Source: Gemmatimonadota bacterium (GTDB lineage Bacteria > Gemmatimonadota > Gemmatimonadetes > Longimicrobiales > Gaopeijiaceae). Taken from it: a stretch of DNA of 64,000 nt. The DNA lies in NCBI GenBank assembly GCA_026706635.1, contig JAPOYJ010000069.1, positions 1 to 64,000 on the forward strand, in the 5' to 3' direction. The position numbers and the translations under genes were made by a program. Below, piece by piece: positions 1 to 64,000 of this stretch. Position 1 is the first letter of the stretch. Each line of letters begins with the position of its first letter. The notes below the pieces were generated by a model that was not told where the DNA came from, made no database searches, and worked only from the letters and a program-made list of their open reading frames with translations.

Positions 1-56
1 CCAAAGCGGACATTTCACATGCTCCGAAAACCGGACATTCTACTTGCTCCCAACAG
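1..56. mobile_element. Probable insertion-sequence end, IS21-like
   Basis: The first 56 bases hold two copies of a short motif, GGACATTTCACATGCTCC and GGACATTCTACTTGCTCC, about 25 bases apart, ending in CCCAACA. Multiple short repeats inside the terminus are typical of IS21-family ends; that is family knowledge and no transposase is visible because the window starts here. The motif joins a threonine dehydratase reading frame with no N-terminal half, as expected if an element inserted into or deleted the gene. Family assignment is tentative. Confidence 0.45.
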
Positions 57-401
57 GTGCCCGTAGCGCCAGGCGACTCGGTGGTGTGCGTGCTCTCGGG
101 AGGAAACATCGACATGAATGTCGTGTCGCGCATCATCGACAGAGGTCTCTGGGCCGACGGCCGCCTGGCGAGCCTGGCGGTGGTGGTGCGCGACCGTCCC
201 GGCTACCTGAACGAGGTCACGGGGGTCGTCGCGATTGCGGGTGCCAACGTGCTCCACATCGAGCATACGCGGGCCTTCGGCGACATCTCGGTCGGCAAGG
301 TCGGAATCGAGATGAGGATCGAGACGCGGGGCCGGGACCATGTGGCGAAGATCGTCCACGAGCTGCGCGAGCTCGGCCACACCGTGGACGAGCTAAAGTG
401 A
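57..401 (+). pseudogene. Threonine dehydratase, C-terminal fragment with ACT domain
   Basis: Reading from a GTG at 57, the peptide opens with a glycine-rich stretch (VCVLSGGNIDMNVVSRII) that in catabolic-type threonine ammonia-lyases ends the PLP-binding domain, followed by an ACT-like regulatory domain (LAVVVRDRPGYLNEVTGVVA onward). The intact enzyme is about 400 residues and deaminates threonine to 2-oxobutanoate; about 115 residues remain here and the lysine-bearing PLP domain is absent. The break coincides with the repeat-bearing IS-like end at 1-56. It probably cannot catalyse the reaction. Whether the 5' part survives upstream of the window is unknown. Confidence 0.75.
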
Positions 402-440
402 TGTAAACTGTAGTTTACAACATGACCACTAAGGTTTACA
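402..440. promoter_or_regulatory. Paired palindromic operator-like site 1 (TGTAA-N8-TTACA)
   Basis: 402-419 is a perfect 18-bp palindrome, TGTAAACTGTAGTTTACA. A degenerate second copy lies exactly 21 bp downstream (423-440, TGACC...TTTACA). The pair sits between the convergent ends of the threonine dehydratase fragment and the transporter gene, and its second copy overlaps the transporter's TAA stop. The same two-unit arrangement recurs at 19473, 26962, 30931, 54278 and 61531. Binding by a dimeric regulator is inferred. Confidence 0.6.
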
Positions 441-1776
441 CTTTCGCACTCGCGGTCACCCCGTAGCGCCTGAGCGTCCGCCCCAAGGTGGGACGCCCTA
501 CCCGGATGCGGCTGCCGCCGAGCATGTACGAGCAGACGTAGCCGGCAGCGAGCATCAGGATTCCGATCAGGAAGCAGTACATGACCGCTCGGTCCGGGTA
601 GGTGTCCTTGAGATACCCGATGTACATCGGTCCGATGATCCCCGCCGCGGCCCAGGCCGTCAGCACGGTGCCGTACATCTTGGACATGACGCGCGCGCCG
701 AAGACGTCGATCACGAAGGAGGGCATCGTCGCGAAGCCGCCGCCGAAGCAGAAGAGCACGTAGCAGACGAGGGCCGAGAAGATCCAGGGATTCGCCTCCG
801 TCATCAGGATGCCGAAGACCACCATCTGGCTCGCGAGCAGGATGCGGAAGACGCGCACCTGGCCGATCCGGTCCGAGAGCATCCCCCAGAAGAGCCGCCC
901 GAGCCCGTTGCAGACGGAGCTGGCGGCGATCAGCGTTGCGCCGTATTCGGCGAGCCTGCCCGGGCCGATGGCTGGATCGGCTAGTCCCCACACCTCCTGC
1001 AGCAGCTCGGACTGGAAGCTGATCACCGAGAGACCGGCCGCGATATTGAAGAAGAGGACCGTCCACATGATCGAGAACTGCATCGTCTTCAGGTAGGGTG
1101 CAGCCGGTTCGGCTATCGGCGGCGGCTTAGCGGCTGACCGGGAGGTCCCCGCGCGGGAGCTGCCCCCGGCCGTGGGCGGACCCTCCTCGGGCGGATTGCG
1201 GAGCACCAGGCTGCTCGGCACGAGCACGCACGCGAAGAAGACCCCCAGCCAGAGGAAGACGGCCTGCAGGTCGCCCGCGGTCCTCACGATCAGGAGTGGC
1301 GCGAGCACCTTGCTGAGGAAGAGCGCCCCCACCCCGAATCCCATCACGACGATCCCGGTCATGAGACCCTTTCGGTCCGGGAACCACCTGGCGACGGTCG
1401 CGACCGGGGTCACGTAGCCCATGCCGATCCCGGCGCCGCCGACGACTCCGTAGCCGAGGTAGAAGAGCCAGATCGCGTCGAGCGAGAGCGCCAGACTCGC
1501 CAGCAGGTAGCCGCCCGAGAAGAGGATGCAGCCCGCGAGCGCCAGGACCCGGGGTCCGAGCCTGGGAAGCGCCTGCCCCGAGATCGCGGCCGAGACGCCG
1601 AGCGAGAAGATGGTGATGCTGAATGCGGCGGCGGTCTGGCTGAAGCTCCACCCGAAGCCGCGGACCAGCATCGTCTGGAAGAAGCTCCAGGCGTAGACGG
1701 TGCCCAGGCACACCTGCAGGACGGTGCAGAAGATGGCGATCACGAAGCGCGGCACCTCTGCCCTGGCGCTGAACAC
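436..1776 (-). CDS. MFS transporter, OFA (oxalate/formate antiporter) family
   Basis: A 446-residue inner-membrane protein with about 12 hydrophobic segments and a charged cytoplasmic loop near residues 200-230. The N-terminal signature (VYAWSFFQTMLVRGFGWS) and the motif GGAGIGMGYVTPVATVARWFPDRKG are characteristic of the OFA branch of the major facilitator superfamily, which exchanges small carboxylates. The substrate cannot be read from sequence. The GTG start lies five bases from the end of a dispersed repeat, so any native promoter has been displaced, and the TAA stop falls inside a TGTAA-type palindrome. Family confident, substrate unknown. Confidence 0.85.
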   Translation of the reverse strand: MFSARAEVPRFVIAIFCTVLQVCLGTVYAWSFFQTMLVRGFGWSFSQTAAAFSITIFSLGVSAAISGQALPRLGPRVLALAGCILFSGGYLLASLALSLDAIWLFYLGYGVVGGAGIGMGYVTPVATVARWFPDRKGLMTGIVVMGFGVGALFLSKVLAPLLIVRTAGDLQAVFLWLGVFFACVLVPSSLVLRNPPEEGPPTAGGSSRAGTSRSAAKPPPIAEPAAPYLKTMQFSIMWTVLFFNIAAGLSVISFQSELLQEVWGLADPAIGPGRLAEYGATLIAASSVCNGLGRLFWGMLSDRIGQVRVFRILLASQMVVFGILMTEANPWIFSALVCYVLFCFGGGFATMPSFVIDVFGARVMSKMYGTVLTAWAAAGIIGPMYIGYLKDTYPDRAVMYCFLIGILMLAAGYVCSYMLGGSRIRVGRPTLGRTLRRYGVTASAKV

Positions 1777-1781
1777 GTCAG

Positions 1782-2136
1782 CTAGCAGTCCGTGGATAAA
1801 CTCAGGCGAGCACCGAGAGGGATGCTGCGCCGGCGGTCCGTGGACGGGCCCGGACGAGCACCGAGACCGGCGAAGCGCCCCGCTGGCAAGGCGCGACGAG
1901 GGGCCAATAGCCGCAGCGCTATTGGTCCGAGGAGCAACGCAGAGCGCAGCGGCCCAGCGGGGATGCTCCGCCGGGCGAATGCCGTCGGGGTCCTGTTCGC
2001 GGGCCGCCCCACTGGCAAGGCGCTTCGCAGCGCGAATAGCAGCGCTATTCGTGCAAGAAGCAACGCAGAGCGCAGCGGACCAGCGCGGATGCAGCGCGCC
2101 TCGAATGCGGTCAGGGTTTCTTCCACTGGCTGCTAG
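1782..2136. repeat. MITE-like dispersed repeat, composite copy
   Basis: Begins CTAGCAGTCCGTGGATAAA and ends CCACTGGCTGCTAG, inverted versions of the same terminal repeat. Inside are two tandem modules, each with the phrases CTGGCAAGGCGC and GCAACGCAGAGCGCAGCGG, and two hairpins: CCAATAGC-CGCAGC-GCTATTGG (1913-1934) and GAATAG-CAGCG-CTATTC. The right end supplies the TAG stop of the sensor gene ending at 2133. ORFs across it are not conserved in frame between copies, so it is treated as non-coding. Confidence 0.8.
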
Positions 2137-2912
2137 CCTCGGCCGTGGGAGCCGCCGATGGGCCGCTTCTCGCTCTCGTCACCGTCTGGATCCCCGACGG
2201 CCGCGAAGTGCATCAGGCGGGCCATGTCGCCGATCTCGTCGTCGCGCCCGAGGATCGGGTCGTGCGGTGTCGTGCCTCGCTGGCGCGAGTGGGCGAGCAC
2301 GGTCGTGTAGCCGAGGAGCTGCGCCAGCGGCCTCGAGGCGAGCCTGACCAGCCAGAGCGTCGCCAGGACGCCGACGACGAGGATGATGCAGAGGAGGTAG
2401 ACCTGCTGCCCCACGGCCCGCTGGATCTTGAGCCCCAGGAGCTCGAGGTCCATTCCGACGTGCACGTTGCCGGCGACCCCCGAGAGGATGGGGCTGCCGA
2501 CCTCGACGAAGTCGCCGAGGCCGGGAATGCTGCGTTCCACCGGCTCGTTGACCGAGGGGTCGCTCTCGAGGATCTGGTCCGGAATGCCCGGGACGAAGGT
2601 GTGCGCCAGGAACTCGCCCTCGTCGCTGGTGATGTAGATGTAGCGGATGCTCTGGATCTGGACGAACTGGTCGATCAGCGACTGCAGCGTCGCTAGGTTG
2701 CGGTTGAGGAGGATATCGACGCTCGAGTCGGCGATGTTCTTGGCGATGCTCTCGCTGTTGCCCACGTACTCGTCGCGCAGCTCGCGCGACACGGTGCGGA
2801 TCGAGAGTGCCGAGATCGAGAGGACCACCAGGCCGAAGAGCGCGGCGAAGCCGAATCGGGTCTTGCGGAAGAGCTTCCGGACCCTGAGCTCGTCCTCGTG
2901 CCTGGCGCTCAC
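2133..2912 (-). CDS. Membrane sensor with HAMP domain and no output domain (probably truncated)
   Basis: About 259 residues from a GTG whose bases overlap the stop of the upstream binding-protein gene (GTGA), so the two are co-transcribed. A membrane segment at about 13-35 precedes a periplasmic sensing region of about 120 residues; a second membrane segment (VYLLCIILVVGVLATLWLV) leads into a HAMP-like linker. The frame then ends without a kinase, GGDEF or methyl-accepting domain. Its stop TAG is the first triplet of the dispersed repeat at 1782-2136, which suggests an insertion removed the catalytic part. It probably once read the ligand state of the neighbouring binding protein (inference). 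Confidence 0.7.
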   Translation of the reverse strand: MSARHEDELRVRKLFRKTRFGFAALFGLVVLSISALSIRTVSRELRDEYVGNSESIAKNIADSSVDILLNRNLATLQSLIDQFVQIQSIRYIYITSDEGEFLAHTFVPGIPDQILESDPSVNEPVERSIPGLGDFVEVGSPILSGVAGNVHVGMDLELLGLKIQRAVGQQVYLLCIILVVGVLATLWLVRLASRPLAQLLGYTTVLAHSRQRGTTPHDPILGRDDEIGDMARLMHFAAVGDPDGDESEKRPIGGSHGRG

Positions 2913-4297
2913 GCCCCGAACCTCGCGGCCCAGTCGTCGAGCGGTACGAAGCGCCCGTCTTCGGGGAAGGTGTAGTAGACTCGCTGCAGCCCCTGGCGCC
3001 GCCCAGGCCCGAAGCGCACCCGCTCGCCGACGCCGAGGTCGTAGTCGCGGACCTGGAAGACGGCGTCCTCGATGCGCGATCGGCGCGGGTCGTCCCCCAT
3101 CCGCCGGATGATCTCGGCGATCAGCTTCGCGTTGAGGAAGCCCTCGAGGCTGACGAAGCTCTGCGGAACCGTCTCGTACTCCTCGTTCTCGACGATGCGG
3201 GCGACCTGGTCGGGCGTGGGCGGCGGCGGATCGTAGCGCGCCATCAGCTCGTGGTATTCGCGAACCGCGCGAAGCGAAGTGTCGGCGTAACTCGGCACAA
3301 CCTGCGAGTTTACGAGCCAGCGGGTGTGCGACCCGGCGTCGCTGCGTCCCTCCGACATCAGGGCGAGCAGATTCTCGCTGCCCACGAAGGACACGTTGGC
3401 GACCGGCACATGCAGACCCAGCTCCTCGGCGTCGCGGGCGAAGGCGGCGCAAGCCGCATAGGCGCCGATGCAGATAATGGCGTCCGGCGAACGGCGCTCG
3501 AGGACCTCAACCTGGTCCCGCATGCTGGAGTCGAACTGGGTCCCGCGGGTATAGGTGGCCTCGCCGACGATCGTCTCCCCGTGGGCTGCGAGCGCCTCGC
3601 GCACCCCGGCCCATCCGCTCCGTCCGTAGGCGTCGTTCTGGTAGAAGACGGCCACCCGGCGACGCCCGATCGCGAGGAAGTTGTCGACCAGCCCGGCGGT
3701 CTCCTGGCGGTACGACGCGCGCAAGTTGAAGGCGAACTCGCCGTAGGGCGGCTCGCGCTGCGGCTCCGCGCCCGTGAAGGGAAAGAAGAGGTAGACCTGC
3801 TGGTCGCGGAACTTCTTGAGGACTGGGAGCGCACGCGTGACCGTCGGGGTGCCGACGTAGTTGAAGAGGAGGAAGACGCTGTCGTCCCGCATTAGCTCGA
3901 TCGTGTTGGCGACGCACGGATCGGGCTGGTAGCCGTCGTCGAGCAGTCTGAGCGACAGCCTGCGCCCGTTGACGCCCCCGTTCTCGTTCAGGTGGCTGAA
4001 ATACGCCATCGAACCGCGATACAGCTCGGTTCCCAACGCACGCGACGGCCCCGAGAAGGCAGCCGAGACACCCAGCACGATCTCGTCGTCGGGGCTGGCC
4101 CACCGGCGGCGGAGATGCCTACCGGGGGGGCGACGGAGGCCGTCTGCGGCCGCCAGCCCACCTACCAACGGAGCCCCGGCGAGCGCCCCTATCCCGCTGC
4201 GGATCAGGGCCCTGCGGCTGATCGGCCGGCCCTCACCCTCCCTGGGCTCGGGCGCTGATGTTTCCTCCGGTGCTCCAGCTTCGTCGGGGCGTCCCAA
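2909..4297 (-). CDS. Tat-exported ABC-type solute-binding protein (type I periplasmic fold)
   Basis: 462 residues starting at TTG, placed by a strong AGGAGGT ribosome-binding site four bases upstream. A twin-arginine signal (ISRRALIRSGIGALAG, residues about 26-42) indicates Tat export. The mature part is a Peripla_BP_6/LivJ-like domain (DDEIVLGVSAAFSGPSRALG; SYRQETAGLVDNFLAIGRRR; VFYQNDAYGRSG), as in branched-chain amino acid, amide and urea binding proteins. No ABC permease or ATPase lies beside it; the downstream partner is a HAMP sensor, so a ligand-sensing role is as likely as transport. Ligand unknown. Confidence 0.85.
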   Translation of the reverse strand: MGRPDEAGAPEETSAPEPREGEGRPISRRALIRSGIGALAGAPLVGGLAAADGLRRPPGRHLRRRWASPDDEIVLGVSAAFSGPSRALGTELYRGSMAYFSHLNENGGVNGRRLSLRLLDDGYQPDPCVANTIELMRDDSVFLLFNYVGTPTVTRALPVLKKFRDQQVYLFFPFTGAEPQREPPYGEFAFNLRASYRQETAGLVDNFLAIGRRRVAVFYQNDAYGRSGWAGVREALAAHGETIVGEATYTRGTQFDSSMRDQVEVLERRSPDAIICIGAYAACAAFARDAEELGLHVPVANVSFVGSENLLALMSEGRSDAGSHTRWLVNSQVVPSYADTSLRAVREYHELMARYDPPPPTPDQVARIVENEEYETVPQSFVSLEGFLNAKLIAEIIRRMGDDPRRSRIEDAVFQVRDYDLGVGERVRFGPGRRQGLQRVYYTFPEDGRFVPLDDWAARFGA

Positions 4298-4406
4298 ACG
4301 ACCTCCTTCAGAGCGGCAGGGGCTTGTTAGAACCAGGCTGCTGCGCGCCGGAGACCACCTGACGCACGCCGCTCAAACTACGGGAGGACGCCACGGCGAT
4401 CAATCC

Positions 4407-4627
4407 CTAGCAGTACGTGGATGATCTCGCGCGAGCACCGAGAGCGGCGAAGCGCCGGGCTGGCAAGGCGCGACGAAGCGGTCCGTGGATGCGCCGCCGG
4501 GCGAATGCCGTTGGGGTCCTGTTCGCGGGCCGCCCCACTGGCAAGGCGCCTCGCGGGGCGCATGGCGGAGCCATTCGCCCTAGAAGCAACGCAGAGCGAA
4601 GCCACGGATACGTCCACGGACTGCTAG
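4407..4627. repeat. MITE-like dispersed repeat, 221-bp copy
   Basis: Left end CTAGCAGTACGTGGATGATC, right end CGTCCACGGACTGCTAG, imperfect inverted repeats of each other. Internal modules CTGGCAAGGCGCGACGAAG and GAAGCAACGCAGAGCGAAGC match other copies. The hairpin here reads ATGGC-GGA-GCCAT, a different stem from the CCAATAGC/GCTATTGG version elsewhere but still paired. The element, with leader sequence and about 125 bases of unassigned DNA (4628-4752), fills the gap between the binding-protein gene and the SelW-like gene; nothing else recognisable was seen there. Confidence 0.8.
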
Positions 4628-4752
4628 AGCGATTTGGATGCGCTGCGGCCGCGTATCGCCGCTCCCGCGCCGCCGGAGGTTGTGCTCGGAGAAGCTCACG
4701 CCGCCCAGATGGGAGATCCGGTCATCGGCCGCCGTGGTCTCCGGCACGGCCG

Positions 4753-4974
4753 TCACCCGAGGATCGCCTCGATCACCTCCTCATGCGTCGGATGGCGTCC
4801 CGTCGCGGCCTTCGAGTAGACGAGTCGACCGTCGGCGACTACTTCGAAGCGGCCGCCGCCCGAGCTCTTCAGCTCCACGGCGGTTCCGGGAAACCGTGCC
4901 TTCAGCGTTGCCGCCAAACTGACGGCCTGGGGCCTGTAGTTTCAGAGATCGCAGTATTCGATGGATACCCTCAT
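4753..4974 (-). CDS. SelW-like (Rdx family) protein with in-frame UGA: putative selenoprotein
   Basis: Read from ATG at 4974, this frame encodes 73 residues if the TGA at 4944-4942 is decoded as selenocysteine (residue 11): MRVSIEYCDLU then NYRPQA. The Rdx family (SelW/SelT/SelH) carries a CxxC or CxxU redox motif in just this place, after a first beta strand and before N-Y/W-x-P-x-A; here it is C8-D-L-U11. The rest (ATLKARFPGTAVELKSSGGG, FEVVADGRLVYSK, GRHPTHEEVIEAI) matches the family's thioredoxin-like fold and usual length. A ribosome-binding site (GGGGAAGG) lies six bases upstream, and a SECIS-type hairpin follows the UGA (4910-4926). Ordinary gene callers break this gene. A nonsense-mutated Cys version is the alternative, but it would not explain the hairpin. 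Selenocysteine machinery genes are not in this window. Confidence 0.78.
4910..4926 (-). promoter_or_regulatory. Putative bacterial SECIS hairpin
   Basis: In the SelW-like mRNA, GCCGUC-AGUUU-GGCGGC forms a six-pair stem (one U-G) with a five-base apical loop. The loop starts 22 bases after the UGA codon and has G at its second position. Known bacterial SECIS elements lie directly after the UGA, with the loop roughly 16-37 bases away and a G among its first two loop bases. The hairpin is within the coding sequence, as expected for SelB recruitment in bacteria. Confidence 0.65.
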
Positions 4975-5015
4975 GTTGCCTTCCCCAAGCGCTGTGTGTT
5001 TTCTCCGGCAGGTGG

Positions 5016-5147
5016 CTAGCAGTCCGTGGATAATCTCGCGCGAGCACCTAGAGCGGCGATTGTCGCCCCGGGGCCACCCTGGAAGCTGCGCCGACCGGGG
5101 CGCAAGTGCCAGTCTTGCGGGGGCGCGAGACTATCCACGAGCTCCTA
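5016..5147. repeat. MITE-like dispersed repeat, short copy with both ends
   Basis: Left end CTAGCAGTCCGTGGATAATC; right end, read inverted, TAGGAGCTCGTGGATAGTC. The long shared terminal block (through TCTCGCGC) is present at both ends in opposite orientation, enclosing only about 90 bases that lack the hairpin module. The right-end TAG is the stop codon of the membrane-protein gene ending at 5145. It lies between that gene and the SelW-like start at 4974. Confidence 0.75.
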
Positions 5148-5813
5148 TCGATCCTCCGAGAGGCCTGTGGCGTTGGAGGTCTCGGCGGAAGGAGGTGCCC
5201 TGCGCTCAGGCGGCGTGCGGTCGATTAGCCAGCCCTGGCAGCGGGCTCCAGCCGACGCGAGCACCGTAGCGGCCAGGAGCGCCGTCACGGCCCGGACCGG
5301 TCGGCCCAGGAAGGTGAGGGCCGCTACCGCGCCGACCGCTACGCCCAGCGCCGCCCCGATCAGCGCCGACCCCGCCGCGCGCGATCCGTGCGAGTTGGCG
5401 AAACCACCCAGGCGAGACCAGACGCCGCCAGCGCAGTACGCTGGCAGCGCCAGGGTCAGCGCCAGCCCGAGCCCTCGCCCCAGGAATCCCGGCCCCAGTG
5501 CGCTGGTAGCCTCCCAGACGCCTGCGAAGACGGCGGCGGAGAGCAAGGCGGCGAGGAGTCCCGTCCACCACCTCGCGGGAGTCGCCGAGACCCCCCACCC
5601 CGCTCCGATCCCCCCGGCCACCATCCCAGCGACGAGCGACAGCACGAAGACGGAGGCGACGACGGCTGCCGCGCGCCCTAGCCCTGGCGAGCTGTAGAGG
5701 AGGAGCGCCGCCCCCGTCGTGGCGCTGATCGCGAGCGCCGCCCCCACCAGGAAGGGTGGCACCCAGAGGATGCGCCGCGCGTGTGGGGCGTCGTGCAGCT
5801 CTGGATTATCCAT
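5145..5813 (-). CDS. Integral membrane protein of unknown function
   Basis: 222 residues from ATG at 5813; this start overlaps the end of rsgA by eight bases, implying translational coupling. The protein has about six hydrophobic segments rich in Ala, Gly and Val (for example VPPFLVGAALAISATTGAALLL and AVVASVFVLSLVAGMVAGG) and a short polar C-terminal tail. No family was recognised. The last codon before the TAG joins a dispersed repeat terminus, so the C-terminus may have been altered by insertion. Confidence 0.6.
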   Translation of the reverse strand: MDNPELHDAPHARRILWVPPFLVGAALAISATTGAALLLYSSPGLGRAAAVVASVFVLSLVAGMVAGGIGAGWGVSATPARWWTGLLAALLSAAVFAGVWEATSALGPGFLGRGLGLALTLALPAYCAGGVWSRLGGFANSHGSRAAGSALIGAALGVAVGAVAALTFLGRPVRAVTALLAATVLASAGARCQGWLIDRTPPERRAPPSAETSNATGLSEDR

Positions 5814-6714
5814 GGAGGGGTATCTCTCCCCGGATCGCCGAGTAGCACTCGTAGCGCACCCGCTGAATGAGACCGTTGTCGACGGCCGCGCGCACGGCGC
5901 AATCCGGCTCCCGCAGGTGGGCGCAGTCGCCGAAGCGGCATCGCCCAAGGTGAGGGCGAAACTCCGGGAAGCACCAGGGGAGCCGTTCGGCTGACACCCC
6001 TTCCAGCCCCACATCGCTGAACCCCGGGGTATCTGCGACGATCCCGCCACCCTGTAGATCTATTAGCTGGCTGGAAACGGTGGTGTGCCTCCCGGCCCGC
6101 GAACGCCGTCCCACCCGCCGAACGCGCAGTCCGAGCGATGGGTCCACGGCATTGAGGAGCGACGACTTGCCGACGCCCGACGGCCCCGCGAGCGCCGATG
6201 CGCCGGAGCGCACCAGCTCTCCGAAGGCATCCAGTCCCTCTCCGGATACGGCCGAGGTGGCAAGGACCGGCACGCCAGCGGCACCGTAGAGGTGCAGGAG
6301 GTAGGCCGCCACCCCCTGACCTCGCACGAGGTCCACCTTGTTCAGCACCAGACGGGACTCCATGCCGCCGGCCTCGCCCATCACCAGCATACGGTCGATG
6401 ACCCCCTGCCTTGGCGGCGGGTCCGCCACCGAGGCAACGACCACAAGGTGGTCGAGGTTGGCGGCCACCACCCTGGCGACGCGGCCGCCGAGGGTGTGCC
6501 TGGCCAGGGTGGTGCGCCGCGGTCGGACCGACTCGATCGTATAGCGGCCGTCCGCGACCGGCGCCATCTCCACGCGGTCGCCGATCACCACCCTCCCGTG
6601 CGCGCCGCTCGCCTGCTTGAGGCGACCTCTCAGCGCGGCCTCGACCCGCCTCCCGTCGGCGGCGCGCACCGCATATCTTCCCCCGACCGTCTCGACGACC
6701 TGCCCCACGGTCAC
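5806..6714 (-). CDS. rsgA: Ribosome small-subunit-dependent GTPase A
   Basis: 302 residues with the circularly permuted GTPase order typical of RsgA: an N-terminal OB-fold (about 1-65), then G4 NKVD (125-128), G1 P-loop GPSGVGKSS (177-185) and G3 DTPG (228-231), ending in a zinc-binding segment CRFGDCAHLREPDC. RsgA acts in the cytoplasm in late 30S subunit maturation, with ribosome-stimulated GTP hydrolysis. Length is normal. It lies 55 bases downstream of the sigma factor gene on the same strand and overlaps the following membrane-protein gene. Confidence 0.95.
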   Translation of the reverse strand: MTVGQVVETVGGRYAVRAADGRRVEAALRGRLKQASGAHGRVVIGDRVEMAPVADGRYTIESVRPRRTTLARHTLGGRVARVVAANLDHLVVVASVADPPPRQGVIDRMLVMGEAGGMESRLVLNKVDLVRGQGVAAYLLHLYGAAGVPVLATSAVSGEGLDAFGELVRSGASALAGPSGVGKSSLLNAVDPSLGLRVRRVGRRSRAGRHTTVSSQLIDLQGGGIVADTPGFSDVGLEGVSAERLPWCFPEFRPHLGRCRFGDCAHLREPDCAVRAAVDNGLIQRVRYECYSAIRGEIPLHG

Positions 6715-6769
6715 GGTGTGGACCGCTACGGCGTCACCTCACCGCGCCCAGACACAGCTCCCACGAGCC

Positions 6770-7684
6770 CTACGCAGCGAAGGACTTGAGCCCCTTGCCC
6801 TTTTCGCCCTCGCGCAGGCGCCGGAGCGCCCGGTCCCGGAGCTGTCGGATGCGCTCCCGCGTGACCCCCAGGATATTGCCGATCTCCTCGAGCGTGTGCT
6901 CGCGGACGCCCTCCAGTCCGAAGTAGAGCTTCAGAACCTTGGCGTCGCGGGCCTCCAGCGACCCCAGCGCCCTGCCGACCGCCTCGGTGAGGAGGCGGTT
7001 CTCGACCTCCAGCTCGGGCTCGGCCGCCTCTTCGGTGATGAAGCGCTCGACGAGCTGCGAGTCCTCGCTGTCACCGATCGGCGCGTCGAGGCGGATCTCG
7101 GCTGCGTTCAGCGTCTGAAGCGACTCGACCAGCTTCGGCGTCAGGAAGGTGGCCTTCCCAAGCTCGACGCTCGTCGGATCGCGACCCAGCTCCTGCTTGA
7201 GGCGCTCCTTCTCGCGAAAGATGCGCGCCAGATCAGAGGCACGATTCAGCGGGACGCGCACCGGCCGCCCATGATTCGCGAGCGAGGCCAGTATCGCCTG
7301 CCGGATCCACCAGACGGCATAGGAGATGAACTTCACCCCCTGCTCCGGATCGAACTTCCGAGCTGCCGTCACCAGCCCGACGTTCCCCTCCTGGATGAGG
7401 TCGGTGAGCGACACACCCCGATTCTGGTACTTCTTGGCCACGCTAATCACAAAGCGCAGATTGGCCTTCGCGAGCGCCCTGACCGCCTCCTCGTCGCCGT
7501 TCTGCGCCTGCGCGCCGAGGATCTTCTCCATTTCGGGAGTGATCAGCTCGTGGCGGCTAACGTCGCGGAGGTACTGATCCAGCGCCGTCTTCTCGTCCAG
7601 GGTGGAGTCGAAGCCCGTGAGCAAGTTCCCACGCCCCTTGCGCCCCCGGGCATTCTTGGTCGTCTTCTTGGTTCGCGCTGCCAT
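6770..7684 (-). CDS. rpoD: RNA polymerase primary-type sigma factor (RpoD/SigA family)
   Basis: 304 residues from ATG at 7684, chosen for the GGAG ribosome-binding site upstream and because the preceding frame is unrelated. Region 1.2 (LDQYLRDVSRHELIT), region 2 (DLIQEGNVGL... FISYAVWWIRQAI), region 3 and the region 4 helix-turn-helix (TLEEIGNILGVTRERIRQL) are all present. A basic Lys/Arg tail replaces region 1.1, as in the compact primary sigma factors of Bacteroidota and Gemmatimonadota. Whether it is the housekeeping factor or a close paralogue cannot be settled from one window. Confidence 0.88.
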   Translation of the reverse strand: MAARTKKTTKNARGRKGRGNLLTGFDSTLDEKTALDQYLRDVSRHELITPEMEKILGAQAQNGDEEAVRALAKANLRFVISVAKKYQNRGVSLTDLIQEGNVGLVTAARKFDPEQGVKFISYAVWWIRQAILASLANHGRPVRVPLNRASDLARIFREKERLKQELGRDPTSVELGKATFLTPKLVESLQTLNAAEIRLDAPIGDSEDSQLVERFITEEAAEPELEVENRLLTEAVGRALGSLEARDAKVLKLYFGLEGVREHTLEEIGNILGVTRERIRQLRDRALRRLREGEKGKGLKSFAA

Positions 7685-7758
7685 CGCCCTATCTCCTCCG
7701 GTGCGGACCGGCCCGGTCGGACGGGCCACACCTGTAGTTTCGTACATAGCCCCTAAGT

Positions 7759-9084
7759 TTAGCGGGTGTCCATCTCGTGGGCAAGCATCCTTCCTTGGGA
7801 CGTCGGCTCGGCGAGGCGATCCAGGAGCCACTCGGGTTCCACGCGTCTACGCTCGAAGGTGTATAGCCGAAGTACACGCGCCGTACGGTAGAGTTCCCGC
7901 GCCACCCTGGGGAGGTCCAGCAGCCCAGCCACCCCCTCCTCCTCCAGCCTGACGATCTGGCCATCGGCCTCCAGCAGCAAGTTCATCTGGAACATCCTCT
8001 CCTTGACCGGGAAGTCGAGCATCGCCTCTCCCGGTGCCAGCCCCAGCTCGGCCGCGATCCCGTCCTCGAGCTGCCGCTTGGCGCTCGTGTCCCCGCTGAC
8101 CCATTCGGGAAGTACCCTCCCTTCGAGCTGCCAAGCGGCGACATCCGTTGCCCGCTTCGGGAGTCGGCGCTCGCGCAGAGCGGGAAGCCACCGCCTCGCG
8201 ATTCGGGTTGCACGGGGGTCCCTGCTCCTGGCTGCACGCCGTCCGAGCTCGTATAGCAGCTCCTCGTCAGTGGGACCGACGAGCTCGAGAGGCGTTAGGA
8301 GACCGGCCTCGACCGCCGTCTCGACGATCCGTTTGTAGAGGCAGGTGGCCGCCCTCACGCCGTGGTGCCAGTAGACGGTCCTGAACATCTGGTACTTGGA
8401 GAAGAGGAGGGACTCCAGGGTGCTGACCGCCTTGCTCCGGAGCCCGACCTCCCAGCGGCCAGTCGCCGGATCGCGGACGAGGACGAGACCCTGAAGGAGC
8501 CGCTCCACATCGACCTCGCCGTACGGAACGCCGCAGAAGTGGGCATCCCGGCGCAGATACTCCATCTTGTCCAGGTCGAGGCTACCGCTCACCAGACCCC
8601 GGAGCGGATTGTCCCCCTTGCCCTTGATGACGCGGTGGATCTCGGCGGCAGCCCCGTCGCCCAGCGGACGCAGGGATTCGGCGAGGGGAGCGGAGGCGAA
8701 GAAGCGTGCGCTCATCTCCTCGTGGTCGCCGGCGATGCGTCCCGGCTCGAGCTCCTCCAGCGCATGCGAGAAGGCGTAGTGGCCGATATCGTGGAGGAGT
8801 GCCGCGTAGGGGATCAGGCGGGCGTGGTGGCGGAGCTGATCTGGGAGCCCTTGCCCCTCTTGCAGCGCCTGAATCGCCCGTACGGCGAGGTGGTAGACCC
8901 CCAGTGCGTGGTCGAAGCGGGTATGGGTGGCCCCCGGGTAGACGAGGTGGGCGAATCCCAGCTGCCGGATGTAGCGGAGGCGCTGGAAGGCCGGGGTGTC
9001 CATGATCGCCACGGCGACCGGGTCCATCCGGATGGTGTTCCAGATGGGGTCGCGCACCACCAGGGATCGTCCATGCGGTTGCAT
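7759..9084 (-). CDS. HD-superfamily phosphohydrolase (COG1078-like)
   Basis: 441 residues from ATG at 9084. The N-terminus has the layout of dGTPase-like HD proteins: IRMDPVAVAIMDTPAFQRLR, then THTRFDHALGVYHLA, then LLHDIGHYAFSHALE (HD pair near 98-99) and GDHEEMSARF. These His/Asp residues bind metal in the family. The C-terminal half is helical and less conserved. Family members hydrolyse nucleotides, often dNTPs, but the substrate here is unproven. The frame is open far upstream (to 10329), but that extension lies opposite the nuclease gene and is not coding. Confidence 0.85.
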   Translation of the reverse strand: MQPHGRSLVVRDPIWNTIRMDPVAVAIMDTPAFQRLRYIRQLGFAHLVYPGATHTRFDHALGVYHLAVRAIQALQEGQGLPDQLRHHARLIPYAALLHDIGHYAFSHALEELEPGRIAGDHEEMSARFFASAPLAESLRPLGDGAAAEIHRVIKGKGDNPLRGLVSGSLDLDKMEYLRRDAHFCGVPYGEVDVERLLQGLVLVRDPATGRWEVGLRSKAVSTLESLLFSKYQMFRTVYWHHGVRAATCLYKRIVETAVEAGLLTPLELVGPTDEELLYELGRRAARSRDPRATRIARRWLPALRERRLPKRATDVAAWQLEGRVLPEWVSGDTSAKRQLEDGIAAELGLAPGEAMLDFPVKERMFQMNLLLEADGQIVRLEEEGVAGLLDLPRVARELYRTARVLRLYTFERRRVEPEWLLDRLAEPTSQGRMLAHEMDTR

Positions 9085-9223
9085 GGAGCGCCAACGTAGC
9101 CACTGCGGCCGGGGGCCGCAATGCGCTCGAGGGCTATTGTTCATGAAGTGGGTGCCAGATCGCTGGCGTCGGGTACTCGACAACGGTACCCCGGCGCATC
9201 GGGGAAGGAGAGCCGGATCGACG

Positions 9224-9260
9224 CGGACAATCTCGCGCGAGGGCCTAGAGGGGGGCGATG
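9224..9260. repeat. Degenerate fragment of the dispersed repeat terminus
   Basis: ACAATCTCGCGCGAGGGCCTAGAGG resembles the inner part of the repeat's left end (ATAATCTCGCGCGAGCACCTAGAG) found at 5016 and elsewhere. Only this half-terminus is present, just upstream of the GIY-YIG gene, so it looks like a decayed remnant. Confidence 0.5.
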
Positions 9261-9309
9261 CAGGGGTAGCCATGACCGAGGACTGCATGGAGCGGAGTGC
9301 ACGGAGGCC

Positions 9310-10383
9310 GTGACGGCCACGGCGCTCGGGAAGCTGAGGGAGAAGGTGCGCGAGGGCGCCGAGGAACGGCCCGGAGTGTACCGGTGGTACGGTGCCGATG
9401 GCCGGGTGCTCTACGTCGGCAAGTCGGTGAGCCTTCGGTCGCGCCTCCTCTCGTACTTCCGCGAGAGGACCGGGAAGGCCGCCCGAATCGTCGCCAAGGC
9501 CGCCGACGTCAGCTGGGAGTGCAAGCCGAACGAATTCGCCGCGCTGGTCGGCGAGATGCGCCTGATCCGGACGTGGCAGCCCGAGTACAATGTGCAGCAC
9601 AGGCGGGATCGCTCCTACGGATTCGTCAAGGTGACGAAGGAGTCCGCTCCACGGCTCCTCCCGGTCGAGTCGATAGCCAACGACGGCGCGGCCTACTATG
9701 GACCATTCCCCAGGACGGCCTGGCTCGCGCGTGCGGTCGGCGAGCTGGCGCTTGCGACCGGGCTGCGCAACTGCCCCGCCCGCACCTCCATCCACTTCGA
9801 CGACCAGCTGGAGATCTTCTCGGACACGAAGATTCCCCGCTGCATCCGCGCCGAGACGCGGAGCTGTCTCGGACCGTGCGCCGGGCGCTGCACGGGGGCG
9901 GAGTATCGTCGCGGCGTTCGCTTGGCGCAGGCCTTTCTCGGAGCGCGCAGCCAACGGCCCCTGGGAGAGCTGGCGGAGGCGGCGAGGAGGGCCGCCCGAC
10001 GCCTTGACTTCGAGTACGCCGCACGCCTGCACGAGCGCATCGAGACTCTGCGCCGCCTGCAGGGCTACCTCGCGGGCTTTCGGGGCCAGATCGAGAAGCT
10101 GAACCTCGTCTACCCGGTCTCCGGCTTCGCGGGGGACTCCCGCCTCTACCTCATTCGTCGCGGCGTGCTCGCGGCCGAGCTTCCAGCGCCCAGATCCGCA
10201 CCTGCCCGCGATCGGGCCAGGAAGGCCGTGCGCGAGCTCTTCCAGCCGGTCGCTGCCGACCGCGACGGCACCCTCGACGGAGACGCCGCCGCCGAGGCGC
10301 TCCTCACCGTGGCGTGGTTCAACCGCCATCCGCAGGAGTGGGAGCGGGCGCAGACGCCGAGGCAGTGGCTGGAGAGGGGATAG
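9310..10383 (+). CDS. GIY-YIG nuclease with UVR motif (UvrC/Cho-like)
   Basis: About 357 residues from a GTG at 9310; further in-frame codons exist upstream but fall in repeat-like DNA. The N-terminal half is a GIY-YIG domain (RPGVYRWYGADGRVLYVGKSVSLRSR), as in the UvrC N-terminus that makes the 3' incision in nucleotide excision repair. A central Cys-rich segment (CIRAETRSCLGPCAGRC) and a UVR helix pair (ARRLDFEYAARLHERIETL) follow, but the UvrC endonuclease V-like and HhH domains are missing. That matches stand-alone Cho-type nucleases. Part of its 3' end is duplicated at 11820-12097. Confidence 0.8.
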   Translation: MTATALGKLREKVREGAEERPGVYRWYGADGRVLYVGKSVSLRSRLLSYFRERTGKAARIVAKAADVSWECKPNEFAALVGEMRLIRTWQPEYNVQHRRDRSYGFVKVTKESAPRLLPVESIANDGAAYYGPFPRTAWLARAVGELALATGLRNCPARTSIHFDDQLEIFSDTKIPRCIRAETRSCLGPCAGRCTGAEYRRGVRLAQAFLGARSQRPLGELAEAARRAARRLDFEYAARLHERIETLRRLQGYLAGFRGQIEKLNLVYPVSGFAGDSRLYLIRRGVLAAELPAPRSAPARDRARKAVRELFQPVAADRDGTLDGDAAAEALLTVAWFNRHPQEWERAQTPRQWLERG

Positions 10384-10587
10384 GTAGTCGTCGCCCTGCG
10401 CACTTGCCGCGATCCGGCCGCTCCGCCTACTCTATCCGCACCCCGCCGCTGAGTACCCTTCGCCTACCCAGTCGTCAGGTCGCCTGAAGTGGACGTGTGC
10501 TCGGCCCGCACGGTGAGCCGCCGCCCGCGCCACTTCCGCCCAGGCGCCGTGAACGGGTAGGGGAGGTGGGTCGGCCGTGGCGGCGGC
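10351..10587 (+). repeat. Long direct repeat, left copy (partner 11863-12097)
   Basis: About 235 bases starting in the last codons of the GIY-YIG gene and running through the intergenic region are repeated, at visibly high identity (for example CTGCACCCCGCCGCTGAGT versus ATCCGCACCCCGCCGCTGAGT), at 11863-12097. The two copies flank the propeller gene fragment. The unit's non-genic part carries no recognised gene. Confidence 0.75.
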
Positions 10588-10619
10588 ACACAACCCCCCA
10601 TGGCGAAGGGAGTCCGCCT

Positions 10620-11800
10620 ATGGCGAAGCTGGCGACCCCCGGCGCGGCCTGCGTTTCCGCACTCCGCTGGGGGGCGGTCCTCGTCTCCGTCGTGGCGGTC
10701 GTCGTGCCGCAGCCCTCGCGCGCGCAGCTCGCCGACACGCTCGGGCGCCGGTGGGAGCGGGAGAGCTTCGACACCCTGCCTCTGGTTAGGCCATCCATCC
10801 TGCTGGTGACGTCGTGGGGGAGGTCTGGGTAGTCGATGTTGGCGAACGCGCTGTGTTTCGGTGGTCCGCCACGGGCGAGGAGCTGTCCCACGTTGGCGGG
10901 GTGGGCGAGGGGCCGGGCGAGTACCTTCGCCCCGAACTTATGTTCGAGATGAACGGCGACTCCGTCGGCCTCTGGGACCGCCAGCTACTGCGGATGAGCT
11001 TCTTCGGGCGGGACGGGGAGTTTCTGAGCGTGAGGAGAATCCCCGTGGCCATGGGTGCCCACGGGTTCGTAAGAGCAATGAGCTTGCGGCGCGACACTGT
11101 CCTGGCGATGACGATCACTTACCCTCAACGTGAACCGGGTCCACGGGACAACCAGGCCGTGTTGTGGCGCTTCGTCGGTGCCGAGCTCCGGCCCGACTCC
11201 CTCTTCGCCATCCATGACGGGCGCATGGTGACCAGTCGCGGGGAGGTGTTTACGCGTATCTGGGCTCCCTTTCGTGGCCAGGCGTACGCGTTGTTCCAAG
11301 ACGACGGAAGCGTGGTCGTGGGCCACGGCGAGGACAGCGCGCTATCGGTGCTGGACAACCGGGGGCGCGAGGTGCGGCGGGTTGAGCTGGACCTCCCCCC
11401 GCCTCTCGCGCTGACGAGGGGGTATCGGGAGTACTTTTCGGACTCGCTGCGCCTCGGCCTTGAGGCGGAGACAAATCGATGGGAGGCTAGCCCCGCCGAT
11501 CGCGCCATGTTGCAAAGATCGCGCAGGCACCTGTTTCGAAATCTCGAGTTTCCCGACTACCACCCGCGCTACACCGACGCCTTCCAGGACGCGGCCGGCT
11601 CGCTCTGGCTGCGCATGGCCGCCCCGCCGGGTGCGGAGCATGTCGAGTGGCGGGCGTACGACCATAGGACCGGCGACCATCTGCGGTCGGTGTTCCTGCC
11701 CAACGGCGCCTTCCTGAATACGCGAACCGACGGGTCGGCGTTTTTCGTGACTCAGGCGGACGAGCTAGACCAATCCCGGCTGGTGAAGTACGGAAGGTAG
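10620..11800 (+). pseudogene. Secreted six-bladed beta-propeller protein, frameshifted
   Basis: From ATG at 10620 the frame encodes a signal peptide (MAKLATPG... VVAVVVPQPSRAQ) and about 30 mature residues, then runs to a stop near 10832. The propeller (GEVWVVDVGERAVFRWS onward) continues in another frame from about 10805 to 11800. A one-base loss or small deletion near 10795-10815 would explain this. The body has repeated strand motifs such as GDSVGLWDRQLLRMSFFGRDGEF and resembles the NHL/6-bladed propeller proteins abundant in Gemmatimonadota; molecular role unknown. The frameshift could also be a sequencing error. Confidence 0.7.
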
Positions 11801-11819
11801 GCCAGCGCGGCCTGGCACG

Positions 11820-12097
11820 GACCCAGGACTGCCTGGCTCGCGAGTGCGGTCGGCGAGCGGTGCAGATGCCGAGGCAGCGGCTCGAGAGAGAGTCAGTCGT
11901 CGCCCCGCGCACTTGCCACGAGCTGGCCGCTCGGCCTACTCTCTCTGCACCCCGCCGCTGAGTGCCCTTGACCTACCCAGTCGCTACTTCGCCTGAAATG
12001 AACACCTGCTCGGTCCGCACGGCGAGCCGCCACCAGCGCCGCTTCCGCCCAGTGCGCCGTGAACAGGTGGGGGAGGCGGGTCGCCCGTGGCGGTGGG
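11820..12097 (+). repeat. Right copy of long direct repeat, with internally deleted GIY-YIG gene piece
   Basis: 11820-11860 matches 9708-9747 inside the GIY-YIG gene (CCAGGACGGCCTGGCTCGCG-like), then jumps directly to a match of 10351-10587. The copy therefore derives from the nuclease gene and its downstream flank with about 600 bases deleted. Its end merges into the start of the leucine-rich-repeat lipoprotein gene. Confidence 0.7.
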
Positions 12098-13320
12098 CGG
12101 CTGTGGCAGCCGGCATCTGTACGGCGGCGGCGTGCGGCACGGACCCCCCGGCTGCCGCGACCGTCGAAGTCAAACCGGACAGCGTGACTCTGGTGGCATT
12201 CCGGCAGACCGTGCAGCTGGTCGCGCGGGTGCTGGACCGGGACGACGCTCCGATCCTGGGTGCGGCGGTGACCTGGTCCTCGGCGGATGCGACCGTGGCT
12301 ACGGTGGACCCCGCCGGATTGGTGACGGCGGTCGGCGATGGCGAGACGACCGTGACTGCCACTGCGGGCGCCGCAACCGGGGATGTACACCTGACCGCCC
12401 GGGACGAACGCGCTGCTCTGGTCGCCTTCTTCGAGGCCACCAACGGGGATGGGTGGATCATCGGGGACGGATGGGGGACGGACCGCGCGCTTCGAGAGTG
12501 GTTCGGCGTGAGCGTCAACGAGCGTGGGCACGTCGTGGGGCTGCGGCTACCGGACAACCAGCTCTCCGGATCGCTGCCGCCTGAGCTGGGGAAGCTAGGT
12601 TCGCTGGACTTCCTCTACCTTCACAGCAACCAGCTCTCGGGACCGATCCCTCCGGAACTCGGAGATCTCGTAGCGCTGAGGATTCTGTCTCTCCACGGCA
12701 ACGAGCTGAGCGGCAGCCTGCCAGCGGCGTTGGGCGACTTGGGTTCGGTGGCGGATCTGTTTCTGGGACACAATCGGCTGACCGGCCCGATTCCGTCCGA
12801 GCTGGGCGATCTCCAGTCGCTGACCAGCCTGCGGCTCGAGTACAACGAGCTGACCGGCTCGATCCCGCCCGAGCTGGGACGCCTCGATTCGCTAACCAGC
12901 CTGTGGCTTGCGAGTAACGAGCTGACTGGTGCCATCCCGCCGGAGCTCGCCGATCTAGAGCTGTTGACGAGTCTGGATCTGAGCGGCAACTGGCTGAACG
13001 AGGTCATCCCCGCGGAGCTGGGCGGACTCGACATGCTGAGGACTCTGCGCCTCGGCAACAACGAGCTGAGCGGCTCCATTCCGGCCGCGCTCGGTGACAT
13101 CGACTCGCTTGGGATACTGGGTCTCGCCCGCAACGAGCTGACCGGAGCGCTCCCGCCGGAGCTGGCCAACCCGGCGTCGCTCACGGAACTCGGGGCGCGC
13201 AACAATCGCCTTGAGGGGTGCATCCCGCAGGCACTGCAGCGCTTCCGCATACTGATCAACCCCCAGGGCGACCCCGAGGAGGTCGACGCCCAGTACGATC
13301 TTCCCGACTGCGACGGCTAG
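12067..13320 (+). CDS. Lipoprotein with BIG2 Ig-like domain and plant-type leucine-rich repeats
   Basis: From GTG at 12067 the N-terminus is a short lipoprotein signal (AAVAAGICTAAAC); the frame stays open to 11962, but that stretch is repeat DNA. A bacterial Ig-like domain follows (VEVKPDSVTLVAFRQTVQLVA ... GETTVTATA). Then come about ten 24-residue leucine-rich repeats of the form L-x-L-x-x-N-x-L-(S/T)-G-x-I-P-P-E-L-G-x-L, the plant-specific class, and a short Cys-containing cap. Such proteins are exported and probably mediate binding; no enzyme domain is seen. The TAG stop is the first triplet of a dispersed repeat at 13317. Confidence 0.85.
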   Translation: MGEAGRPWRWAAVAAGICTAAACGTDPPAAATVEVKPDSVTLVAFRQTVQLVARVLDRDDAPILGAAVTWSSADATVATVDPAGLVTAVGDGETTVTATAGAATGDVHLTARDERAALVAFFEATNGDGWIIGDGWGTDRALREWFGVSVNERGHVVGLRLPDNQLSGSLPPELGKLGSLDFLYLHSNQLSGPIPPELGDLVALRILSLHGNELSGSLPAALGDLGSVADLFLGHNRLTGPIPSELGDLQSLTSLRLEYNELTGSIPPELGRLDSLTSLWLASNELTGAIPPELADLELLTSLDLSGNWLNEVIPAELGGLDMLRTLRLGNNELSGSIPAALGDIDSLGILGLARNELTGALPPELANPASLTELGARNNRLEGCIPQALQRFRILINPQGDPEEVDAQYDLPDCDG

Positions 13321-13461
13321 CCAGTATGGACAGGCGCGACGAAGCGGTCCAGCGGGGATGCAGCGCGTCTCGAATGCCCGTGGGAGGTTTGTCCACGGGC
13401 TGCTAGCCCGGTACGGACAGGCGAGCGGAGTGGTCCAGCGGGGGTGCGGCGCTGCTCGGGG
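13317..13461. repeat. MITE-like dispersed repeat, two short adjacent copies
   Basis: 13317-13408 runs from CTAGCCAGTATGGACAGGCG to TTTGTCCACGGGCTGCTAG and contains the GTCCAGCGGGGATGCAGCG module. 13405-13461 repeats the same module (GTCCAGCGGGGGTGCGGCG) and ends in CTGCCTAGG. Both are deletion forms lacking the hairpin. The first copy provides the stop codon of the upstream lipoprotein gene. Confidence 0.7.
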
Positions 13462-13498
13462 TCTGCCTAGGCATTATTCTTAGGGGGTATGCTTCTGT

Positions 13499-13555
13499 GG
13501 CCGGTCGGCAACCCACGGGCCGGTCGGCAACCCACGGGCCGGTCGGCAACCCGCG
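13499..13555. repeat. 19-bp tandem repeat, three units
   Basis: GGCCGGTCGGCAACCCACG occurs three times head to tail, the third with one change (CCGCG). It lies about 50 bases upstream of the PpiD-like gene, so it sits in that gene's promoter or leader region. A longer ORF reads through it, but translation there is unlikely because the better start at 13608 is downstream. Confidence 0.85.
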
Positions 13556-13607
13556 CCGGCATGGACCGATCGCCGCGGGGACGACAAGGGACAGGGGATC
13601 CAGAGCG

Positions 13608-15449
13608 ATGATGCAGCAGATGCGCAGGAACACGAAGTGGATCATGATCCTCGCGGTCTTGGCCTTCGCCGGATTGATGTTCTTCGAATGGGGTATGGAC
13701 ATAACGGGACAGTCGTCGGGGTCGCTTGGCGAGATCGGCAGCGTGAACGGGACGCCCGTCCTGTACGACCAGTACATCGGTACCTACCAGCGCCTCTACG
13801 ATCAGGCCGCGGAGAGCCAGGAGGATCCGATCACCGGCGCGCAGGTCAAGGAGCTCGAGGACGACGCGTGGGAGGAGGTGGTGAACAGCATCGTCATCGA
13901 GCAGGAGCTCGAGCGACGCGGGATCGTCGTGACCGACGAGGAGCTGATCAACGCTGCCCGCTACTCACCGCCGCCTGAGGTGTTTGCCGACCCGAATTAC
14001 CAGACCGACGGCACCTTCGACATCGCCAAGTACCAGCGCTTCATTTCGGTGGCGAGCCGCGATGTCCTCCTCTCCCTCGAGGCGTACTACCGCAACATTA
14101 TACCGCGCAGCAAGCTGCTCAGGCAGGTCGGATCCGGCGTGTACGTCTCCGACGGCGATCTGTGGGATGCCTATCGCTCCTCGCACGAGAGGACCGCCGT
14201 GCGCTACGTCTCCTTCGACCCGCTGGTTCGCGTGTCCGAGGAGGAGTTCGAAATCTCTCCGGACGAGGTCGCCGACTACTACGACGAGAAGATGGAGGAC
14301 TTCTTCGTCGCGGCGAGTGCGAAGGTCGTGGTGGTGCCGATCCCGAAGACCCCGACGGCCGCCGACACCGCGGCGGTGCTGGCCAGGATCGAGGAGCTCA
14401 GGCAGGCGGTCCTCGACGGGGAGGACTTCGGCGAGCTGGCGCGAACGGAGTCCGCGGACGAGGGATCCGCCCCCGAGGGTGGCGATCTGGGTGTGTTCGC
14501 CAAGGGCGCGATGGTGCCCCCCTTCGACTCCGCCGTCTTCACCAGCCCGATCGGCCGCGTGACGCCGCCGGTTCGCAGCTCCTTCGGCGTGCACATCATC
14601 GAGGTGATGGAGCGATGGGGCGAGGACTCCGCGCGCGCGAGGCACATCCTGCGACGCTTCGAGCGAACCGACGACTCCGAGATCGAGCTCTACACGTTGG
14701 CTGACTCGCTGGAGGAGCTCGGCGAGTCGATCGCTCTTTCCGAGGCGGCCGCTGCTCTCGCTCTGGAGGCCGATACGGTCGAGTTTCTCGAGACCTTCCC
14801 CTTCATTCCCGGCGTCGGCGATGCGAGCGAGGGCGGGGACTGGGCCTTCGACGCCGAGATCCCCGAGGGCGAGGCGAGCCCCGTGTTCGAGAATCGCGAC
14901 GCCTTCTACTCCGTGGAGCTGATTTCGAGAGAACCCTCGCGCTACCTGACGCTCGAGGAGGCGGAGCACTCGATCCGGAGCTCGATCGCCGTGGAGAAGA
15001 AGGTCGAGGTGGCGATGGCCGAGGCCCGAGCTCTGGTCGACGAGGTTCGGGGAGGTCGCACCCTCGACGAGGTGGCGCGCGAGATGGGCGCGGGCGAGGT
15101 GCGCGAGACGGCGCCATTCTCCCGCCTAGAGGAGGTCCCCGGTCTGGGACGCTACAACGCGGCGATCGGAGCCGCCTTCGGGCTGGAGGTGGGCGAGGTC
15201 TCGGATGCGGTGCGCGCCGGTCAGAACGTGCTCGTCGTCGAGCGCGTCTCCCGGGAGGCTGCCGACAGCGCGGCCTGGCTGGCGCAGCTAGACGAGCAGC
15301 GCAGACAGCTGATGGATGCGCTCCGCGAGCAGAGGATGTCCAACTGGATAGACGGGCTGCGCGAGAGCGCCGATGTAGTGGATCGGCGAGACGAAGTCCT
15401 CAACCGCCCTGAAGAGGAGCAGCGGATCCAACTCCCCGCGATCTTCTGA
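13608..15449 (+). CDS. Membrane-anchored periplasmic peptidyl-prolyl isomerase, PpiD/SurA type
   Basis: 613 residues from ATG at 13608 (ATGATG, with AGGGGATCC upstream). A single N-terminal membrane anchor (KWIMILAVLAFAGLMFFEWGM, about 10-30) is followed by a SurA_N/PpiD-like domain (GSVNGTPVLYDQYIGTYQRL). A parvulin rotamase domain lies at about 245-345 (FGELARTESADEGSAPEGGD, VRSSFGVHIIEV), and a second, more degenerate one follows. It probably assists folding of outer-membrane and secreted proteins at the periplasmic face of the inner membrane. Length and domain order match PpiD (about 620 residues). Confidence 0.88.
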   Translation: MMQQMRRNTKWIMILAVLAFAGLMFFEWGMDITGQSSGSLGEIGSVNGTPVLYDQYIGTYQRLYDQAAESQEDPITGAQVKELEDDAWEEVVNSIVIEQELERRGIVVTDEELINAARYSPPPEVFADPNYQTDGTFDIAKYQRFISVASRDVLLSLEAYYRNIIPRSKLLRQVGSGVYVSDGDLWDAYRSSHERTAVRYVSFDPLVRVSEEEFEISPDEVADYYDEKMEDFFVAASAKVVVVPIPKTPTAADTAAVLARIEELRQAVLDGEDFGELARTESADEGSAPEGGDLGVFAKGAMVPPFDSAVFTSPIGRVTPPVRSSFGVHIIEVMERWGEDSARARHILRRFERTDDSEIELYTLADSLEELGESIALSEAAAALALEADTVEFLETFPFIPGVGDASEGGDWAFDAEIPEGEASPVFENRDAFYSVELISREPSRYLTLEEAEHSIRSSIAVEKKVEVAMAEARALVDEVRGGRTLDEVAREMGAGEVRETAPFSRLEEVPGLGRYNAAIGAAFGLEVGEVSDAVRAGQNVLVVERVSREAADSAAWLAQLDEQRRQLMDALREQRMSNWIDGLRESADVVDRRDEVLNRPEEEQRIQLPAIF

Positions 15450-15503
15450 TCCGCTGAGCATGTGGGGCTCGGATCGCCGGATCAGGTGCCGCACCCCGTG
15501 CGA

Positions 15504-15758
15504 TCAGCTGGACTTCAGCTGCTGACTCTCCTCGACGCTGCCTTCGCCCCCCGACTTGAGCGGGGGAACGCTCTCGCCGCCCGGGCGCAGCTTGGTCTCG
15601 GTGTGCACCGTGTTCTCAATCTCGCGCACCGAGGACTTGAACTCGCGAATCCCCTTGCCGAGCGAGGTCCCGATCTCGGGAAGGCGCTTCGCCCCGAAGA
15701 GCAGGAGCAAGGCCACGAGGATCGCCAGCGTTTCCCACATGCCTAGTCCGAATGGCAC
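15504..15758 (-). CDS. tatA: Twin-arginine translocase subunit TatA/TatE
   Basis: 84 residues: one N-terminal membrane helix (WETLAILVALLLLFGAKRLPEIG) with the conserved FG-x-K-x-L-P hinge, an amphipathic helix (LGKGIREFKSSVREIEN) and a polar tail. TatA forms the size-variable pore of the Tat system; the TatC partner is at 22482-23339. A GGAGGTG ribosome-binding site precedes the ATG. Tat use is supported by twin-arginine signals on the binding protein at 2909 and the dehydrogenase subunit at 42756. Confidence 0.93.
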   Translation of the reverse strand: MPFGLGMWETLAILVALLLLFGAKRLPEIGTSLGKGIREFKSSVREIENTVHTETKLRPGGESVPPLKSGGEGSVEESQQLKSS

Positions 15759-15899
15759 GTCTCCACCTCCTTGCCTGCGAGGGCCGAGTGGGGGTGACCA
15801 CCCCCCGTGATGTGCTCCGACCAGTAACCTAAATGGCGGCCGGGTTGCCGGGAAGTCCGCCGGTGGAGCCGAGGTCGTGGCATCCGCAGTCGTGGGCCG

Positions 15900-16841
15900 T
15901 CAACGGGCTCGGTTCACCGAGTACGCCACCGCCTCGGAGAGTGACTCCCGGGCTGGGCTGGGCGGCAGGAGGAGGAGCTCTCCCCGGGCCGCGTCGGCGT
16001 ACTCGAGCGCCTTGGCGCGCGCGTACTCGATCCCCCCGCTCTCCCCAACCAGTGCAATCGCCTCGTCGATCTCGGCGCGCCCCGGCTCAGCCATCTCGAA
16101 GAGTCTACGGATCCTGGCTGCTCCGGCGGCGGACATCCGTCTCAGGGCGCCGATCAGCGGGAGCGTGACCTTGTGCTCGCGCAGGTCGAGGCCGGTGGGC
16201 TTGCCGGTCACCTCCTCTTCCCCCACGTAGTCCAGGATGTCGTCGGCGATCTGGAATGCCATGCCGAGCTGGCGTCCGAAGCGCCCGAGGGTGGCGCGGT
16301 GTGTGCGGGGACCAGCCAGCGCCCCTAGCTCGCATGCGGCCGAGATCAGCGACGCGGTCTTGGCCGAAATCAGCCGGTAGTAGTTGTCCTCACCGTACGA
16401 AAGATCGTCGCAGGCGAGCAGCTGGCGCATCTCCCCGACGCTCATCGCGTTGGCAGTCGAGGCCAGGACCCGCACGGCCTCCAGATCGCCGAGGCGCGCC
16501 AGCTCGGTGACGGCGCGGCTGTACAGATAGTCGCCCATGATGATCGCGATCTGATGTGTCCAGAGCGAATTCACAGCTGGCATCCCGCGGCGGAGCGCCG
16601 AGTTGTCGACGGCGTCGTCGTGCACCAGGGTGGCCATGTGCACGAGCTCAGTCGCCGCGGCCAGCGTCAGCGCCTCCTTCGGCACCTCCCCCTCGACCTC
16701 GCTCGCGAGCAGGAGCAGGGTGGGCCTAAAGAGCTTGCCCGGCACCTGCTGCAGATAGGATCTGACATCCTCTATCAGCGAGAAGTCGGATACGGCGATT
16801 ACGCCGATCCTCTCGACGACCATGTCGAGGCGCCCCCTCAC
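15900..16841 (-). CDS. Polyprenyl diphosphate synthase (trans-isoprenyl transferase)
   Basis: 313 residues beginning at GTG; no better in-frame start exists before a stop about 80 bases upstream, although the family usually has a few more residues there. The first aspartate motif is DDAVD within LVHDDAVDNSALRRG (DDxxD), the second DDILD within MAFQIADDILDYVGEEE. Both bind Mg-diphosphate. The enzyme condenses isopentenyl diphosphate into the quinone side chain or another prenyl chain; chain length cannot be read reliably. Divergent from ppiD and downstream of ftcD. Confidence 0.9.
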   Translation of the reverse strand: MRGRLDMVVERIGVIAVSDFSLIEDVRSYLQQVPGKLFRPTLLLLASEVEGEVPKEALTLAAATELVHMATLVHDDAVDNSALRRGMPAVNSLWTHQIAIIMGDYLYSRAVTELARLGDLEAVRVLASTANAMSVGEMRQLLACDDLSYGEDNYYRLISAKTASLISAACELGALAGPRTHRATLGRFGRQLGMAFQIADDILDYVGEEEVTGKPTGLDLREHKVTLPLIGALRRMSAAGAARIRRLFEMAEPGRAEIDEAIALVGESGGIEYARAKALEYADAARGELLLLPPSPARESLSEAVAYSVNRAR

Positions 16842-17002
16842 GGGGGCCTGGATCTCGGAGAGCCCGGAACCGGTCCTCTCCTCAGTACACGTAGTTTCGA
16901 TCTTGCTTGTGCGCTGTCAGTACTTGCGGCCACCGGCCCGAGATTGGGTACCCCGGCGCTAATCGCCCTGGCAACCCTTGGGCTGCTGGCTCCACCGACA
17001 AA

Positions 17003-17111
17003 CTAGCACCAAGAGCGCACTCGGCGCACTCGGGTGCCTACCCGGCGGGGCCGGGCGAGCAGCTCCGTGACGCCCTCGCGGAGGATCGGCTCATCGGTCC
17101 CGGACTGCTAG
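17003..17111. repeat. Possible decayed dispersed repeat
   Basis: The stretch from CTAGCACC (17003) to GGTCCCGGACTGCTAG (17111) is bounded by CTAG and ends like the repeat's right terminus (GGACTGCTAG). The interior is too diverged to match other copies. Its terminal TAG is the stop of the formiminotransferase gene. The rest of the 16842-17107 gap shows nothing recognisable. Confidence 0.35.
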
Positions 17112-18046
17112 CAGCAGTCTTCATCGAGCGCTAACAGTCGCCGGCTCAGCATCCGGTCGGGCGACCAGTCGCGGATGCGCATCGCGGCGGCCGCCTCGTC
17201 GTCGATCGAGTCGGGGGCCATGCCGATCAGCTCGGTCCCGGCCACCCTCCCTCCCTCGTTCCGCACCCTGGCCTCCAGGTCGGCGAAGACCACCATGGGG
17301 TCGATCAGATCCGGTCTGGCCAACGTCATCGAGATCTGTACGCGATCCTGTATCGGAAGGTGGAGCGCCAGCGCACGCAGGCCCGGGTGTCCCCCGCCCG
17401 ACTCGCGCAGCGCCGCTGCCACCCGCCGGGCCTCGACGATACCCACTTCCTCCAAGTCAACGTTCCACGCCAACAACACTTCGCGTGCGCCGACACATGT
17501 GGCCCCGGCTGTCGGGTGAGCCCAGGCGTGTACGCGGCCCGCGCTCACTAGGCCGACGACGTCCGCTCGCCTGCGCCTCCGGGCTCCCACTGCTCCCTCC
17601 TGCGCCAGGAGAGCCTCGAAGCCCCCTCGGCGAATCTCGGCCAGAACCCGCCCAGGGGGGCGCGACGCCTCGGCGTAGTGGAATACGGGGACTCCCAGTC
17701 GCCCGATCCGTTCGCTCACCCGGTGCGCAATATGCACCACCTCGGCCGTTGCGAGCCCAGACAGGGGCACGAAGGGAAGTACGTCGAGCGCTCCAACACG
17801 CGGGTGAAGCCCCCGATGGGCCCGCATGTCGATGCGGTCGCGGGCCAGCCTGGCCGCCCGTATGGCACCCTCTTCGATCGCGGCGGGAGGCCCCACCGCG
17901 GTGACAACGCTCCGGTTGTGGTCGGGGTCCGAGGTTGTGTGCAGCACGCTGCACCCCGACCGTGCGAAGCACCCGGCAGCTGCGGCCGCGAAGTCCCGAT
18001 CGCGACCCTCGCTGAAGTTGGGGACAGCCTCGATGACGGGCTTCAC
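17108..18046 (-). CDS. ftcD: Glutamate formiminotransferase
   Basis: 312 residues matching the formiminotransferase domain alone, without the cyclodeaminase domain of bifunctional FtcD. Hallmarks are VPNFSEGRD at the N-terminus, LHTTSDPDHNRSVVTAVG, and HRGLHPRVGALDVLPFVPL, the region holding the catalytic histidine in the family. The enzyme moves the formimino group of formiminoglutamate (from histidine breakdown) to tetrahydrofolate, or the formyl group in related reactions. No hut genes are adjacent; the folate-linked fhs gene is at 54437. The upstream neighbour is the lipoprotein gene at 18066, 20 bases away on the same strand. Confidence 0.9.
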   Translation of the reverse strand: MKPVIEAVPNFSEGRDRDFAAAAAGCFARSGCSVLHTTSDPDHNRSVVTAVGPPAAIEEGAIRAARLARDRIDMRAHRGLHPRVGALDVLPFVPLSGLATAEVVHIAHRVSERIGRLGVPVFHYAEASRPPGRVLAEIRRGGFEALLAQEGAVGARRRRRADVVGLVSAGRVHAWAHPTAGATCVGAREVLLAWNVDLEEVGIVEARRVAAALRESGGGHPGLRALALHLPIQDRVQISMTLARPDLIDPMVVFADLEARVRNEGGRVAGTELIGMAPDSIDDEAAAAMRIRDWSPDRMLSRRLLALDEDCC

Positions 18047-18065
18047 TCCCGTCGCTACGGACGCC

Positions 18066-19229
18066 CTACTGCTGCGCCTCCCCGCCTAAGTCGTGCGAGA
18101 CAGGGTCTGGCAGGATGGAGAGATGTGGATTGCCAGGCTGCGTCTGGTACGCCCAGTCGAAGATCACGTAGCGGTCGTCGCCGGGGCAGGAGCTAAAGTG
18201 CGTCACGCGCACGGCCCCATAGCGCATCTTCCCGTCGTCGCCCGGGACGTGGAAGATGTAGGTGTACCCGGCCCTGATGGCCAAGTCCTCCTCGAGGTAC
18301 CCCGTCGTCGGTGCCTCGTCCCATGCGACGCAGTCGGGGTCGGAACCTGGGCCGCACGTCAGCGCGGAGGTTGCCCGGGTCTGCGCGTGCACGCGGACCC
18401 CCTCGCCCAGGCCAAACCAGAGTTCGTGGTCGTCGACGTAGATGCGGAAGTGGCGGTTGCGGCTGTCGCCATCGATCACTGCCTTGGTCCGGTCGGTTTC
18501 CTGGAAGCGAAAGCCGGAGCTCCCCGGCAGATCCGAATAGGCGTAGGCCAGCTCGCCGGTGTAGTCTGGGCGAGGGGTGGCCGACACCAGGTGGCTGGCC
18601 GGACTCTCGTGTCCCAGGTCGTCTACCGAGGTGACGAAGTAGTCGTAGGTGGTGCCATTGCTGACGAACGCGTCGAGAAAGGCCGGCGAGTCGGACTCGC
18701 CCACGAGGTAGATCTCGCGCGATACGACGTAGACGCGGTACACGGCGAAGTCGTCGGCCGCAGAACCGTCGTCGGGCCAGTGGAGGTAGACCGCACCGTC
18801 GAGCGCGACCGCGTCGAGGTCAGTGGGCGCAGGCGGAGGTTGGGGTGTTGGGACGTAGACCTCGACGGAGTGCGAGGTGGCCGCCTCCGTACCCGTCTCG
18901 GTGTCAACGGCGGCCACGTAGTACCAGTACTGCACCTCCGAGGAGACGTTGATGTCGCGGTACACGCACTGCCCCGAGGCGCAGCTCGTGACCTCGGCGA
19001 TGAAGAAGTACTCGGGACTGGTGTCCTCTCTGCCGTACACCCTAAAGGGCTCACCGTCCCAATCTCCGTGCATCTCCCACAGGAGATCCACACCGCGGTT
19101 GTAGTAGCCGCCCTCGAGGTTGACCGGAGGCGCCGGGTCCCCTGGATCCACCAGGTCGCCGTTGCAAGCTGCGAGTCCAATCACAGCCAGTGCCGAGAGC
19201 CCGCATCTGTTCCCGATTCTGCTAGCCAT
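18066..19229 (-). CDS. Lipoprotein with fibronectin type III-like domains
   Basis: 387 residues from ATG at 19229, supported by a GGAG box; the frame is open much further upstream but through repeat DNA. A lipoprotein signal (LSALAVIGLAAC, Cys about 22) is followed by two fibronectin III-like modules (PPVNLEGGYYNRGVDLLWE ... YYVAAVDTETGTEA; PPAPTDLDAVALDGAVYLHW ... YDYFVTSVDDLGHESP) and an acidic C-terminal domain with no recognised family (GFRFQETDRTKAVIDG to the end). Probably exposed on the outer membrane; function unknown. Confidence 0.8.
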   Translation of the reverse strand: MASRIGNRCGLSALAVIGLAACNGDLVDPGDPAPPVNLEGGYYNRGVDLLWEMHGDWDGEPFRVYGREDTSPEYFFIAEVTSCASGQCVYRDINVSSEVQYWYYVAAVDTETGTEAATSHSVEVYVPTPQPPPAPTDLDAVALDGAVYLHWPDDGSAADDFAVYRVYVVSREIYLVGESDSPAFLDAFVSNGTTYDYFVTSVDDLGHESPASHLVSATPRPDYTGELAYAYSDLPGSSGFRFQETDRTKAVIDGDSRNRHFRIYVDDHELWFGLGEGVRVHAQTRATSALTCGPGSDPDCVAWDEAPTTGYLEEDLAIRAGYTYIFHVPGDDGKMRYGAVRVTHFSSCPGDDRYVIFDWAYQTQPGNPHLSILPDPVSHDLGGEAQQ

Positions 19230-19418
19230 ATTCTCCGTCCGTGATTTCAACGGTGGCAGGCGGCCGGGCAGGTGCCACCCGGAGAAACACGCCCGACCAC
19301 GTACAGGTGATTCACTCACTCTTAATTCTACGCAATTCCCGTTCCAGGCCAACAGCGTGGGGGATGCCAGCACCGATGCAGCGCTCCTCCTGCCGCCAAG
19401 GCGCATCCGCAGGCTGCA

Positions 19419-19622
19419 CGGGCCGGTAGCGGCGCGGGGAGCAACGCAGAGCGGAGCCAAGGGTACAGGAATTGTAAACCAGGGATTACACATTGTAAAG
19501 CGCAGATTACAGTTTCGAGAGGCGAGCGGAGCGGCCCACCGGGGGTGCAGCGCTGCTCCTGCCGTGGGAGGTCTGTCCACTGGGTGCCGCAGTCCGCGGG
19601 AGATCTGTCCACGGGCTGCTAG
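19419..19622. repeat. MITE-like dispersed repeat, 5'-truncated copy
   Basis: Contains half of the hairpin module (GGCCGGTAGCGGCGC), GAGCAACGCAGAGCGGAGCC, the paired TGTAA palindromes at 19473-19511, GGCCCACCGGGGGTGCAGCG and two right-end sequences ending GTCCACGGGCTGCTAG. No left terminus is seen. The terminal TAG is the stop of lptD. The remaining gap upstream (19230-19418) shows nothing recognisable. Confidence 0.75.
19473..19511. promoter_or_regulatory. Paired palindromic operator-like site 2
   Basis: Two 18-bp units, TGTAAACCAGGGATTACA (19473-19490) and TGTAAAGCGCAGATTACA (19494-19511), start exactly 21 bp apart. They lie inside a dispersed repeat, well away from any start codon of a co-oriented gene, so if functional they travel with the element. 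Confidence 0.6.
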
Positions 19623-22489
19623 TACCGTCGCGACGATCCGCCGGTTCGCTGCTCGTAGTCGAAGTGCAGGTCCCGGTTGTCCGATAGCGCCACCTCGAAT
19701 ACGAAGGTCCAGTTCCCGGTGGCAGTCTGGCGAAAGTCGAAGCTGGCCTCCCAGCGGTGCAGCTCGCGCCTCAGCTGGATCACATGGTCGTTGAAGGAGC
19801 GCGCGACGACATCGTACGAGGTCCGCCAGTCGACCGACCACTTCTCGGTGGGCTGGAAGGCCACATTGGCCTGTATCATCTGACTCCCGGTGGCGTCGTC
19901 GATGCGCGAGCGCGCCAGCGAGTAGGCGAGCGAAGCCCTCCACTCGCCGACTCTCCCCCGCGATCGCGACCGGGGGCGTCTCTGCCCACTTCGGCCAGCA
20001 CTGCGAGGCACGACGGTGGACTCGCCCAGGTCGGCCGTCTCCAGCCCAGTCGGGTCGTCGTCATCGCCCTCGTCAATGGTGCGCCCGCTCTCGGAGGCCG
20101 ACGCATCCTCTCCATCTCCTCCGGTCAGCCGCTGCAGCCACCCGAAGATGGCAGACTCGTGGCTGAGCGAGAAGCTGAGGTTCGCTCTCGACATGAAGGG
20201 CGCGGCGACGAGCGGTCCGCCCGCCTCGGCGGGTGATTCGAAGATGTCGTGCTCCATCGATAGCGAGAGCCCCCGGAGGTAGTCCGAAGAGATCTGGTTG
20301 GAGATGCTCAGGTTCTCGGCGAAGCCCCGGCTCCGGAACCCGGTCTCGCTGGCCTCCTCGAAGTCGTAGGTGACGGCGCTGGTGCGCAGCCCCAGGATCG
20401 TGACCTTGCGCGCACGCGGCATCCTGCGGGGCCCTTCCGACCTGCGGCTGGACCGCGCCGACGGCTCCTCCTCCTCGTCCTCGGCCTCCTCCACCTTCAT
20501 TTCGAAAGTCTGCGTCATTCCGAGGGTAACCTCGTTGCGCGGATTGACCGCGCGCGCGCCGAAGACGGCGATCTGCTGGTCGGTGGGCTCCACCTCGGGC
20601 GAGTAGGAGTAGTCGAAGCTCGGAGACCACTTGTGCCGGATCCGATCGCCGTAGTAGAAGCCGTAGAGGTCGGCCTTGGCGCCGGCGCCGAAGGAGATTC
20701 GGGTCGGGGCGGAGACGAAGGCCCCATCGCCGACGGTGAGGGTGTCGGAGCGAATCGCCCGGCCGCTCAACGAGAGCCCGGGCGTGATCGAGGTTGAGCC
20801 GACGAGGTTGAGTCGGTACCCGATCGACGTGCTCCAACTGAGATCCTCCTCCTGGTGGTCGGCGCTGTCGCCCGCCGCCTGGGCGGCGGCGGCACCCTGT
20901 AGGTCGCCGACGCTCCCCACCCCGAAATCCGCCATCTCTTCCTCCTCTTCCGGGTCGAAGAAGCCGGGAGGGACATCGCGGTCGGTGTCCCGTGCCAGCC
21001 GAACGCTCTGCGAGATCGAGAGCGGGCCGACATTCAGGCCTGTCCTCAGGCTGCCCTGCAGCGCCTCGGAGTCGGCCATCCCGAGCGAGAACGAGTCGAC
21101 CGCCTGGGGAGGCAGATCGCGCACACTCCGCGAAAGGCTGCCCGAGCTCGACCAGCTCACGTTGTTGTAGAAGCGCGCCCGACCCGGGGCCGCGGGGAAG
21201 AGGGTGATCGGAGATACCGAGAGACTGATCGCCGGGAGCGTCATCTCGACCTTGTCGTCGGAGAGAAACTGCCTGCGGCTGGCATTCATCGAGAGGTTGC
21301 CCCAGTCAAAGCGCTTGCTGATCCCCGCCTCCGAGTTCATGTCCTGGGTCACCTCGCGGGGGTCGAAGGAGTTTTCGCGCACGAATGACGAATTGGAGAC
21401 GTAGGTCAGAGACGCCTGCGCACGGGTGCGCTCCGAGATCTCCCACCTGTGACCGGTGTTGATGGCCAGCTCGGAATCGCCCTCCTCGCGCCAGTACTGC
21501 CGGAGGTCGATGTGGCCGTTCAGGAACTGCCGCCTCCAATCGTATCGAAAGCTCCCGTCGAGCCCGATGTAGTTGCCGCTCCACCAGTCCACCGTCGCCT
21601 GGGCGTCGGCATAGTCGCTGATTGCCCAGTAGTAGCCTATGTTCGAAACGCGTCGCGAGTAGCTGTCCGAGGTGCGTACCACGTCGTTGACCGAGAAGCG
21701 GACCGGGAGGAGTCCCGAGCGCCGCTCCGGGTTGGTGCTCTGCGCGACGAAGGGCAGCCAGAAGACGCCGACGTCGCCGAAGTAGAGGAGGACGTTGCGA
21801 GCGACCAGGGTGCCGCCGGGGGTCATCTTGACCTCGCGCGCCACGAAGTGGTAGTGAGGCTCCTCCTCCTCGCAGCTGGTGAAGCGCATGTCGTGGCAGA
21901 ACGAGACGTCGCCGTCGACCCACGGGCAGTCGCCGTTCACGATCCAGCTGCCCGACCCCGCGCGCGTCTTCGTCTCGGCGTCCACGGCTGTGGCACGTTC
22001 CTCGCCGAGGTCGTAGATGATCTGGCTGGTGAGCACCTCCTCGCCGTCCTCGGGGGTGAAGGTCGCCTCCTCCCCGATCGTCGTGAGTCGCCCCGCGCCC
22101 TCGTCGAAGACGAGTGCCGAGTCGGCCCTGAGGGCGACGCCGTCACGGTTGAGCGAGGCTTGCGTGGCCTCGGATCCGGTCAGCGTCAGGAGCTTCGACT
22201 CGGGGGAGAAGGTGGCGCCTGCCGCTTCGTACTCGACTCGGGTGTAGCCGTCGAGGGCGAAGAGCTGCGCAAGCACCGAGTCGGGCGTCACAGGAGCACG
22301 GACGGAGTCGAGGGCGAGCGAGTCGGGGACCAGACCCGTCGAGTCGCCGAGCGCCCGGGCTAGCCGCTCCAGCCGACCGCGCACGACGTCCTGCAGCGAA
22401 TCACTGAGCTCCTGGGCTTGGACCGGAGTGGACCAGAGAGCTGCCGCGGCCACCGCTATGGACGCGGCGAATAGCGCCGGTCTACGCAT
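19619..22489 (-). CDS. lptD: LPS-assembly outer-membrane protein LptD-like
   Basis: 956 residues with a signal peptide (ALFAASIAVAAAALWSTPVQAQ). An OstA/LptA-like jellyroll follows (about 75-210: YTRVEYEAAGATFSPESKLLTL), then a large beta-barrel region with alternating strands (DSYSRRVSNIGYYWAISDY, SFRYDWRRQFLNGHIDLRQYW) and the usual long acidic insert. LptD places lipopolysaccharide in the outer leaflet together with LptE. Its presence implies an LPS-type outer membrane. It overlaps tatC by eight bases. The C-terminal codons meet a dispersed repeat that supplies the TAG stop, so the final residues may be altered. Confidence 0.85.
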   Translation of the reverse strand: MRRPALFAASIAVAAAALWSTPVQAQELSDSLQDVVRGRLERLARALGDSTGLVPDSLALDSVRAPVTPDSVLAQLFALDGYTRVEYEAAGATFSPESKLLTLTGSEATQASLNRDGVALRADSALVFDEGAGRLTTIGEEATFTPEDGEEVLTSQIIYDLGEERATAVDAETKTRAGSGSWIVNGDCPWVDGDVSFCHDMRFTSCEEEEPHYHFVAREVKMTPGGTLVARNVLLYFGDVGVFWLPFVAQSTNPERRSGLLPVRFSVNDVVRTSDSYSRRVSNIGYYWAISDYADAQATVDWWSGNYIGLDGSFRYDWRRQFLNGHIDLRQYWREEGDSELAINTGHRWEISERTRAQASLTYVSNSSFVRENSFDPREVTQDMNSEAGISKRFDWGNLSMNASRRQFLSDDKVEMTLPAISLSVSPITLFPAAPGRARFYNNVSWSSSGSLSRSVRDLPPQAVDSFSLGMADSEALQGSLRTGLNVGPLSISQSVRLARDTDRDVPPGFFDPEEEEEMADFGVGSVGDLQGAAAAQAAGDSADHQEEDLSWSTSIGYRLNLVGSTSITPGLSLSGRAIRSDTLTVGDGAFVSAPTRISFGAGAKADLYGFYYGDRIRHKWSPSFDYSYSPEVEPTDQQIAVFGARAVNPRNEVTLGMTQTFEMKVEEAEDEEEEPSARSSRRSEGPRRMPRARKVTILGLRTSAVTYDFEEASETGFRSRGFAENLSISNQISSDYLRGLSLSMEHDIFESPAEAGGPLVAAPFMSRANLSFSLSHESAIFGWLQRLTGGDGEDASASESGRTIDEGDDDDPTGLETADLGESTVVPRSAGRSGQRRPRSRSRGRVGEWRASLAYSLARSRIDDATGSQMIQANVAFQPTEKWSVDWRTSYDVVARSFNDHVIQLRRELHRWEASFDFRQTATGNWTFVFEVALSDNRDLHFDYEQRTGGSSRRY

Positions 22490-23339
22490 CGCTCGCCGTC
22501 TCCGCTGGCTCAGGGCGGAGGGGGACAGAGTCGAGGGGCAGCGACTGGTCCTGCCGACTGCCCTGCTCGCCGCGCTTCCGCCACACGATCGCGGAGAGTA
22601 GGATACCGAATTCGTAGAGCAGCACCATGGAGCCGGTCATCAGGGCCGTAGCCAGTATCAGGTCGCCCGGCGATATCACGCTCGCGACGATCAGACCCAC
22701 GACCACCGCGTGGCGCCTCTTCGACCGCAGGAAGCGCGGCGTCACCAGTCCCAGCGCACTGAGCACCAGGATTACCACGGGAAGCTCGAAGACGACCCCC
22801 ATGGCCACCGTCAGTTGGACGATGAAGCCGAAGTATAGGTTGGCTGTCCACTCCTGGGCGAGGAAGCTCCCACCCATCCCGACGAGGAAGCGCAGCGAGA
22901 CGGGAATCAGGGCGAAGTAGGCCATCGCCACCCCGGCGCAGAAGAGGACCAGTCCCAGGTACAGCGCTGGCACGATGGCCCGCTTCTCGCGCGGCTCCAG
23001 CGCCGGGGCCAGGAACGCCCACGTCTGGTATGCGAGTATGGGGAAGGCCAGGACGAGCCCGATCAGGAGCGCGGTCTTGAGGGGGAAGAAGAAGTTGTCG
23101 ACGGGTGAGAGTGCGAGCGGGAGCCAGCCGTCGCCGAAGAGCTTCCGCCCCGGCTGGAGGAGGATCCCCATCACGTCGAATCCGAAGACCAGGACCAGCC
23201 CCGCCGCCAGACCCGCCACCACCGACAGAATCGCCCAGAGGATCCGCCATCTGAGCTCCTCCAGGTGGTCCAGGAAGGGCATCTCGGCCTTCGGGTTCCC
23301 GCCTCGGGCCAGGAGTCCCTCCCGCAGCCGATGGATCAC
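22482..23339 (-). CDS. tatC: Sec-independent protein translocase subunit TatC
   Basis: 285 residues, six membrane helices. The N-terminal MPFLDHLEELRWRIL with its conserved Glu-Glu binds twin-arginine signals; the periplasmic PVDNFFFPLKTALLIGLVLA and the C-terminal half FLRSKRRHAVVVGLIVASVISPGD are typical. The GTG start shares bases with the nrdR stop (GTGA), and the gene end overlaps lptD. Together with tatA at 15504 it forms a minimal TatA-TatC system; no TatB was recognised. Confidence 0.95.
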   Translation of the reverse strand: MIHRLREGLLARGGNPKAEMPFLDHLEELRWRILWAILSVVAGLAAGLVLVFGFDVMGILLQPGRKLFGDGWLPLALSPVDNFFFPLKTALLIGLVLAFPILAYQTWAFLAPALEPREKRAIVPALYLGLVLFCAGVAMAYFALIPVSLRFLVGMGGSFLAQEWTANLYFGFIVQLTVAMGVVFELPVVILVLSALGLVTPRFLRSKRRHAVVVGLIVASVISPGDLILATALMTGSMVLLYEFGILLSAIVWRKRGEQGSRQDQSLPLDSVPLRPEPAETASDA

Positions 23340-23863
23340 TGGACCTCGGCACCGGGCTCGTCGGTCGAGTACAGGGGCAGCTCCACCTGGGCGCGGCTCC
23401 GGTTCTCGCGGCGCTCCCCGACGATCAGCTCGTCAACTACCTCCTGGAAGGCGGCAATGTGCTGGAAGTCGCGGTAGACCGACGCGTAGCGGACATACGC
23501 CACCCGGTCGAGCGGCTTGAGCGCCTCCATCACCTCCTCGCCGATCTCGGCCGATGCGATCTCGCCCCGAGCGCTGCCGGCAAGGCGATCCTCCACCTGG
23601 TCGGCTAGAGCCTCGATGGCGTCGGGGGGTACCGGACGCTTGGCGCACGCCACCGCTATGCTCGCCTCCAGCTTGGTGCGCTGGAAGTCCTCGGCGCTGC
23701 CGTCGGCCTTGCGCACTCTGGGCATGCGCTCCTCGACGCGCTCGTACGTCGTAAAGCGCTGCCGACACTCCAGGCACTCGCGACGGCGGCGGGTGGCGCG
23801 CCCTCCACGGGCGGCGCGCGAGTCAACGACCCTGGATGCGGCGCTGCAGGCGGGACAGAGCAT
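23336..23863 (-). CDS. nrdR: Ribonucleotide reductase transcriptional repressor
   Basis: 175 residues: an N-terminal zinc ribbon (C3-PA-C6 and C30-LE-C33), the linker RQRFTTYERVEE, and an ATP-cone (KADGSAEDFQRTKLEASIAVAC ... VAYVRYASVYRDFQ). NrdR senses ATP/dATP and represses nrd genes through NrdR boxes. Length is slightly above the usual 150-160 because of an acidic tail. It sits between cpoB and tatC with tight spacing, so it is probably expressed with the envelope cluster. Confidence 0.95.
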   Translation of the reverse strand: MLCPACSAASRVVDSRAARGGRATRRRRECLECRQRFTTYERVEERMPRVRKADGSAEDFQRTKLEASIAVACAKRPVPPDAIEALADQVEDRLAGSARGEIASAEIGEEVMEALKPLDRVAYVRYASVYRDFQHIAAFQEVVDELIVGERRENRSRAQVELPLYSTDEPGAEVQ

Positions 23864-23872
23864 GGCCGCCCC

Positions 23873-24697
23873 TCACGGAATCTCTTCGAGCTTGTTCCGG
23901 GCCTGGCCGGCGAACCAGTCGTCCGGATAGGTGTTGATCACGCGCTCGAGGTACTCTCGGGCGCGCTCGTACTCCTCGAGCCGGACACAGAGCTCGCCGG
24001 CCCGGTAGAGAGCGGCTGCGACCTCGCCTGCTGTGGGGTAGAGCTTGGGGATCTCGAGGTAGTTCTCGACCGCTGCCGACAGCTCTCCGTCGAGCGTCAG
24101 GAGCTCGCCCAGCTGCAGGTAGGCCGCGGGCGCGAGCTGGCTCCGGGGATAGGTCTCGATCAGCTGCGTGAAGCCGAGCCGCGCCGAAGTCCGAAGATCC
24201 CGCTCAAAGTTGCCGACTGCGGCCCTGAAGAGCGCCCGGTCGGGCGCTGTCGCGTCGGGCAGTACCGTGTCGGGGCCCTCGGCCGCGGGCACCCCGGCGG
24301 TGTCGGGGGCGGCGGGCGGCGCCTGCAGGCGGCTCTCGACGCGCCGCAGCCGGTCCTCGAGATCCCGTTCGAGCTGGTCCATCCGCCGCTCGCTGGTCCC
24401 AACCACCTCGCTAAGGCGAAGCTGCTCGTCCCGGATCCCCGTGAGGACATTGTTGGTGCTTCCCCGATGGGCGAAGATCTGGTCCGCCAGCTCCGCCAGC
24501 GAGTCCATCGCGGCACCGTGCTGGTTAAGGACCGAAGCTCGCAGCTCTGCGAGAATCGAGTCCTGCCGCGCCGCCAGGGTGCGCACCTCCGTGCGCAGCT
24601 CGGCGACCGACCCTCTGCTGGCGCACGCCGCGGAAGCGACGAGCAGGACCGCCGCCCACGGCAGACCCCGGGAATTCGGACCGAGAAATGCGGGCAT
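23873..24697 (-). CDS. cpoB: Tol-Pal system accessory lipoprotein, CpoB/YbgF-like
   Basis: 274 residues from ATG at 24697, preceded by GAGGAGG. A lipoprotein signal (AAVLLVASAACAS) is followed by a coiled coil (about 35-125, heptad-rich ELRTEVRTLAARQDSILAEL) and C-terminal tetratricopeptide-type helices (LQLGELLTLDGELSAAVENY; AALYRAGELCVRLEEYERAR). CpoB links peptidoglycan synthesis and Tol-driven outer-membrane constriction in proteobacteria. The lipobox is unusual, since the classical protein is soluble. Directly downstream of pal. Confidence 0.85.
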   Translation of the reverse strand: MPAFLGPNSRGLPWAAVLLVASAACASRGSVAELRTEVRTLAARQDSILAELRASVLNQHGAAMDSLAELADQIFAHRGSTNNVLTGIRDEQLRLSEVVGTSERRMDQLERDLEDRLRRVESRLQAPPAAPDTAGVPAAEGPDTVLPDATAPDRALFRAAVGNFERDLRTSARLGFTQLIETYPRSQLAPAAYLQLGELLTLDGELSAAVENYLEIPKLYPTAGEVAAALYRAGELCVRLEEYERAREYLERVINTYPDDWFAGQARNKLEEIP

Positions 24698-24722
24698 CGC
24701 CTCCTCAGCTTCCCCTGCTCCG

Positions 24723-25298
24723 CTACGGATCCAAGGCCTCGGCACCGCTGAGGATAACGAACTCCACCCGCCGATTGCGCGCCCACGCGCCCTCGGTCGA
24801 TCCCAGTGCAGCCGGCATCTCCTCGCCGAAGGAGACCGTCTTGAAGCGCGACCGGTCGAGGCTGTAAGCGGTCAGGTACCCGAGCACGGCCTCGTTGCGC
24901 TCGCTCCCGAGGACGATGTTGTACTCCGATGTGCCGCGCTCGTCGGCATGTCCCTCGAGACGTAGCTCTATGCCCGGGTGGTCACGCAGGATCTCGATCT
25001 TGGCCAGGAGCTTGTCCTTGGTGTCGCTGCGGATGTCGGAGGCGTCGTAGTCGAAGTAGACGGTCTCCTCGATGATCGCGCGCAGCTGCCTCGCCCGCTC
25101 TGCGCGCTCTGCCTGAGCCCGCTCGGCCTCGGCGGCCGCTATCTGGGCCATGCGCTCGGCCTCGGCGATCGAGTCGGCGACGCGACGCGCCTCGATCTCG
25201 GCGGGCGTCGGGCCAGGTGGCGGTAGAGGCTCCGCGGGAGGTACCGGGCGGCAGGCGACAAAGACGAGCGCGGCTAGCAGCAACCGAGAATTGGACAT
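24723..25298 (-). CDS. pal: Peptidoglycan-associated lipoprotein Pal
   Basis: 191 residues: lipoprotein signal (LLLAALVFVAC), a proline-rich and Ala/Glu-rich linker (about 20-72), then an OmpA-C domain (VYFDYDASDIRSDTKDKLLA ... LRLEGHADERGTSEYN ... ALGSTEGAWARNRRVEF). The conserved Asp and Arg of the peptidoglycan-binding pocket (HADERG, NRRVEF) are present. Pal anchors the outer membrane to the cell wall and binds TolB. It lies between tolB and cpoB. Confidence 0.93.
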   Translation of the reverse strand: MSNSRLLLAALVFVACRPVPPAEPLPPPGPTPAEIEARRVADSIAEAERMAQIAAAEAERAQAERAERARQLRAIIEETVYFDYDASDIRSDTKDKLLAKIEILRDHPGIELRLEGHADERGTSEYNIVLGSERNEAVLGYLTAYSLDRSRFKTVSFGEEMPAALGSTEGAWARNRRVEFVILSGAEALDP

Positions 25299-25422
25299 CT
25301 CTTCTCCGGGTTGGCGGGCGGACGGGCCCTGGAAGCAACTGTCCCCACTGCAAGATACGACAACAGGAGAGCGCCGGTAAGGTGGAGCGGCCCGGCAGCG
25401 TGGTGGGCCGCGACTGCCTCCA

Positions 25423-26817
25423 TCACCTTGAACCGCCGCCCGCGAGGATGGGCGACCAGTCGGGGTCGGCTGCCTCTACATTGGCGACCAGCACGCGGGT
25501 CCGCCCGGTGACGGCGTCGACCACAAATACGCCGGAGCCGTAGTCGCGCCGACCCGAAAAGACGATGTGGCGCCCATCGACCGCCCAGCTGGGGTCCTCG
25601 TTGTTGCCCTCCTGGGTGAGCTGCACCAGCCAGTTGTCGCCCCGCTCGACGTCGGCTACGAAGATGTGGTAGCGGTTCGCCTGGCGCCGCTGGGCGATAC
25701 CGCCCGAGAAGGCGACCCTGCTAGAGGTCGGCGACCAGTCGGGATCTGCGAAGTACCCGCCTTCGCCGTACCGGTAGGGCGACAGCAGCTCGGGTTCGTT
25801 GCCGCGCACCGGTTTGCCGACGTAGACCTGCGGCGTCGCCACCCCGAGCCGGTTCGACATGAAGACGATCTCGGAGCCGTCCGGCGAATAGCCCGGCGAG
25901 AGGTCGTGGTACCTGCCCCCGCCCAGATGCGTCAGGCAGCAGTTGCGGGCCGCGTCGTAGCTGTAGAGTCCCCTCGGCTCGGCTCCGATCACAGCGAAGG
26001 CGACTTCGACGCCATCTGGATGGTACGTGGGCGTGAGCTGCTGCCCGGCACCTTCCGGGACGAGAGCACGGTCAGCTCCGGTCCGGAGGTTCCGCTCGTA
26101 GAGCCTAGCCGAACCCGCCTTCCAGGAGGAGTAGGCTATGCGTGTGCCGTCGGGCGACCAGACGGGCGATGCGACCAGGCTCTGGTCCCACGTCAGGCGT
26201 TGCAGGTTCTCGCCGTCGGAGTCGACTATGTAGAGCTCCTTCCCGCGCTGCTCGCCGAAGGCCCGCATGGCGAAGACGACTCGCGTGGCGGCAATTCCGA
26301 CCTCGCCGGTGACCCACTCGACGACCGCGTCGGAGGCCGTGTGCACCGCCATGCGGAAGCCGGCGGAACCACTCTCCGGGATCGGGAACGTCCCCCTGTT
26401 CTGCAGGCTGCCGTAGACGATGTCGTGCGCCTCCAGAGTCAGCACCCAGCCCTCGCCGGTGGGATTGGCCGCAAGTGACCCGGCGAGCAGCCAGTCAACC
26501 TCGAACTGCTCCCAGAGCTCGTACTGAACCCCTTGGCCGGAGAACTCCGTGGGGAGACTGTCGCGCACCAGAAAGCGGTCGCTGAAGTCGAGGTCCTGGG
26601 CGATGATCATCTCGATCTCGCGCCCCAGCGCCTCCTCGCCCGGAGACTCGACCGCGAAGGGCTTCACTGCGATCGGCGGCACATAGGTGTTCCTGTAGAG
26701 AAGACCCAGCGAGACGCCGGGAACGGCCGTCTCCTGTGCCCCAAGGGCCCCGGCCGGGACCAGCGCAAGGGCGCAGATCGCCCCCCGCGCAACCGCGCGG
26801 AGGGTCGCGGCCTTCAT
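25423..26817 (-). CDS. tolB: Tol-Pal system periplasmic beta-propeller TolB
   Basis: 464 residues from ATG at 26817 with a signal peptide (AICALALVPAGALGAQ). A TolB_N domain (about 40-190: EIEMIIAQDLDFSDRFLV) precedes a six-bladed propeller of PD40 repeats with the signature SPDGTRIAYSS / SPDGSEIVFMS. TolB shuttles between Pal and TolA. A dispersed repeat ends only nine bases before the start codon, so the original ribosome-binding region and link to tolA are broken by the element; GCCGCCACA now precedes the ATG and no good Shine-Dalgarno is seen. Confidence 0.93.
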   Translation of the reverse strand: MKAATLRAVARGAICALALVPAGALGAQETAVPGVSLGLLYRNTYVPPIAVKPFAVESPGEEALGREIEMIIAQDLDFSDRFLVRDSLPTEFSGQGVQYELWEQFEVDWLLAGSLAANPTGEGWVLTLEAHDIVYGSLQNRGTFPIPESGSAGFRMAVHTASDAVVEWVTGEVGIAATRVVFAMRAFGEQRGKELYIVDSDGENLQRLTWDQSLVASPVWSPDGTRIAYSSWKAGSARLYERNLRTGADRALVPEGAGQQLTPTYHPDGVEVAFAVIGAEPRGLYSYDAARNCCLTHLGGGRYHDLSPGYSPDGSEIVFMSNRLGVATPQVYVGKPVRGNEPELLSPYRYGEGGYFADPDWSPTSSRVAFSGGIAQRRQANRYHIFVADVERGDNWLVQLTQEGNNEDPSWAVDGRHIVFSGRRDYGSGVFVVDAVTGRTRVLVANVEAADPDWSPILAGGGSR

Positions 26818-26825
26818 TGTGGCGG

Positions 26826-27081
26826 CTAGCAGTCCGTGGATAATCTCGCGCGAGCACCGAGAGCGGCGAAGCGCCCCGCTGGCAAGGCGCGACGAAGGGC
26901 CAATAGCCGCAGCGCTATTGGTCCGAGGAGCAACGCAGAGCGCAGCGGGGGACACTGGCATTGTAAACCATGGATTACACATTGTAAGGCATAGATTACA
27001 GTATGGAAAAGCGAGCGAAGCGGTCCAGCGGAGATGCAGCGCCGCTCGAATGCCGTGGGAGGTTTGTCCACGGGCTGCTAG
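26826..27081. repeat. MITE-like dispersed repeat, longest single copy (256 bp)
   Basis: Left end CTAGCAGTCCGTGGATAATC; right end TTTGTCCACGGGCTGCTAG; these are inverted repeats over about 17 bp with few mismatches. Order of modules: terminus, CGCGCGAGCACCGAGAGCGG, CTGGCAAGGCGCGACGAAGG, hairpin CCAATAGC-CGCAGC-GCTATTGG (26902-26923), GCAACGCAGAGCGCAGCGG, paired TGTAA palindromes (26962-27000), GGTCCAGCGGAGATGCAGCG, terminus. It has no ORF of protein character. It sits inside the Tol operon between tolA and tolB. Confidence 0.85.
26962..27000. promoter_or_regulatory. Paired palindromic operator-like site 3
   Basis: Units TGTAAACCATGGATTACA (26962-26979) and TGTAAGGCATAGATTACA (26983-27000), 21-bp period, within the longest dispersed repeat. 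If bound by a regulator, the site could affect tolB, whose start is 145 bases away. Confidence 0.6.
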
Positions 27082-27098
27082 GGTGGCGATCTCTGCGC

Positions 27099-27782
27099 TC
27101 ACTCGCCCGACCCCACCCCCGCCCGCGGCGTGAAGGTGTAGTGCACGGGCAGTATCGAGTACGGATACTCTTCGGGAAGGGCGCCCAGGCGGCCACGCAT
27201 CCCGGCGCACTCGACCGCGCCGAGCGCCTCCTGGTCGAAGGCGTGACTTCCGGATGGCGTGGCGACCTCCATGTCGACCGTTCGCCCGTCGCGCAGCACC
27301 TTGAAGGTGACGGCCACCTCGAGCCTGCCGGACCCCTGCCAGCGGAAGCACCGCTCGATCCAGTCGGTAATGTTCTGGAAGTACTCGGGGTAGTCTCGGC
27401 GGAAGGCCTCCACCCGCTGCGTCAACATGTCCTCCCCGTCGTCCGGCTTGGCGACCTCCTGGCTCTCCTCCGTATCGGCGGGAGCGGGGTCCTCGGCGGG
27501 GGGCTCCACCTCGGCGGTATCGGCCTCGGGTTCGGGGTCGGGATCCGGCACCGGTGCCCCGTCCTCGACCGGGGGCGGGTCGTCGGGCGTCTCGACCACA
27601 AGCACTTCTTCGGGCTCGGAGGCGAGCGCCACCATCTCGACCGCCACCGTCTCGTAGATCACAGGCGGATCGTCGAGCGCCGGGAAGACCAGCAGGACGA
27701 GGGCGAGGAGAAGGGTGTGCCCGGCGAGCGACGCCACAAGGGAACCCCGGTCGAGAGGCCCCGACCAATGTCCTTCGCTCAC
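27099..27782 (-). CDS. tolA: TolA/TonB-like energy-transducing protein
   Basis: 227 residues from a GTG. One membrane helix near the N-terminus (SLVASLAGHTLLLALVLLVF) is followed by a proline/acid-rich periplasmic spacer (about 65-125) and a C-terminal TonB-fold domain (YFQNITDWIERCFRWQGSGR ... VTFKVLRDGRTVDMEVATPS). Position between tolR and tolB indicates the TolA role, coupling the TolQR motor to Pal and TolB. The spacer is shorter than in enterobacterial TolA, as is common outside Proteobacteria. Confidence 0.88.
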   Translation of the reverse strand: MSEGHWSGPLDRGSLVASLAGHTLLLALVLLVFPALDDPPVIYETVAVEMVALASEPEEVLVVETPDDPPPVEDGAPVPDPDPEPEADTAEVEPPAEDPAPADTEESQEVAKPDDGEDMLTQRVEAFRRDYPEYFQNITDWIERCFRWQGSGRLEVAVTFKVLRDGRTVDMEVATPSGSHAFDQEALGAVECAGMRGRLGALPEEYPYSILPVHYTFTPRAGVGSGE

Positions 27783-27807
27783 CGCGAGCGGTCGGCGGCC
27801 AGGCCAG

Positions 27808-28221
27808 TCATCGCCCGACTTCCCGGAGAATCAGTGCGAGACGCACATCCCTGTCGACTATCCCCTCGACGGCGCGCGCCACCCGGCCGTACAGCGCCGC
27901 GGAGTCGCCCTTCAGGTAGACCATGTCGGCGTTGCGCTCGCTGATGAGCTGTCCGAGGGTGGCGTCGAGCATCTCCTCGGCCACCTGGGCCGAACCGATG
28001 AAGAACGACCCGGCCGCGTCCACACCGACGATGATGTGATCGTCGGAGGCCTCTATCACCCTGACCGGCCCCCGCGGCACGTCGACCTCGATGCCGCCCT
28101 GCATCACAGGCGCGGTGATGATGAAGATGACCAGGAGGGTGAAGGCGACGTCCACCAGGCTCGTCACGTTGATCTCGGCCCGCACGCCGAGGTCGGCGCG
28201 GCCCCGCCTGTGGTGCCTCAT
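27808..28221 (-). CDS. tolR: ExbD/TolR family proton-channel subunit
   Basis: 137 residues: a single N-terminal membrane helix containing the conserved Asp (INVTSLVDVAFTLLVIFIIT), then a small periplasmic domain (EVDVPRGPVRVIEASDDHII ... ERNADMVYLKGDSAALYGRV). It forms the proton-driven motor with TolQ, encoded 18 bases upstream, and is followed by tolA 25 bases downstream. Confidence 0.93.
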   Translation of the reverse strand: MRHHRRGRADLGVRAEINVTSLVDVAFTLLVIFIITAPVMQGGIEVDVPRGPVRVIEASDDHIIVGVDAAGSFFIGSAQVAEEMLDATLGQLISERNADMVYLKGDSAALYGRVARAVEGIVDRDVRLALILREVGR

Positions 28222-28239
28222 CCCGGCACCGCGGCGGCG

Positions 28240-28947
28240 TCAGACATGACGCTCCTTGGCCAGCGTGCCGATGAACTCGCTGGCGAAGCCCTCGAACTCG
28301 CCGCTCACGAGGTGCAGACGCGATACGAAGTGGTTGTAGGCGATCACCGACGGGATCGCGACGGCCAGCCCGGCCACTGTGGTGATCAGCGCCTCGGCGA
28401 CGCCCGGGGCCACGGCGCTGATGTTGGCCGAGCCGGCGGCGGTGATTCCCAGGAAGGTGTTCATTATCCCAATGACAGTGCCCATCAGCCCGAGGAGCGG
28501 CGACACGGACCCTATCACCGCGAGCCAGTTGAGTCCGTGCGCCAGCTCGTCGATCTCCTCGGCCTGCACCTTGTCCATCACTAGGCGCAGCGCCTCGAGC
28601 TGGGTGAGCGACAACCCCTCGGCGTCGCTCGATCCGAAGAGCGAACCGGGGCTGAGCTCGGCGAAGAATGTGAGTCCGCCGCGGAAGAGGCGGGCGTAGG
28701 GTGACTCGGGCAGCCCTATGAGCGCCTCGGAGGCGGCCGTCAGGTTGGGGACCTCCTCCATGCGACTCAGAAAGCCATCACCCTCGAGCTGCACCGCACG
28801 GAAGTGCTTCACCTTCGAGATGATCACCCACACCGACAGGACGGAGAAGAGCGCCAGCACCGCCAGCACGACCTGGGTCGGGCCGCTGGCCCCGAGGATC
28901 ATGTCGGCCGCGCTCTGCGGCGCCTGGTCCTGGAAGGGGGCGGTCAT
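28240..28947 (-). CDS. tolQ: MotA/TolQ/ExbB family proton channel
   Basis: 235 residues with three membrane helices: TQVVLAVLALFSVLSVWVII near the N-terminus, and a conserved pair in the C-terminal half, ELAHGLNWLAVIGSVSPLLG then ALITTVAGLAVAIPSVIAYN, with the family's G-T-V-x-G-I/M motif (LMGTVIGIMNTF). First Tol gene of the cluster; its ATG overlaps the stop of the upstream epimerase gene (ATGA), so the epimerase and tol genes are likely one transcript. Confidence 0.94.
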   Translation of the reverse strand: MTAPFQDQAPQSAADMILGASGPTQVVLAVLALFSVLSVWVIISKVKHFRAVQLEGDGFLSRMEEVPNLTAASEALIGLPESPYARLFRGGLTFFAELSPGSLFGSSDAEGLSLTQLEALRLVMDKVQAEEIDELAHGLNWLAVIGSVSPLLGLMGTVIGIMNTFLGITAAGSANISAVAPGVAEALITTVAGLAVAIPSVIAYNHFVSRLHLVSGEFEGFASEFIGTLAKERHV

Positions 28948-29912
28948 GCGGCCCGCACCCCCCCCGCCGAGGAAGGCGCCGACACGACTCCGCCGACGCC
29001 GTCGCGCAGCGCCACCTCGGGTCTCCACCCGAGCGCCCGGATCTTCGCGGTGGCCAGCGCACTTCGGCGGAGCTCGCCGGGCCGAGCCTCGCCCCAGAGG
29101 CGCCCGCACCGCGCCCCGGCGCCCCGCTCCAGGATATCGGCGAGCTCGTTCACCGAGGTCTCGATGCCGCTGCCGACGTTGTAGGCGCGGGCGTCGGTGC
29201 CGGGTGCCGACGACAGCTCGGCGTCCGCAGCCAGGAGATTGGCTGCCACCACGTCGGCCACATGCACATAGTCGCGCGTCTGCTCACCGTCGCCGAAGAT
29301 ACGCAGCGGCCTGCCCTCGATGAGGCGCCGCCCGAAGATCGCCACGACGCCCGCCTCGCCGCCCGGGTCCTGGCGCGGGCCGTAGACGTTGGCGTAGCGG
29401 AGGGCGACGTATTCGACCCCGCGGACCTGCCGGTAGTAGTCGAGGTAGCGCTCGCCCGCCAGCTTGGCCACCCCGTACGGAGACGCCGGTCGCTTCGGCG
29501 CCCCCTCGGGAGTCGGGAGCTCGTCCGCCTCGCCGTATACGACTCCCCCGCTCGAGGCGAAGACCACGCGCCCCATGCCACTTTCGGCCACCGCCTCCAG
29601 CACGTTGAGCAGCCCTACGATGTTGGTGCGGGCATCCCGCACCGGATCGGCCACCGAGACGCGCACATCGGCCTGCGCTGCCTGGTGGCTCACGAGGTCG
29701 AAGCCGACCCGGCGGATCAGCGCCGCCGTCTCCTCCGAGGCGATGTCGAGGGGGTGGAGGTGGGTGCCCGAGGGGACGTTCTCCTTCCGCCCGGTCGAGA
29801 GGTCGTCCACGATCCAGACGCGATCTCCGCAGGCGAGGTGTGCCTCGGCCAGGTGGCTCCCGATGAAGCCGGCACCACCGGTGATCAGCACCTTTCGACT
29901 CTCGAGTGGCAT
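28944..29912 (-). CDS. NAD-dependent sugar-nucleotide epimerase, UDP-glucose 4-epimerase-like
   Basis: 322 residues, extended short-chain dehydrogenase fold: NAD-binding GGAGFIGSHLAE (12-23), DDLSTGRKENVP, catalytic SSGGVVYGE and YGVAK (the Tyr/Lys pair), and the C-terminal RDYVHVADVV. It interconverts UDP-hexoses for envelope polysaccharide or LPS; the exact sugar is not predictable. It heads the Tol/Tat/LptD cluster, which fits an envelope role. No GalT or GalK is nearby. Confidence 0.85.
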   Translation of the reverse strand: MPLESRKVLITGGAGFIGSHLAEAHLACGDRVWIVDDLSTGRKENVPSGTHLHPLDIASEETAALIRRVGFDLVSHQAAQADVRVSVADPVRDARTNIVGLLNVLEAVAESGMGRVVFASSGGVVYGEADELPTPEGAPKRPASPYGVAKLAGERYLDYYRQVRGVEYVALRYANVYGPRQDPGGEAGVVAIFGRRLIEGRPLRIFGDGEQTRDYVHVADVVAANLLAADAELSSAPGTDARAYNVGSGIETSVNELADILERGAGARCGRLWGEARPGELRRSALATAKIRALGWRPEVALRDGVGGVVSAPSSAGGVRAA

Positions 29913-30002
29913 CGCCCCCTCAGGCCAGCAGTCGGAATGGACTTGCGCCGAGAACCGGGGGGCGACTATGCGCCGCCCCGGCGGGCGCTCCCTCCCAGAA
30001 AG

Positions 30003-30086
30003 CTAGCAGCCCATGGATAATCCCGCGCGAGCACCGAGAGGGGTGAAGCGCCGCGCTGGCGACGCGCTGGCAAGGCGGACTGCTAG
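30003..30086. repeat. MITE-like dispersed repeat, 84-bp deletion form
   Basis: CTAGCAGCCCATGGATAATC to CAAGGCGGACTGCTAG. Only the terminus and the CTGGCAAGGCG module remain between the two ends. Its terminal TAG is the stop of the ECF sigma gene. The adjoining 29913-30002 shows nothing else. Confidence 0.75.
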
Positions 30087-30736
30087 TCCACCATCGGGGC
30101 GACAATCCGCGCGAAGCTGCAACGAGCCCTGCTCAGGCGGCTCTTCACCGTCCCGACGGGCTGACCTGTGGCCTCGGCGATCTCGTCGTACCTGAGTCCC
30201 TTGAGCTCCCGGAGCACGAAGACGACGCGGTGGTGCTCCGGAAGAAGATCAACCGCCTCGTGCACCGTCTCGGAGGCACGCCTCTTCCTATCGAGATCGT
30301 CGGGACGCGCCTTGGGGTCCTCCCACTCGAGAGGGCGGCCGTCCCTCTCGCGGTTCCTCGCGAGCGTCTGGAACAGCACGATTGGACTCCTGGATCTGCG
30401 TCGAAGCTCGTTCTTGGCCAGGTTGCCGGCGATCGTGTAGATCCAGGTGGAGAACTTCCTGCTCTGGTCGAACCGGTGCAGGTGACGGAACACCCTGATG
30501 AAGGTCTCCTGCACCAGGTCCTCCGCCTTGGCGCGGTCGCCCACCGTGCGGGCCACGAAGTTGCGCAGCTTTCCGGCGTAGCGGCCCACGATCACGTCGA
30601 AGGCCCGCTCGTCGCCCTCGAGGAAGCTCTTTACCACTTCGCTGTCCGTTCGAGACTCTGCATCTGCCGCGCCCACCACTCTGGGCAGAACGGCCTTCGG
30701 GGCACCGCTGGGGTGTTGTAGAGTCGCGCCTAGCAT
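30083..30736 (-). CDS. ECF-type RNA polymerase sigma factor
   Basis: 217 residues from ATG at 30736 (GGAGACCGGAA upstream). Region 2 (YAGKLRNFVARTVGDRAKAE; VQETFIRVFRHLHRFDQS; FSTWIYTIAGNLAKNELRRR) and region 4 (LLPEHHRVVFVLRELKGLRY; EIAEATGQPVGTVKSRLSRA) are complete, with no regions 1 or 3, which defines the ECF class. The long RRRSRSPIVLFQ linker is typical of RpoE-like members. No anti-sigma gene is adjacent: downstream lies a dispersed repeat that supplies the stop codon, so a partner may have been lost or the C-terminus altered. Confidence 0.9.
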   Translation of the reverse strand: MLGATLQHPSGAPKAVLPRVVGAADAESRTDSEVVKSFLEGDERAFDVIVGRYAGKLRNFVARTVGDRAKAEDLVQETFIRVFRHLHRFDQSRKFSTWIYTIAGNLAKNELRRRSRSPIVLFQTLARNRERDGRPLEWEDPKARPDDLDRKRRASETVHEAVDLLPEHHRVVFVLRELKGLRYDEIAEATGQPVGTVKSRLSRARCSFARIVAPMVD

Positions 30737-30886
30737 TTCCGGTCTCCTCGCTCCGCAGGGCCTCGGCGGGGGCATCTTCCGGTGTGCCCTCTGCGAAGCC
30801 GCTTGTGCATCCGATCCTCTTCGGCAGAGGGTATGCGCACGAAGCGTGCCAAGCGCCCTGCGCCGGGTTCGAGCCTCCCCACGGCG

Positions 30887-31101
30887 CTAGAGCGGGGATG
30901 CATCGACCTCTCGCTCGCCTGTCCACAATGTGTAATGTATGATTTACAATATGTAAACTGTGATTTACATTTCCCGTGCCCGTGGCTTCGCTCGGTGTCG
31001 CTCCTTGGGCCGGTAGCGCTGCTACCAGCCCTTCGTCGCGCCTTGCCGGCGGTGCGCTTCGCCGCTCTCGGCGCTCGGGCGAGACTGTCCACAGACGGCT
31101 A
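30887..31101 (-). repeat. MITE-like dispersed repeat, inverted full-type copy
   Basis: In reverse orientation relative to most copies. Reading the minus strand: TAGCCGTCTGTGGACAGTC, CGAGAGCGGCGAAGCGC, CGGCAAGGCGCGACGAAGGG, hairpin GGTAGC-AGC-GCTACC, paired TGTAA palindromes, and a decayed right end near CTAG at 30887. The hairpin stem differs at several positions from the CCAATAGC version but remains paired. The rest of the 30737-31213 gap (leader of the ECF gene and of the small membrane protein) shows nothing else. Confidence 0.75.
30931..30969. promoter_or_regulatory. Paired palindromic operator-like site 4
   Basis: Units TGTAATGTATGATTTACA (30931-30948) and TGTAAACTGTGATTTACA (30952-30969), again 21 bp apart, within the inverted dispersed repeat. 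Confidence 0.6.
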
Positions 31102-31213
31102 CGTCAGGTGGTGCAGGTGTCCGCCCTTGTCAACGCGCGATTTCGCGGTAGCTTCCTCATCCCACGACTCGAAGAAGGCGCTCACTACGCGTCAGGGGCG
31201 AGCACTTGAGTTC

Positions 31214-31435
31214 ATGAGAAATCGCTCCCGCTTCCTACCCCGCACCCGCGACGGACGCATAGCGACGATTGCCTTCGCGGTGCTCTTCCTCCTCGTGCTG
31301 CCTCCCTTCACCCACTCGGTGCTGAACCGCATCGAGCTCCCGCTCTTCGGAGTCCCCTTCCTCTACATCGCCCTCCTCGCGATCTACAGCGCCCTCATCT
31401 GCGTCCTGATCTGGGCCTATCGGCGGGGAGTATAG
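31214..31435 (+). CDS. Small membrane protein preceding symporter (DUF3311-like)
   Basis: 73 residues from ATG at 31214. After a basic N-terminus (MRNRSRFLPRTRDGR) there are two membrane helices (FAVLFLLVLPPFTHSVLN and FLYIALLAIYSALICVLIWA) ending YRRGV. Small two-helix proteins of this type, often annotated DUF3311, commonly sit directly before sodium/solute symporter genes, as here (50 bases). It probably assists the symporter. The frame is open further upstream, but through repeat DNA. Confidence 0.75.
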   Translation: MRNRSRFLPRTRDGRIATIAFAVLFLLVLPPFTHSVLNRIELPLFGVPFLYIALLAIYSALICVLIWAYRRGV

Positions 31436-31485
31436 CCGTGGGGGTCGAGAGGCACCCGGTAACGAGCCAACCGGACGGCTAGCGC

Positions 31486-33009
31486 TTGGATACCTGGGTC
31501 GTCGCCACCACTCTGATCGCGGTCTACCTGCTGATCACCCTCGGCCTGGCGGTCGTAGCGAACCGCCACCTGACCGTGGACATGGAGGACTTCCTACTCT
31601 GCGGCCGCCGCGTGGGCTTCATCGTCCTCTACCTCACGGTGGTGGCCACCTTCCACTCCGCCTTCGCCTTCCTCGGATCGGGCGGGTTCTTCTACACCCA
31701 CGGCGTCGGCTTCTGGGCCGCAGGCGCGTGGACGGTGCTCGTGGGCGCATGCACCTACGTGATCGGAACGCGCATCTGGGCGCTCGGCAAGGCCTTCGGA
31801 TACATCACCCCGGCCGACATGCTCGCCGACTTCTACGAGTCCGAGGGCGTGCGCATAGCGGTGGCCGTGGTGTCGGTTCTCTTCACCATCCTCTACATCC
31901 AGGTGCAGGCGGTCGCGCTCGGCTACATCGTGGAGGTGGCGACCGAGGGTCGGGTGAGGGCGGAGCTCGGCATATTCGTCATGCTCGCGGTGGCGGCGAT
32001 CCACCTCATGATAGGCGGCCTGCGGGCCGTCTACTGGACCGACGTCTTCCAGGGCGCGTGGATGTACATCGCCATCTGGGTGGGCGCTCTCGTGCTGGCG
32101 TTCGAGCTCTTCGGGGGACCGCTCGAGCTCTGGCGCGCGGTTGCCGCGGAGCGGCCGGAGATGCTCACCCTCCCGGGACCCCAGGGGTTCTTCACTCCCG
32201 GCATGTGGATAGGCATGGTGGTGACGCTCTCCTTCGGGATCGTCCTCCAGCCGCACATGATGATCCGCTTCTACACGGCGGTGGACGGGAGGACGCTCAA
32301 GCTCCTGGGCGCCACGACCCCGATCTACCTGATGACGCTCTTCATCCCCGCTGCGCTCGTGGGGATGGGAGGCGCCGTGGCGATGCCCGGGATCGAGGCG
32401 GCCGACCGCATCTTCCCGGAGCTGCTCTTCGCCCATGCGCCCGCGTGGCTCACCGGACTGATACTGGCCGGAGCAGCCGCGGCCGCAATGTCCACGCTCG
32501 ACTCGATCCTGCACGCCAACATGACGGTGCTCACCAGGGACGTCTACCAGCGCTACCTCGCAAAGGGGAGGAGCCAGGGACACTACGTGCTCGTGGGCCG
32601 CTCGATAGTCGTCGGGCTGCTAGTGGTCGGCTACCTCCTCTCGATCCAGGAGGGAAGCGACCTGCTGGTGGCGATCGTATCGCTCTCGGGCTCCGGGGCG
32701 CTCCAGTTCCTGCCAGCTGTGCTGGGGGTATGCTTCCCCGGCGGCCGCTCGTTCAGCAAGGCGGGCGTCACTACGGGCATCGTGGCGGGGGTCGCAACCC
32801 TCGCTCTCACTCTTGGGATCTCCCTGCCACTGGGAATCGAGCCTCCCTGGGAGGCACATCCGCTCGGCATGCACGGTGGTGTCTGGGGTCTGCTGGTCAA
32901 CTTCGGCGTGGCGGCGCTGGTCTCGGCGTTCACTAGGGGACCGTCCGCGGAGACCGTGGAGCGTGTCCACGGCACGGTGGAGAAGTTCGTCTACGGAGAA
33001 TCGGAGTGA
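31486..33009 (+). CDS. Sodium:solute symporter family transporter
   Basis: 507 residues, about 13 membrane helices. Signature stretches include FLLCGRRVGFIVLYLTVVAT, GYITPADMLADFYES, a G-G-L-R-A-V-Y-W-T-D-V-F-Q-G segment (the SSS motif), and AAAAAMSTLDSILHANMTVL, which corresponds to the Na+-site helix. Members take up pantothenate, proline, acetate or sugars with sodium; the substrate is not predictable here. The start is a TTG. It is co-oriented with the small helper protein just upstream. Confidence 0.88.
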   Translation: MDTWVVATTLIAVYLLITLGLAVVANRHLTVDMEDFLLCGRRVGFIVLYLTVVATFHSAFAFLGSGGFFYTHGVGFWAAGAWTVLVGACTYVIGTRIWALGKAFGYITPADMLADFYESEGVRIAVAVVSVLFTILYIQVQAVALGYIVEVATEGRVRAELGIFVMLAVAAIHLMIGGLRAVYWTDVFQGAWMYIAIWVGALVLAFELFGGPLELWRAVAAERPEMLTLPGPQGFFTPGMWIGMVVTLSFGIVLQPHMMIRFYTAVDGRTLKLLGATTPIYLMTLFIPAALVGMGGAVAMPGIEAADRIFPELLFAHAPAWLTGLILAGAAAAAMSTLDSILHANMTVLTRDVYQRYLAKGRSQGHYVLVGRSIVVGLLVVGYLLSIQEGSDLLVAIVSLSGSGALQFLPAVLGVCFPGGRSFSKAGVTTGIVAGVATLALTLGISLPLGIEPPWEAHPLGMHGGVWGLLVNFGVAALVSAFTRGPSAETVERVHGTVEKFVYGESE

Positions 33010-33057
33010 GGGGGCGTGGTTTAGGCGGACGGTGAGGCGGCCCCTGAGACGCCAGCG

Positions 33058-33333
33058 CTACAGTTCCACATCTCCTCCCGGGTCGCGCCGCTTCAGCCGC
33101 CGGAGAATTCGCTCCGCCTCGTCGAGCCTGGACCGCCGCAGCTCCTCGTCGAGTCTGGCCGCGCCCCAGGCTGGCCGTCCCTCCCGGTCGGGAGCTCGCA
33201 GCACCGAGCCCTCGCGGGTGCCAGCGGGTAGCTCCGAGAGCGGCTCTTCGACGACCCGCTCCCCGTCGTCCCGCACGAGCACAGCGACCCCGGACTCGAT
33301 GCGGTCGACGGTCCATATGTGCCGGTCGCTCAA
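33058..33333 (-). CDS. DUF3006-like small protein
   Basis: 91 residues from TTG at 33333, its start overlapping the stop of the metallo-beta-lactamase gene (TTGA). The N-terminal 40 residues (WTVDRIESGVAVLVRDDGER, then PLSELPAGTREGSVLRA) match the DUF3006 pattern; the rest is a basic helix (LDEAERILRRLKRRD). DUF3006 genes are typically coupled to secreted MBL-fold hydrolases, as here. Molecular role unknown. Confidence 0.8.
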   Translation of the reverse strand: MSDRHIWTVDRIESGVAVLVRDDGERVVEEPLSELPAGTREGSVLRAPDREGRPAWGAARLDEELRRSRLDEAERILRRLKRRDPGGDVEL

Positions 33334-34730
33334 TAGCTGAAGACGACCACCGCCGCCCCCGTGCCGTCGTACAGCGTCGCCGTGTCGCCAGCGTTGTTCC
33401 ACACCGCCCTCCGGTGCCCCATGTAGTAGCGTTGCCCGTCGGCGCGCCCCGCGCCGGTGTGGACCACGATCCGTCCGCCGGCCTTCAACACGCTGCCCGG
33501 AGGGAAGTGGAAGCAGTGGTTCGCGGCATCGCAGAGCCTCCAGCCGCCGAGTGCACGGTCACCGTCCTCCGCGCTCTCGAGCACAGCGTACTCCCCGTTC
33601 GGGTTCTGGTGGTCGTTACCGGGGGCATCGGCGTGAACGCGCAGACGCAACCGCGCCGCGGTCCGGGGCACGGCCGAGAGGTGCGGCTCGGCTCCTGCAT
33701 GCGCCACAACCTGCCGTTCGGGAGCGACGTGGTAGCTCCCGTTGACTCGTCCGCGGATCTCGACATGCCCGTGCAGGTCGGTCCGGAGCACCGTCGCGCC
33801 CACGGACCGGTAGGCCGCCAGCGCCTCCGGGCGCGGATGACCGTAGCCGTTGTCGCGTCCGACCGAGACCACCACCACCTCCGGGGCCGCGGCATTCAGG
33901 AATTCCCAGGTGAACCCGTTGTCGCTGCCGTGGTGCGCGGCCTTCAGGAGCGCCACGTCGGGGACTGCCTGGAGTCCCACAAGGTGCGTCAGCTGCCGCA
34001 CCTCCGAATCTCCGCTCAGGAACGCTTCGAAGTCTCCGAAGCGGAGCACCAGGGCAACCGAGCGGTCGTTGAGCCCGGCAGTGCCGCGGGGCAGCAGGGG
34101 CAGGACCTCGATCGAGGCGCTCCCGAGCGAGATCGTGCGGGGAGAGGCCTCCAGATAGGAGATGCCGGGCCGGGCGTCGAGGGCGGAGAGCACCCTGCGG
34201 TAGCTTCGGGTCGTGTGAGGGTCGCCGTTGTCCATGTAGAAGCGCACGGGGAACGCCTCGATCACTCCCGCGATCCCGCCGATGTGGTCCGCGTGGGGGT
34301 GCGTGGCGACCAGCAGGTCGATCCGCTCCACGCCCAGCGCCCGCAGGAGCGGCACGATGTCGCCGGGTCCCGCGTCGACCAGCGCCGTCTGTCCCTCGGG
34401 TGCCCGGATGAGCACGGCGTCGCCCTGGCCCACATCGAGAAAGATGATCCGCAGGACGGTATCGGCGGGCGTCGTTCGAGCAGTGCGGAGGAGGGCGCCT
34501 GAACCGTGACGTGCCGGGTCCGCACCCGAAACCGGGAGGTGGGGGGCCGCAGAGGCACCGAGCAGTGCGACCCAGGTCGCAGCCACTCCGAGAACAGTCC
34601 TCCCGAAATGCCGGACGCCGTGGCGATTCCGTGAAGCCTCGGGCGTCGGCACGCAGCGTCCAGGAGAGGGCAGCTCGCCCACCCTCGTCCCGCACCCGGA
34701 CGGACACGGCCCCCTCCTACTCCCAGCCAC
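33330..34730 (-). CDS. Secreted ComEC/Rec2-type MBL-fold hydrolase with lamin-tail-like domain
   Basis: 466 residues from GTG at 34730, fixed by a perfect AGGAGGTGA ribosome-binding site three bases upstream. After a signal-like helix (VLGVAATWVALLGASAAPHL) the MBL domain shows IIFLDVGQGDAVLIRAPEGQ, the metal motif THPHADHIGG, and LLKAAHHGSDNG, as in the nuclease-like domain of ComEC. The C-terminal 120 residues (HADAPGNDHQNPNGEYAVLE ... CFHFPPGSVLKAGGRIVVHT) form a lamin-tail/LTD module that often accompanies extracellular nucleases. Probably an exported phosphodiesterase or nuclease; activity unproven. Confidence 0.85.
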   Translation of the reverse strand: MAGSRRGPCPSGCGTRVGELPSPGRCVPTPEASRNRHGVRHFGRTVLGVAATWVALLGASAAPHLPVSGADPARHGSGALLRTARTTPADTVLRIIFLDVGQGDAVLIRAPEGQTALVDAGPGDIVPLLRALGVERIDLLVATHPHADHIGGIAGVIEAFPVRFYMDNGDPHTTRSYRRVLSALDARPGISYLEASPRTISLGSASIEVLPLLPRGTAGLNDRSVALVLRFGDFEAFLSGDSEVRQLTHLVGLQAVPDVALLKAAHHGSDNGFTWEFLNAAAPEVVVVSVGRDNGYGHPRPEALAAYRSVGATVLRTDLHGHVEIRGRVNGSYHVAPERQVVAHAGAEPHLSAVPRTAARLRLRVHADAPGNDHQNPNGEYAVLESAEDGDRALGGWRLCDAANHCFHFPPGSVLKAGGRIVVHTGAGRADGQRYYMGHRRAVWNNAGDTATLYDGTGAAVVVFSY

Positions 34731-35025
34731 GGCTCACCTCCTCTTGGTGGGTCCAAATGAAATAGCGTCCGCTGGGGCCGGGCAACCCCAGACCCCCGAG
34801 ACGCGCGCCGCTCGCCGCAGCAACTATTGCGCATTGCGCATAGGTTGGGTCTACGAAGCCCCAGCGCTCCTCGAGCGGGGAGAGGTTCCAGCGCTCGCAC
34901 CTGCCGCACACCACCCAGAGGCGTCCCCGCGCGGCGTCGAAGGCGAGGCGCCTGCCGATCTGGAATGACTCGATGACCTCGTTATCGCCGAGCGGCCTGT
35001 GGCAGAAGATGCAGGACCGGTACAT
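34717..35025 (-). pseudogene. Small CxxC protein with replaced C-terminus
   Basis: 102 residues. The N-terminal 54 (MYRSCIFCHRPLGDNEVIES ... LWVVCGRCERWNLSPLEERW) carry two CxxC pairs, C5xxC8 and C40xxC43, typical of a treble-clef or zinc-ribbon family seen in related genomes. After residue 54 the sequence becomes Ala/Gly-rich and unlike that family, and the change coincides with the operator-like motif CAACTATTGCG at 34821. The native C-terminal part is therefore probably lost. The end overlaps the following MBL gene by 14 bases. Confidence 0.55.
34821..34847. promoter_or_regulatory. Operator-like inverted motif, copy 1 (CAACTATTGCG...)
   Basis: CAACTATTGCGCATTGCGCA followed by TAGGTTG. Imperfect inverted repeat AAC-TATTGCG / CGCATA-GGTT. 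Related copies at 43496-43521 (minus strand) and 58470-58497. It lies inside the reading frame of the truncated CxxC protein, right where its homology stops. Confidence 0.45.
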
Positions 35026-35239
35026 GGGGCCAATCTACAACGGGGAACCCGCGGGCGCGGTGGGGCGCTATGGCGTGGCGCGAACCGATACCTTTGCATA
35101 CGTGTCTACGACTGGGACGGCTCGGTGAGGGTGCGGGGGTGGCGCGATGGGCGCTTCCGTGTCTCTCGCTGGTGTAGTCCTGAATGACTTGACCTGACCT
35201 GTCGACTGACGTGACGAACAGATCGAGGAGGAGCTAGGA

Positions 35240-37048
35240 ATGAGCCGGTTTACCGACGCGGAGCGGATTCTGGCGGCAGCGGAGGCCTGGAAGGAGCGCT
35301 GCCTTCTGGGACAGAGGTCGCTCTTCTCGGAGCGGGGATTGTGGACGCGGGAGCGGTTCGAGGAGCTGGATCGGGTGTACATGCAGGCGACGAAACCAGA
35401 GGGCACCCGCGACTTCATGGAGGCGCTAGAGCGGCTGCTCGAGCCCGCTTCGGAGGATGCCAAGTGCCTCTTCGCCGAGATGGCGTGGGTCGTATACCTG
35501 ATCGACTCGCATACCAGGCCCTCTACCAAGCTAGATCGCATCGGCACGATCTGGCGGTGGTCGGGGCGGGATGTCCCCGGTCACGAGCTCTTGAGACCCG
35601 ACATCCTCGGAGCAGGAGTGGTCCGGGTCGTACACCACCAGGTTCAGGAAGTGTACAACTCCTTCGTGCCCGCCATGCTTGACTGGACGGGCAAGGGCGA
35701 AGAGGACCGTCGCGATCTGCTGGAGGAGCCGTGGCACTTCGCGTCGTGGTTCGACGAGGGTCACGCCCAGGGCCGGATGCTGCGCCACGCGCTGCTGTTT
35801 CTGCTCTTCCCGGACACCTTCGAGCCGATCGTGTCGAGTGGTGCGAAGAAGACGATCGCAAATAACCTGGGGGGCTCAAACGGCGAGGACGCCGTAGCCA
35901 TCGACCGCCAGCTGCTAAAGATACGCGAGCGGCTGGAGCGGGAGGCGATCCGACTCGGTGAACCGGCCGAGGTCCACTTCTACCATTCGCCCTACCGGGA
36001 GATGTGGGACTTCAAGAGGGCGGATGACTGGTTCAAGGGGCGCTTCGGCGATGGCGATGCTCGCGTGGGTGATGAACACGAACATCGACGGCGAGAGCCA
36101 CCCCCACCGCCACCGCCGCCTCCGTCGGCATACACCGTAGCCCGCGCCACCAAGGATCTGTTTCTCCCCACCGCCGACTTCGAGCGCTTCCTGCACCTCA
36201 TCAGGACCCGCAAGAACCTAATCCTCCAGGGGCCGCCCGGCACCGGGAAGACCTTCATCGCCAAGCGGCTGGCATGGTGCCTTGTCGGCTGCAAGGACTT
36301 GGACCCCATAGAGATGGTGCAGTTCCACCAGTCCTACGCCTACGAGGACTTCGTGCAGGGGTACCGACCCACCGAGAGCGGCGGCTTCAGGCGCAAGAAC
36401 GGCGTCTTCCACCGCTTCTGCGAGAGGGCACGCGCCAAACCCGGCACACCGCACGTCTTCATCATCGACGAGATCAACCGGGGCAACCTGTCGCGCATCT
36501 TCGGCGAGCTCCTCATGCTGATCGAGTCCGACAAGCGCTGCGAGGAGTACGCGGTCTTGCTCACCTACGCCAAGGCCGACGAGAAGCGCTTCCACATCCC
36601 CGCTAACGTCCACATCCTCGGCATGATGAACACCGCCGACCGATCACTCGCGCTCGTGGACTATGCGCTCAGGCGCAGGTTCGCCTTTGCGACGCTGGAG
36701 CCCGCATACGGCAGCGAGTTCGGCAGGGAGGCGATGCGAGAATACCTCGAGTCCCTCGATCCCAACCCCGTTCCCGCGGTGTTGGTGAAACGGATCATCG
36801 AACGCATGGCCGCTCTCAACGCCGAGATCGAGAAGGACACCGAGCTGGGAAGCGGTTTCCGCATCGGTCACAGCTACTTCGTACCCGGCGGGGACGATGC
36901 GCCGGACGGCGGCGTGCAACCCGCATTCGACGACGAGTGGTACGAGACGATCGTCGACACCCAGATTAAGCCTCTGCTGAAGGAGTACTGGTTCGACTCG
37001 CCGGAGAAGGTCGGCGCCGAGGTTGGCCGGCTCACGGAGGGCGACTGA
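35240..37048 (+). CDS. mcrB: McrB-like AAA+ NTPase of a type IV restriction system
   Basis: 602 residues from ATG at 35240 (GAGGAGGAGC upstream). The N-terminal 280 residues are a specificity domain of unknown fold (FMEALERLLEPASEDAKCLF ...), ending in a poly-proline hinge. The AAA+ motor follows: Walker A GPPGTGKT (about 331-338), Walker B VFIIDEINRGNLSRIFGELL, sensor region GMMNTADRSLALVDYALRRR. McrB motors translocate DNA using GTP in the characterised proteins and activate McrC. The downstream mcrC start overlaps this stop (TGATG), so the pair is coupled. The N-domain differs from E. coli McrB, so target modification is unknown. Confidence 0.88.
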   Translation: MSRFTDAERILAAAEAWKERCLLGQRSLFSERGLWTRERFEELDRVYMQATKPEGTRDFMEALERLLEPASEDAKCLFAEMAWVVYLIDSHTRPSTKLDRIGTIWRWSGRDVPGHELLRPDILGAGVVRVVHHQVQEVYNSFVPAMLDWTGKGEEDRRDLLEEPWHFASWFDEGHAQGRMLRHALLFLLFPDTFEPIVSSGAKKTIANNLGGSNGEDAVAIDRQLLKIRERLEREAIRLGEPAEVHFYHSPYREMWDFKRADDWFKGRFGDGDARVGDEHEHRRREPPPPPPPPPSAYTVARATKDLFLPTADFERFLHLIRTRKNLILQGPPGTGKTFIAKRLAWCLVGCKDLDPIEMVQFHQSYAYEDFVQGYRPTESGGFRRKNGVFHRFCERARAKPGTPHVFIIDEINRGNLSRIFGELLMLIESDKRCEEYAVLLTYAKADEKRFHIPANVHILGMMNTADRSLALVDYALRRRFAFATLEPAYGSEFGREAMREYLESLDPNPVPAVLVKRIIERMAALNAEIEKDTELGSGFRIGHSYFVPGGDDAPDGGVQPAFDDEWYETIVDTQIKPLLKEYWFDSPEKVGAEVGRLTEGD

Positions 37049-38190
37049 TGCCGCCTGGAAACCAGGGGCCGCCCCGCGACGACGGTGACCCCACGGCCCC
37101 TGGAGACCCCGGCGCCATCCCCATCCTCAACGTTTACTACCTCCTCTGCTATGCGTGGAACCATGTCCAGCAGGACGACACTGCGCGCCTTCGGATTCAG
37201 GAGCACGACAAGGCGCAGGATCTGCTCGGCAAGGTGCTCGCCGGGGGCGTCAACCATCTGATGCGGCGGGGACTGGACCGAGGCTACCTGGAGCGTCGCG
37301 AGGATCTGGCCGGGATCCGGGGCAAGCTGGCGGTCAGCGATACGGTCAAGCGGGCGCTCAAGGCGCGGGCGAGAGCGGCCTGCGACTTCGAGGAGCTGTC
37401 GCCGGACATCCCCCGAAATCGCATCCTGCGGGCCTCGATGAGACGCTTGCTTAGCAGAAATGACGTCAATCTGTCAGACAAGGTGCGCAAGGAGGTTCGA
37501 TCAGCCTATCGCAAGATGCCGAGCGTATCGCCGTTGCACCTCACGCGCAGCGCCTTCACCCGCGTCCAGCTCGCAGGGGGCAACCGCAAGCTGTACCGGT
37601 TCCTGCTCTCGGTGTGCTGGCTGATCCACGACAGCATGGTGGTCGATGAGCGGACCGGGCGCTCCGTCTTCCGCGACTTCGTCCGCGACAAGGCGAAGAT
37701 GTGGAGGCTCTTCGAGGACTTCGCGGCCGGGTTCTACCTGCGAGAGCAGCGCACACTCGAGGTCAGGAGACAGAGCCCCATTCAATTCAGAGGCACGGAG
37801 GGGACGACAGAAGCGGACCGCACGCGGATCCCGCGCATGCAGGCGGACCTTGTCCTGAAATCGCCCAATCGCCGGATCATCCTCGACACCAAGTTCTACC
37901 GGACCGTCCTTCCTGACGGCAAGCTCAACTCCGCCCACCTCTACCAGCTCCTAGCCTACCTCCGCAACCGCCAGGCCGCGCGCCCCGACGGACCCCGCCA
38001 CGAGGGAATACTCCTCTACGCCCAGTCCGGCGATCCGGTGCGCGCCGACGTCCACCTCGAAGGCCACCGCATCCAGGCGCGCACCGTCAGCCTCGACCAG
38101 GACTGGGAGCAGATCCACGACGAGATGCTGGCCGTGCTGGACCACCCTCCATCCCGCTCCATCGTGTCCGGGCGGAATCAAGCCGCCTGA
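37048..38190 (+). CDS. mcrC: McrC-like PD-(D/E)XK nuclease of a type IV restriction system
   Basis: 380 residues starting at the ATG that overlaps the mcrB stop. An N-terminal domain (ILNVYYLLCYAWNHVQQDD ... LAGGVNHLMRRGLDRGYLER) matches McrC proteins that contact the McrB ring. The C-terminal nuclease core has MQADLVLKSPNRRIILDTKF, where D and D-T-K are the metal-binding and catalytic residues. It cleaves DNA once recruited by McrB. Together they form a defence module against modified DNA. Confidence 0.88.
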   Translation: MPPGNQGPPRDDGDPTAPGDPGAIPILNVYYLLCYAWNHVQQDDTARLRIQEHDKAQDLLGKVLAGGVNHLMRRGLDRGYLERREDLAGIRGKLAVSDTVKRALKARARAACDFEELSPDIPRNRILRASMRRLLSRNDVNLSDKVRKEVRSAYRKMPSVSPLHLTRSAFTRVQLAGGNRKLYRFLLSVCWLIHDSMVVDERTGRSVFRDFVRDKAKMWRLFEDFAAGFYLREQRTLEVRRQSPIQFRGTEGTTEADRTRIPRMQADLVLKSPNRRIILDTKFYRTVLPDGKLNSAHLYQLLAYLRNRQAARPDGPRHEGILLYAQSGDPVRADVHLEGHRIQARTVSLDQDWEQIHDEMLAVLDHPPSRSIVSGRNQAA

Positions 38191-38358
38191 CCTCACGGAC
38201 GAGGGGCTTCGGCCTCGAAGTCGTCGCGCCCCCGCGCCTTCGGATCCTGGCCCATGGCTCGCAACGTATCGCACCCTCCCGCAGGTACGCACCTCCAGTG
38301 GAGAGTGGGGTCCGTCCGTCGATCATGGCGGACTCCCGTCCAGCAACTCGATGGTGGG

Positions 38359-38407
38359 CTTGGTCACTGACCAAGTAGGGCGCTGACCAAGTCGAGACTG
38401 ACCAAGT
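38359..38407. repeat. TGACCAAGT repeats with palindrome
   Basis: CTTGGTCA-C-TGACCAAG (38359-38375) is an 8-bp inverted repeat with a one-base centre; TGACCAAGT follows again at 38384 and 38399, about 15-16 bp apart. It lies in the 305-bp gap between mcrC and the first PD40 lipoprotein gene. The gap otherwise holds no recognisable gene. It may be an operator array or the remnant of an element end. Confidence 0.6.
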
Positions 38408-38495
38408 GTCTGGCCGCCTTGCGCAATGATCACGCGGCCATCTACACTGCTCGTCGCTCCCTCCCCCAACGCTAGGTCAGGCTAGGAGTCCCGGA

Positions 38496-40280
38496 ATGAG
38501 ACGCCCTACCGCGCTCGCGCTGCTCGCGCTCGCCTCCTGCGAGAGCGCGGAGGCCCCGGCCGCCTGTGGTCCCATCGCGGACGTGACCGTCAACGCGGGC
38601 GAGACCACCGCCGTCGCGGCCTGCTTCAACGATCCGAACGGCGACGTTCTGAGCTACTCGGCCACGTCTTCCGATCCCGGCGTGGCCACGGCCTCCCTGT
38701 CGGACACCACCGTCACCGTCACGGCGGTTGCGCCCGGAGAGGCGACGGTCACGGTCACGGCCTCCGATCCGGGCGGGCTGAAGGGCGAGGAGGCCTTCTC
38801 GGTAACGGTGCCGAACCGGGCTCCGGTGGCGGGGGATCCGATCCCCGACATGGAGGTAGTCGTAGGCAATGCGGTCGAAGTGGACGCCTCGGAGCACTTC
38901 ATCGAACCGGACGGGGAGACGCTGGCCTACTCCGCCGTCTTGTCCGACACGGGTGTAGCCACGGTGTCGGTGTCGGACACCACCGTCATCGTCAGAGCGG
39001 TTGAGCCGGGAAAAGCGACGGTCACGGTCACGGCCTCCGATCCGGGCGGCCTGGAGGGCCAGCAGGACTTCTCGGTAACGGTGCCGAACCGGGCTCCGGT
39101 GGCGGGGGATCCGATCCCCGACATGGAGGTAGTCGTAGGCAATGCGGTCGAAGTGGACGCCTCGGAGCACTTCATCGAACCGGACGGGGAGACGCTGGCC
39201 TACTCCGCCGTCTCCTCCGACACGGCCGTAGCCACGGTGTCGGTGTCGGACAGCACGGTGACGGTCACGGCGCTGGCGGAGGGCACTACGAGCGTGACGG
39301 TCACGGCCATGGATCCCGGCGGGCTGGCCGCTACGCAGACGTTCCAGGTCACGGTCTGGAACCCGCCGCAGCGCCTGACGGATGCAGGAGGCTTCTTGCC
39401 CGTGTGGTCCCCGGACGGGGAGAAGATCGTCTTCATGTCCGACCGCGACGAAGTCCTCGTCTACGAGGTCTATGTGATAGACGCGGGTGGGGACAACGAG
39501 GAGCGCCTGACGGATGCAGGTGGCGCGGTGCCCGTTTGGTCTCCAGACGGAAAGAAGATCGCTTTCATGTCCGACCGCGGGGGCGACGTAGAGATCTATG
39601 TGATGGACGCGGACGGGGACAACGAGGAGCGCCTGACCGAGGAGGGTGGTAATCGCCCCGTGTGGTCCCCGGACGGGACCCGGATCGCTTTCCACTCCGA
39701 CCGCGACGGCGACCACGATGTCTATGTGGTGGACGCGGGCGGAGACAACGAGGAGCGCCTGACCGAGGAGGGCGGTACGGTCCCCGTGTGGTCCCCGGAC
39801 GGGACGCGGATCGCTTTCCACTCCGACCGCGACGGCGACTACGATGGCGACTACGATATCTTTGTGATGGACGCGGACGGGGACAACGAGGAGCGCCTGA
39901 CCGAGGAGGGTGGTAGGGTCCCCGTGTGGTCCCCGGACGGGACCCGGATCGCTTTCCACGCCGACCGCGACGAAATCCGCGACTACGAGGTCTATGTGAT
40001 GGACGCGGACGGAGAGAACGAGGAGCGCCTGACGGATTCAGGTGGCGGGTTGCCCGTGTGGTCCCCGGACGGGACGCGGATCGCTTTCGAGTCCGACCGT
40101 GGCGACGACGTAGAGATCTATGTGGTGGACGCGGACGGAGAGAACGAGAAGCGGCTGACGAACGCAGATGCCTCTGATTTATGGCCCGCGTGGTCCCCGG
40201 ACGGGGATAAGATCGCTTTCTCGTCCGACCGCGATGGCGAGGAATTCGAATTCGATATCTACGTGATTCAGATCAGGTAG
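38496..40280 (+). CDS. Lipoprotein with Ig-like modules and TolB-type PD40 propeller, copy 1
   Basis: 594 residues. Signal peptide with lipobox (ALALLALASC, Cys about 15) preceded by a RR dipeptide. Three Ig/cadherin-like modules of about 91 residues follow (VTVTAVAPGEATVTVTASDP as a repeated phrase), then seven PD40 blades (VWSPDGTRIAFHSDRDGD / YVMDADGDNEERLT) that would close a TolB-like propeller. Such proteins are exported to the outer membrane and probably bind ligands or partners; no enzyme motif. The second and third Ig modules share a 128-base identical stretch, a sign of recent duplication. A near-copy lies at 40957-42504. Confidence 0.85.
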   Translation: MRRPTALALLALASCESAEAPAACGPIADVTVNAGETTAVAACFNDPNGDVLSYSATSSDPGVATASLSDTTVTVTAVAPGEATVTVTASDPGGLKGEEAFSVTVPNRAPVAGDPIPDMEVVVGNAVEVDASEHFIEPDGETLAYSAVLSDTGVATVSVSDTTVIVRAVEPGKATVTVTASDPGGLEGQQDFSVTVPNRAPVAGDPIPDMEVVVGNAVEVDASEHFIEPDGETLAYSAVSSDTAVATVSVSDSTVTVTALAEGTTSVTVTAMDPGGLAATQTFQVTVWNPPQRLTDAGGFLPVWSPDGEKIVFMSDRDEVLVYEVYVIDAGGDNEERLTDAGGAVPVWSPDGKKIAFMSDRGGDVEIYVMDADGDNEERLTEEGGNRPVWSPDGTRIAFHSDRDGDHDVYVVDAGGDNEERLTEEGGTVPVWSPDGTRIAFHSDRDGDYDGDYDIFVMDADGDNEERLTEEGGRVPVWSPDGTRIAFHADRDEIRDYEVYVMDADGENEERLTDSGGGLPVWSPDGTRIAFESDRGDDVEIYVVDADGENEKRLTNADASDLWPAWSPDGDKIAFSSDRDGEEFEFDIYVIQIR

Positions 40281-40384
40281 ACTGGGGTCCTCTGGCTCAA
40301 CCTGCTGGTTCTTCTCGAAGGTCGACCGCAAGTTCGGAGCGCGGACCGCGGAGCATCTGTCCCGGGTGCCGGAGGGACGTCGCG
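40252..40384 (+). repeat. Downstream flank of lipoprotein copy 1, duplicated at 42476-42616
   Basis: From the last codons of the lipoprotein gene (GATATCTACGTGATTCAGAT) through GACTGGGGTCCTCTGGCTCA to GACGTCGCGCATCTGGA the sequence is essentially identical at 42476-42616. The duplicated unit therefore includes the 3' flank, which leads into a fragment of an ATPase gene. Confidence 0.85.
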
Positions 40385-40530
40385 CATCTGGAGCGCCTCG
40401 CCGAGGTCGCCGACGCGATCATGGAGTGCGTACCGTTCGTCACCGTCACCGGGCTGCGGCAGTCGGGCAGGCCCGCGCTCTGCCACGCCGCCTTCCCGAA
40501 GCTCCCGCATGTGGATAGCCAAAGCTGACT
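40384..40530 (+). pseudogene. Fragment of an AAA/DUF4143-type ATPase, N-terminus
   Basis: The frame reads HLERLAEVADAIMECVPFVT, then VTGLRQSGRPALCHAAFPKL and PHVDS before a TGA. In ATP-binding proteins with a DUF4143 domain the matching region is the N-terminus with Walker A G-P-R-Q-S-G-K-T-T-L; here it is degraded (G-L-R-Q-S-G-R-P-A-L). Only about 48 residues remain. It is fused at the DNA level between the lipoprotein flank and an aldo/keto reductase fragment. Non-functional. Confidence 0.6.
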
Positions 40531-40549
40531 TGTAAGCCACCACCTCTTG

Positions 40550-40976
40550 CAAGGCGGCCCCTGGGCAAGACGGGAGTATCGGTCAGCCCCCTGGGTCTGG
40601 GCGGAAACAGGCTCCTCACCTGGCCGGATGGACGGGACGAGTCCGCGCGCCTCGTCGAGCGAGCGCTGGATCTGGGGGTCGCATTCTTCGACACGGCGCG
40701 ACTCTACCCGAAGAGCGAGGTTCGTCTCGGCCAGGCGCTGCGGGAGCGTCGCGAAGAGGTCTTTCTGGCGAGCAAGACCCACGCCGGGGATCGCGCGACG
40801 GCTTTGGCCCACCTGGGTGAGACCCTTCGGCGGCTGAAGACCGACCATCTCGACCTATGGCAGCTGCACGACGTGAGGACCGACGACGAGGTGCGCCGGA
40901 TCTTCGGTGCCGGAGGGGCGATCGAGGCTCTCGTGGCAGCCAGGCGGGAGGGGCTGGTGCGCTACCTCCCTACCGT
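40550..40976 (+). pseudogene. Aldo/keto reductase, N-terminal fragment fused to lipoprotein copy 2
   Basis: The peptide LARRPLGKTGVSVSPLGLGG, FFDTARLYPKSEVRLGQAL and FLASKTHAGDR is a typical aldo/keto reductase N-terminus, including the catalytic Asp and Tyr (FDTARLY), Lys (ASKTH) and DHLDLWQLHD. It has no start codon of its own, and after REGLVRYL it passes directly into the signal peptide of the second PD40 lipoprotein, so the C-terminal half of the barrel is missing. It is dead as a reductase, but its end may now serve as translation start for the lipoprotein. Confidence 0.75.
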
Positions 40977-42504
40977 GCTCGCGCTGCTCGCGCTCGCCTC
41001 CTGCGAGAGCGCGGAGGCCCCGGCCGCCTGTGGTCCCATCGCGGACGTGACCGTCAACGCGGGCGAGACCACCAATGTCGCGGCCTGCTTCACCGATGCG
41101 AACGGCGATGTTCTGAGCTACTCGGTCACGTCCTCCGATCCCGGTGTGGCCACGGCGTCGTTGTCGGACACCACCGTCACCGTCACGGCGGTTGCGCCCG
41201 GAGACGCGACGGTCACGGTCACGGCCTCCGATCCGGGCGGCCTGAAGGGCGAGCAGGCCTTCTCGGTAACCGTGCCGAACCGGGCTCCGGAGCCGGACGG
41301 CGCGATGCCTCCCGTCACGGTTGCCGTCGGCCGGACGGAGACGGTGGATGCGTCTTCGTACTTCACCGAGCCGGACGGGGAGACGCTGGCCTACTCCGCC
41401 ATCTCGTCCGACACGGACGTAGCCACGGTGTCGGTGGCGGTCAGCACGGTGACGGTCACGGCGCTGGCGGGGGGCGCTTCGAGCGTGACGGTCACGGCCA
41501 GGGATCCCGGCGGGCTGGCCGCGACGCAGGCGTTCCAGGTCACGGTCCCGAGCCCGCCTCAGCGCCTGACGAACGAGGGTGGCGAGTTGCCAGCGTGGTC
41601 CCCGGACGGGGAGAAGATCGCTTTCGATTCCGACCGCGACGAATTCGACGCCTACGATATCCATGTGATGGACGCGGACGGGGACACGCAGGAGCGCCTG
41701 ACGGATGCAGGGGGCTTTTTGCCAGTGTGGTCCCCGGACGGGGAGAAGATCGTCTTCATGTCCAACCGCGACGGCGGTGAATTCGACTTCGATATCTATG
41801 TGATGGACGCGGGCGGAGACAACGAGGAGCGTTTGACGGATGCAGGGGGCTTTTTGCCGGTGTGGTCCCCGGATGGAGAGAAGATCCTCTTCGTGGCCGA
41901 CCGCGACGGCGGTCAAATCGTCGAATTCGATGTCTATGTGATGGACGCGGACGGGGGCAACGAGGAGCGCCTGACGGATTCAGGTGGCGATTTCCCAGCG
42001 TGGTCCCCGGATGGGGAGAAGATCCTCTTCATGGCCGACCGCGACGGCGGTCAACTCCTCGACTACGATATCTATCTGATGGACGCGGACGGAGACAACG
42101 AGGAGCGTCTGACGGATTCAGGTGGCGAGTGGCCCAAGTGGTCCCCGGACGGGCAGAAGATCGTCTTCATGTCCGACCGCGACGGCGATGAACTCGAACA
42201 CTACGACATCTATCTGATGGACCCGGACGGAGAGAACGAGAAGCGCCTGACGGAGGAGGGTGGTTGGCTTCCCGTATGGTCCCCGGACGGGGATAGGATC
42301 GGCTTCATGTCCGACCGCGACGGCGATGAACCCGAACACTACGACATCTACCTGATGGACGCGGACGGAGACGACGAGGAGCGCCTGACGGAGGAGGGTG
42401 GTTGGCTTCCCGTGTGGTCCCCGGACGGGGATAGGATCGTCTTCATGTCCGACCGCGCCGGCGATGAATTCGAATTCGATATCTACGTGATTCAGATCAG
42501 GTAG
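40957..42504 (+). CDS. Lipoprotein with Ig-like modules and PD40 propeller, copy 2
   Basis: About 515 residues if started at GTG 40957, which gives VRYLPTVLALLALASC as a plausible lipoprotein signal made partly of aldo/keto reductase codons. Two Ig-like modules (one fewer than copy 1) and seven PD40 blades follow, ending FEFDIYVIQIR exactly as in copy 1. The frame is open back to 40804 and beyond through the reductase fragment, so a fusion product is possible. The insertion that made this copy destroyed the reductase gene. Confidence 0.75.
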   Translation: MRYLPTVLALLALASCESAEAPAACGPIADVTVNAGETTNVAACFTDANGDVLSYSVTSSDPGVATASLSDTTVTVTAVAPGDATVTVTASDPGGLKGEQAFSVTVPNRAPEPDGAMPPVTVAVGRTETVDASSYFTEPDGETLAYSAISSDTDVATVSVAVSTVTVTALAGGASSVTVTARDPGGLAATQAFQVTVPSPPQRLTNEGGELPAWSPDGEKIAFDSDRDEFDAYDIHVMDADGDTQERLTDAGGFLPVWSPDGEKIVFMSNRDGGEFDFDIYVMDAGGDNEERLTDAGGFLPVWSPDGEKILFVADRDGGQIVEFDVYVMDADGGNEERLTDSGGDFPAWSPDGEKILFMADRDGGQLLDYDIYLMDADGDNEERLTDSGGEWPKWSPDGQKIVFMSDRDGDELEHYDIYLMDPDGENEKRLTEEGGWLPVWSPDGDRIGFMSDRDGDEPEHYDIYLMDADGDDEERLTEEGGWLPVWSPDGDRIVFMSDRAGDEFEFDIYVIQIR

Positions 42505-42616
42505 ACTGGGGTCCTCTGGCTCAACCTGCTGGTTCTTCTCGAAGGTCGACCGCAAGTTCGGAGCGCGGACCGCGGAGCATCTGTCCCGGGTGCCGGAGGG
42601 ACGTCGCGCATCTGGA
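42476..42616 (+). repeat. Downstream flank of lipoprotein copy 2, duplicate of 40252-40384
   Basis: Same sequence as 40252-40384. After CGCGCATCTGGA this copy lacks about 12 bases but continues with GTCGCCGACGCGATCGTAGA, still similar to the ATPase fragment in the other copy, then diverges by about 42650. Confidence 0.8.
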
Positions 42617-42693
42617 CGTCGCCGACGCGATCGTAGACTGCGACTGACGCGGAGCTGTTCCCGACGAGTGGGTAGGTAGGGGGAACCCGTGGG

Positions 42694-42753
42694 CGTGGTG
42701 GGGCGCGAGGCCACGCCGCTCCCGCCGTGGGCGGTTTGTCCACGGGCTGCTAG
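42694..42753. repeat. Right-end fragment of the dispersed repeat
   Basis: CCGCCGTGGGCGGTTTGTCCACGGGCTGCTAG-type terminus (identical TTTGTCCACGGGCTGCTAG as at 27063-27081) without a left end. It ends three bases before the stop codon of the dehydrogenase subunit gene. Confidence 0.7.
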
Positions 42754-42755
42754 AG

Positions 42756-43466
42756 CTATACCAAATCCTCCCCCTCCAGCCCCAGCCGCTCGAGAACCTC
42801 CGGCGGCGGCCCGTCGAAGCTGGGGAGCGGGACGTTGCCGACGTACCCCAGGTCGCGCATCCCCTCGTCGGTGGTCCAGAAGGCGGTGGAGACCAGGTCG
42901 CGGAAGTGGTCGAAGAAGCGCGCCTGAGCCCTCAGCGCCGCGGGTGCCTCGGGGGCGTAGCAGATCTCGTCGCAGATCTCGCGGCGCCGACTCTCGGAGA
43001 TGTCGGCGAAGCCCGGCTGGCCGAAGCGCCTGCGGGCCTCGCGGTTGAGCCACGCCAGCCCGCCGCGCACCATGTCGAGGCTCCATTCGTGGCCGGGGGC
43101 GGACACGTACTCGTTCACGAAATCGGCGGCTCCGACCGTGCTAGCGGCGGGGGAGCGGTCGTCGGCGGGGATGATCAGGTCGGCGAGCACAGCCGCCTGC
43201 CCTACCTCCTCGTCGGTCAGCACCATCTCCCACGGCACCACGGGGTCGAGGAGATCGGGGTCGGTCGGGGTTCCCGCCGCCAGCGGGTTCGCGGGCGGCA
43301 GCGGATCGAATCCCGAGAGCTCGCTGTGGGCGGCCTCGGTCTGGCTCGCCGCCCCGTCCGGGCTATCGGAGCCCTCGCGATCCGGTGCGCACGCGCCCGC
43401 AACTCCGCCCGTCGCACCCAGGACCGCGCCACCTGCGATCACCTTGAGCGCACCCCTGCGGGTCAT
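42756..43466 (-). CDS. Gluconate 2-dehydrogenase subunit 3-like protein (GMC partner)
   Basis: 236 residues from ATG at 43466, which follows GGAGGAGGGG and gives a twin-arginine signal directly at the N-terminus (MTRRGALKVIAGGAVLGATG, then a Cys-containing AGAC). The mature part has the subunit-3 layout: LTDEEVGQAAVLADLIIPAD, GAADFVNEYV, and GYVGNVPLPSFDGPPPEVLE. Such subunits accompany GMC flavoproteins as Tat-exported partners. The frame is open to 43631, where an ATG overlaps the GMC stop; the extra N-terminus contains a duplicated copy of the start region. Function follows the neighbour. Confidence 0.8.
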   Translation of the reverse strand: MTRRGALKVIAGGAVLGATGGVAGACAPDREGSDSPDGAASQTEAAHSELSGFDPLPPANPLAAGTPTDPDLLDPVVPWEMVLTDEEVGQAAVLADLIIPADDRSPAASTVGAADFVNEYVSAPGHEWSLDMVRGGLAWLNREARRRFGQPGFADISESRRREICDEICYAPEAPAALRAQARFFDHFRDLVSTAFWTTDEGMRDLGYVGNVPLPSFDGPPPEVLERLGLEGEDLV

Positions 43467-43546
43467 CCCCTCCTCCCCAACTTCGTTGCCGTCGTGAACC
43501 AGTGCGGAATTCGCAATAGTTGCCCGGCTGCGGGTCATCCCCTCCT
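43456..43546. repeat. 19-bp direct repeat flanking a 53-bp insert at a start codon
   Basis: CTGCGGGTCATCCCCTCCT occurs at 43456-43474 and again at 43528-43546. It contains the start codon (CAT on this strand) and ribosome-binding site of the dehydrogenase subunit. The 53 bases between the copies include a CAACTATTGCG-type motif. The structure looks like an insertion with target duplication and leaves two possible starts. Confidence 0.75.
43496..43521 (-). promoter_or_regulatory. Operator-like inverted motif, copy 2
   Basis: On the minus strand: CAACTATTGCGAATTCCGCA followed by CTGGTT, matching the motif at 34821 and 58470. It lies 30 bases upstream of the ATG at 43466, inside the 53-bp insert. 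Confidence 0.45.
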
Positions 43547-43627
43547 TCCCCTCTTCGCTACCGCCCTCGGATCCGCCAAGGCCCACCGCCGCCTCGTCCG
43601 GTGCCGCACGGTCCCGTCCTCGCCCGC

Positions 43628-45403
43628 TCATCCGATGCTCCGCCGCCTGAGCTGCTCGACGATGTAGTCGCTGGCTCGCCACGCAAGCGCCATGATCGAG
43701 AGCGTCGGGTTCTTGTCGGCGTTCGAGACGAAGGGCGCCCCGTCGGTGACGAAGAGGTTGGGGACGTCCCACGACTGGCAGTACTCGTTCAGCACCGAGC
43801 TGCCGGGATCATCGCCCATGCAGGCGCCGCCCACCTCGTGGATGATCTGTCCGCCCTGGGAAATCGCCCGGGCGCCCTCGGTCTGGATGGTGCTCAGCAC
43901 CTTGCCGCCCATCTCCTCCACGATCTCGGCGAAGGTGCGCTGCATGTGGAGCGCCTGATTCAGCTCGTGGTCGGCCCACTTCCAGTGGAACTTCAGCACC
44001 GGCACCCCGTAGCGGTCCACGCGGTCGGGGTCGATCTCGCAGTAGCAGTCCTCGTTGGGGATCATCTCGCCGCGCCCGTCGAAGCCGACGAAGCTGCCGT
44101 AGTAGCGCCGGCAGTCCTCCTTGAAGTCCTGTCCGTAGCTGCCGCCGGTCAGCGGCTCCAGCCCGCCGAAGGCTCCGAAGCCGGGCATGCGCCGACCGCC
44201 GCCGAACTCGATGTGGTAGCCTCGGGGAAAGTCCAGCTTCCCGGCCAGCTGCTCGCTGTAGAGCCACCAGGGCATGTACATGTGAATCCCCGAGGCGCCG
44301 TCCTCGTTGTGCGGCGGAAGCGCCTGGAGCGCCGGAATGTGCGAGTAGACCCCCGCGCCGACGGTGTCCATGACGTACTTGCCGACCAGACCCGAGGAGT
44401 TGGCTAGGCCGTCGGGGAAGGGGGCGCTCCTGGAGTTGAGCAGTATGCGCGCCGACTCGCAGGCGCTGGCGGCGAGGACCACGACGCGCGCCCCCGCGTA
44501 CTCGTCCAGTAGCGTCCTGCGGTCGATGAAGTGCACTCCGGTCGCCCGTCCGCGCGCGTCCACCGTGACCTCGCGCACCATGGCGTCGGTCCGCACCTCG
44601 AGGTTGCCGGTGGCGAGCGCGGGGGGAATCAGCACGGTGGTGGACTGGAAGTTGGCCCGGATCGAGCAGCCGCGCCCGCACGAAGTCGCCCAGTAGCAGG
44701 CCGCGCGGCCCCGCATCGACTCCGCCGTGACGCGCTGGGCGAGCGCATTGCCTGGGAAGAGCTGCGCCGGGAGACTATCGGCGTCCTGGGTCCGGGTCAG
44801 GATCGCGAGGTGCGCCGGGATGACCGGAATTCCCATGCGTCGGCACGCCTTGCGCGTCAGGAGCTCGTAGGCGCGTGGCCTCGGCGCGGGCTGCAGCACC
44901 CCCGGTGAGGAGTTGGGCGTGTTCTCGAGGCCTTCGTTCGACCCGTAGACGCCGATCAGCGCCTCGGTGCGGTCGTAGTAGGGGGCGAGGTCGTCGTAAG
45001 AGAGCGGCCAGTCGAAGCCCAGGCCGTCGCGGCTCCTCGGCTTGAAGTCGTACTCGCCCATCCGGAGCGAGATGCGGCCCCAGTGGTTGGTGCGTCCGCC
45101 AAGCATCCTGGAGCGCCACCACATGAAGCTGCTCCCCTCGGCCACCGAGTAGGGCTCGCCGGGCACCTGCCAGCCCCCATCGACGGTGGCGTCGTAGAAG
45201 CCGAAGGGCTTGGCGGGGGTACCGGCACCCCTGAGCGGGGCTTCGCGGGGAAGCTGGAACATCGGGGTCTCGCGCACCGGGTCGTAGTGCCGCCCGGCCT
45301 CGAGCATCAGGACGCGCAGCCCCGAGACCGCCAGGACGAAGGCGGCCATGCCGCCGCCCGCGCCCGATCCCACAACGATCGCGTCGTAGCGGCGGCGGCT
45401 CAC
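43628..45403 (-). CDS. GMC family FAD-dependent oxidoreductase
   Basis: 591 residues from GTG. FAD-binding GSGAGGGMAAFVLAVSGLRV near the N-terminus, GGRTNHWGRISLRM, and the C-terminal GMC domain with VGGACMGDDPGSSVLNEYCQ and FVTDGAPFVSNADKNPTLSI, which carries the substrate-site His and Asn. It resembles the large subunit of gluconate/sorbitol dehydrogenases and oxidises an alcohol or sugar, passing electrons to a partner. The Tat-exported subunit 3 gene follows directly (ATGA overlap if the longer start is used). No cytochrome subunit is seen. Confidence 0.9.
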   Translation of the reverse strand: MSRRRYDAIVVGSGAGGGMAAFVLAVSGLRVLMLEAGRHYDPVRETPMFQLPREAPLRGAGTPAKPFGFYDATVDGGWQVPGEPYSVAEGSSFMWWRSRMLGGRTNHWGRISLRMGEYDFKPRSRDGLGFDWPLSYDDLAPYYDRTEALIGVYGSNEGLENTPNSSPGVLQPAPRPRAYELLTRKACRRMGIPVIPAHLAILTRTQDADSLPAQLFPGNALAQRVTAESMRGRAACYWATSCGRGCSIRANFQSTTVLIPPALATGNLEVRTDAMVREVTVDARGRATGVHFIDRRTLLDEYAGARVVVLAASACESARILLNSRSAPFPDGLANSSGLVGKYVMDTVGAGVYSHIPALQALPPHNEDGASGIHMYMPWWLYSEQLAGKLDFPRGYHIEFGGGRRMPGFGAFGGLEPLTGGSYGQDFKEDCRRYYGSFVGFDGRGEMIPNEDCYCEIDPDRVDRYGVPVLKFHWKWADHELNQALHMQRTFAEIVEEMGGKVLSTIQTEGARAISQGGQIIHEVGGACMGDDPGSSVLNEYCQSWDVPNLFVTDGAPFVSNADKNPTLSIMALAWRASDYIVEQLRRRSIG

Positions 45404-45457
45404 GGCAGCCTCACCTTAGGCTTAGGGGCCGCCTCGCGCCCCGCGCACCCCACCCCG

Positions 45458-46375
45458 TCAACTATCGTCGCTCTCGTCGCCGAAGGCAGGGGAAGGGGGC
45501 GCGATCCGGTCGTACCTGAAGTTCGGGATCTCGAAGTCGTAGGGGAGGACCGGCGACATGACCAGAATGTTCTGGGGCCGGTAGTGGAGCAGGAGGTGCG
45601 CCACCTCGTTTCCGCGGGCGTCCACGGCCCGGACCACCCGGTCGGGAGCCTCCGGGCGCTCGTCCTCGGGCGGCTCGAATCCGCTCGCGCGCACCTCTGT
45701 GAGCTCCTGTAGCATGTTGCGAATGGTGTTCCTTCGGACCGAGGTGTCGGCGGGCTCGCGGTCCGCCAGCCACCCCCCCCCGCCGTCGCGCTCGTAGAGG
45801 GTCGTCTCGCCGTCCGCCGTCACGGCCACGCTCTGGATCTCGGCCGTGTCCACCTGCAGCATCACCTTGTTGCGCCACTCGAAGAGGCTGCGCCCGACCA
45901 TGAACCGCATGTCGCCGCGCACGAAGTACACCGTGTCGAGGCCGGGAAGGCGGGCGTACCCGGTGCGGGTGTAGGGAGCGTGCTTGCCCCAGACGACCGC
46001 CACCTCCTCGTTGACGACCATGAAGCGCGCCTGCTCGTCGGTAATGCGCATCTCCTCGTGGTTCACCGGATTCGTCGACGCGACGCCCGCCACCTGTGCG
46101 CTGTCGAATGCGCGCAGGAGTCGGCTCACCGTGGTCGGGTCCGCCTCGTACTCGTTGACACTCCACACGCCGCCGTCCTTCTGGAGGAGGAAGGTGTCCG
46201 TAGGGGTGGCGAACTCGATGCGTTCGGTCGATTCCGAGTCGAGCTTCGCCAGGGCGGCGGCCATCCCCGAGTCGGGGAGCTCCTCCTCGGCGCTCCCGAC
46301 CGTCGCGACGAGGACGTACACAGCGGTCAGGACCGCGAGCGCCAGGAGCGATGCCAGCAGGGTCTTCCTACTCAT
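45458..46375 (-). CDS. DUF4340 domain protein of a Gld-like ABC operon
   Basis: 305 residues from ATG at 46375, overlapping the stop of the upstream permease gene (ATGA). N-terminal membrane anchor (TLLASLLALAVLTAVYVLVA), then a DUF4340-type periplasmic domain (STERIEFATPTDTFLLQKDG ... VWSVNEYEADPTTVSRLLRA ... RNTIRNMLQELTEVRASGF). DUF4340 proteins regularly accompany GldG-like auxiliary transporter subunits. Probably part of the same membrane complex; biochemical role unknown. Confidence 0.85.
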   Translation of the reverse strand: MSRKTLLASLLALAVLTAVYVLVATVGSAEEELPDSGMAAALAKLDSESTERIEFATPTDTFLLQKDGGVWSVNEYEADPTTVSRLLRAFDSAQVAGVASTNPVNHEEMRITDEQARFMVVNEEVAVVWGKHAPYTRTGYARLPGLDTVYFVRGDMRFMVGRSLFEWRNKVMLQVDTAEIQSVAVTADGETTLYERDGGGGWLADREPADTSVRRNTIRNMLQELTEVRASGFEPPEDERPEAPDRVVRAVDARGNEVAHLLLHYRPQNILVMSPVLPYDFEIPNFRYDRIAPPSPAFGDESDDS

Positions 46376-48690
46376 TCTCCACTTGCCTCCATCCATTGCG
46401 AATCGTCGCGCCAGCGGCGGCGGGCGCGCTTCCCACGGCCAGTCACCCTGGCCACCCCCACGATCACGAAGAGCGCCGGCACGCCGATCAGCGACACCCA
46501 GCGCAGGGCGGCCCTACCGCCGTCGGACTCGAATACCAGCGGCGGCGGCGTCCGATTCTTGGACCGGATGCTGATCAGCGCCTCGTCCTGCACGAGCCAG
46601 TCCAAGGCGTTTGCCGCGAAGGCGAGGTTGTGCGCGTTGCCCCGGGTGTGCCTGTCCAGGATGAAGTCGGCGTCGGCCACGGCCACGAGGCGGCCGCCAG
46701 CGCGCCCCTGGGCAAGTTCCCCCTCCGGGTCCGCCACCTCCTCAACCGCATCGCCGCCGCCCACAGCCGCGAGCGACGGGTCGTACGCGACCGCCACCGT
46801 GTGGACCCCCAGCTCGCCCGCGTCCTCGCCGAAGGGCTGGCCTGGCTCTATCGACAGCCCCGCCTCGCGAGTGCCGCCGCTCTCGGTGGTCGTCCAGAGC
46901 GGGGTCACCGCCGGATCGTCCTCGTTCCAGAGGAGGGTCGAGGCCCACGCCATCCCGATGTTCGGCAAGTTGCTGTTGGTCGCGTGGTCGGCGCCACGCG
47001 ACGCCATCGGCCAGAGCGGGTAGGGCTGGTGAACGTTGAACATGCCCCGCCTGATCGAGACGCGTTGCGGCGAGGCGTTGTCGAACACCATCTCCCCCGT
47101 GACCTCGATGCCTCTCTCCGCAAGAAGGCCTTCCAGTCCGGATTCGCGCGGGGTGGTCATCGGCGGTCGTGGGAAGTAGGAGTGCCGCTCGACCAGGAGC
47201 AGCGCCGCGCCGCCGTCGTTCAGGTAGCCGTCGAGCGCCCCGGCGGCGTCCTCGGAGAGCTGGTCGGGGCCGACCAGCACGGCGACATCGATCGAGCTGG
47301 CGTCGAGCGCCACAGCCGAGTCGGCTCCAAGATCGATCGTCGTCACGTCGTAGCGATCGTCCACCGCCTCCACGAAGGCCGCCATCTCGCCGTCCCCGGG
47401 CTCGCCAGCTCCAAATCCGGTCAGGAATGCGAGGCTGGGCGGTGTGTCTGCCGTCATCTTGGCGATTCCGGAGACCAATCGGAACTCGAGATCGTCGGCC
47501 GACCTCACGACCGGCACGGTCTCGAGCTCGTCGGCGTAGCTCACGGCCAGTCCGAAGTAGCCGCGCTTTACCTGGTACTCGTCGTCGCCGATGACGTTGA
47601 AGTCGATCGGCATGATGTTCATCTCCGACGCCTGCCGCTTCTGCTCGGGTCCGTCGTCCGGGTTTACCTCATGCACCGCGAGCATGCCGCCGGACGCTTC
47701 GCGCAGATCGGCCACCAGGTCGCGCACGTCGCGCACCAGCAGCTGTATCTCCCGCGGCAGGTCGTCGCTCAGGAATACGGTCAGGTTCACTATGTCGTCG
47801 AGCCCCTCGAGAACCTCGCGGCTCCCCTCGGAGAGGGTGAAGAGACGATCCTCGGTCAGGTCGAGCCGCCCGCGCACGTAGCTTCCTAGGAGGTTGAGGA
47901 CGAGCACCGCCGTCGCGATCGCCGCGGTGCCGATGCGAAGCCGCCTGAAGGCGTCGCCCGACCTGCTCAGCCGCTCCCTGCTCAGCGCCGCGACCGCGAA
48001 GAGCAGGAAGAGGCCGGTCGTCGTCACGAAGTAGAGCAGGTCGCGCAGATCGATCACGCCCCGGCCCACATTCTCGAAGTGGCTTACCACCGAGAGCTGA
48101 ATGAGCCATCCACCGACGAGGCGCGGCAGAGCGATCTGCACCACTGGGTGCCCCACCAGCACCAGGAAGAGGGCCACGAACCCGCCGATGATGAAGGCGG
48201 TGATCTGGTTGCGGGTGATCGACGACGCCCAGATTCCGATGGCGAGCATCTCGGCGATCAGGAGCGCGGCGCCCAGGTACTGCGCCAGCGCAATACCCAC
48301 GTCGGCCCCGGATGCGGCCAGGACGCCGACCGCCATCGGGAGCGTGCCCAGCATCGTGATCATCACGAAGAGCCAGCTGCCGAGGAATTTTCCGAGCACG
48401 ACCTCGGTCTCGCTCAGCGGCTGCGCCATCAGCCACTCGAGGGTGCGGCCCCGGCGCTCCTCGGCGAGGCTACGCATCGTGACGGCTGGCATGAAGACCA
48501 CCAGCAGCCAGGGGAGCAGGTCGAAGTAGGGTCTGAGCGTCCCCGCCCCCAGGGCGTAGATCGAGCGGAACGAGAGGTAGAGACTCAGGCCCAGGAACGC
48601 GACCGCCAGCACGTAAGCCGTCGGCTGGTCGAAGAACCCCTTGAGCTCGCGGCGGGCTACGAGGAGGACCTGTCTGGCGAAGCGATTCAT
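46372..48690 (-). CDS. Fused ABC-2 permease and GldG-like auxiliary protein
   Basis: 772 residues. The first about 250 residues are an ABC-2 permease with six helices (RELKGFFDQPTAYVLAVAFL; MLGTLPMAVGVLAASGADVG; QITAFIIGGFVALFLVLVGH), as in GldF/NosY. A further helix leads into a GldG/ABC_transp_aux periplasmic domain (RLFTLSEGSREVLEGLDDIV, then MTADTPPSLAFLTGFGAGEP) and a C-terminal anchor (VSLIGVPALFVIVGVARVTG). In Bacteroidota the two parts are separate gldF and gldG genes. The start overlaps the ATPase gene stop. No gliding genes are otherwise present here. Confidence 0.88.
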   Translation of the reverse strand: MNRFARQVLLVARRELKGFFDQPTAYVLAVAFLGLSLYLSFRSIYALGAGTLRPYFDLLPWLLVVFMPAVTMRSLAEERRGRTLEWLMAQPLSETEVVLGKFLGSWLFVMITMLGTLPMAVGVLAASGADVGIALAQYLGAALLIAEMLAIGIWASSITRNQITAFIIGGFVALFLVLVGHPVVQIALPRLVGGWLIQLSVVSHFENVGRGVIDLRDLLYFVTTTGLFLLFAVAALSRERLSRSGDAFRRLRIGTAAIATAVLVLNLLGSYVRGRLDLTEDRLFTLSEGSREVLEGLDDIVNLTVFLSDDLPREIQLLVRDVRDLVADLREASGGMLAVHEVNPDDGPEQKRQASEMNIMPIDFNVIGDDEYQVKRGYFGLAVSYADELETVPVVRSADDLEFRLVSGIAKMTADTPPSLAFLTGFGAGEPGDGEMAAFVEAVDDRYDVTTIDLGADSAVALDASSIDVAVLVGPDQLSEDAAGALDGYLNDGGAALLLVERHSYFPRPPMTTPRESGLEGLLAERGIEVTGEMVFDNASPQRVSIRRGMFNVHQPYPLWPMASRGADHATNSNLPNIGMAWASTLLWNEDDPAVTPLWTTTESGGTREAGLSIEPGQPFGEDAGELGVHTVAVAYDPSLAAVGGGDAVEEVADPEGELAQGRAGGRLVAVADADFILDRHTRGNAHNLAFAANALDWLVQDEALISIRSKNRTPPPLVFESDGGRAALRWVSLIGVPALFVIVGVARVTGRGKRARRRWRDDSQWMEASGE

Positions 48691-49664
48691 TCTCCGTCCT
48701 CCTCGTCCATGGTCTCGTCCGGCTGTGCCATAGCTTCGTCCGGCTGGTCCATGGTCAGCTCGTGGAAGAGCTGCTCCAGCGAGGCCTGCTCGCGCCGAAG
48801 CTCCCAGAGCACCCACCCGCGGTCGGCCGCAAGCCGCGAGATCTCGGGCCTTAGCTCCTGCCCCTCGGCCGCCTCGACGTGGACCCGAAGACGCCCGTCG
48901 ATCGGCTCGGATGCGTGTCCGATGACGCCGGGAAGCTCCGCCAGTCCGTCCTCCAGCCCCTCGCCCTCCGCCTCGACGGTGTAGCGGGCGACTCCCCGGT
49001 GGGCTGCCATCAGCTCGGTCACGGTGCCGTCGGCGGCGATGGCTCCCTTCGAGATAACGAGAAGCCGGTCGCAGGTGGCCTCGACCTCCTGCATCACATG
49101 GGTGCTCAGAATGACCGTGCGCTCGGCCCCCAGCGAGCTGACCAGCTTGCGAATCTCGACGCGCTGGTTGGGGTCCAGCCCCTCGGTCGGCTCGTCCAGT
49201 ACCAGGATCTCGGGCTCGTGCAGGATCGCGCCCGCCATCCCGGTGCGCTGCCGGTAGCCCTTCGAGATCTCGCCGATCGGCCGGAAGAAGACGTCAGCCA
49301 GGCCGGTCTCCTCCACGGCGCGCCCTATCGCGCGGGGCGACTCGTCGGCGTCCAGGCCGCGGAGTCGTGCCACGTACTCCAGGAACTCGCAGACGAGCAT
49401 GTCGTCGTAGAGGGGGTTCGCCTCGGGCAGGTACCCGACACGCGACTTGGCGGATGTCAGCTCCGCCGCGATCGGCACTCCGTCGAAGCTGATCGCCCCC
49501 TTGTCGGGCTGCAGCGTGCCCGTGAGCATTCTCATCGTCGTCGTCTTTCCCGCCCCGTTGGGTCCGAGAAAGCCGAGCACCTCGCCGCGATCGACCTCGA
49601 ACGACACCCGGTCCACCGCCACTATGGGACCATAGCTCTTGGTCACCCCTTCTACTGAGATCAT
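48687..49664 (-). CDS. ABC transporter ATP-binding protein, GldA-like
   Basis: 325 residues from ATG at 49664. Walker A GPNGAGKTTTM (about 34-44), Q-loop region YLPEANPLYDDM, signature SKGYRQRTGMAGAI, Walker B ILVLDEPTEGLDPNQ and the switch His (STHVMQ). An extra C-terminal domain (YTVEAEGEGLEDGLAELPGV and onward) is typical of the GldA/NatA branch. A short repeated tail DQPDEAMAQPDETMDEEDGE closes the protein. It energises the fused permease encoded immediately downstream. Confidence 0.93.
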   Translation of the reverse strand: MISVEGVTKSYGPIVAVDRVSFEVDRGEVLGFLGPNGAGKTTTMRMLTGTLQPDKGAISFDGVPIAAELTSAKSRVGYLPEANPLYDDMLVCEFLEYVARLRGLDADESPRAIGRAVEETGLADVFFRPIGEISKGYRQRTGMAGAILHEPEILVLDEPTEGLDPNQRVEIRKLVSSLGAERTVILSTHVMQEVEATCDRLLVISKGAIAADGTVTELMAAHRGVARYTVEAEGEGLEDGLAELPGVIGHASEPIDGRLRVHVEAAEGQELRPEISRLAADRGWVLWELRREQASLEQLFHELTMDQPDEAMAQPDETMDEEDGE

Positions 49665-49809
49665 GCGGGCCAAAGCCTCCTGTGATTGACTGCACCGCGT
49701 CGGGGCCAGCCACGAAGGGGCCGGCTCCAGCGCAAACAGCGTCGATTCTAGGCCAGCGAAGCGTCGATGTCCAGTATCTTGAGACACCCCGACGAAAGAA
49801 AGTGGACCG

Positions 49810-51033
49810 ATGACCGCATCTCCAGAGCGCTACTCCCCGAACATCGGGCGACTCCGTCCCTCTGCCACCATCACCGTCAGCACGCTCGCCAAGAAGCTGG
49901 CCTCCGAGGGACGGGACATCGTCAACCTGAGCACCGGCGAACCCGACTTTCGCACTCCCGAGGGCGCCGCCGAGGCCGGCGTGGCCGCGATCCGGGGCGG
50001 ACGCACCCGCTACACTCCGGCCGCGGGGCTCCCCGAGCTCCGGAGCGTCGCTGCGGCCTATCTGGTCGCCGGCACTCCGTACCCGCCCGACGGCCAACGC
50101 GTCGTGGTGTCGGCCGGGGCCAAGCAGTCGCTCTTCAACGCCTGCTTCTGCCTCTTCGGGCCCGGCGACGAGGTGCTCGTCGGATCCCCGTACTGGACAT
50201 CCTATCCTGAAATGGTGACTCTGGCCCGCGCCGAGCCGGTGCCGGTCGCGGGGGCGGCGGAGCGCGACTTCCTGCTCACACCCGACGATCTCGAGGCGGC
50301 GGCGACGGCGCGCACGCGCGGACTTATCGTCTCCACACCCTCGAATCCCACCGGTGCCGTCTACTCCAGGCCGCAGCTCGCTGCGATCGCCAGGTGGGCC
50401 AGGGAGCGAGGCGTGACGCTGATCTGCGACGAGATCTACCGCGAGATCCACTACGGCGAGGGGGACCGCGCCCCGGGGGTCCTGGACCTCGATCCCGACC
50501 GCGTGGGCGACCTGGTCGTGGCCAACGGGATGTCGAAGGCATTTGCGATGACAGGGTGGCGGGTGGGCTTCTCGTACACGACGCCCGAGCTCGCCGCGAA
50601 GATGGCGGCGCTCCAGAGCCATGTGTCGCTGAACGCCGCCACTCCTTCGCAGGTGGCCGCGCTCGAAGGACTGCGGGCGCTGGCGGAGGGTGGGGACGCC
50701 GCGCAGACGCTGAGCGAGATGCGGGCCGCATATCGCAGACGCCGGGATCTGGTCGTGCGCCTCTTCGACGAGCTGTTGCCCGGGTACCTGTACGTGCGCC
50801 CGGCGGGTGCCTTCTACCTCTACTTCTCGGTGCAGTCGGCGTTCGACGGCCAGGCGACATGCGCCGCCGACATCTGCACTCGTCTTCTCGAGGAGGCGGG
50901 GGTGGCGATCGTGCCCGGCGAAGCCTTCGGCGATCCGTGCTTCGCGCGCATGAGCACCGCGGCCGCCGACGCCGACATCGAGGAGGGGGTGCGCCGCATG
51001 GCGAAGGTGCTGGCACCCCGTGGAGATCCGTAG
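49810..51033 (+). CDS. Class I PLP-dependent aminotransferase (aspartate aminotransferase-like)
   Basis: 407 residues with the class I/II fold: NLSTGEPDFRTPEGAAEAGV, AGAKQSLFNACFCLFGPGDE, STPSNPTGAVY, DEIYREIHYGEG, the PLP-binding lysine in GMSKAFAMTGWRVGF, and a C-terminal AGAFYLYFSV region. Substrate-site residues resemble bacterial aspartate/prephenate aminotransferases of subgroup I-beta. It transaminates an acidic or aromatic amino acid with 2-oxoglutarate. Divergent from the ABC operon; no further pathway genes adjoin. Confidence 0.9.
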   Translation: MTASPERYSPNIGRLRPSATITVSTLAKKLASEGRDIVNLSTGEPDFRTPEGAAEAGVAAIRGGRTRYTPAAGLPELRSVAAAYLVAGTPYPPDGQRVVVSAGAKQSLFNACFCLFGPGDEVLVGSPYWTSYPEMVTLARAEPVPVAGAAERDFLLTPDDLEAAATARTRGLIVSTPSNPTGAVYSRPQLAAIARWARERGVTLICDEIYREIHYGEGDRAPGVLDLDPDRVGDLVVANGMSKAFAMTGWRVGFSYTTPELAAKMAALQSHVSLNAATPSQVAALEGLRALAEGGDAAQTLSEMRAAYRRRRDLVVRLFDELLPGYLYVRPAGAFYLYFSVQSAFDGQATCAADICTRLLEEAGVAIVPGEAFGDPCFARMSTAAADADIEEGVRRMAKVLAPRGDP

Positions 51034-51040
51034 TTTGCTG

Positions 51041-51067
51041 ACGCGACGGAGGAACGCAGAGCGAAGC
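51041..51067. repeat. Fragment of the dispersed repeat's central module
   Basis: ACGCGACGGAGGAACGCAGAGCGAAGC-like sequence (GGAACGCAGAGCGAAGC) matches the GAAGCAACGCAGAGCGAAGC module of the MITE-like family. It lies between the aminotransferase stop and the RND gene start, where it forms most of the leader. Confidence 0.5.
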
Positions 51068-51075
51068 TACTTCCC

Positions 51076-54000
51076 ATGGCCACGCCGGACACCGCCTCCG
51101 CTCCGCTGACCGACGCCGAGCGGCGTGGCCCGCTCGCCTACATGGTCCGCAACCGCGTCGCGGCCAACCTGCTCATGGCGTTCATCGTGGTCGGAGGGCT
51201 CTTCGCCGCCCGACTGCTGGTGCAGGAGGTCTTCCCCGAGACCGCGCTGGGGATCGTTTCGATCACGGTGCCATACCCCGGCGCCTCCCCCGAGGAGGTG
51301 GAGGAGGGGATCGTCGTCAAGATCGAGGAGCAGATCGAGGGGGTGGAGGGACTGGACGGCGTGCGCTCCACCGCGGCGGAGGGCCTGGCCACCGTCTTTG
51401 CCGAGATGAAGCTGGGCACCGACGCGCCCCGCTTCCTGGACGACGTGAAGGCCCAGGTCGACCGCATCCGGACGTTTCCGCAGGGTGCCGAGCGGCCCGA
51501 GGTCCGCGAGGTCACCACGCGCCAGAGCGTCCTGCAGCTGGCCGTCTTCGGCGACGTCCCGGAGCGCACCCTCAAGGAGGTGGCCTTCGAGGTCGAGGAG
51601 GCGCTCTCGGCGCTCCCGGAGGTGTCGTACGTCGATGTCTGGGGCGTCCGCGACTACGAGATATCGATCGAGGTGCCGGAGCGGCGGAGGCGCGCGCTCG
51701 GAGTGTCGCTTCAGGAGGTCGCCGCCCTGGTGCGCGCAGGCTCCCGGGAGCTCTCGGCGGGGAGCATCGACACGCCGGACGAGCGGGTGCGCGTGCGGAC
51801 GACGGGGCAGCGGTACAGCCAGCAGGACTTCGAGAGGATTGTGATCCTGAACCGCCCCGACGGGACCCTCGTGCGGCTGGGCGACATCGCCGTCGTGCGG
51901 GACGGCTTCGAGGACGTGGAGCTGCTCGCGCTCCACAACGGGCAGCGCGCCGCGTACGTCGAGGTCTTCCGCACCTCCGACGAGAGGGTGCTCGAGATCG
52001 CGGAGGCCGTCGGGCGTGCGCTGGAGGAGGAGATCGTCCCCGCACTCCCGGCGGGCGTGAGCGTCGAGATCTGGGACGATACCGCCGCCATCCTCGAGTC
52101 GCGCCTGGGGCTCATGCTCAAGAACGGCGCGATGGGGCTCGCCCTGGTCCTCCTCGCGCTCTCGCTCTTCCTGGAGACCAGGCTGGCCTTCTGGGTGGCC
52201 GTCGGGATCGCGGTCTCCTTCCTGGGCGCGCTTCCGGTCATGCACGTCGTGGACGCCTCGATCAACGTCATGTCGCTCCTGGGGTTCATACTCGCCATCG
52301 GGCTGGTGGTGGACGACGCCATCGTCGTGGGCGAGAACGTCCACAGGGAGCGCGAGAAGGGGATGGCGCCGGTGGAGGCCGCCATGCGCGGGGCCCGGCG
52401 GATCGGAAGGCCGGTCGTCTTCGCGGTGCTGACCACGATGGCCGCCTTCGCCCCCCTCCTCTTCATCCCCGGAGCGATCGGGGCGATGATCGGGGCGATC
52501 CCGGTGGTGGTGATCGCGGTGCTCGTCTTCTCGCTGGTCGAGTCGCTGCTGATCCTGCCGCACCACATCGCCCATGCCGGGGCGCGGGCGCACAGGCCGC
52601 CTAGGCACCCGGGACCCCTCCGGCGCGCCCAGATGGCGATCGACGCCGGGATGCGCCGCTTCACGGAGGGTCCCCTGGACCGGGCGCTCCGCTTCGCCAC
52701 GGGGCGGCCGCAGATCGTGATCGCGTCGGCCGCCGCGGTCCTGATCGTCGCCGTGACCACCGTCCCGGCGGGGATCGTACCGGTGGTGCTGATGCCGGAG
52801 ATCGAGAGCGAGCTGGTCACGGCCAGCCTCACGATGCCGGAGGGGTCGCCCGCCGACGTCACGCGGGGGACGACGCGCACCCTCGAGGAGCGGGGCCGCG
52901 ACGCGCTCGAGGCGCTGGCGGCGACGACGGGCGAGGATCCGGAGACGCTCCTGGTGGGGGTGCAGGCCACCGTCGGCCAGGGCGCCCGCTTCACCTCGCC
53001 GCGGGGCGAGGGCGAGCGCGATCAGCTCTCCAACCTGGGGAGCGTGCAGTTCCGCCTTGTGGACCCCGAGCGGCGGCGTCTCTCGGCGGCCGACCTCGAG
53101 GAGCGGTGGCGCGACGCCGTGGGACCGCTCCCCGAGGCCCGGTCGGTGACCTTCACCTCCAACCTCGTGGATCTGGGAGCGCCCGTTCACGTCGAGCTCT
53201 CCCATCGCGACCAGGGCACGCTGCGCGCCATCGGCGACACCGTCATGGCCCGGCTGGCCGCCGTCGACGGGGTCTTCGACGTCGCGTCGGACAACGAGCT
53301 CGGCAATCGCGAGATGCGGCTGGACCTCCTCCCGGAGGGGCGCTCCCTCGGACTCACCGTGGAGGATCTGGCCGCCCAGGTCCGGTCGGCGTTCTTCGGC
53401 GTCGAGGCGGTGCGCGTGCAGCGGGGACGCGAGGAGGTGCGCGCCTACGTGCGGGCACCGGAGGAGGAGCGCGACGCGGTCGGCGACCTGGAGGCGGCGA
53501 TGGTCCACCTCCCCGGTGGGGGCGAGGTGCGCCTCTCGCAGGTGGCCTCGGCGGGGTTCGGCCGGTCCCCCTCGATCATCCGCCGCGAGGACGGCCGCAG
53601 AGTCCTCTCGGTGACCGCGAGCGTCGACGAGGCGGTCGCCACCGGGGGAGAGGTCGCCGGCGCGCTCGAGCGGGGCGCCCTCTCCGAGCTCTCGGCGCGC
53701 CATCCGGAGCTGAGCTACTCCTTCGGGGGGGAACAGCGGGAGATGAGCGACTCGCTGGGATCGCTGGTGGCGGGCTTCGCGCTGGCCATGCTCGCCATCT
53801 ACGCCCTCCTGGCGATCCCCTTCGGGTCGTACACGAAGCCCGTCATCATCATGGCCGCGATCCCCTTCGCGCTGGTGGGCGGCCTGCTGGGCCACATCAT
53901 CCTGGGGATGCCGCTGGCGGTCATCTCGCTCTTCGGGATGATCGGGCTGAGCGGGGTGATCGTGAACGACTCGCTGATGATGATCGACTACGTGAACGAG

Positions 54001-54261
54001 CGGCAGGCCCAGGGGATGCCGCCGCGCGAGGCGGTCGTCCAGGGCGCGAAGGACCGCTTCCGGCCGATCCTGCTCACCTCGATCACCACCTTCCTAGGGG
54101 TTGCGCCGCTCGTCTTCGAGGGCAGCGTGCAGGCCCAGTTCCTCAAGCCCCTGGCCGCCGCGCTCGGCTTCGGCATCCTCTTCGGGACGGCGGTGCTGAT
54201 GATGCTCGTCCCCTCGCTGGCGATGGTGCACCAGCGGGTTCTGGCGTGGCGGGGGCGGTAA
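51076..54261 (+). CDS. RND-family efflux pump inner-membrane transporter
   Basis: 1061 residues with the full RND layout: TM1 (NRVAANLLMAFIVVGGLFAA), a first porter domain, TM2-TM6 including FILAIGLVVDDAIVVGENVH with the proton-relay Asp pair in TM4, a central amphipathic loop, a second porter domain, and TM7-TM12 (ALAMLAIYALLAIPFGSYTK; GMIGLSGVIVNDSLMMIDYV). It exports hydrophobic compounds or metals in exchange for protons. No membrane-fusion protein or outer-membrane factor is adjacent, so partners are encoded elsewhere. The sequence resembles the AcrB/MdtBC branch rather than CusA. Confidence 0.92.
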   Translation: MATPDTASAPLTDAERRGPLAYMVRNRVAANLLMAFIVVGGLFAARLLVQEVFPETALGIVSITVPYPGASPEEVEEGIVVKIEEQIEGVEGLDGVRSTAAEGLATVFAEMKLGTDAPRFLDDVKAQVDRIRTFPQGAERPEVREVTTRQSVLQLAVFGDVPERTLKEVAFEVEEALSALPEVSYVDVWGVRDYEISIEVPERRRRALGVSLQEVAALVRAGSRELSAGSIDTPDERVRVRTTGQRYSQQDFERIVILNRPDGTLVRLGDIAVVRDGFEDVELLALHNGQRAAYVEVFRTSDERVLEIAEAVGRALEEEIVPALPAGVSVEIWDDTAAILESRLGLMLKNGAMGLALVLLALSLFLETRLAFWVAVGIAVSFLGALPVMHVVDASINVMSLLGFILAIGLVVDDAIVVGENVHREREKGMAPVEAAMRGARRIGRPVVFAVLTTMAAFAPLLFIPGAIGAMIGAIPVVVIAVLVFSLVESLLILPHHIAHAGARAHRPPRHPGPLRRAQMAIDAGMRRFTEGPLDRALRFATGRPQIVIASAAAVLIVAVTTVPAGIVPVVLMPEIESELVTASLTMPEGSPADVTRGTTRTLEERGRDALEALAATTGEDPETLLVGVQATVGQGARFTSPRGEGERDQLSNLGSVQFRLVDPERRRLSAADLEERWRDAVGPLPEARSVTFTSNLVDLGAPVHVELSHRDQGTLRAIGDTVMARLAAVDGVFDVASDNELGNREMRLDLLPEGRSLGLTVEDLAAQVRSAFFGVEAVRVQRGREEVRAYVRAPEEERDAVGDLEAAMVHLPGGGEVRLSQVASAGFGRSPSIIRREDGRRVLSVTASVDEAVATGGEVAGALERGALSELSARHPELSYSFGGEQREMSDSLGSLVAGFALAMLAIYALLAIPFGSYTKPVIIMAAIPFALVGGLLGHIILGMPLAVISLFGMIGLSGVIVNDSLMMIDYVNERQAQGMPPREAVVQGAKDRFRPILLTSITTFLGVAPLVFEGSVQAQFLKPLAAALGFGILFGTAVLMMLVPSLAMVHQRVLAWRGR

Positions 54262-54277
54262 GCCTAGCCAACAAAAC

Positions 54278-54316
54278 CGACATCTATGCTTTACATAATG
54301 TCAATCACGGTTGACA
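54278..54316. promoter_or_regulatory. Paired palindromic operator-like site 5
   Basis: Units CGACATCTATGCTTTACA (54278-54295) and TGTCAATCACGGTTGACA (54299-54316), 21-bp period, degenerate relative to the other sites but with the TGT...ACA ends preserved. It lies between the RND gene and fhs, about 120 bases upstream of the fhs start and outside any recognised dispersed repeat. Confidence 0.5.
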
Positions 54317-54436
54317 TGGCCACCGCCGCGGCGGGCCTTCGCCCGTCTTGCCCCGCAACCCGCTTCCGCGCCAGACTTTGCAGGCCGTTTCTCGTGTTCC
54401 CGCCCTTCCCGAACCCGGCTCCGACCCGGAACCTCC

Positions 54437-56104
54437 ATGCTCTCCGACATCCAAATAGCGCAAGCCCACAGGATGAAGCCGATCGCCGAGATCGCCGCCA
54501 AGGCCGGCCTCGGCGAGGACGAAACCCTCCAGTACGGCCACTACAAGGCCAAGGTCCCCCTCGACGTGGTGCGGGCCCGGCCCGACCGCGGCGCCAAGCT
54601 GGTGCTGGTGACCGGGTGCAGCCCGACCGCCGCCGGGGAAGGGAAGACGACCACCTCGGTGGGGCTGGCCGACGCCCTCAACGTGAGGGGCCGCAACCCC
54701 GTGCTCTGCATCCGCGAGGCGTCGCTGGGACCGGTCTTCGGGATCAAGGGCGGTGCGGCGGGAGGCGGCAATTCGCAGGTCGTCCCCATGGAGGACATCA
54801 ACCTCCACTTCACCGGCGACTTCCACGCGATCACCTCGGCGCACGCGCTCCTCTCGGCCATGCTGGACAACCACCTCTTCCGCCCCAACAGCACCGGGCT
54901 GGACCACCGGCGCATTACATGGGGACGGGCGGTGGACATGAACGACCGGGCGCTGCGCAACGTGATCGTGGGACTGGGCGGCCCTCTCGGCGGCATTCCC
55001 CGCGAGGAGCGCTTCATGATCACGGCGGCGTCGGAGGTCATGGCGATCTTCTGTCTGGCGCGCGACCTGGCCGACCTGGAGCGGCGCCTCGGCGAGATCA
55101 TCATCGGCTACACCCGCTCGCGCGACCCGGTGCGCTGCCGCGACATCGGTGCCGAGAAGGCGATGACGATCCTGATGAGGGACGCGCTCCACCCCAATCT
55201 CGTGCAGACGCTGGGCGGTACGCCGACCTTCATCCACGGCGGACCCTTCGCCAACATCGCGCACGGCTGCAACTCGCTGATCGCGACCCGGGCCGGCCTC
55301 AGGCTGGGCGACATCGTGGTGACCGAGGCGGGGTTCGGCGCGGATCTGGGGGCCGAGAAGTTCTTCGACATCAAGTGCCGGCTGGGGGGGCTCAGCCCCG
55401 ACGCCGTGGCGATCGTGTCGACGATCCGGGCGCTCAAGATGAATGGGGGCGCGTCGAAGGATTCGCTGGCGAACGAGGATCTGGGGGCGCTCGGGGCGGG
55501 GATGGAGAATCTGTACGGGCACGTCGAGAACGTGGCGAAGTTCGGGGTGCCGGCGGTGGTGGCGCTGAACCGGTTCGCGAGCGACACGGCAGCGGAGGTC
55601 GGGGTGGTGCTTGACGGGTGCGCCGAGCGCGGGATCCGGGCCGTCGAGGCCGACCCGCACGGAGGCGGCGGTCCCGGGTGCGTGGAGCTGGCTGACGCCG
55701 TGTGGGAGATCGCTCAGGGCGGCGAGGCCGACTTCCAGCCCCTCTACCCCGACGACGTTCCGCTCAGGGAGAAGATCGAGAGGGTGGCGACCCGGATCTA
55801 CGGCGCGGCGGGGGTCGACTTCGCGGTGGGCGTCACCGCCGAGCTGGAGCGTCTGGAGTCGTTCGGGCTGGCCGACGCCCCGGTCTGCATCGCCAAGACG
55901 CAGTACTCCTTCTCCGACAACCCGGCGCTGCTCGGCAGGCCGAGGGGCTTCCGGATCACCGTCCGCGAGGTCACGCCCTCGGCCGGCGCGGGGTTCGTGG
56001 TCGTGAAGACCGGGTCGATCATGACGATGCCGGGTCTGGCGGCGCGGCCGGCCGCGCTCAACATGACGATCGACGGAGACGGGGTGATCGGGGGGCTGAT
56101 GTAG
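54437..56104 (+). CDS. fhs: Formate-tetrahydrofolate ligase
   Basis: 555 residues from ATG at 54437 (MLSDIQIAQAHRMKPIAEIA). P-loop-like TGCSPTAAGEGKTTTSVGLA, the REASLGPVFGIKGGAAGGGN block, TGDFHAITSAHALLSAMLDN, and EAGFGADLGAEKFFDIKCR are all diagnostic. It makes 10-formyl-THF from formate, THF and ATP in the cytoplasm, feeding one-carbon metabolism. Length is normal. Links to the formiminotransferase at 17108 are metabolic only. A TTG start upstream would extend it through the operator-like site and is unlikely. Confidence 0.95.
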   Translation: MLSDIQIAQAHRMKPIAEIAAKAGLGEDETLQYGHYKAKVPLDVVRARPDRGAKLVLVTGCSPTAAGEGKTTTSVGLADALNVRGRNPVLCIREASLGPVFGIKGGAAGGGNSQVVPMEDINLHFTGDFHAITSAHALLSAMLDNHLFRPNSTGLDHRRITWGRAVDMNDRALRNVIVGLGGPLGGIPREERFMITAASEVMAIFCLARDLADLERRLGEIIIGYTRSRDPVRCRDIGAEKAMTILMRDALHPNLVQTLGGTPTFIHGGPFANIAHGCNSLIATRAGLRLGDIVVTEAGFGADLGAEKFFDIKCRLGGLSPDAVAIVSTIRALKMNGGASKDSLANEDLGALGAGMENLYGHVENVAKFGVPAVVALNRFASDTAAEVGVVLDGCAERGIRAVEADPHGGGGPGCVELADAVWEIAQGGEADFQPLYPDDVPLREKIERVATRIYGAAGVDFAVGVTAELERLESFGLADAPVCIAKTQYSFSDNPALLGRPRGFRITVREVTPSAGAGFVVVKTGSIMTMPGLAARPAALNMTIDGDGVIGGLM

Positions 56105-56121
56105 GGGGGGCCGCCCGCGGA

Positions 56122-56409
56122 TCAGCCGCGTGGCCCTCGGCGAGAGCGGGGATTTCGGCTCCTGTGCGCCTCATAGTAGGCCCGCAGGATGGCGTTGATC
56201 CGGGTCTGGTATCCTCGGCCCTGGCCCTTCAGCCACGCCAGGACGTCTCTGTCCAGACGGAGGGTCACCTGCTTCTTCCCAGGCGGTACCACCACGCGTG
56301 CGGTCGCGAAGAATTCGGCGTCGAGCTCGGCGATGTCGGAGTAGTCGATGTCCTCATCCCTCATCCGGTCGATCCGCCCCAAGTCGCTCTTCGTAGGCTC
56401 TTTCTTCAC
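56122..56409 (-). CDS. brnA: BrnA-type antitoxin
   Basis: 95 residues from GTG. Acidic N-terminal region (KSDLGRIDRMRDEDIDYSDI), then a ribbon-helix-helix-like DNA-binding part (KKQVTLRLDRDVLAWLKGQG, YQTRINAILRAYYEAH). BrnA neutralises BrnT and represses its own operon. It overlaps brnT by about 56 bases, an unusually long overlap but in the usual toxin-first order. Confidence 0.9.
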   Translation of the reverse strand: MKKEPTKSDLGRIDRMRDEDIDYSDIAELDAEFFATARVVVPPGKKQVTLRLDRDVLAWLKGQGRGYQTRINAILRAYYEAHRSRNPRSRRGPRG

Positions 56410-56644
56410 GCCTGTTCGCCTTTCTCATCGAGATGATCCGAGTGTTCCTGCCGCGCTGCGTGTGTGCGATCACAACGAGACGCCCCTCGAGGTGACCCAC
56501 CGTGATGTAGCGTTCCTCGCCGTATGCGATGCGCCTGTCTTCGAACGTCAGACACGGCCCGCCGAACACCACGGCCGCGTCCTCGAAGCTCAGGCCATGC
56601 CTTCTGAGGTTCTCGTCGTTCTTGTTCCGGTCCCACTCGTACAT
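56354..56644 (-). CDS. brnT: BrnT-type ribonuclease toxin
   Basis: 96 residues from ATG at 56644. Motifs of the family: MYEWDRNKNDENLRRHGLSF, the VFGGPCLTFEDRR block, ERYITVGHLEGRLVVIAHT, and RIISMRKANRREERAYEE. BrnT is a RelE-fold mRNA endoribonuclease that arrests growth under stress. Upstream, TGTAGTA...TGTAGTTACA repeats on the minus strand may be the autoregulatory operator. Confidence 0.9.
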   Translation of the reverse strand: MYEWDRNKNDENLRRHGLSFEDAAVVFGGPCLTFEDRRIAYGEERYITVGHLEGRLVVIAHTQRGRNTRIISMRKANRREERAYEERLGADRPDEG

Positions 56645-56722
56645 TTGGTCTCGAACCTCGAGCTCCGCGCTACCAGTGTAACTACATACGATACTACAAA
56701 TGCAGCCTCAGTACAAACGCGG

Positions 56723-57118
56723 TCAGGTGCCCGGCAGCACCGCGATATCGGGACATTCGATCAGCGTCCGGTCCGCCGTCACCAGCGTAAGCCCGTGAAC
56801 CATGGCGGTCGCGGCGATGAAGCGGTCGGCCGGATCGTCATGGGGAAGGCGGACGGTGCGGCTTCGGAGCGCGACCTCGTGGGTCAGGGGGAGCTCCCGC
56901 ATCGGCCTGGTCGCGAGGGCCGAGCGGATCCACCTCCAGGGATCGGGAGCGAGTTCCACCCGGCCCCTCTCCGCGAGAAGCAGCGCCTCCCAGATGCTCA
57001 CGGGGGAAAGAGCGAGCACGCTGCCTGGGTCGGTCACGGCATCGCGTGCCTGGGCGGACAGCCGTTCCGGCCTTAGCTGGCTCCAGAGCCAGACGTGCGT
57101 GTCGAGCAGCAGCTTCAC
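56723..57118 (-). CDS. vapC: PIN-domain toxin, VapC-like
   Basis: 131 residues from GTG overlapping the antitoxin stop (GTGA). PIN-domain acidic residues are in LLLDTHVWLW (first Asp), SIWEALLLAERG (Glu), and HDDPADRFIAATAMVHGLTL with TADRTL (late Asp residues). Such proteins are Mg-dependent RNases. Its close fit to the D-T-H-x-W-L-W subfamily is clear; the RNA target is unknown. Confidence 0.9.
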   Translation of the reverse strand: MKLLLDTHVWLWSQLRPERLSAQARDAVTDPGSVLALSPVSIWEALLLAERGRVELAPDPWRWIRSALATRPMRELPLTHEVALRSRTVRLPHDDPADRFIAATAMVHGLTLVTADRTLIECPDIAVLPGT

Positions 57119-57504
57119 GGTGCCTCGCCGTCATCGTCGCCGGAGGTAGCGTCCGAACGGTACACGTCCCAGTCGGACAGCTCGGACACGGGGGAGATGA
57201 TGTCGCCCGTGATCTCGCCCATGTCTCGCATGGCCCCCAGCCACTCCACCGGTTCGGCCTCGGCGTCCGGACCCGGATCGGTCGCCTCGGACCCGGAGTG
57301 TGGCGTGTCGTCCCGGACCGCCGGAGAGGGGCCGTAGGCGGCGCGGGCCCGCTCGCGCATCAGTCCGTATTCCAGGTTCGGGACCGCATGGCGGCTCAGG
57401 ATGTGCCGCAGCTCCCCCTCCAGCGAGCGGTGATTCGCCTTGGCCCGCGCCTTGAGCCTCGCGATGACCTCGTCATCGACGTTCCTTATGGTGAGTACGC
57501 CCAT
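57115..57504 (-). CDS. FitA/VapB-like antitoxin with long C-terminal tail
   Basis: 129 residues from ATG at 57504. An N-terminal ribbon-helix-helix (VLTIRNVDDEVIARLKARAK) and HRSLEGELRHILSRHAV match FitA-type antitoxins. The C-terminal tail is long and acidic (DTPHSGSEATDPGPDAEAEP) and ends in GEITGDIISPVSELSDWDVY, which likely occupies the toxin active site. It is translationally coupled to the toxin. A GGCAT-A-ATGCC palindrome 55 bases upstream fits autoregulation. Confidence 0.85.
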   Translation of the reverse strand: MGVLTIRNVDDEVIARLKARAKANHRSLEGELRHILSRHAVPNLEYGLMRERARAAYGPSPAVRDDTPHSGSEATDPGPDAEAEPVEWLGAMRDMGEITGDIISPVSELSDWDVYRSDATSGDDDGEAP

Positions 57505-57558
57505 CGGTGCTCTCGCCTCCGTGTTCGAATGAGGAATGCACAGTGTAGTAAAAATGCA

Positions 57559-57569
57559 GGCATTATGCC
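57559..57569. promoter_or_regulatory. Palindrome upstream of the FitA-like gene
   Basis: GGCATTATGCC is an 11-bp perfect inverted repeat in an AT-richer stretch that also has CAGTGTAGTAAAAATGCAGG. Its position upstream of a ribbon-helix-helix antitoxin suggests the operator that the complex binds (inference). Confidence 0.45.
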
Positions 57570-57630
57570 ATCTTGATTCTCGCTCGAATGCGCGGCCCCC
57601 CAAGTCCGCCCATCCCCATCGACAAGGACC

Positions 57631-58455
57631 GTGAATCAACTGGCCACGCCCTCCTGCGAGTCCCCAGAGCGCCTGCTCGACACCGCCAGCGGAGCTGCCG
57701 CCGCGGCGGCTGCAATCCACCGCGATGCCGCACAGCGAGGTGGCGCCTGGCGGATCGGAGAGAAGTCCACCGCCAGCGACTTCGTCTCGGAGGTGGACCT
57801 AGCCGCCCAGGAGGCCGCCTTGGCGGTCATCGTCGACAGGCACCCGCACCACCGGGTGGTGGCCGAGGAGGAGGGCGGCGGGCGCGAGGGAGCACCCGGC
57901 ACCGACTTCCTCTGGCTGGTCGATCCGCTCGACGGGACGACCAACTTTCTGCACGGCCATCCGTATCACGCGGCGTCGGTCTGCGCCTGGGACGGCTGCG
58001 GTCCGGTTGCCGCGGCGGTCGAGGCACCAGCTCTGGGGCGCGTCTGGACGGCGGCTCGCGGACAAGGCGCCCACGGGAACGGCAAGCCGATACGGGTGAG
58101 CCGCACGGCGCGAATCGAGCGCTTCCTCCTGGGCACCGGCTTCCCCTTCAAGAACCACACCGCACTCCCCGCCTACCTGCGCGAGCTGGAGCGCGCGCTG
58201 CGCGCCACGTCGGGCGTGAGGAGGACGGGCGCTGCCGCGATTGACCTCGCGTACGTCGCAAGCGGCATCCTGGACGGCTTCTGGGAGTCGCGCCTCGCCC
58301 CTTGGGACTACGCGGCCGGGGTGCTGCTGGTGAAGGAGGCGGGCGGCGTGGTGGAGCGGGTGGAGGGGGGCGAGGTGGGGGTGAAGGCAGGGTCGGTGAT
58401 CGCGGCTAACGGGGCCCGTGGGTTGGCGGAGCTGCGTCGGGTGTTGCAGAGGTGA
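57631..58455 (+). CDS. Inositol monophosphatase family protein
   Basis: 274 residues from GTG at 57631 (AAGGA upstream). Metal-binding motifs of the family: VAEEEGG (first Glu), WLVDPLDGTTNFLHG (Asp-Pro-x-Asp-Gly-Thr) and the late SRLAPWDYAAGVLLVKEAGG (Trp-Asp). Members dephosphorylate inositol-1-phosphate or related sugar phosphates in the cytoplasm; physiological substrate unknown. Divergent from the toxin-antitoxin genes. Confidence 0.92.
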   Translation: MNQLATPSCESPERLLDTASGAAAAAAAIHRDAAQRGGAWRIGEKSTASDFVSEVDLAAQEAALAVIVDRHPHHRVVAEEEGGGREGAPGTDFLWLVDPLDGTTNFLHGHPYHAASVCAWDGCGPVAAAVEAPALGRVWTAARGQGAHGNGKPIRVSRTARIERFLLGTGFPFKNHTALPAYLRELERALRATSGVRRTGAAAIDLAYVASGILDGFWESRLAPWDYAAGVLLVKEAGGVVERVEGGEVGVKAGSVIAANGARGLAELRRVLQR

Positions 58456-58469
58456 GGGGATCGGCACCC

Positions 58470-58497
58470 AACTATTGCGAAATGCGCACAGGTTGGT
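58470..58497. promoter_or_regulatory. Operator-like inverted motif, copy 3
   Basis: CAACTATTGCGAAATGCGCA followed by CAGGTTGG, matching copies at 34821 and 43496. It lies 13 bases after the phosphatase stop and about 140 bases before the binding-protein gene, in a plausible promoter position for the latter. Confidence 0.5.
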
Positions 58498-58635
58498 GCG
58501 CCCAAGCTTGTCACCAAAGCGCCTTGTGGGTCCCGATGTCCCGCTGCTAGTTTTCGCGGTCCGGCTCCATCGCGCGGCAAAGCTGGGGAAGGATGTGGAT
58601 GGGAGCGTGGTTCAACTGCTGGTGGGGGCCTGATC

Positions 58636-59856
58636 GTGATCATGAGACGATGCCGGATTCTTGCATTCGTCGCTCCCTGGCTGGTCCTCGCGGCCGCCGC
58701 CTGTACCGAGACCAAAATCCGAGACCCGATCTACATCGGTGCCACGATCTCCGAGACTGGACTGCGCGCCACGCCCGCCATCGAGATGGGGAACGGCTAC
58801 CGGCTGGCCCTCGAGGCTTTGAATGAACGGGGAGGCATCCAGGGGCGCAAGGTGGAGCTCGTGACGGCCAACGACGAGAGCGACCCCGCCGTGGCGGTGC
58901 GGCACTACAGCGACTTCGTCGAGCGCGTCGATCTGTTGCTCGGTCCCTACAGCAGCCCGATGGCGGCAGCCGTGCTCGACGTCACCGAGGCGGCCGGGAT
59001 GCCCCTGGTAGCGCCGCTGGCCTCCACGCCCACGATCTGGACCGGACAGGGCCGGGAGTGGAGCGTGCAGACGGCTGCACCCGCCCCGGTAGCCCTTCAG
59101 GGGTCGGTGGAGATCGCCGCACAGGCTGGCGCCCGCACCGTCGCGCTCGTGTACGAGGACACGCAGTTCCCGGCGTCTCTGGCGAGCGGAGTGCGCGAGG
59201 CCGCTGTCGCGCACGGTCTGGAGATCGTGCTGGACCGGTCCTACCCGGCCGGTGAGGCGGATCACGCCGCGCTCGCCGCCGCAGCCCGCGACGCGGGGGC
59301 AGACCTGTACATCGGTGGCGGGTACTACGACGACGCGATCGGGCTAACGCGGGGCGCGGACGCGGCCGGCTACGAACCGCTCCTGATCAGCCTCTCCTCG
59401 GGCGTGGCCGATCCCCGTTTCCCGGACGAAGTTGGCGACTTGGCACGGTGCGTAGCGGGCAACTCCTCGTGGGTCAGCACCATAGGCACCTCGGGGTTCA
59501 TCGCCGAGAGCGAGTGGTTCGTGGAGAGATACGAGACCCTGTACGGCAGACGGCCGGGCTTCCACGCGGCGGCCGGGTTCGGGGCGGTCGAACTCATGGC
59601 CGAAGCGATCGACGCGACGATTTCGCCAGCGGGCATGATCGACCGGGCCGCGGTGCGCGACTACCTCTTCACGGCCACGACCGAGTCGGTGCTGGGGCCG
59701 TTCAGCGTCCACCCGCTCGGCGACGAGCACGCCGGGGCCCAGCGCGCGCTCAGCGGGGTGCAGGTCCAGTGGCAGGACGACGGCGAGGGCCGGCTGGTTC
59801 AGCGGATCATCCACCCGGAGGCGGTGGCCCAGGCTGAGCCCTGTCTCGGCAGGTAG
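58636..59856 (+). CDS. Lipoprotein ABC-type substrate-binding protein (LivJ-like fold)
   Basis: 406 residues from GTG (an ATG two codons later is an alternative). Lipoprotein signal FVAPWLVLAAAAC, then a type I periplasmic-binding domain: IYIGATISETGLRATPAIEM, GRKVELVTANDESDPAVAVR, LLGPYSSPMAAAVLDVTEAA and HAAAGFGAVELMAEAIDA. It probably binds amino acids or amides at the outer face of the inner membrane. No ABC permease or ATPase is near. It shares the fold, but not close sequence, with the Tat-exported protein at 2909. Confidence 0.88.
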   Translation: MIMRRCRILAFVAPWLVLAAAACTETKIRDPIYIGATISETGLRATPAIEMGNGYRLALEALNERGGIQGRKVELVTANDESDPAVAVRHYSDFVERVDLLLGPYSSPMAAAVLDVTEAAGMPLVAPLASTPTIWTGQGREWSVQTAAPAPVALQGSVEIAAQAGARTVALVYEDTQFPASLASGVREAAVAHGLEIVLDRSYPAGEADHAALAAAARDAGADLYIGGGYYDDAIGLTRGADAAGYEPLLISLSSGVADPRFPDEVGDLARCVAGNSSWVSTIGTSGFIAESEWFVERYETLYGRRPGFHAAAGFGAVELMAEAIDATISPAGMIDRAAVRDYLFTATTESVLGPFSVHPLGDEHAGAQRALSGVQVQWQDDGEGRLVQRIIHPEAVAQAEPCLGR

Positions 59857-60020
59857 CGGAAACGCCCGGCGCCGAACGGCATGCGCGCCTCATGGGCTGG
59901 CGGAGCTGAGGCGGGTGAGTCGAGGGGGTGAGGTGAGGGGGGGCGGATGGATTGTGCTGGGGAGTGAGGGGTCGGGCTGGACCTCCCGGGAGGGTGAGTC
60001 GGCGCCCCTTCAGGTAGGCG

Positions 60021-61226
60021 TCAGTCGTCGAGGGTGATCTTCAACTCGTCCGCGCTGTGGCCGAAGTGCTCGAGAAGCCGGCGACAGCGACTTTCGACCT
60101 CCTTGGCGGACAAGTTGACCTCGACGTACAGGCCGCTGTCGTCGATGGGACGTGCCCGGGTCAGCGCGTCCGCCGCTGTCGAGACCCACGGCTTGCTATT
60201 GCCCCACAACGGCTGCAGGGCTTCAACAAAGCCAGCCGGGTGGCGGTTGTAGACAGCCGTGAAGACCCCCAGCAGCGCCTTCACCCAAGAATCGACCGGA
60301 GTCTCGGCTCCCCACAGGCTCAATGAGGTTGGACGAGAAGTGGCGGCCCCCGGCTCGCGCGGTAAACCGTGCGCCCGCCTCCATTTGCCGTACTGCGTGA
60401 CAATGGTGTTGCGGTTCAGCCTCTCGGCCAGACCCGCCTCCAACGTGGCAGCCAGCGTCCTGTGCTCGTCAGCGAGTTCCCACACCCTCCCGGTCTTCGT
60501 CCCCTTCCCGGGACGTGTCGGTATCGACATCGGCTTGGTCGGGTGCGGCGGCTCGGGCGGGGGAGGTTTCACCGGCTCCGCCCAACCAAGCACCTCGGCC
60601 ACAAGCGACCCCGCTGCATCCAGCTCCGTCCTCGAACGCACCCTGGCCCGGACCAGGGCGATCAACTCGGAGTCAGGCTCGTCCCTCATCTTCTTCCACA
60701 CCTCGGGAATCGCGGCCCGCAGCCTTTCCTCGTCCATGAGGGCCGCCAGCGCCTTTTTCGCAAGAGTCTCCGCGCTTCCCGATGTCAGCGCCTCGCGCCC
60801 CACATAGCGCTGCAACCCCTCGGCAACCGCTTCGGGCGGGTCATCGCGGGTGTTCAGCACCGCGAACCGGCGCCTCTCCGGGGGCCCCTTCTCCCTGGGC
60901 AGGTAGAGCCACCACTCAATCCCCGTAGTGAGGACACAGATGTCGACGCCGCCTAGGAAAGCGTAGTTCAGCAGCTGTTCCACATGATTGCCCAGCTGCT
61001 TCCTAGGTGCCTTCGCCTCCACGAACGCGACCGCTCTCTCTTTCCCTCGGAGGGCAATGTCAACGCGGCCGGTCCCGACGGTGTGCTCGAAGGAGACGCG
61101 ATCCGGATCTTCGCTGGACCAGCCAAGGAGCCGCAGGATGGGCAGGATCGCATGGGCCTTGGCGTTCTGCTCGTTGTCCGGAGGCGGCCGATTCGCCAGC
61201 TCCCTGATCTTCTCTTCGAGTGACAT
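60021..61226 (-). CDS. Stand-alone HsdR_N-like restriction endonuclease domain protein
   Basis: 401 residues. The N-terminal 150 match the type I restriction R-subunit nuclease domain: AKAHAILPILRLLGWSSEDP, VDIALRGKERAVAFVEAKAP (D...E-x-K catalytic core), and LLNYAFLGGVDICVLTTGIE. Instead of a helicase motor there is a linker, a basic region (TRPGKGTKTGRVWELADEHR), and a C-terminal domain with no recognised family. Such proteins are listed as predicted type IV-like restriction enzymes. No methylase or specificity subunit is adjacent. A defence role is likely but unproven. Confidence 0.75.
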   Translation of the reverse strand: MSLEEKIRELANRPPPDNEQNAKAHAILPILRLLGWSSEDPDRVSFEHTVGTGRVDIALRGKERAVAFVEAKAPRKQLGNHVEQLLNYAFLGGVDICVLTTGIEWWLYLPREKGPPERRRFAVLNTRDDPPEAVAEGLQRYVGREALTSGSAETLAKKALAALMDEERLRAAIPEVWKKMRDEPDSELIALVRARVRSRTELDAAGSLVAEVLGWAEPVKPPPPEPPHPTKPMSIPTRPGKGTKTGRVWELADEHRTLAATLEAGLAERLNRNTIVTQYGKWRRAHGLPREPGAATSRPTSLSLWGAETPVDSWVKALLGVFTAVYNRHPAGFVEALQPLWGNSKPWVSTAADALTRARPIDDSGLYVEVNLSAKEVESRCRRLLEHFGHSADELKITLDD

Positions 61227-61755
61227 CGGAGGTCAGATGGTCGAGTGGTCCACAAGGCACCCGGCAATCCGCCTCTTGGCCGGGATTCGCTACCGCATCC
61301 TGAATGCAACGGCGAGTCGATCCCGAGCTACCACGCACCGCTGGCGTCCGCTACACGCGGACCTCGGACTGTCATCGCGGCACCTGCGGGACTAACGGCG
61401 CTCGCTCCGCGACCGGTGGTCTCCCCCTCCCCCAGCTGATCGGCGCGGCGATCCCCCATCCAGGCTTTGGGCATCCTCCCAGCCACGCGCGGCGCGCAGC
61501 TGCCACCGATTCGACCAATCGCCCCAGCATTGTCTACTACAGTATACATAATGTAATCTCGACTTTACATGCCGAACCGGCGTACCAGGACGGCTCGGTG
61601 GAAGCGGCTCTGGCCGGGTACGATGCGGCTCTGGCCGGGTACGCAGTCTCCCAACGCGTAGTGGAACCCCCCATCCAGACCGCCCCCGAGGTACCGGGAT
61701 TAGTTTGTCACGTCCACGCGTCAGCCCCTCCCACCCACGGACCACCGGCCAGAAC
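61227..61755. other. Non-coding region with operator pair and short tandem repeat
   Basis: No convincing gene in 529 bases. It holds the sixth TGTAA-type operator pair (61531-61569) and a 19-bp phrase GCGGCTCTGGCCGGGTACG repeated twice at a 21-bp period (61604 and 61625). ORFs across it have no protein-like character. Confidence 0.6.
61531..61569. promoter_or_regulatory. Paired palindromic operator-like site 6
   Basis: Units TGTCTACTACAGTATACA (61531-61548) and TGTAATCTCGACTTTACA (61552-61569), 21-bp period. It lies about 190 bases upstream of the SnoaL-like gene and outside any recognised dispersed repeat. Confidence 0.6.
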
Positions 61756-62310
61756 ATGAACGCCAAGCTCTCCCTTCTCGTGCTACTAGCTGTCCTCGTC
61801 TTCGCGCTCCCCGCTCCCGCCGCCACACAGCAGCCACACCCCGCGGACCCCGCCGACGTCGAGTCCATCGACGCGATCCTGACGGCCGTCTACGAGGTCA
61901 TCTCCGGCGACGCTGGGGTGAAGCGCGACTGGGATCGCTTCCGCTCCCTCTTCGCGCCCGGCGCCACCCTGAGCCCGACCGTGCGCACTCCGGAAGGCGC
62001 TTACGGCCGCCAGATCATCACCCCCGACGAGTACGCCGGGAACGTGGGCGCATGGCTCGAGGAGAACGGCTTCCACGAAGTCGAGATCAACCGGGTGACC
62101 GAGCGGTACGGTGTGATCGCGCACGCCTTCAGCACCTACGAGTCCCGCCGCCTGGCGAGCGATCCCGAACCCTTCGCCCGTGGGATCAACTCGATCCAGC
62201 TCCTGTACGACGGGACGCGCTGGTGGGTGGTGTCGATCTTCTGGCACCAGGAGAGCGAAGAGCATCCGATCCCGGCGAAGTACCTGCCGGGGGGGCATGT
62301 GCCAGGCTGA
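61756..62310 (+). CDS. Secreted SnoaL/NTF2-like protein
   Basis: 184 residues from ATG at 61756 with a signal peptide (LSLLVLLAVLVFALPAPAAT). The mature part matches the cone-shaped NTF2-like fold: SIDAILTAVYEVISGDAGVK, WDRFRSLFAPGATLSPTVRT, HEVEINRVTERYGVIAHAFS, and a closing WWVVSIFWHQESEEHPIPAK. Members bind small hydrophobic molecules or act as isomerases; no catalytic residues could be assigned. Probably periplasmic. Confidence 0.82.
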   Translation: MNAKLSLLVLLAVLVFALPAPAATQQPHPADPADVESIDAILTAVYEVISGDAGVKRDWDRFRSLFAPGATLSPTVRTPEGAYGRQIITPDEYAGNVGAWLEENGFHEVEINRVTERYGVIAHAFSTYESRRLASDPEPFARGINSIQLLYDGTRWWVVSIFWHQESEEHPIPAKYLPGGHVPG

Positions 62311-62491
62311 AGACCGAGGCTCGCGGCCAACGCCTGAAGTCCGGGTTCGGTGGCGGTCCATGTCGATCGTCTCCACGGATGCTCTTCGACTGGAGAAGGC
62401 CGTGAGCAGCGCACTGCGGTCAACCTAGGACCGCTTCCGCTAGATTGCGAGAGAAACACGGATCTTCCTTCGCCGGATCTGCGAGCCCGTC

Positions 62492-63766
62492 ATGCACCAT
62501 TTCATCGACTTCAAGAGCTTTCGGAGGGAGGGGATCGAACTCCTCCGTCCTCTAACGATCCTGGTCGGTCCCAACGGTTCCGGCAAGAGCAACGCGCTCG
62601 AGGGAATCGAAGTTCTGGCGTCGATCGCTGCGGGACATCGGCTTCGGGAAATCACCGATCTCGACCGCGAAGGCGCACTCAATGTTCGGGGAGGGTTGCA
62701 GGGATGTCCTCGCTATGGGATCGCGAGCTTCACGCTCAAGTTTTCCGCGCGCACTCGTTGGCAAGGCGAGACGGCACCTTTCCGGTACTCCGTTACGGTT
62801 ACCCCCCTGCCGGAACCACGAGTTACCGCGGAATCCCTCGTGTTCGGCAACACGATGCTCTTTCGCGAAGTCGATGGGAGCGGTAGCCCGACGTCCGCAG
62901 ACATGAGGGTCGAATACAACAACTTCGCGCAGGGAGGCAAGAAGCCACAGACGGCCGTTTCCGCAACGCGGTCCGTGCTCTCGCAGTATGAGCACTTCGC
63001 AACGAAGAACCGGAGGCTGCAGGAATCCCTCCAGCTGATTGGTGCCGTTCGCGACCACCTTCGCGCATCGTTCGTCTTCGATCCCAAGCCAGACGCGATG
63101 CGTCGGTATGAGCGAATCGGTCACGACTCCCTAATCAGGGACGGATCGAATCTCTCCTCGGTGCTGTATGGTCTCAAGAACAATGGTGAGGCCAAGCTCG
63201 ACGAGCTGTTCGGCCACATTCGTCAGCTTCCCGACGAGCCGTACAGTGGCTTCGATTTCGTTACGACCCAATTGGGCGATGTGATCTTCGGGCTGCACGA
63301 AGAACGACCTGACCACCTCTCCGACGCCCGCATGCTCTCCGACGGCACCCTCAGGACCTTGGCGGTGCTCACGGCGGTGACGACAGGCGAACGGCATTCC
63401 CGCGTGGTGGTGGAGGAATTTGACAACGGGCTGCACCCCAGCCGGGTGGCGTCGCTGATCCAGGCGATCACTCGGAGCAGTGAGAAGAGGAGCATCAATG
63501 TGCTCCTGTCGACCCACAACCCCGAAGTACTCAATGCTCTGACTCCGGAACAGCAACGCAACGTGGTCCTTGCATTCCGGTCCAGGACGGACTACTGCAG
63601 TCGACTCCTGCCGCTCGTGGAGGTTGAACGCTACGACGAATTGCTGGAAAAGGGGCGACTTGGCGATCTGGTAACGCGTCGGGTTGTAGACCAACACCTT
63701 GATCCTGATTTCGAGAGCCGGCGTCGCGAGGAGATGCGTACATGGCTGGCGGGGCTGGCCGAATGA
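62492..63766 (+). CDS. AAA-family (SMC-like) ATPase, probable defence protein
   Basis: 424 residues. Walker A GPNGSGKSNALEGIEVLASI (about 27-35 for the loop), a signature-like MLSDGTLRTLAVLTAV, Walker B VVVEEFDNGLHPSR and a switch histidine STHNPEVLNALT place it in the AAA_21/OLD-RecF group of single-chain ABC-like ATPases. The nuclease domain of OLD proteins is absent; the next gene, overlapping by ATGA, may supply an effector. Such ATPase plus effector pairs are common in phage defence. Function inferred. Confidence 0.8.
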   Translation: MHHFIDFKSFRREGIELLRPLTILVGPNGSGKSNALEGIEVLASIAAGHRLREITDLDREGALNVRGGLQGCPRYGIASFTLKFSARTRWQGETAPFRYSVTVTPLPEPRVTAESLVFGNTMLFREVDGSGSPTSADMRVEYNNFAQGGKKPQTAVSATRSVLSQYEHFATKNRRLQESLQLIGAVRDHLRASFVFDPKPDAMRRYERIGHDSLIRDGSNLSSVLYGLKNNGEAKLDELFGHIRQLPDEPYSGFDFVTTQLGDVIFGLHEERPDHLSDARMLSDGTLRTLAVLTAVTTGERHSRVVVEEFDNGLHPSRVASLIQAITRSSEKRSINVLLSTHNPEVLNALTPEQQRNVVLAFRSRTDYCSRLLPLVEVERYDELLEKGRLGDLVTRRVVDQHLDPDFESRRREEMRTWLAGLAE

Positions 63767-64000
63767 CGAAGGTCTTCGTCGTCGAAACCAGCTATCTTTG
63801 TGAATTGTATAGGGTTCCAAACTTCTCGGACCCGAAGTTCTTCGCGTCGTTACGGACGAGGTGGAACGGCGAACGGGAGGCGGGCGCGAGCTTCCGAGTT
63901 CCCGTGGGATGCGTGTACCAGCTCTGCGATCACATCGCGGACGTCCCGGACGGGGGAAAGAGGCGGAAGCTGGCGGTGCAAGTCGCGACCGATGTGAGAT
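63763..64000 (+). CDS. Partial PIN-like effector protein, cut by the window end
   Basis: Starts at ATG 63763 overlapping the ATPase stop and runs off the window after 79 codons. The opening KVFVVETSYLCELYRVPNFS resembles the first strand and acidic residue of PIN-type nucleases (usually an Asp, here Glu), and VPVGCVYQLCDHIADVPDGG could hold the second acidic patch. The assignment is tentative because the C-terminal acidic residues are outside the window. Confidence 0.5.
   Translation, partial: MTKVFVVETSYLCELYRVPNFSDPKFFASLRTRWNGEREAGASFRVPVGCVYQLCDHIADVPDGGKRRKLAVQVATDVR

Follow-up and report, generated by a model that had tools for sequence, protein, structure and literature searches.

The window analysed here, a 64,000-nucleotide stretch of a Gemmatimonadota draft genome, carries on its minus strand a short reading frame interrupted by a single TGA, and the locus raises the question of whether that codon is decoded as selenocysteine (Sec) in a gene that annotation has overlooked. 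An earlier note on this DNA had proposed a SelW-like selenoprotein gene. The analyses presented below make it close to certain that positions 4974-4753 (-) hold a functional SelW-like (Rdx family) selenoprotein gene, here called selW, with predicted SelB-dependent Sec at codon 11. Computed support covers the gene, its frame, the conservation of the UGA, the covariation of the selenocysteine insertion sequence (SECIS), the Sec machinery and the fold.

Gene, reading frame and flanking sequence

The selW gene (4753..4974, minus strand) encodes 73 residues followed by a TGA stop. The frame begins with an ATG at 4974 and ends with the terminal TGA at 4755-4753, and its sole internal stop is the TGA at 4944-4942, so that the coordinates and frame of the earlier note were reproduced. 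The read-through product is MRVSIEYCDLUNYRPQAVSLAATLKARFPGTAVELKSSGGGRFEVVADGRLVYSKAATGRHPTHEEVIEAILG, in which CDLU forms residues 8-11. The predicted Sec codon of this motif (4942..4944, minus strand) occupies the second position of CxxC/CxxU and aligns with the second Cys of CxxC homologues, the redox position that had been assigned to it; the aligned codon is UGA in relatives and Cys in one genome described below (G129). A purine-rich stretch (ggggaagg, about 4985-4978) lies upstream of the ATG, as had been claimed, and the probable ribosome-binding site GGGGAAGG, placed from the sequence at 4978..4985 (-), ends 3 nt before the start codon. With translation table 11, no open reading frame of at least 60 amino acids was called in the selW frame and the locus was covered by wrong-frame ORFs only, which bears out the expectation that standard gene calling misses the gene.

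The gene is flanked by two copies of a dispersed repeat, CTAGCAGTCCGTGGATaATCTCGCGCGAGCACC, the upstream copy beginning only about 42 nt before the ATG. Copies were located at 4407-4627, 5016-~5150, 1782-2136 and 26826-27081, often as inverted pairs that face each other across roughly 220-360 bp. The element is MITE- or REP-like, with 39 genomic occurrences of its core versus 0 for a reversed-pattern control.

Family membership and predicted fold

Profile searches with the read-through product gave matches along its whole length to PF10262 (Rdx; 71.9 bits, cut-off 22.6), TIGR02174 (63.4 bits, cut-off 34.2) and NF041051 (93.5 bits, cut-off 88). The length and family motifs noted earlier are thus matched by scores above curated cut-offs. 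Relatives of solved structure identified by sequence were human C17orf37/MIEN1, Agrobacterium Atu0228 and Streptomyces SAV_2001.

The AlphaFold model of the product (pLDDT 95, pTM 0.83) contains a strand at residues 2-8 and a helix at residues 14-27 with the redox motif between them, the arrangement expected of a thioredoxin-like fold. Its top PDB matches were SelW-related crystal structures, with TM scores up to 0.92. The SelW-related proteins 2fa8 (Agrobacterium), 2obk (Pseudomonas) and 2p0g (Vibrio) share the fold at TM scores of about 0.84-0.92 and 23-31% identity, and presumably carry Cys in place of Sec. Mouse SelW (2npb; TM 0.67) has the family fold and CxxU in common with the selW product, but its SECIS is eukaryotic and lies in the 3′ UTR, whereas the one proposed here follows immediately after the UGA.

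The predicted SECIS hairpin

The predicted upper stem-loop of the bacterial SECIS (bSECIS), GCCGUC AGUUU GGCGGC, lies at 4910..4926 (-) with its loop beginning 21 nt after the UGA. Numbered from the U of UGA, columns 19-24 pair with columns 30-35, and the 6-bp stem, the 5-base loop, the G at loop position 2 (N1-G-U-N-N2) and the distance from the UGA were all found as first described. An extra A-U pair could close the loop down to GUU. Published bSECIS criteria comprise an upper stem of 4-16 bp, an apical loop of 3-9 nt, a G in the first two loop positions, a spacing of 16-37 nt and a minimum free energy (MFE) of -7.5 or lower (PMC13188914). The selW hairpin falls within every one of these limits (6 bp, 5 nt, G, 21 nt, about -10.3 kcal/mol), its energy being estimated at about -10.3 to -10.7 kcal/mol.

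By itself the hairpin is weak evidence, and in a single sequence it would not stand out. It was not the minimum-energy fold of the isolated 40-51 nt stretch, and the folding energy of the single sequence was not clearly lower than that of shuffles (z -0.67 to -1.47). Of all the TGA triplets of this GC-rich window, about 14% were followed by a comparable hairpin, and the window gave no Rfam match at gathering thresholds. With another fold at the energy minimum, it is covariation that argues for the hairpin forming in vivo.

Indeed, the hairpin was present at the same place without gaps in 65 distinct relatives, with a spacing of 21 nt from the UGA in virtually all of them. This fixed position, together with the covariation in the same relatives, places it above chance. 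Paired cells amounted to 90.2% observed versus 85.1% in shuffled alignments, double changes affecting both sides occurred in 5 of 8 pairs, and the covariation score of 0.238 (0.148 in shuffles) was reached by 0 of 500 shuffles; controls with slid partners scored 0.10 or less. The earlier suggestion of a bacterial SECIS at this position is therefore upheld both by the published criteria and by covariation.

Columns 26 (the loop G) and 29 (U) were invariant across the 65 sequences. At pair 22-32, G-C was replaced by U-A or A-U, and the two amino acids changed together from Ala/Ala to Ser/Glu or Thr/Val; some rows had an A.C mismatch, i.e., the pairing is not absolute. Two genes from another family of the class (L103 and L109) have the same two solutions at this pair, which suggests that the solutions arose independently. 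Ser codons in the loop were AGT in 37 of 37 cases and Gly codons GGT in 17 of 17, AGT making up 4.7% of Ser codons across the window. In the paired amino-acid changes that the SECIS stem forces, RNA structure constrains protein sequence in textbook fashion.

Sec-decoding machinery and proposed mechanism

The genome is a 2.81-Mb draft of 86 contigs, 96% complete. Profile searches detected selA (474 bits, cut-off 268), selB (330 bits, cut-off 242) and selD (386 bits, cut-off 125), and a tRNA-Sec was detected as well (77 bits, gathering 47), with anticodon TCA according to ARAGORN; the four sit on four different contigs. Each component that the earlier note had named for a search is thus present in the genome of the gene, and the main objection to a selenoprotein, a lack of selB or selC, accordingly fails. 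The selD gene (L018, G000:C1:1264-2184) is likewise interrupted by an in-frame TGA, in the active-site motif HGAGUACK, and is for that reason predicted to be a second selenoprotein gene of this genome.

In SelB-dependent decoding, the hairpin recruits SelB-GTP-Sec-tRNA to the UGA. At selW, a ribosome reaching UGA codon 11 would be supplied by SelB, with GTP and Sec-tRNA-Sec, bound to the hairpin 21 nt downstream, and insertion of Sec would yield a 73-residue thioredoxin-like protein with C-x-x-U in the loop after the first strand. The product is most likely a small cytosolic thiol/selenol oxidoreductase that may take part in peroxide or disulfide exchange through a selenenylsulfide formed by Cys8 and Sec11. 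That Sec is inserted at codon 11 in vivo, and that the product is redox-active, we infer from the computed evidence. The function of bacterial SelW-like proteins has been called unclear, with a redox role suggested from the motif (PMC1088965).

The UGA might instead have two fates, acting in part as a selenium-dependent stop, such that termination after 10 residues would be a regulatory output and production of the Sec form would require a plentiful supply of selenium. Some termination comes with SelB-dependent decoding in general, and nothing specific was seen at selW. Among the genes tested, no neighbours within 3-5 kb were shared with relatives, so that genomic context offers no functional hint and no conserved downstream target for such an output was seen; we regard this alternative as unlikely.

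Conservation and selection

The preferred reading, a selenoprotein gene decoded with SelB, was further supported by the pattern of conservation. The genome_contigs search yielded 24 relatives, 23 of them full length and labelled as Gemmatimonadota-type, Planctomycetota, Chloroflexi and gammaproteobacterial MAGs. In all 23 the aligned codon was TGA and the frame beyond it was intact, at identities up to 76%. Downstream of the SECIS the frame was kept with a dN/dS of about 0.12-0.28 against the closest relatives, and divergence was greatest at third codon positions (0.52 versus 0.30 and 0.28), indicating from these substitution patterns that selW is under purifying selection downstream of the UGA. 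Random substitutions and frameshifts in close relatives, the second objection foreseen in the earlier note, were replaced by an intact frame, a conserved UGA and a dN/dS of about 0.1-0.4.

These data bear directly on the view that selW is a decayed pseudogene of a Cys-type SelW, in which TGC or TGT became TGA and the hairpin is a chance product of GC-rich sequence. The frequency of comparable hairpins after TGAs of the window (about 14%) and the lack of an Rdx gene in other sampled members of the genus speak for decay. Against it stand the conservation of the same UGA across the phylum as well as in MAGs of Planctomycetota, Chloroflexi and Gammaproteobacteria, the covarying hairpin, selection continuing beyond the UGA and the Sec machinery of the genome. 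Pseudogene status is very improbable, conservation having already refuted it.

Distribution in the phylum

An Rdx match was found in 193 of 395 genomes of a phylum sample, with exactly one TGA in all but five among the matches listed (roughly 155). The five stop-free matches (104-112 bits) were considered as Cys orthologues and rejected; they are CxxC proteins with longer C-termini and probably represent a paralogous subfamily. Co-occurrence of selA and Rdx was pronounced (175/18/108/94; Fisher p = 4e-17, a statistic that ignores relatedness).

Rdx genomes without a selA match, six of which were followed up, fell cleanly into two kinds, one with a Cys gene and the other with UGA genes and tRNA-Sec. 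The first is G129, a single-contig genome estimated to be 100% complete, in which no selA match and no tRNA-Sec above the cut-off (best 43.9) were found. Its Rdx gene (L106, G129:C1:2897500-2897706) has Cys at the Sec position, and the hairpin is decayed, the invariant loop G being changed to C and the closing pair broken. L106 may be a natural Sec-to-Cys replacement. In the five UGA-bearing genomes checked that had no detected selA, tRNA-Sec was found throughout (71-80 bits), and selA is for this reason most likely missing from incomplete drafts.

Reading of the UGA as something other than Sec, by general reassignment (e.g., UGA = Trp) or leaky suppression, would also leave the frame open but is scarcely credible, as TGA is the terminal stop of selW and of several relatives, a dedicated Sec tRNA (anticodon TCA), selA and selB are present, and the no-Sec genome G129 has Cys rather than Trp at the aligned position.

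In the genus of the present genome (g1), no Rdx gene was detected in about 22 other sampled genomes although selA was found, so that the SelW-like protein is dispensable there. The gene was either lost in the rest of the genus or gained in the present genome. On balance, though with considerable reserve, we favour a history in which SelW-like selenoproteins are widespread and systematically unannotated in Gemmatimonadota, patchily lost and occasionally converted from Sec to Cys with decay of the SECIS, the present genome having retained or reacquired a gene that is otherwise missing from its genus, where the Sec machinery persists.

Other Rdx-like genes were seen in the sample. L096 and L097 (G197 and G116) are divergent members of the same family with UGA; the L096 motif GGGGIFEL resembles the Planctomycetota/Gammaproteobacteria type, and the gene was possibly transferred. 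A second weak Rdx-like match, L101 (G048:C151:14099-14251), scored below the family cut-off, has an in-frame TGA (YCAYU) and could be a further selenoprotein paralogue.

Discussion

Bacterial SelW-like selenoproteins have been known since 2005, and in Sargasso Sea data they were the most abundant selenoprotein family, with 48 genes (PMC1088965); they are listed among the known prokaryotic selenoprotein families (PMC13188914). With these SELENOW-like proteins selW shares PF10262, CxxU, a SECIS immediately downstream and the thioredoxin-like fold (PMC1088965; PMC13188914). There is no difference in principle, and only the lineage of the host (Gemmatimonadota, near Palauibacter/BD2-11) and the sequence itself are new. 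The best-scoring curated model, NF041051 (SelTWH_Campy), represents the epsilonproteobacterial SelW of a different phylum, some genes of which were likewise missed by annotation; such omission of SelW genes is documented (PMC4607533). A literature search by title and abstract for Gemmatimonadota and selenocysteine found no paper on the subject.

The selW gene of this Gemmatimonadota-type MAG is thus a well-supported, ordinary member of a well-known selenoprotein family. It illustrates cleanly how a gene can escape standard annotation, and Rdx matches occur in about half of the sampled phylum, nearly always with a TGA. The finding opens no new mechanism, but it brings selenium use into the known biology of Gemmatimonadota MAGs.
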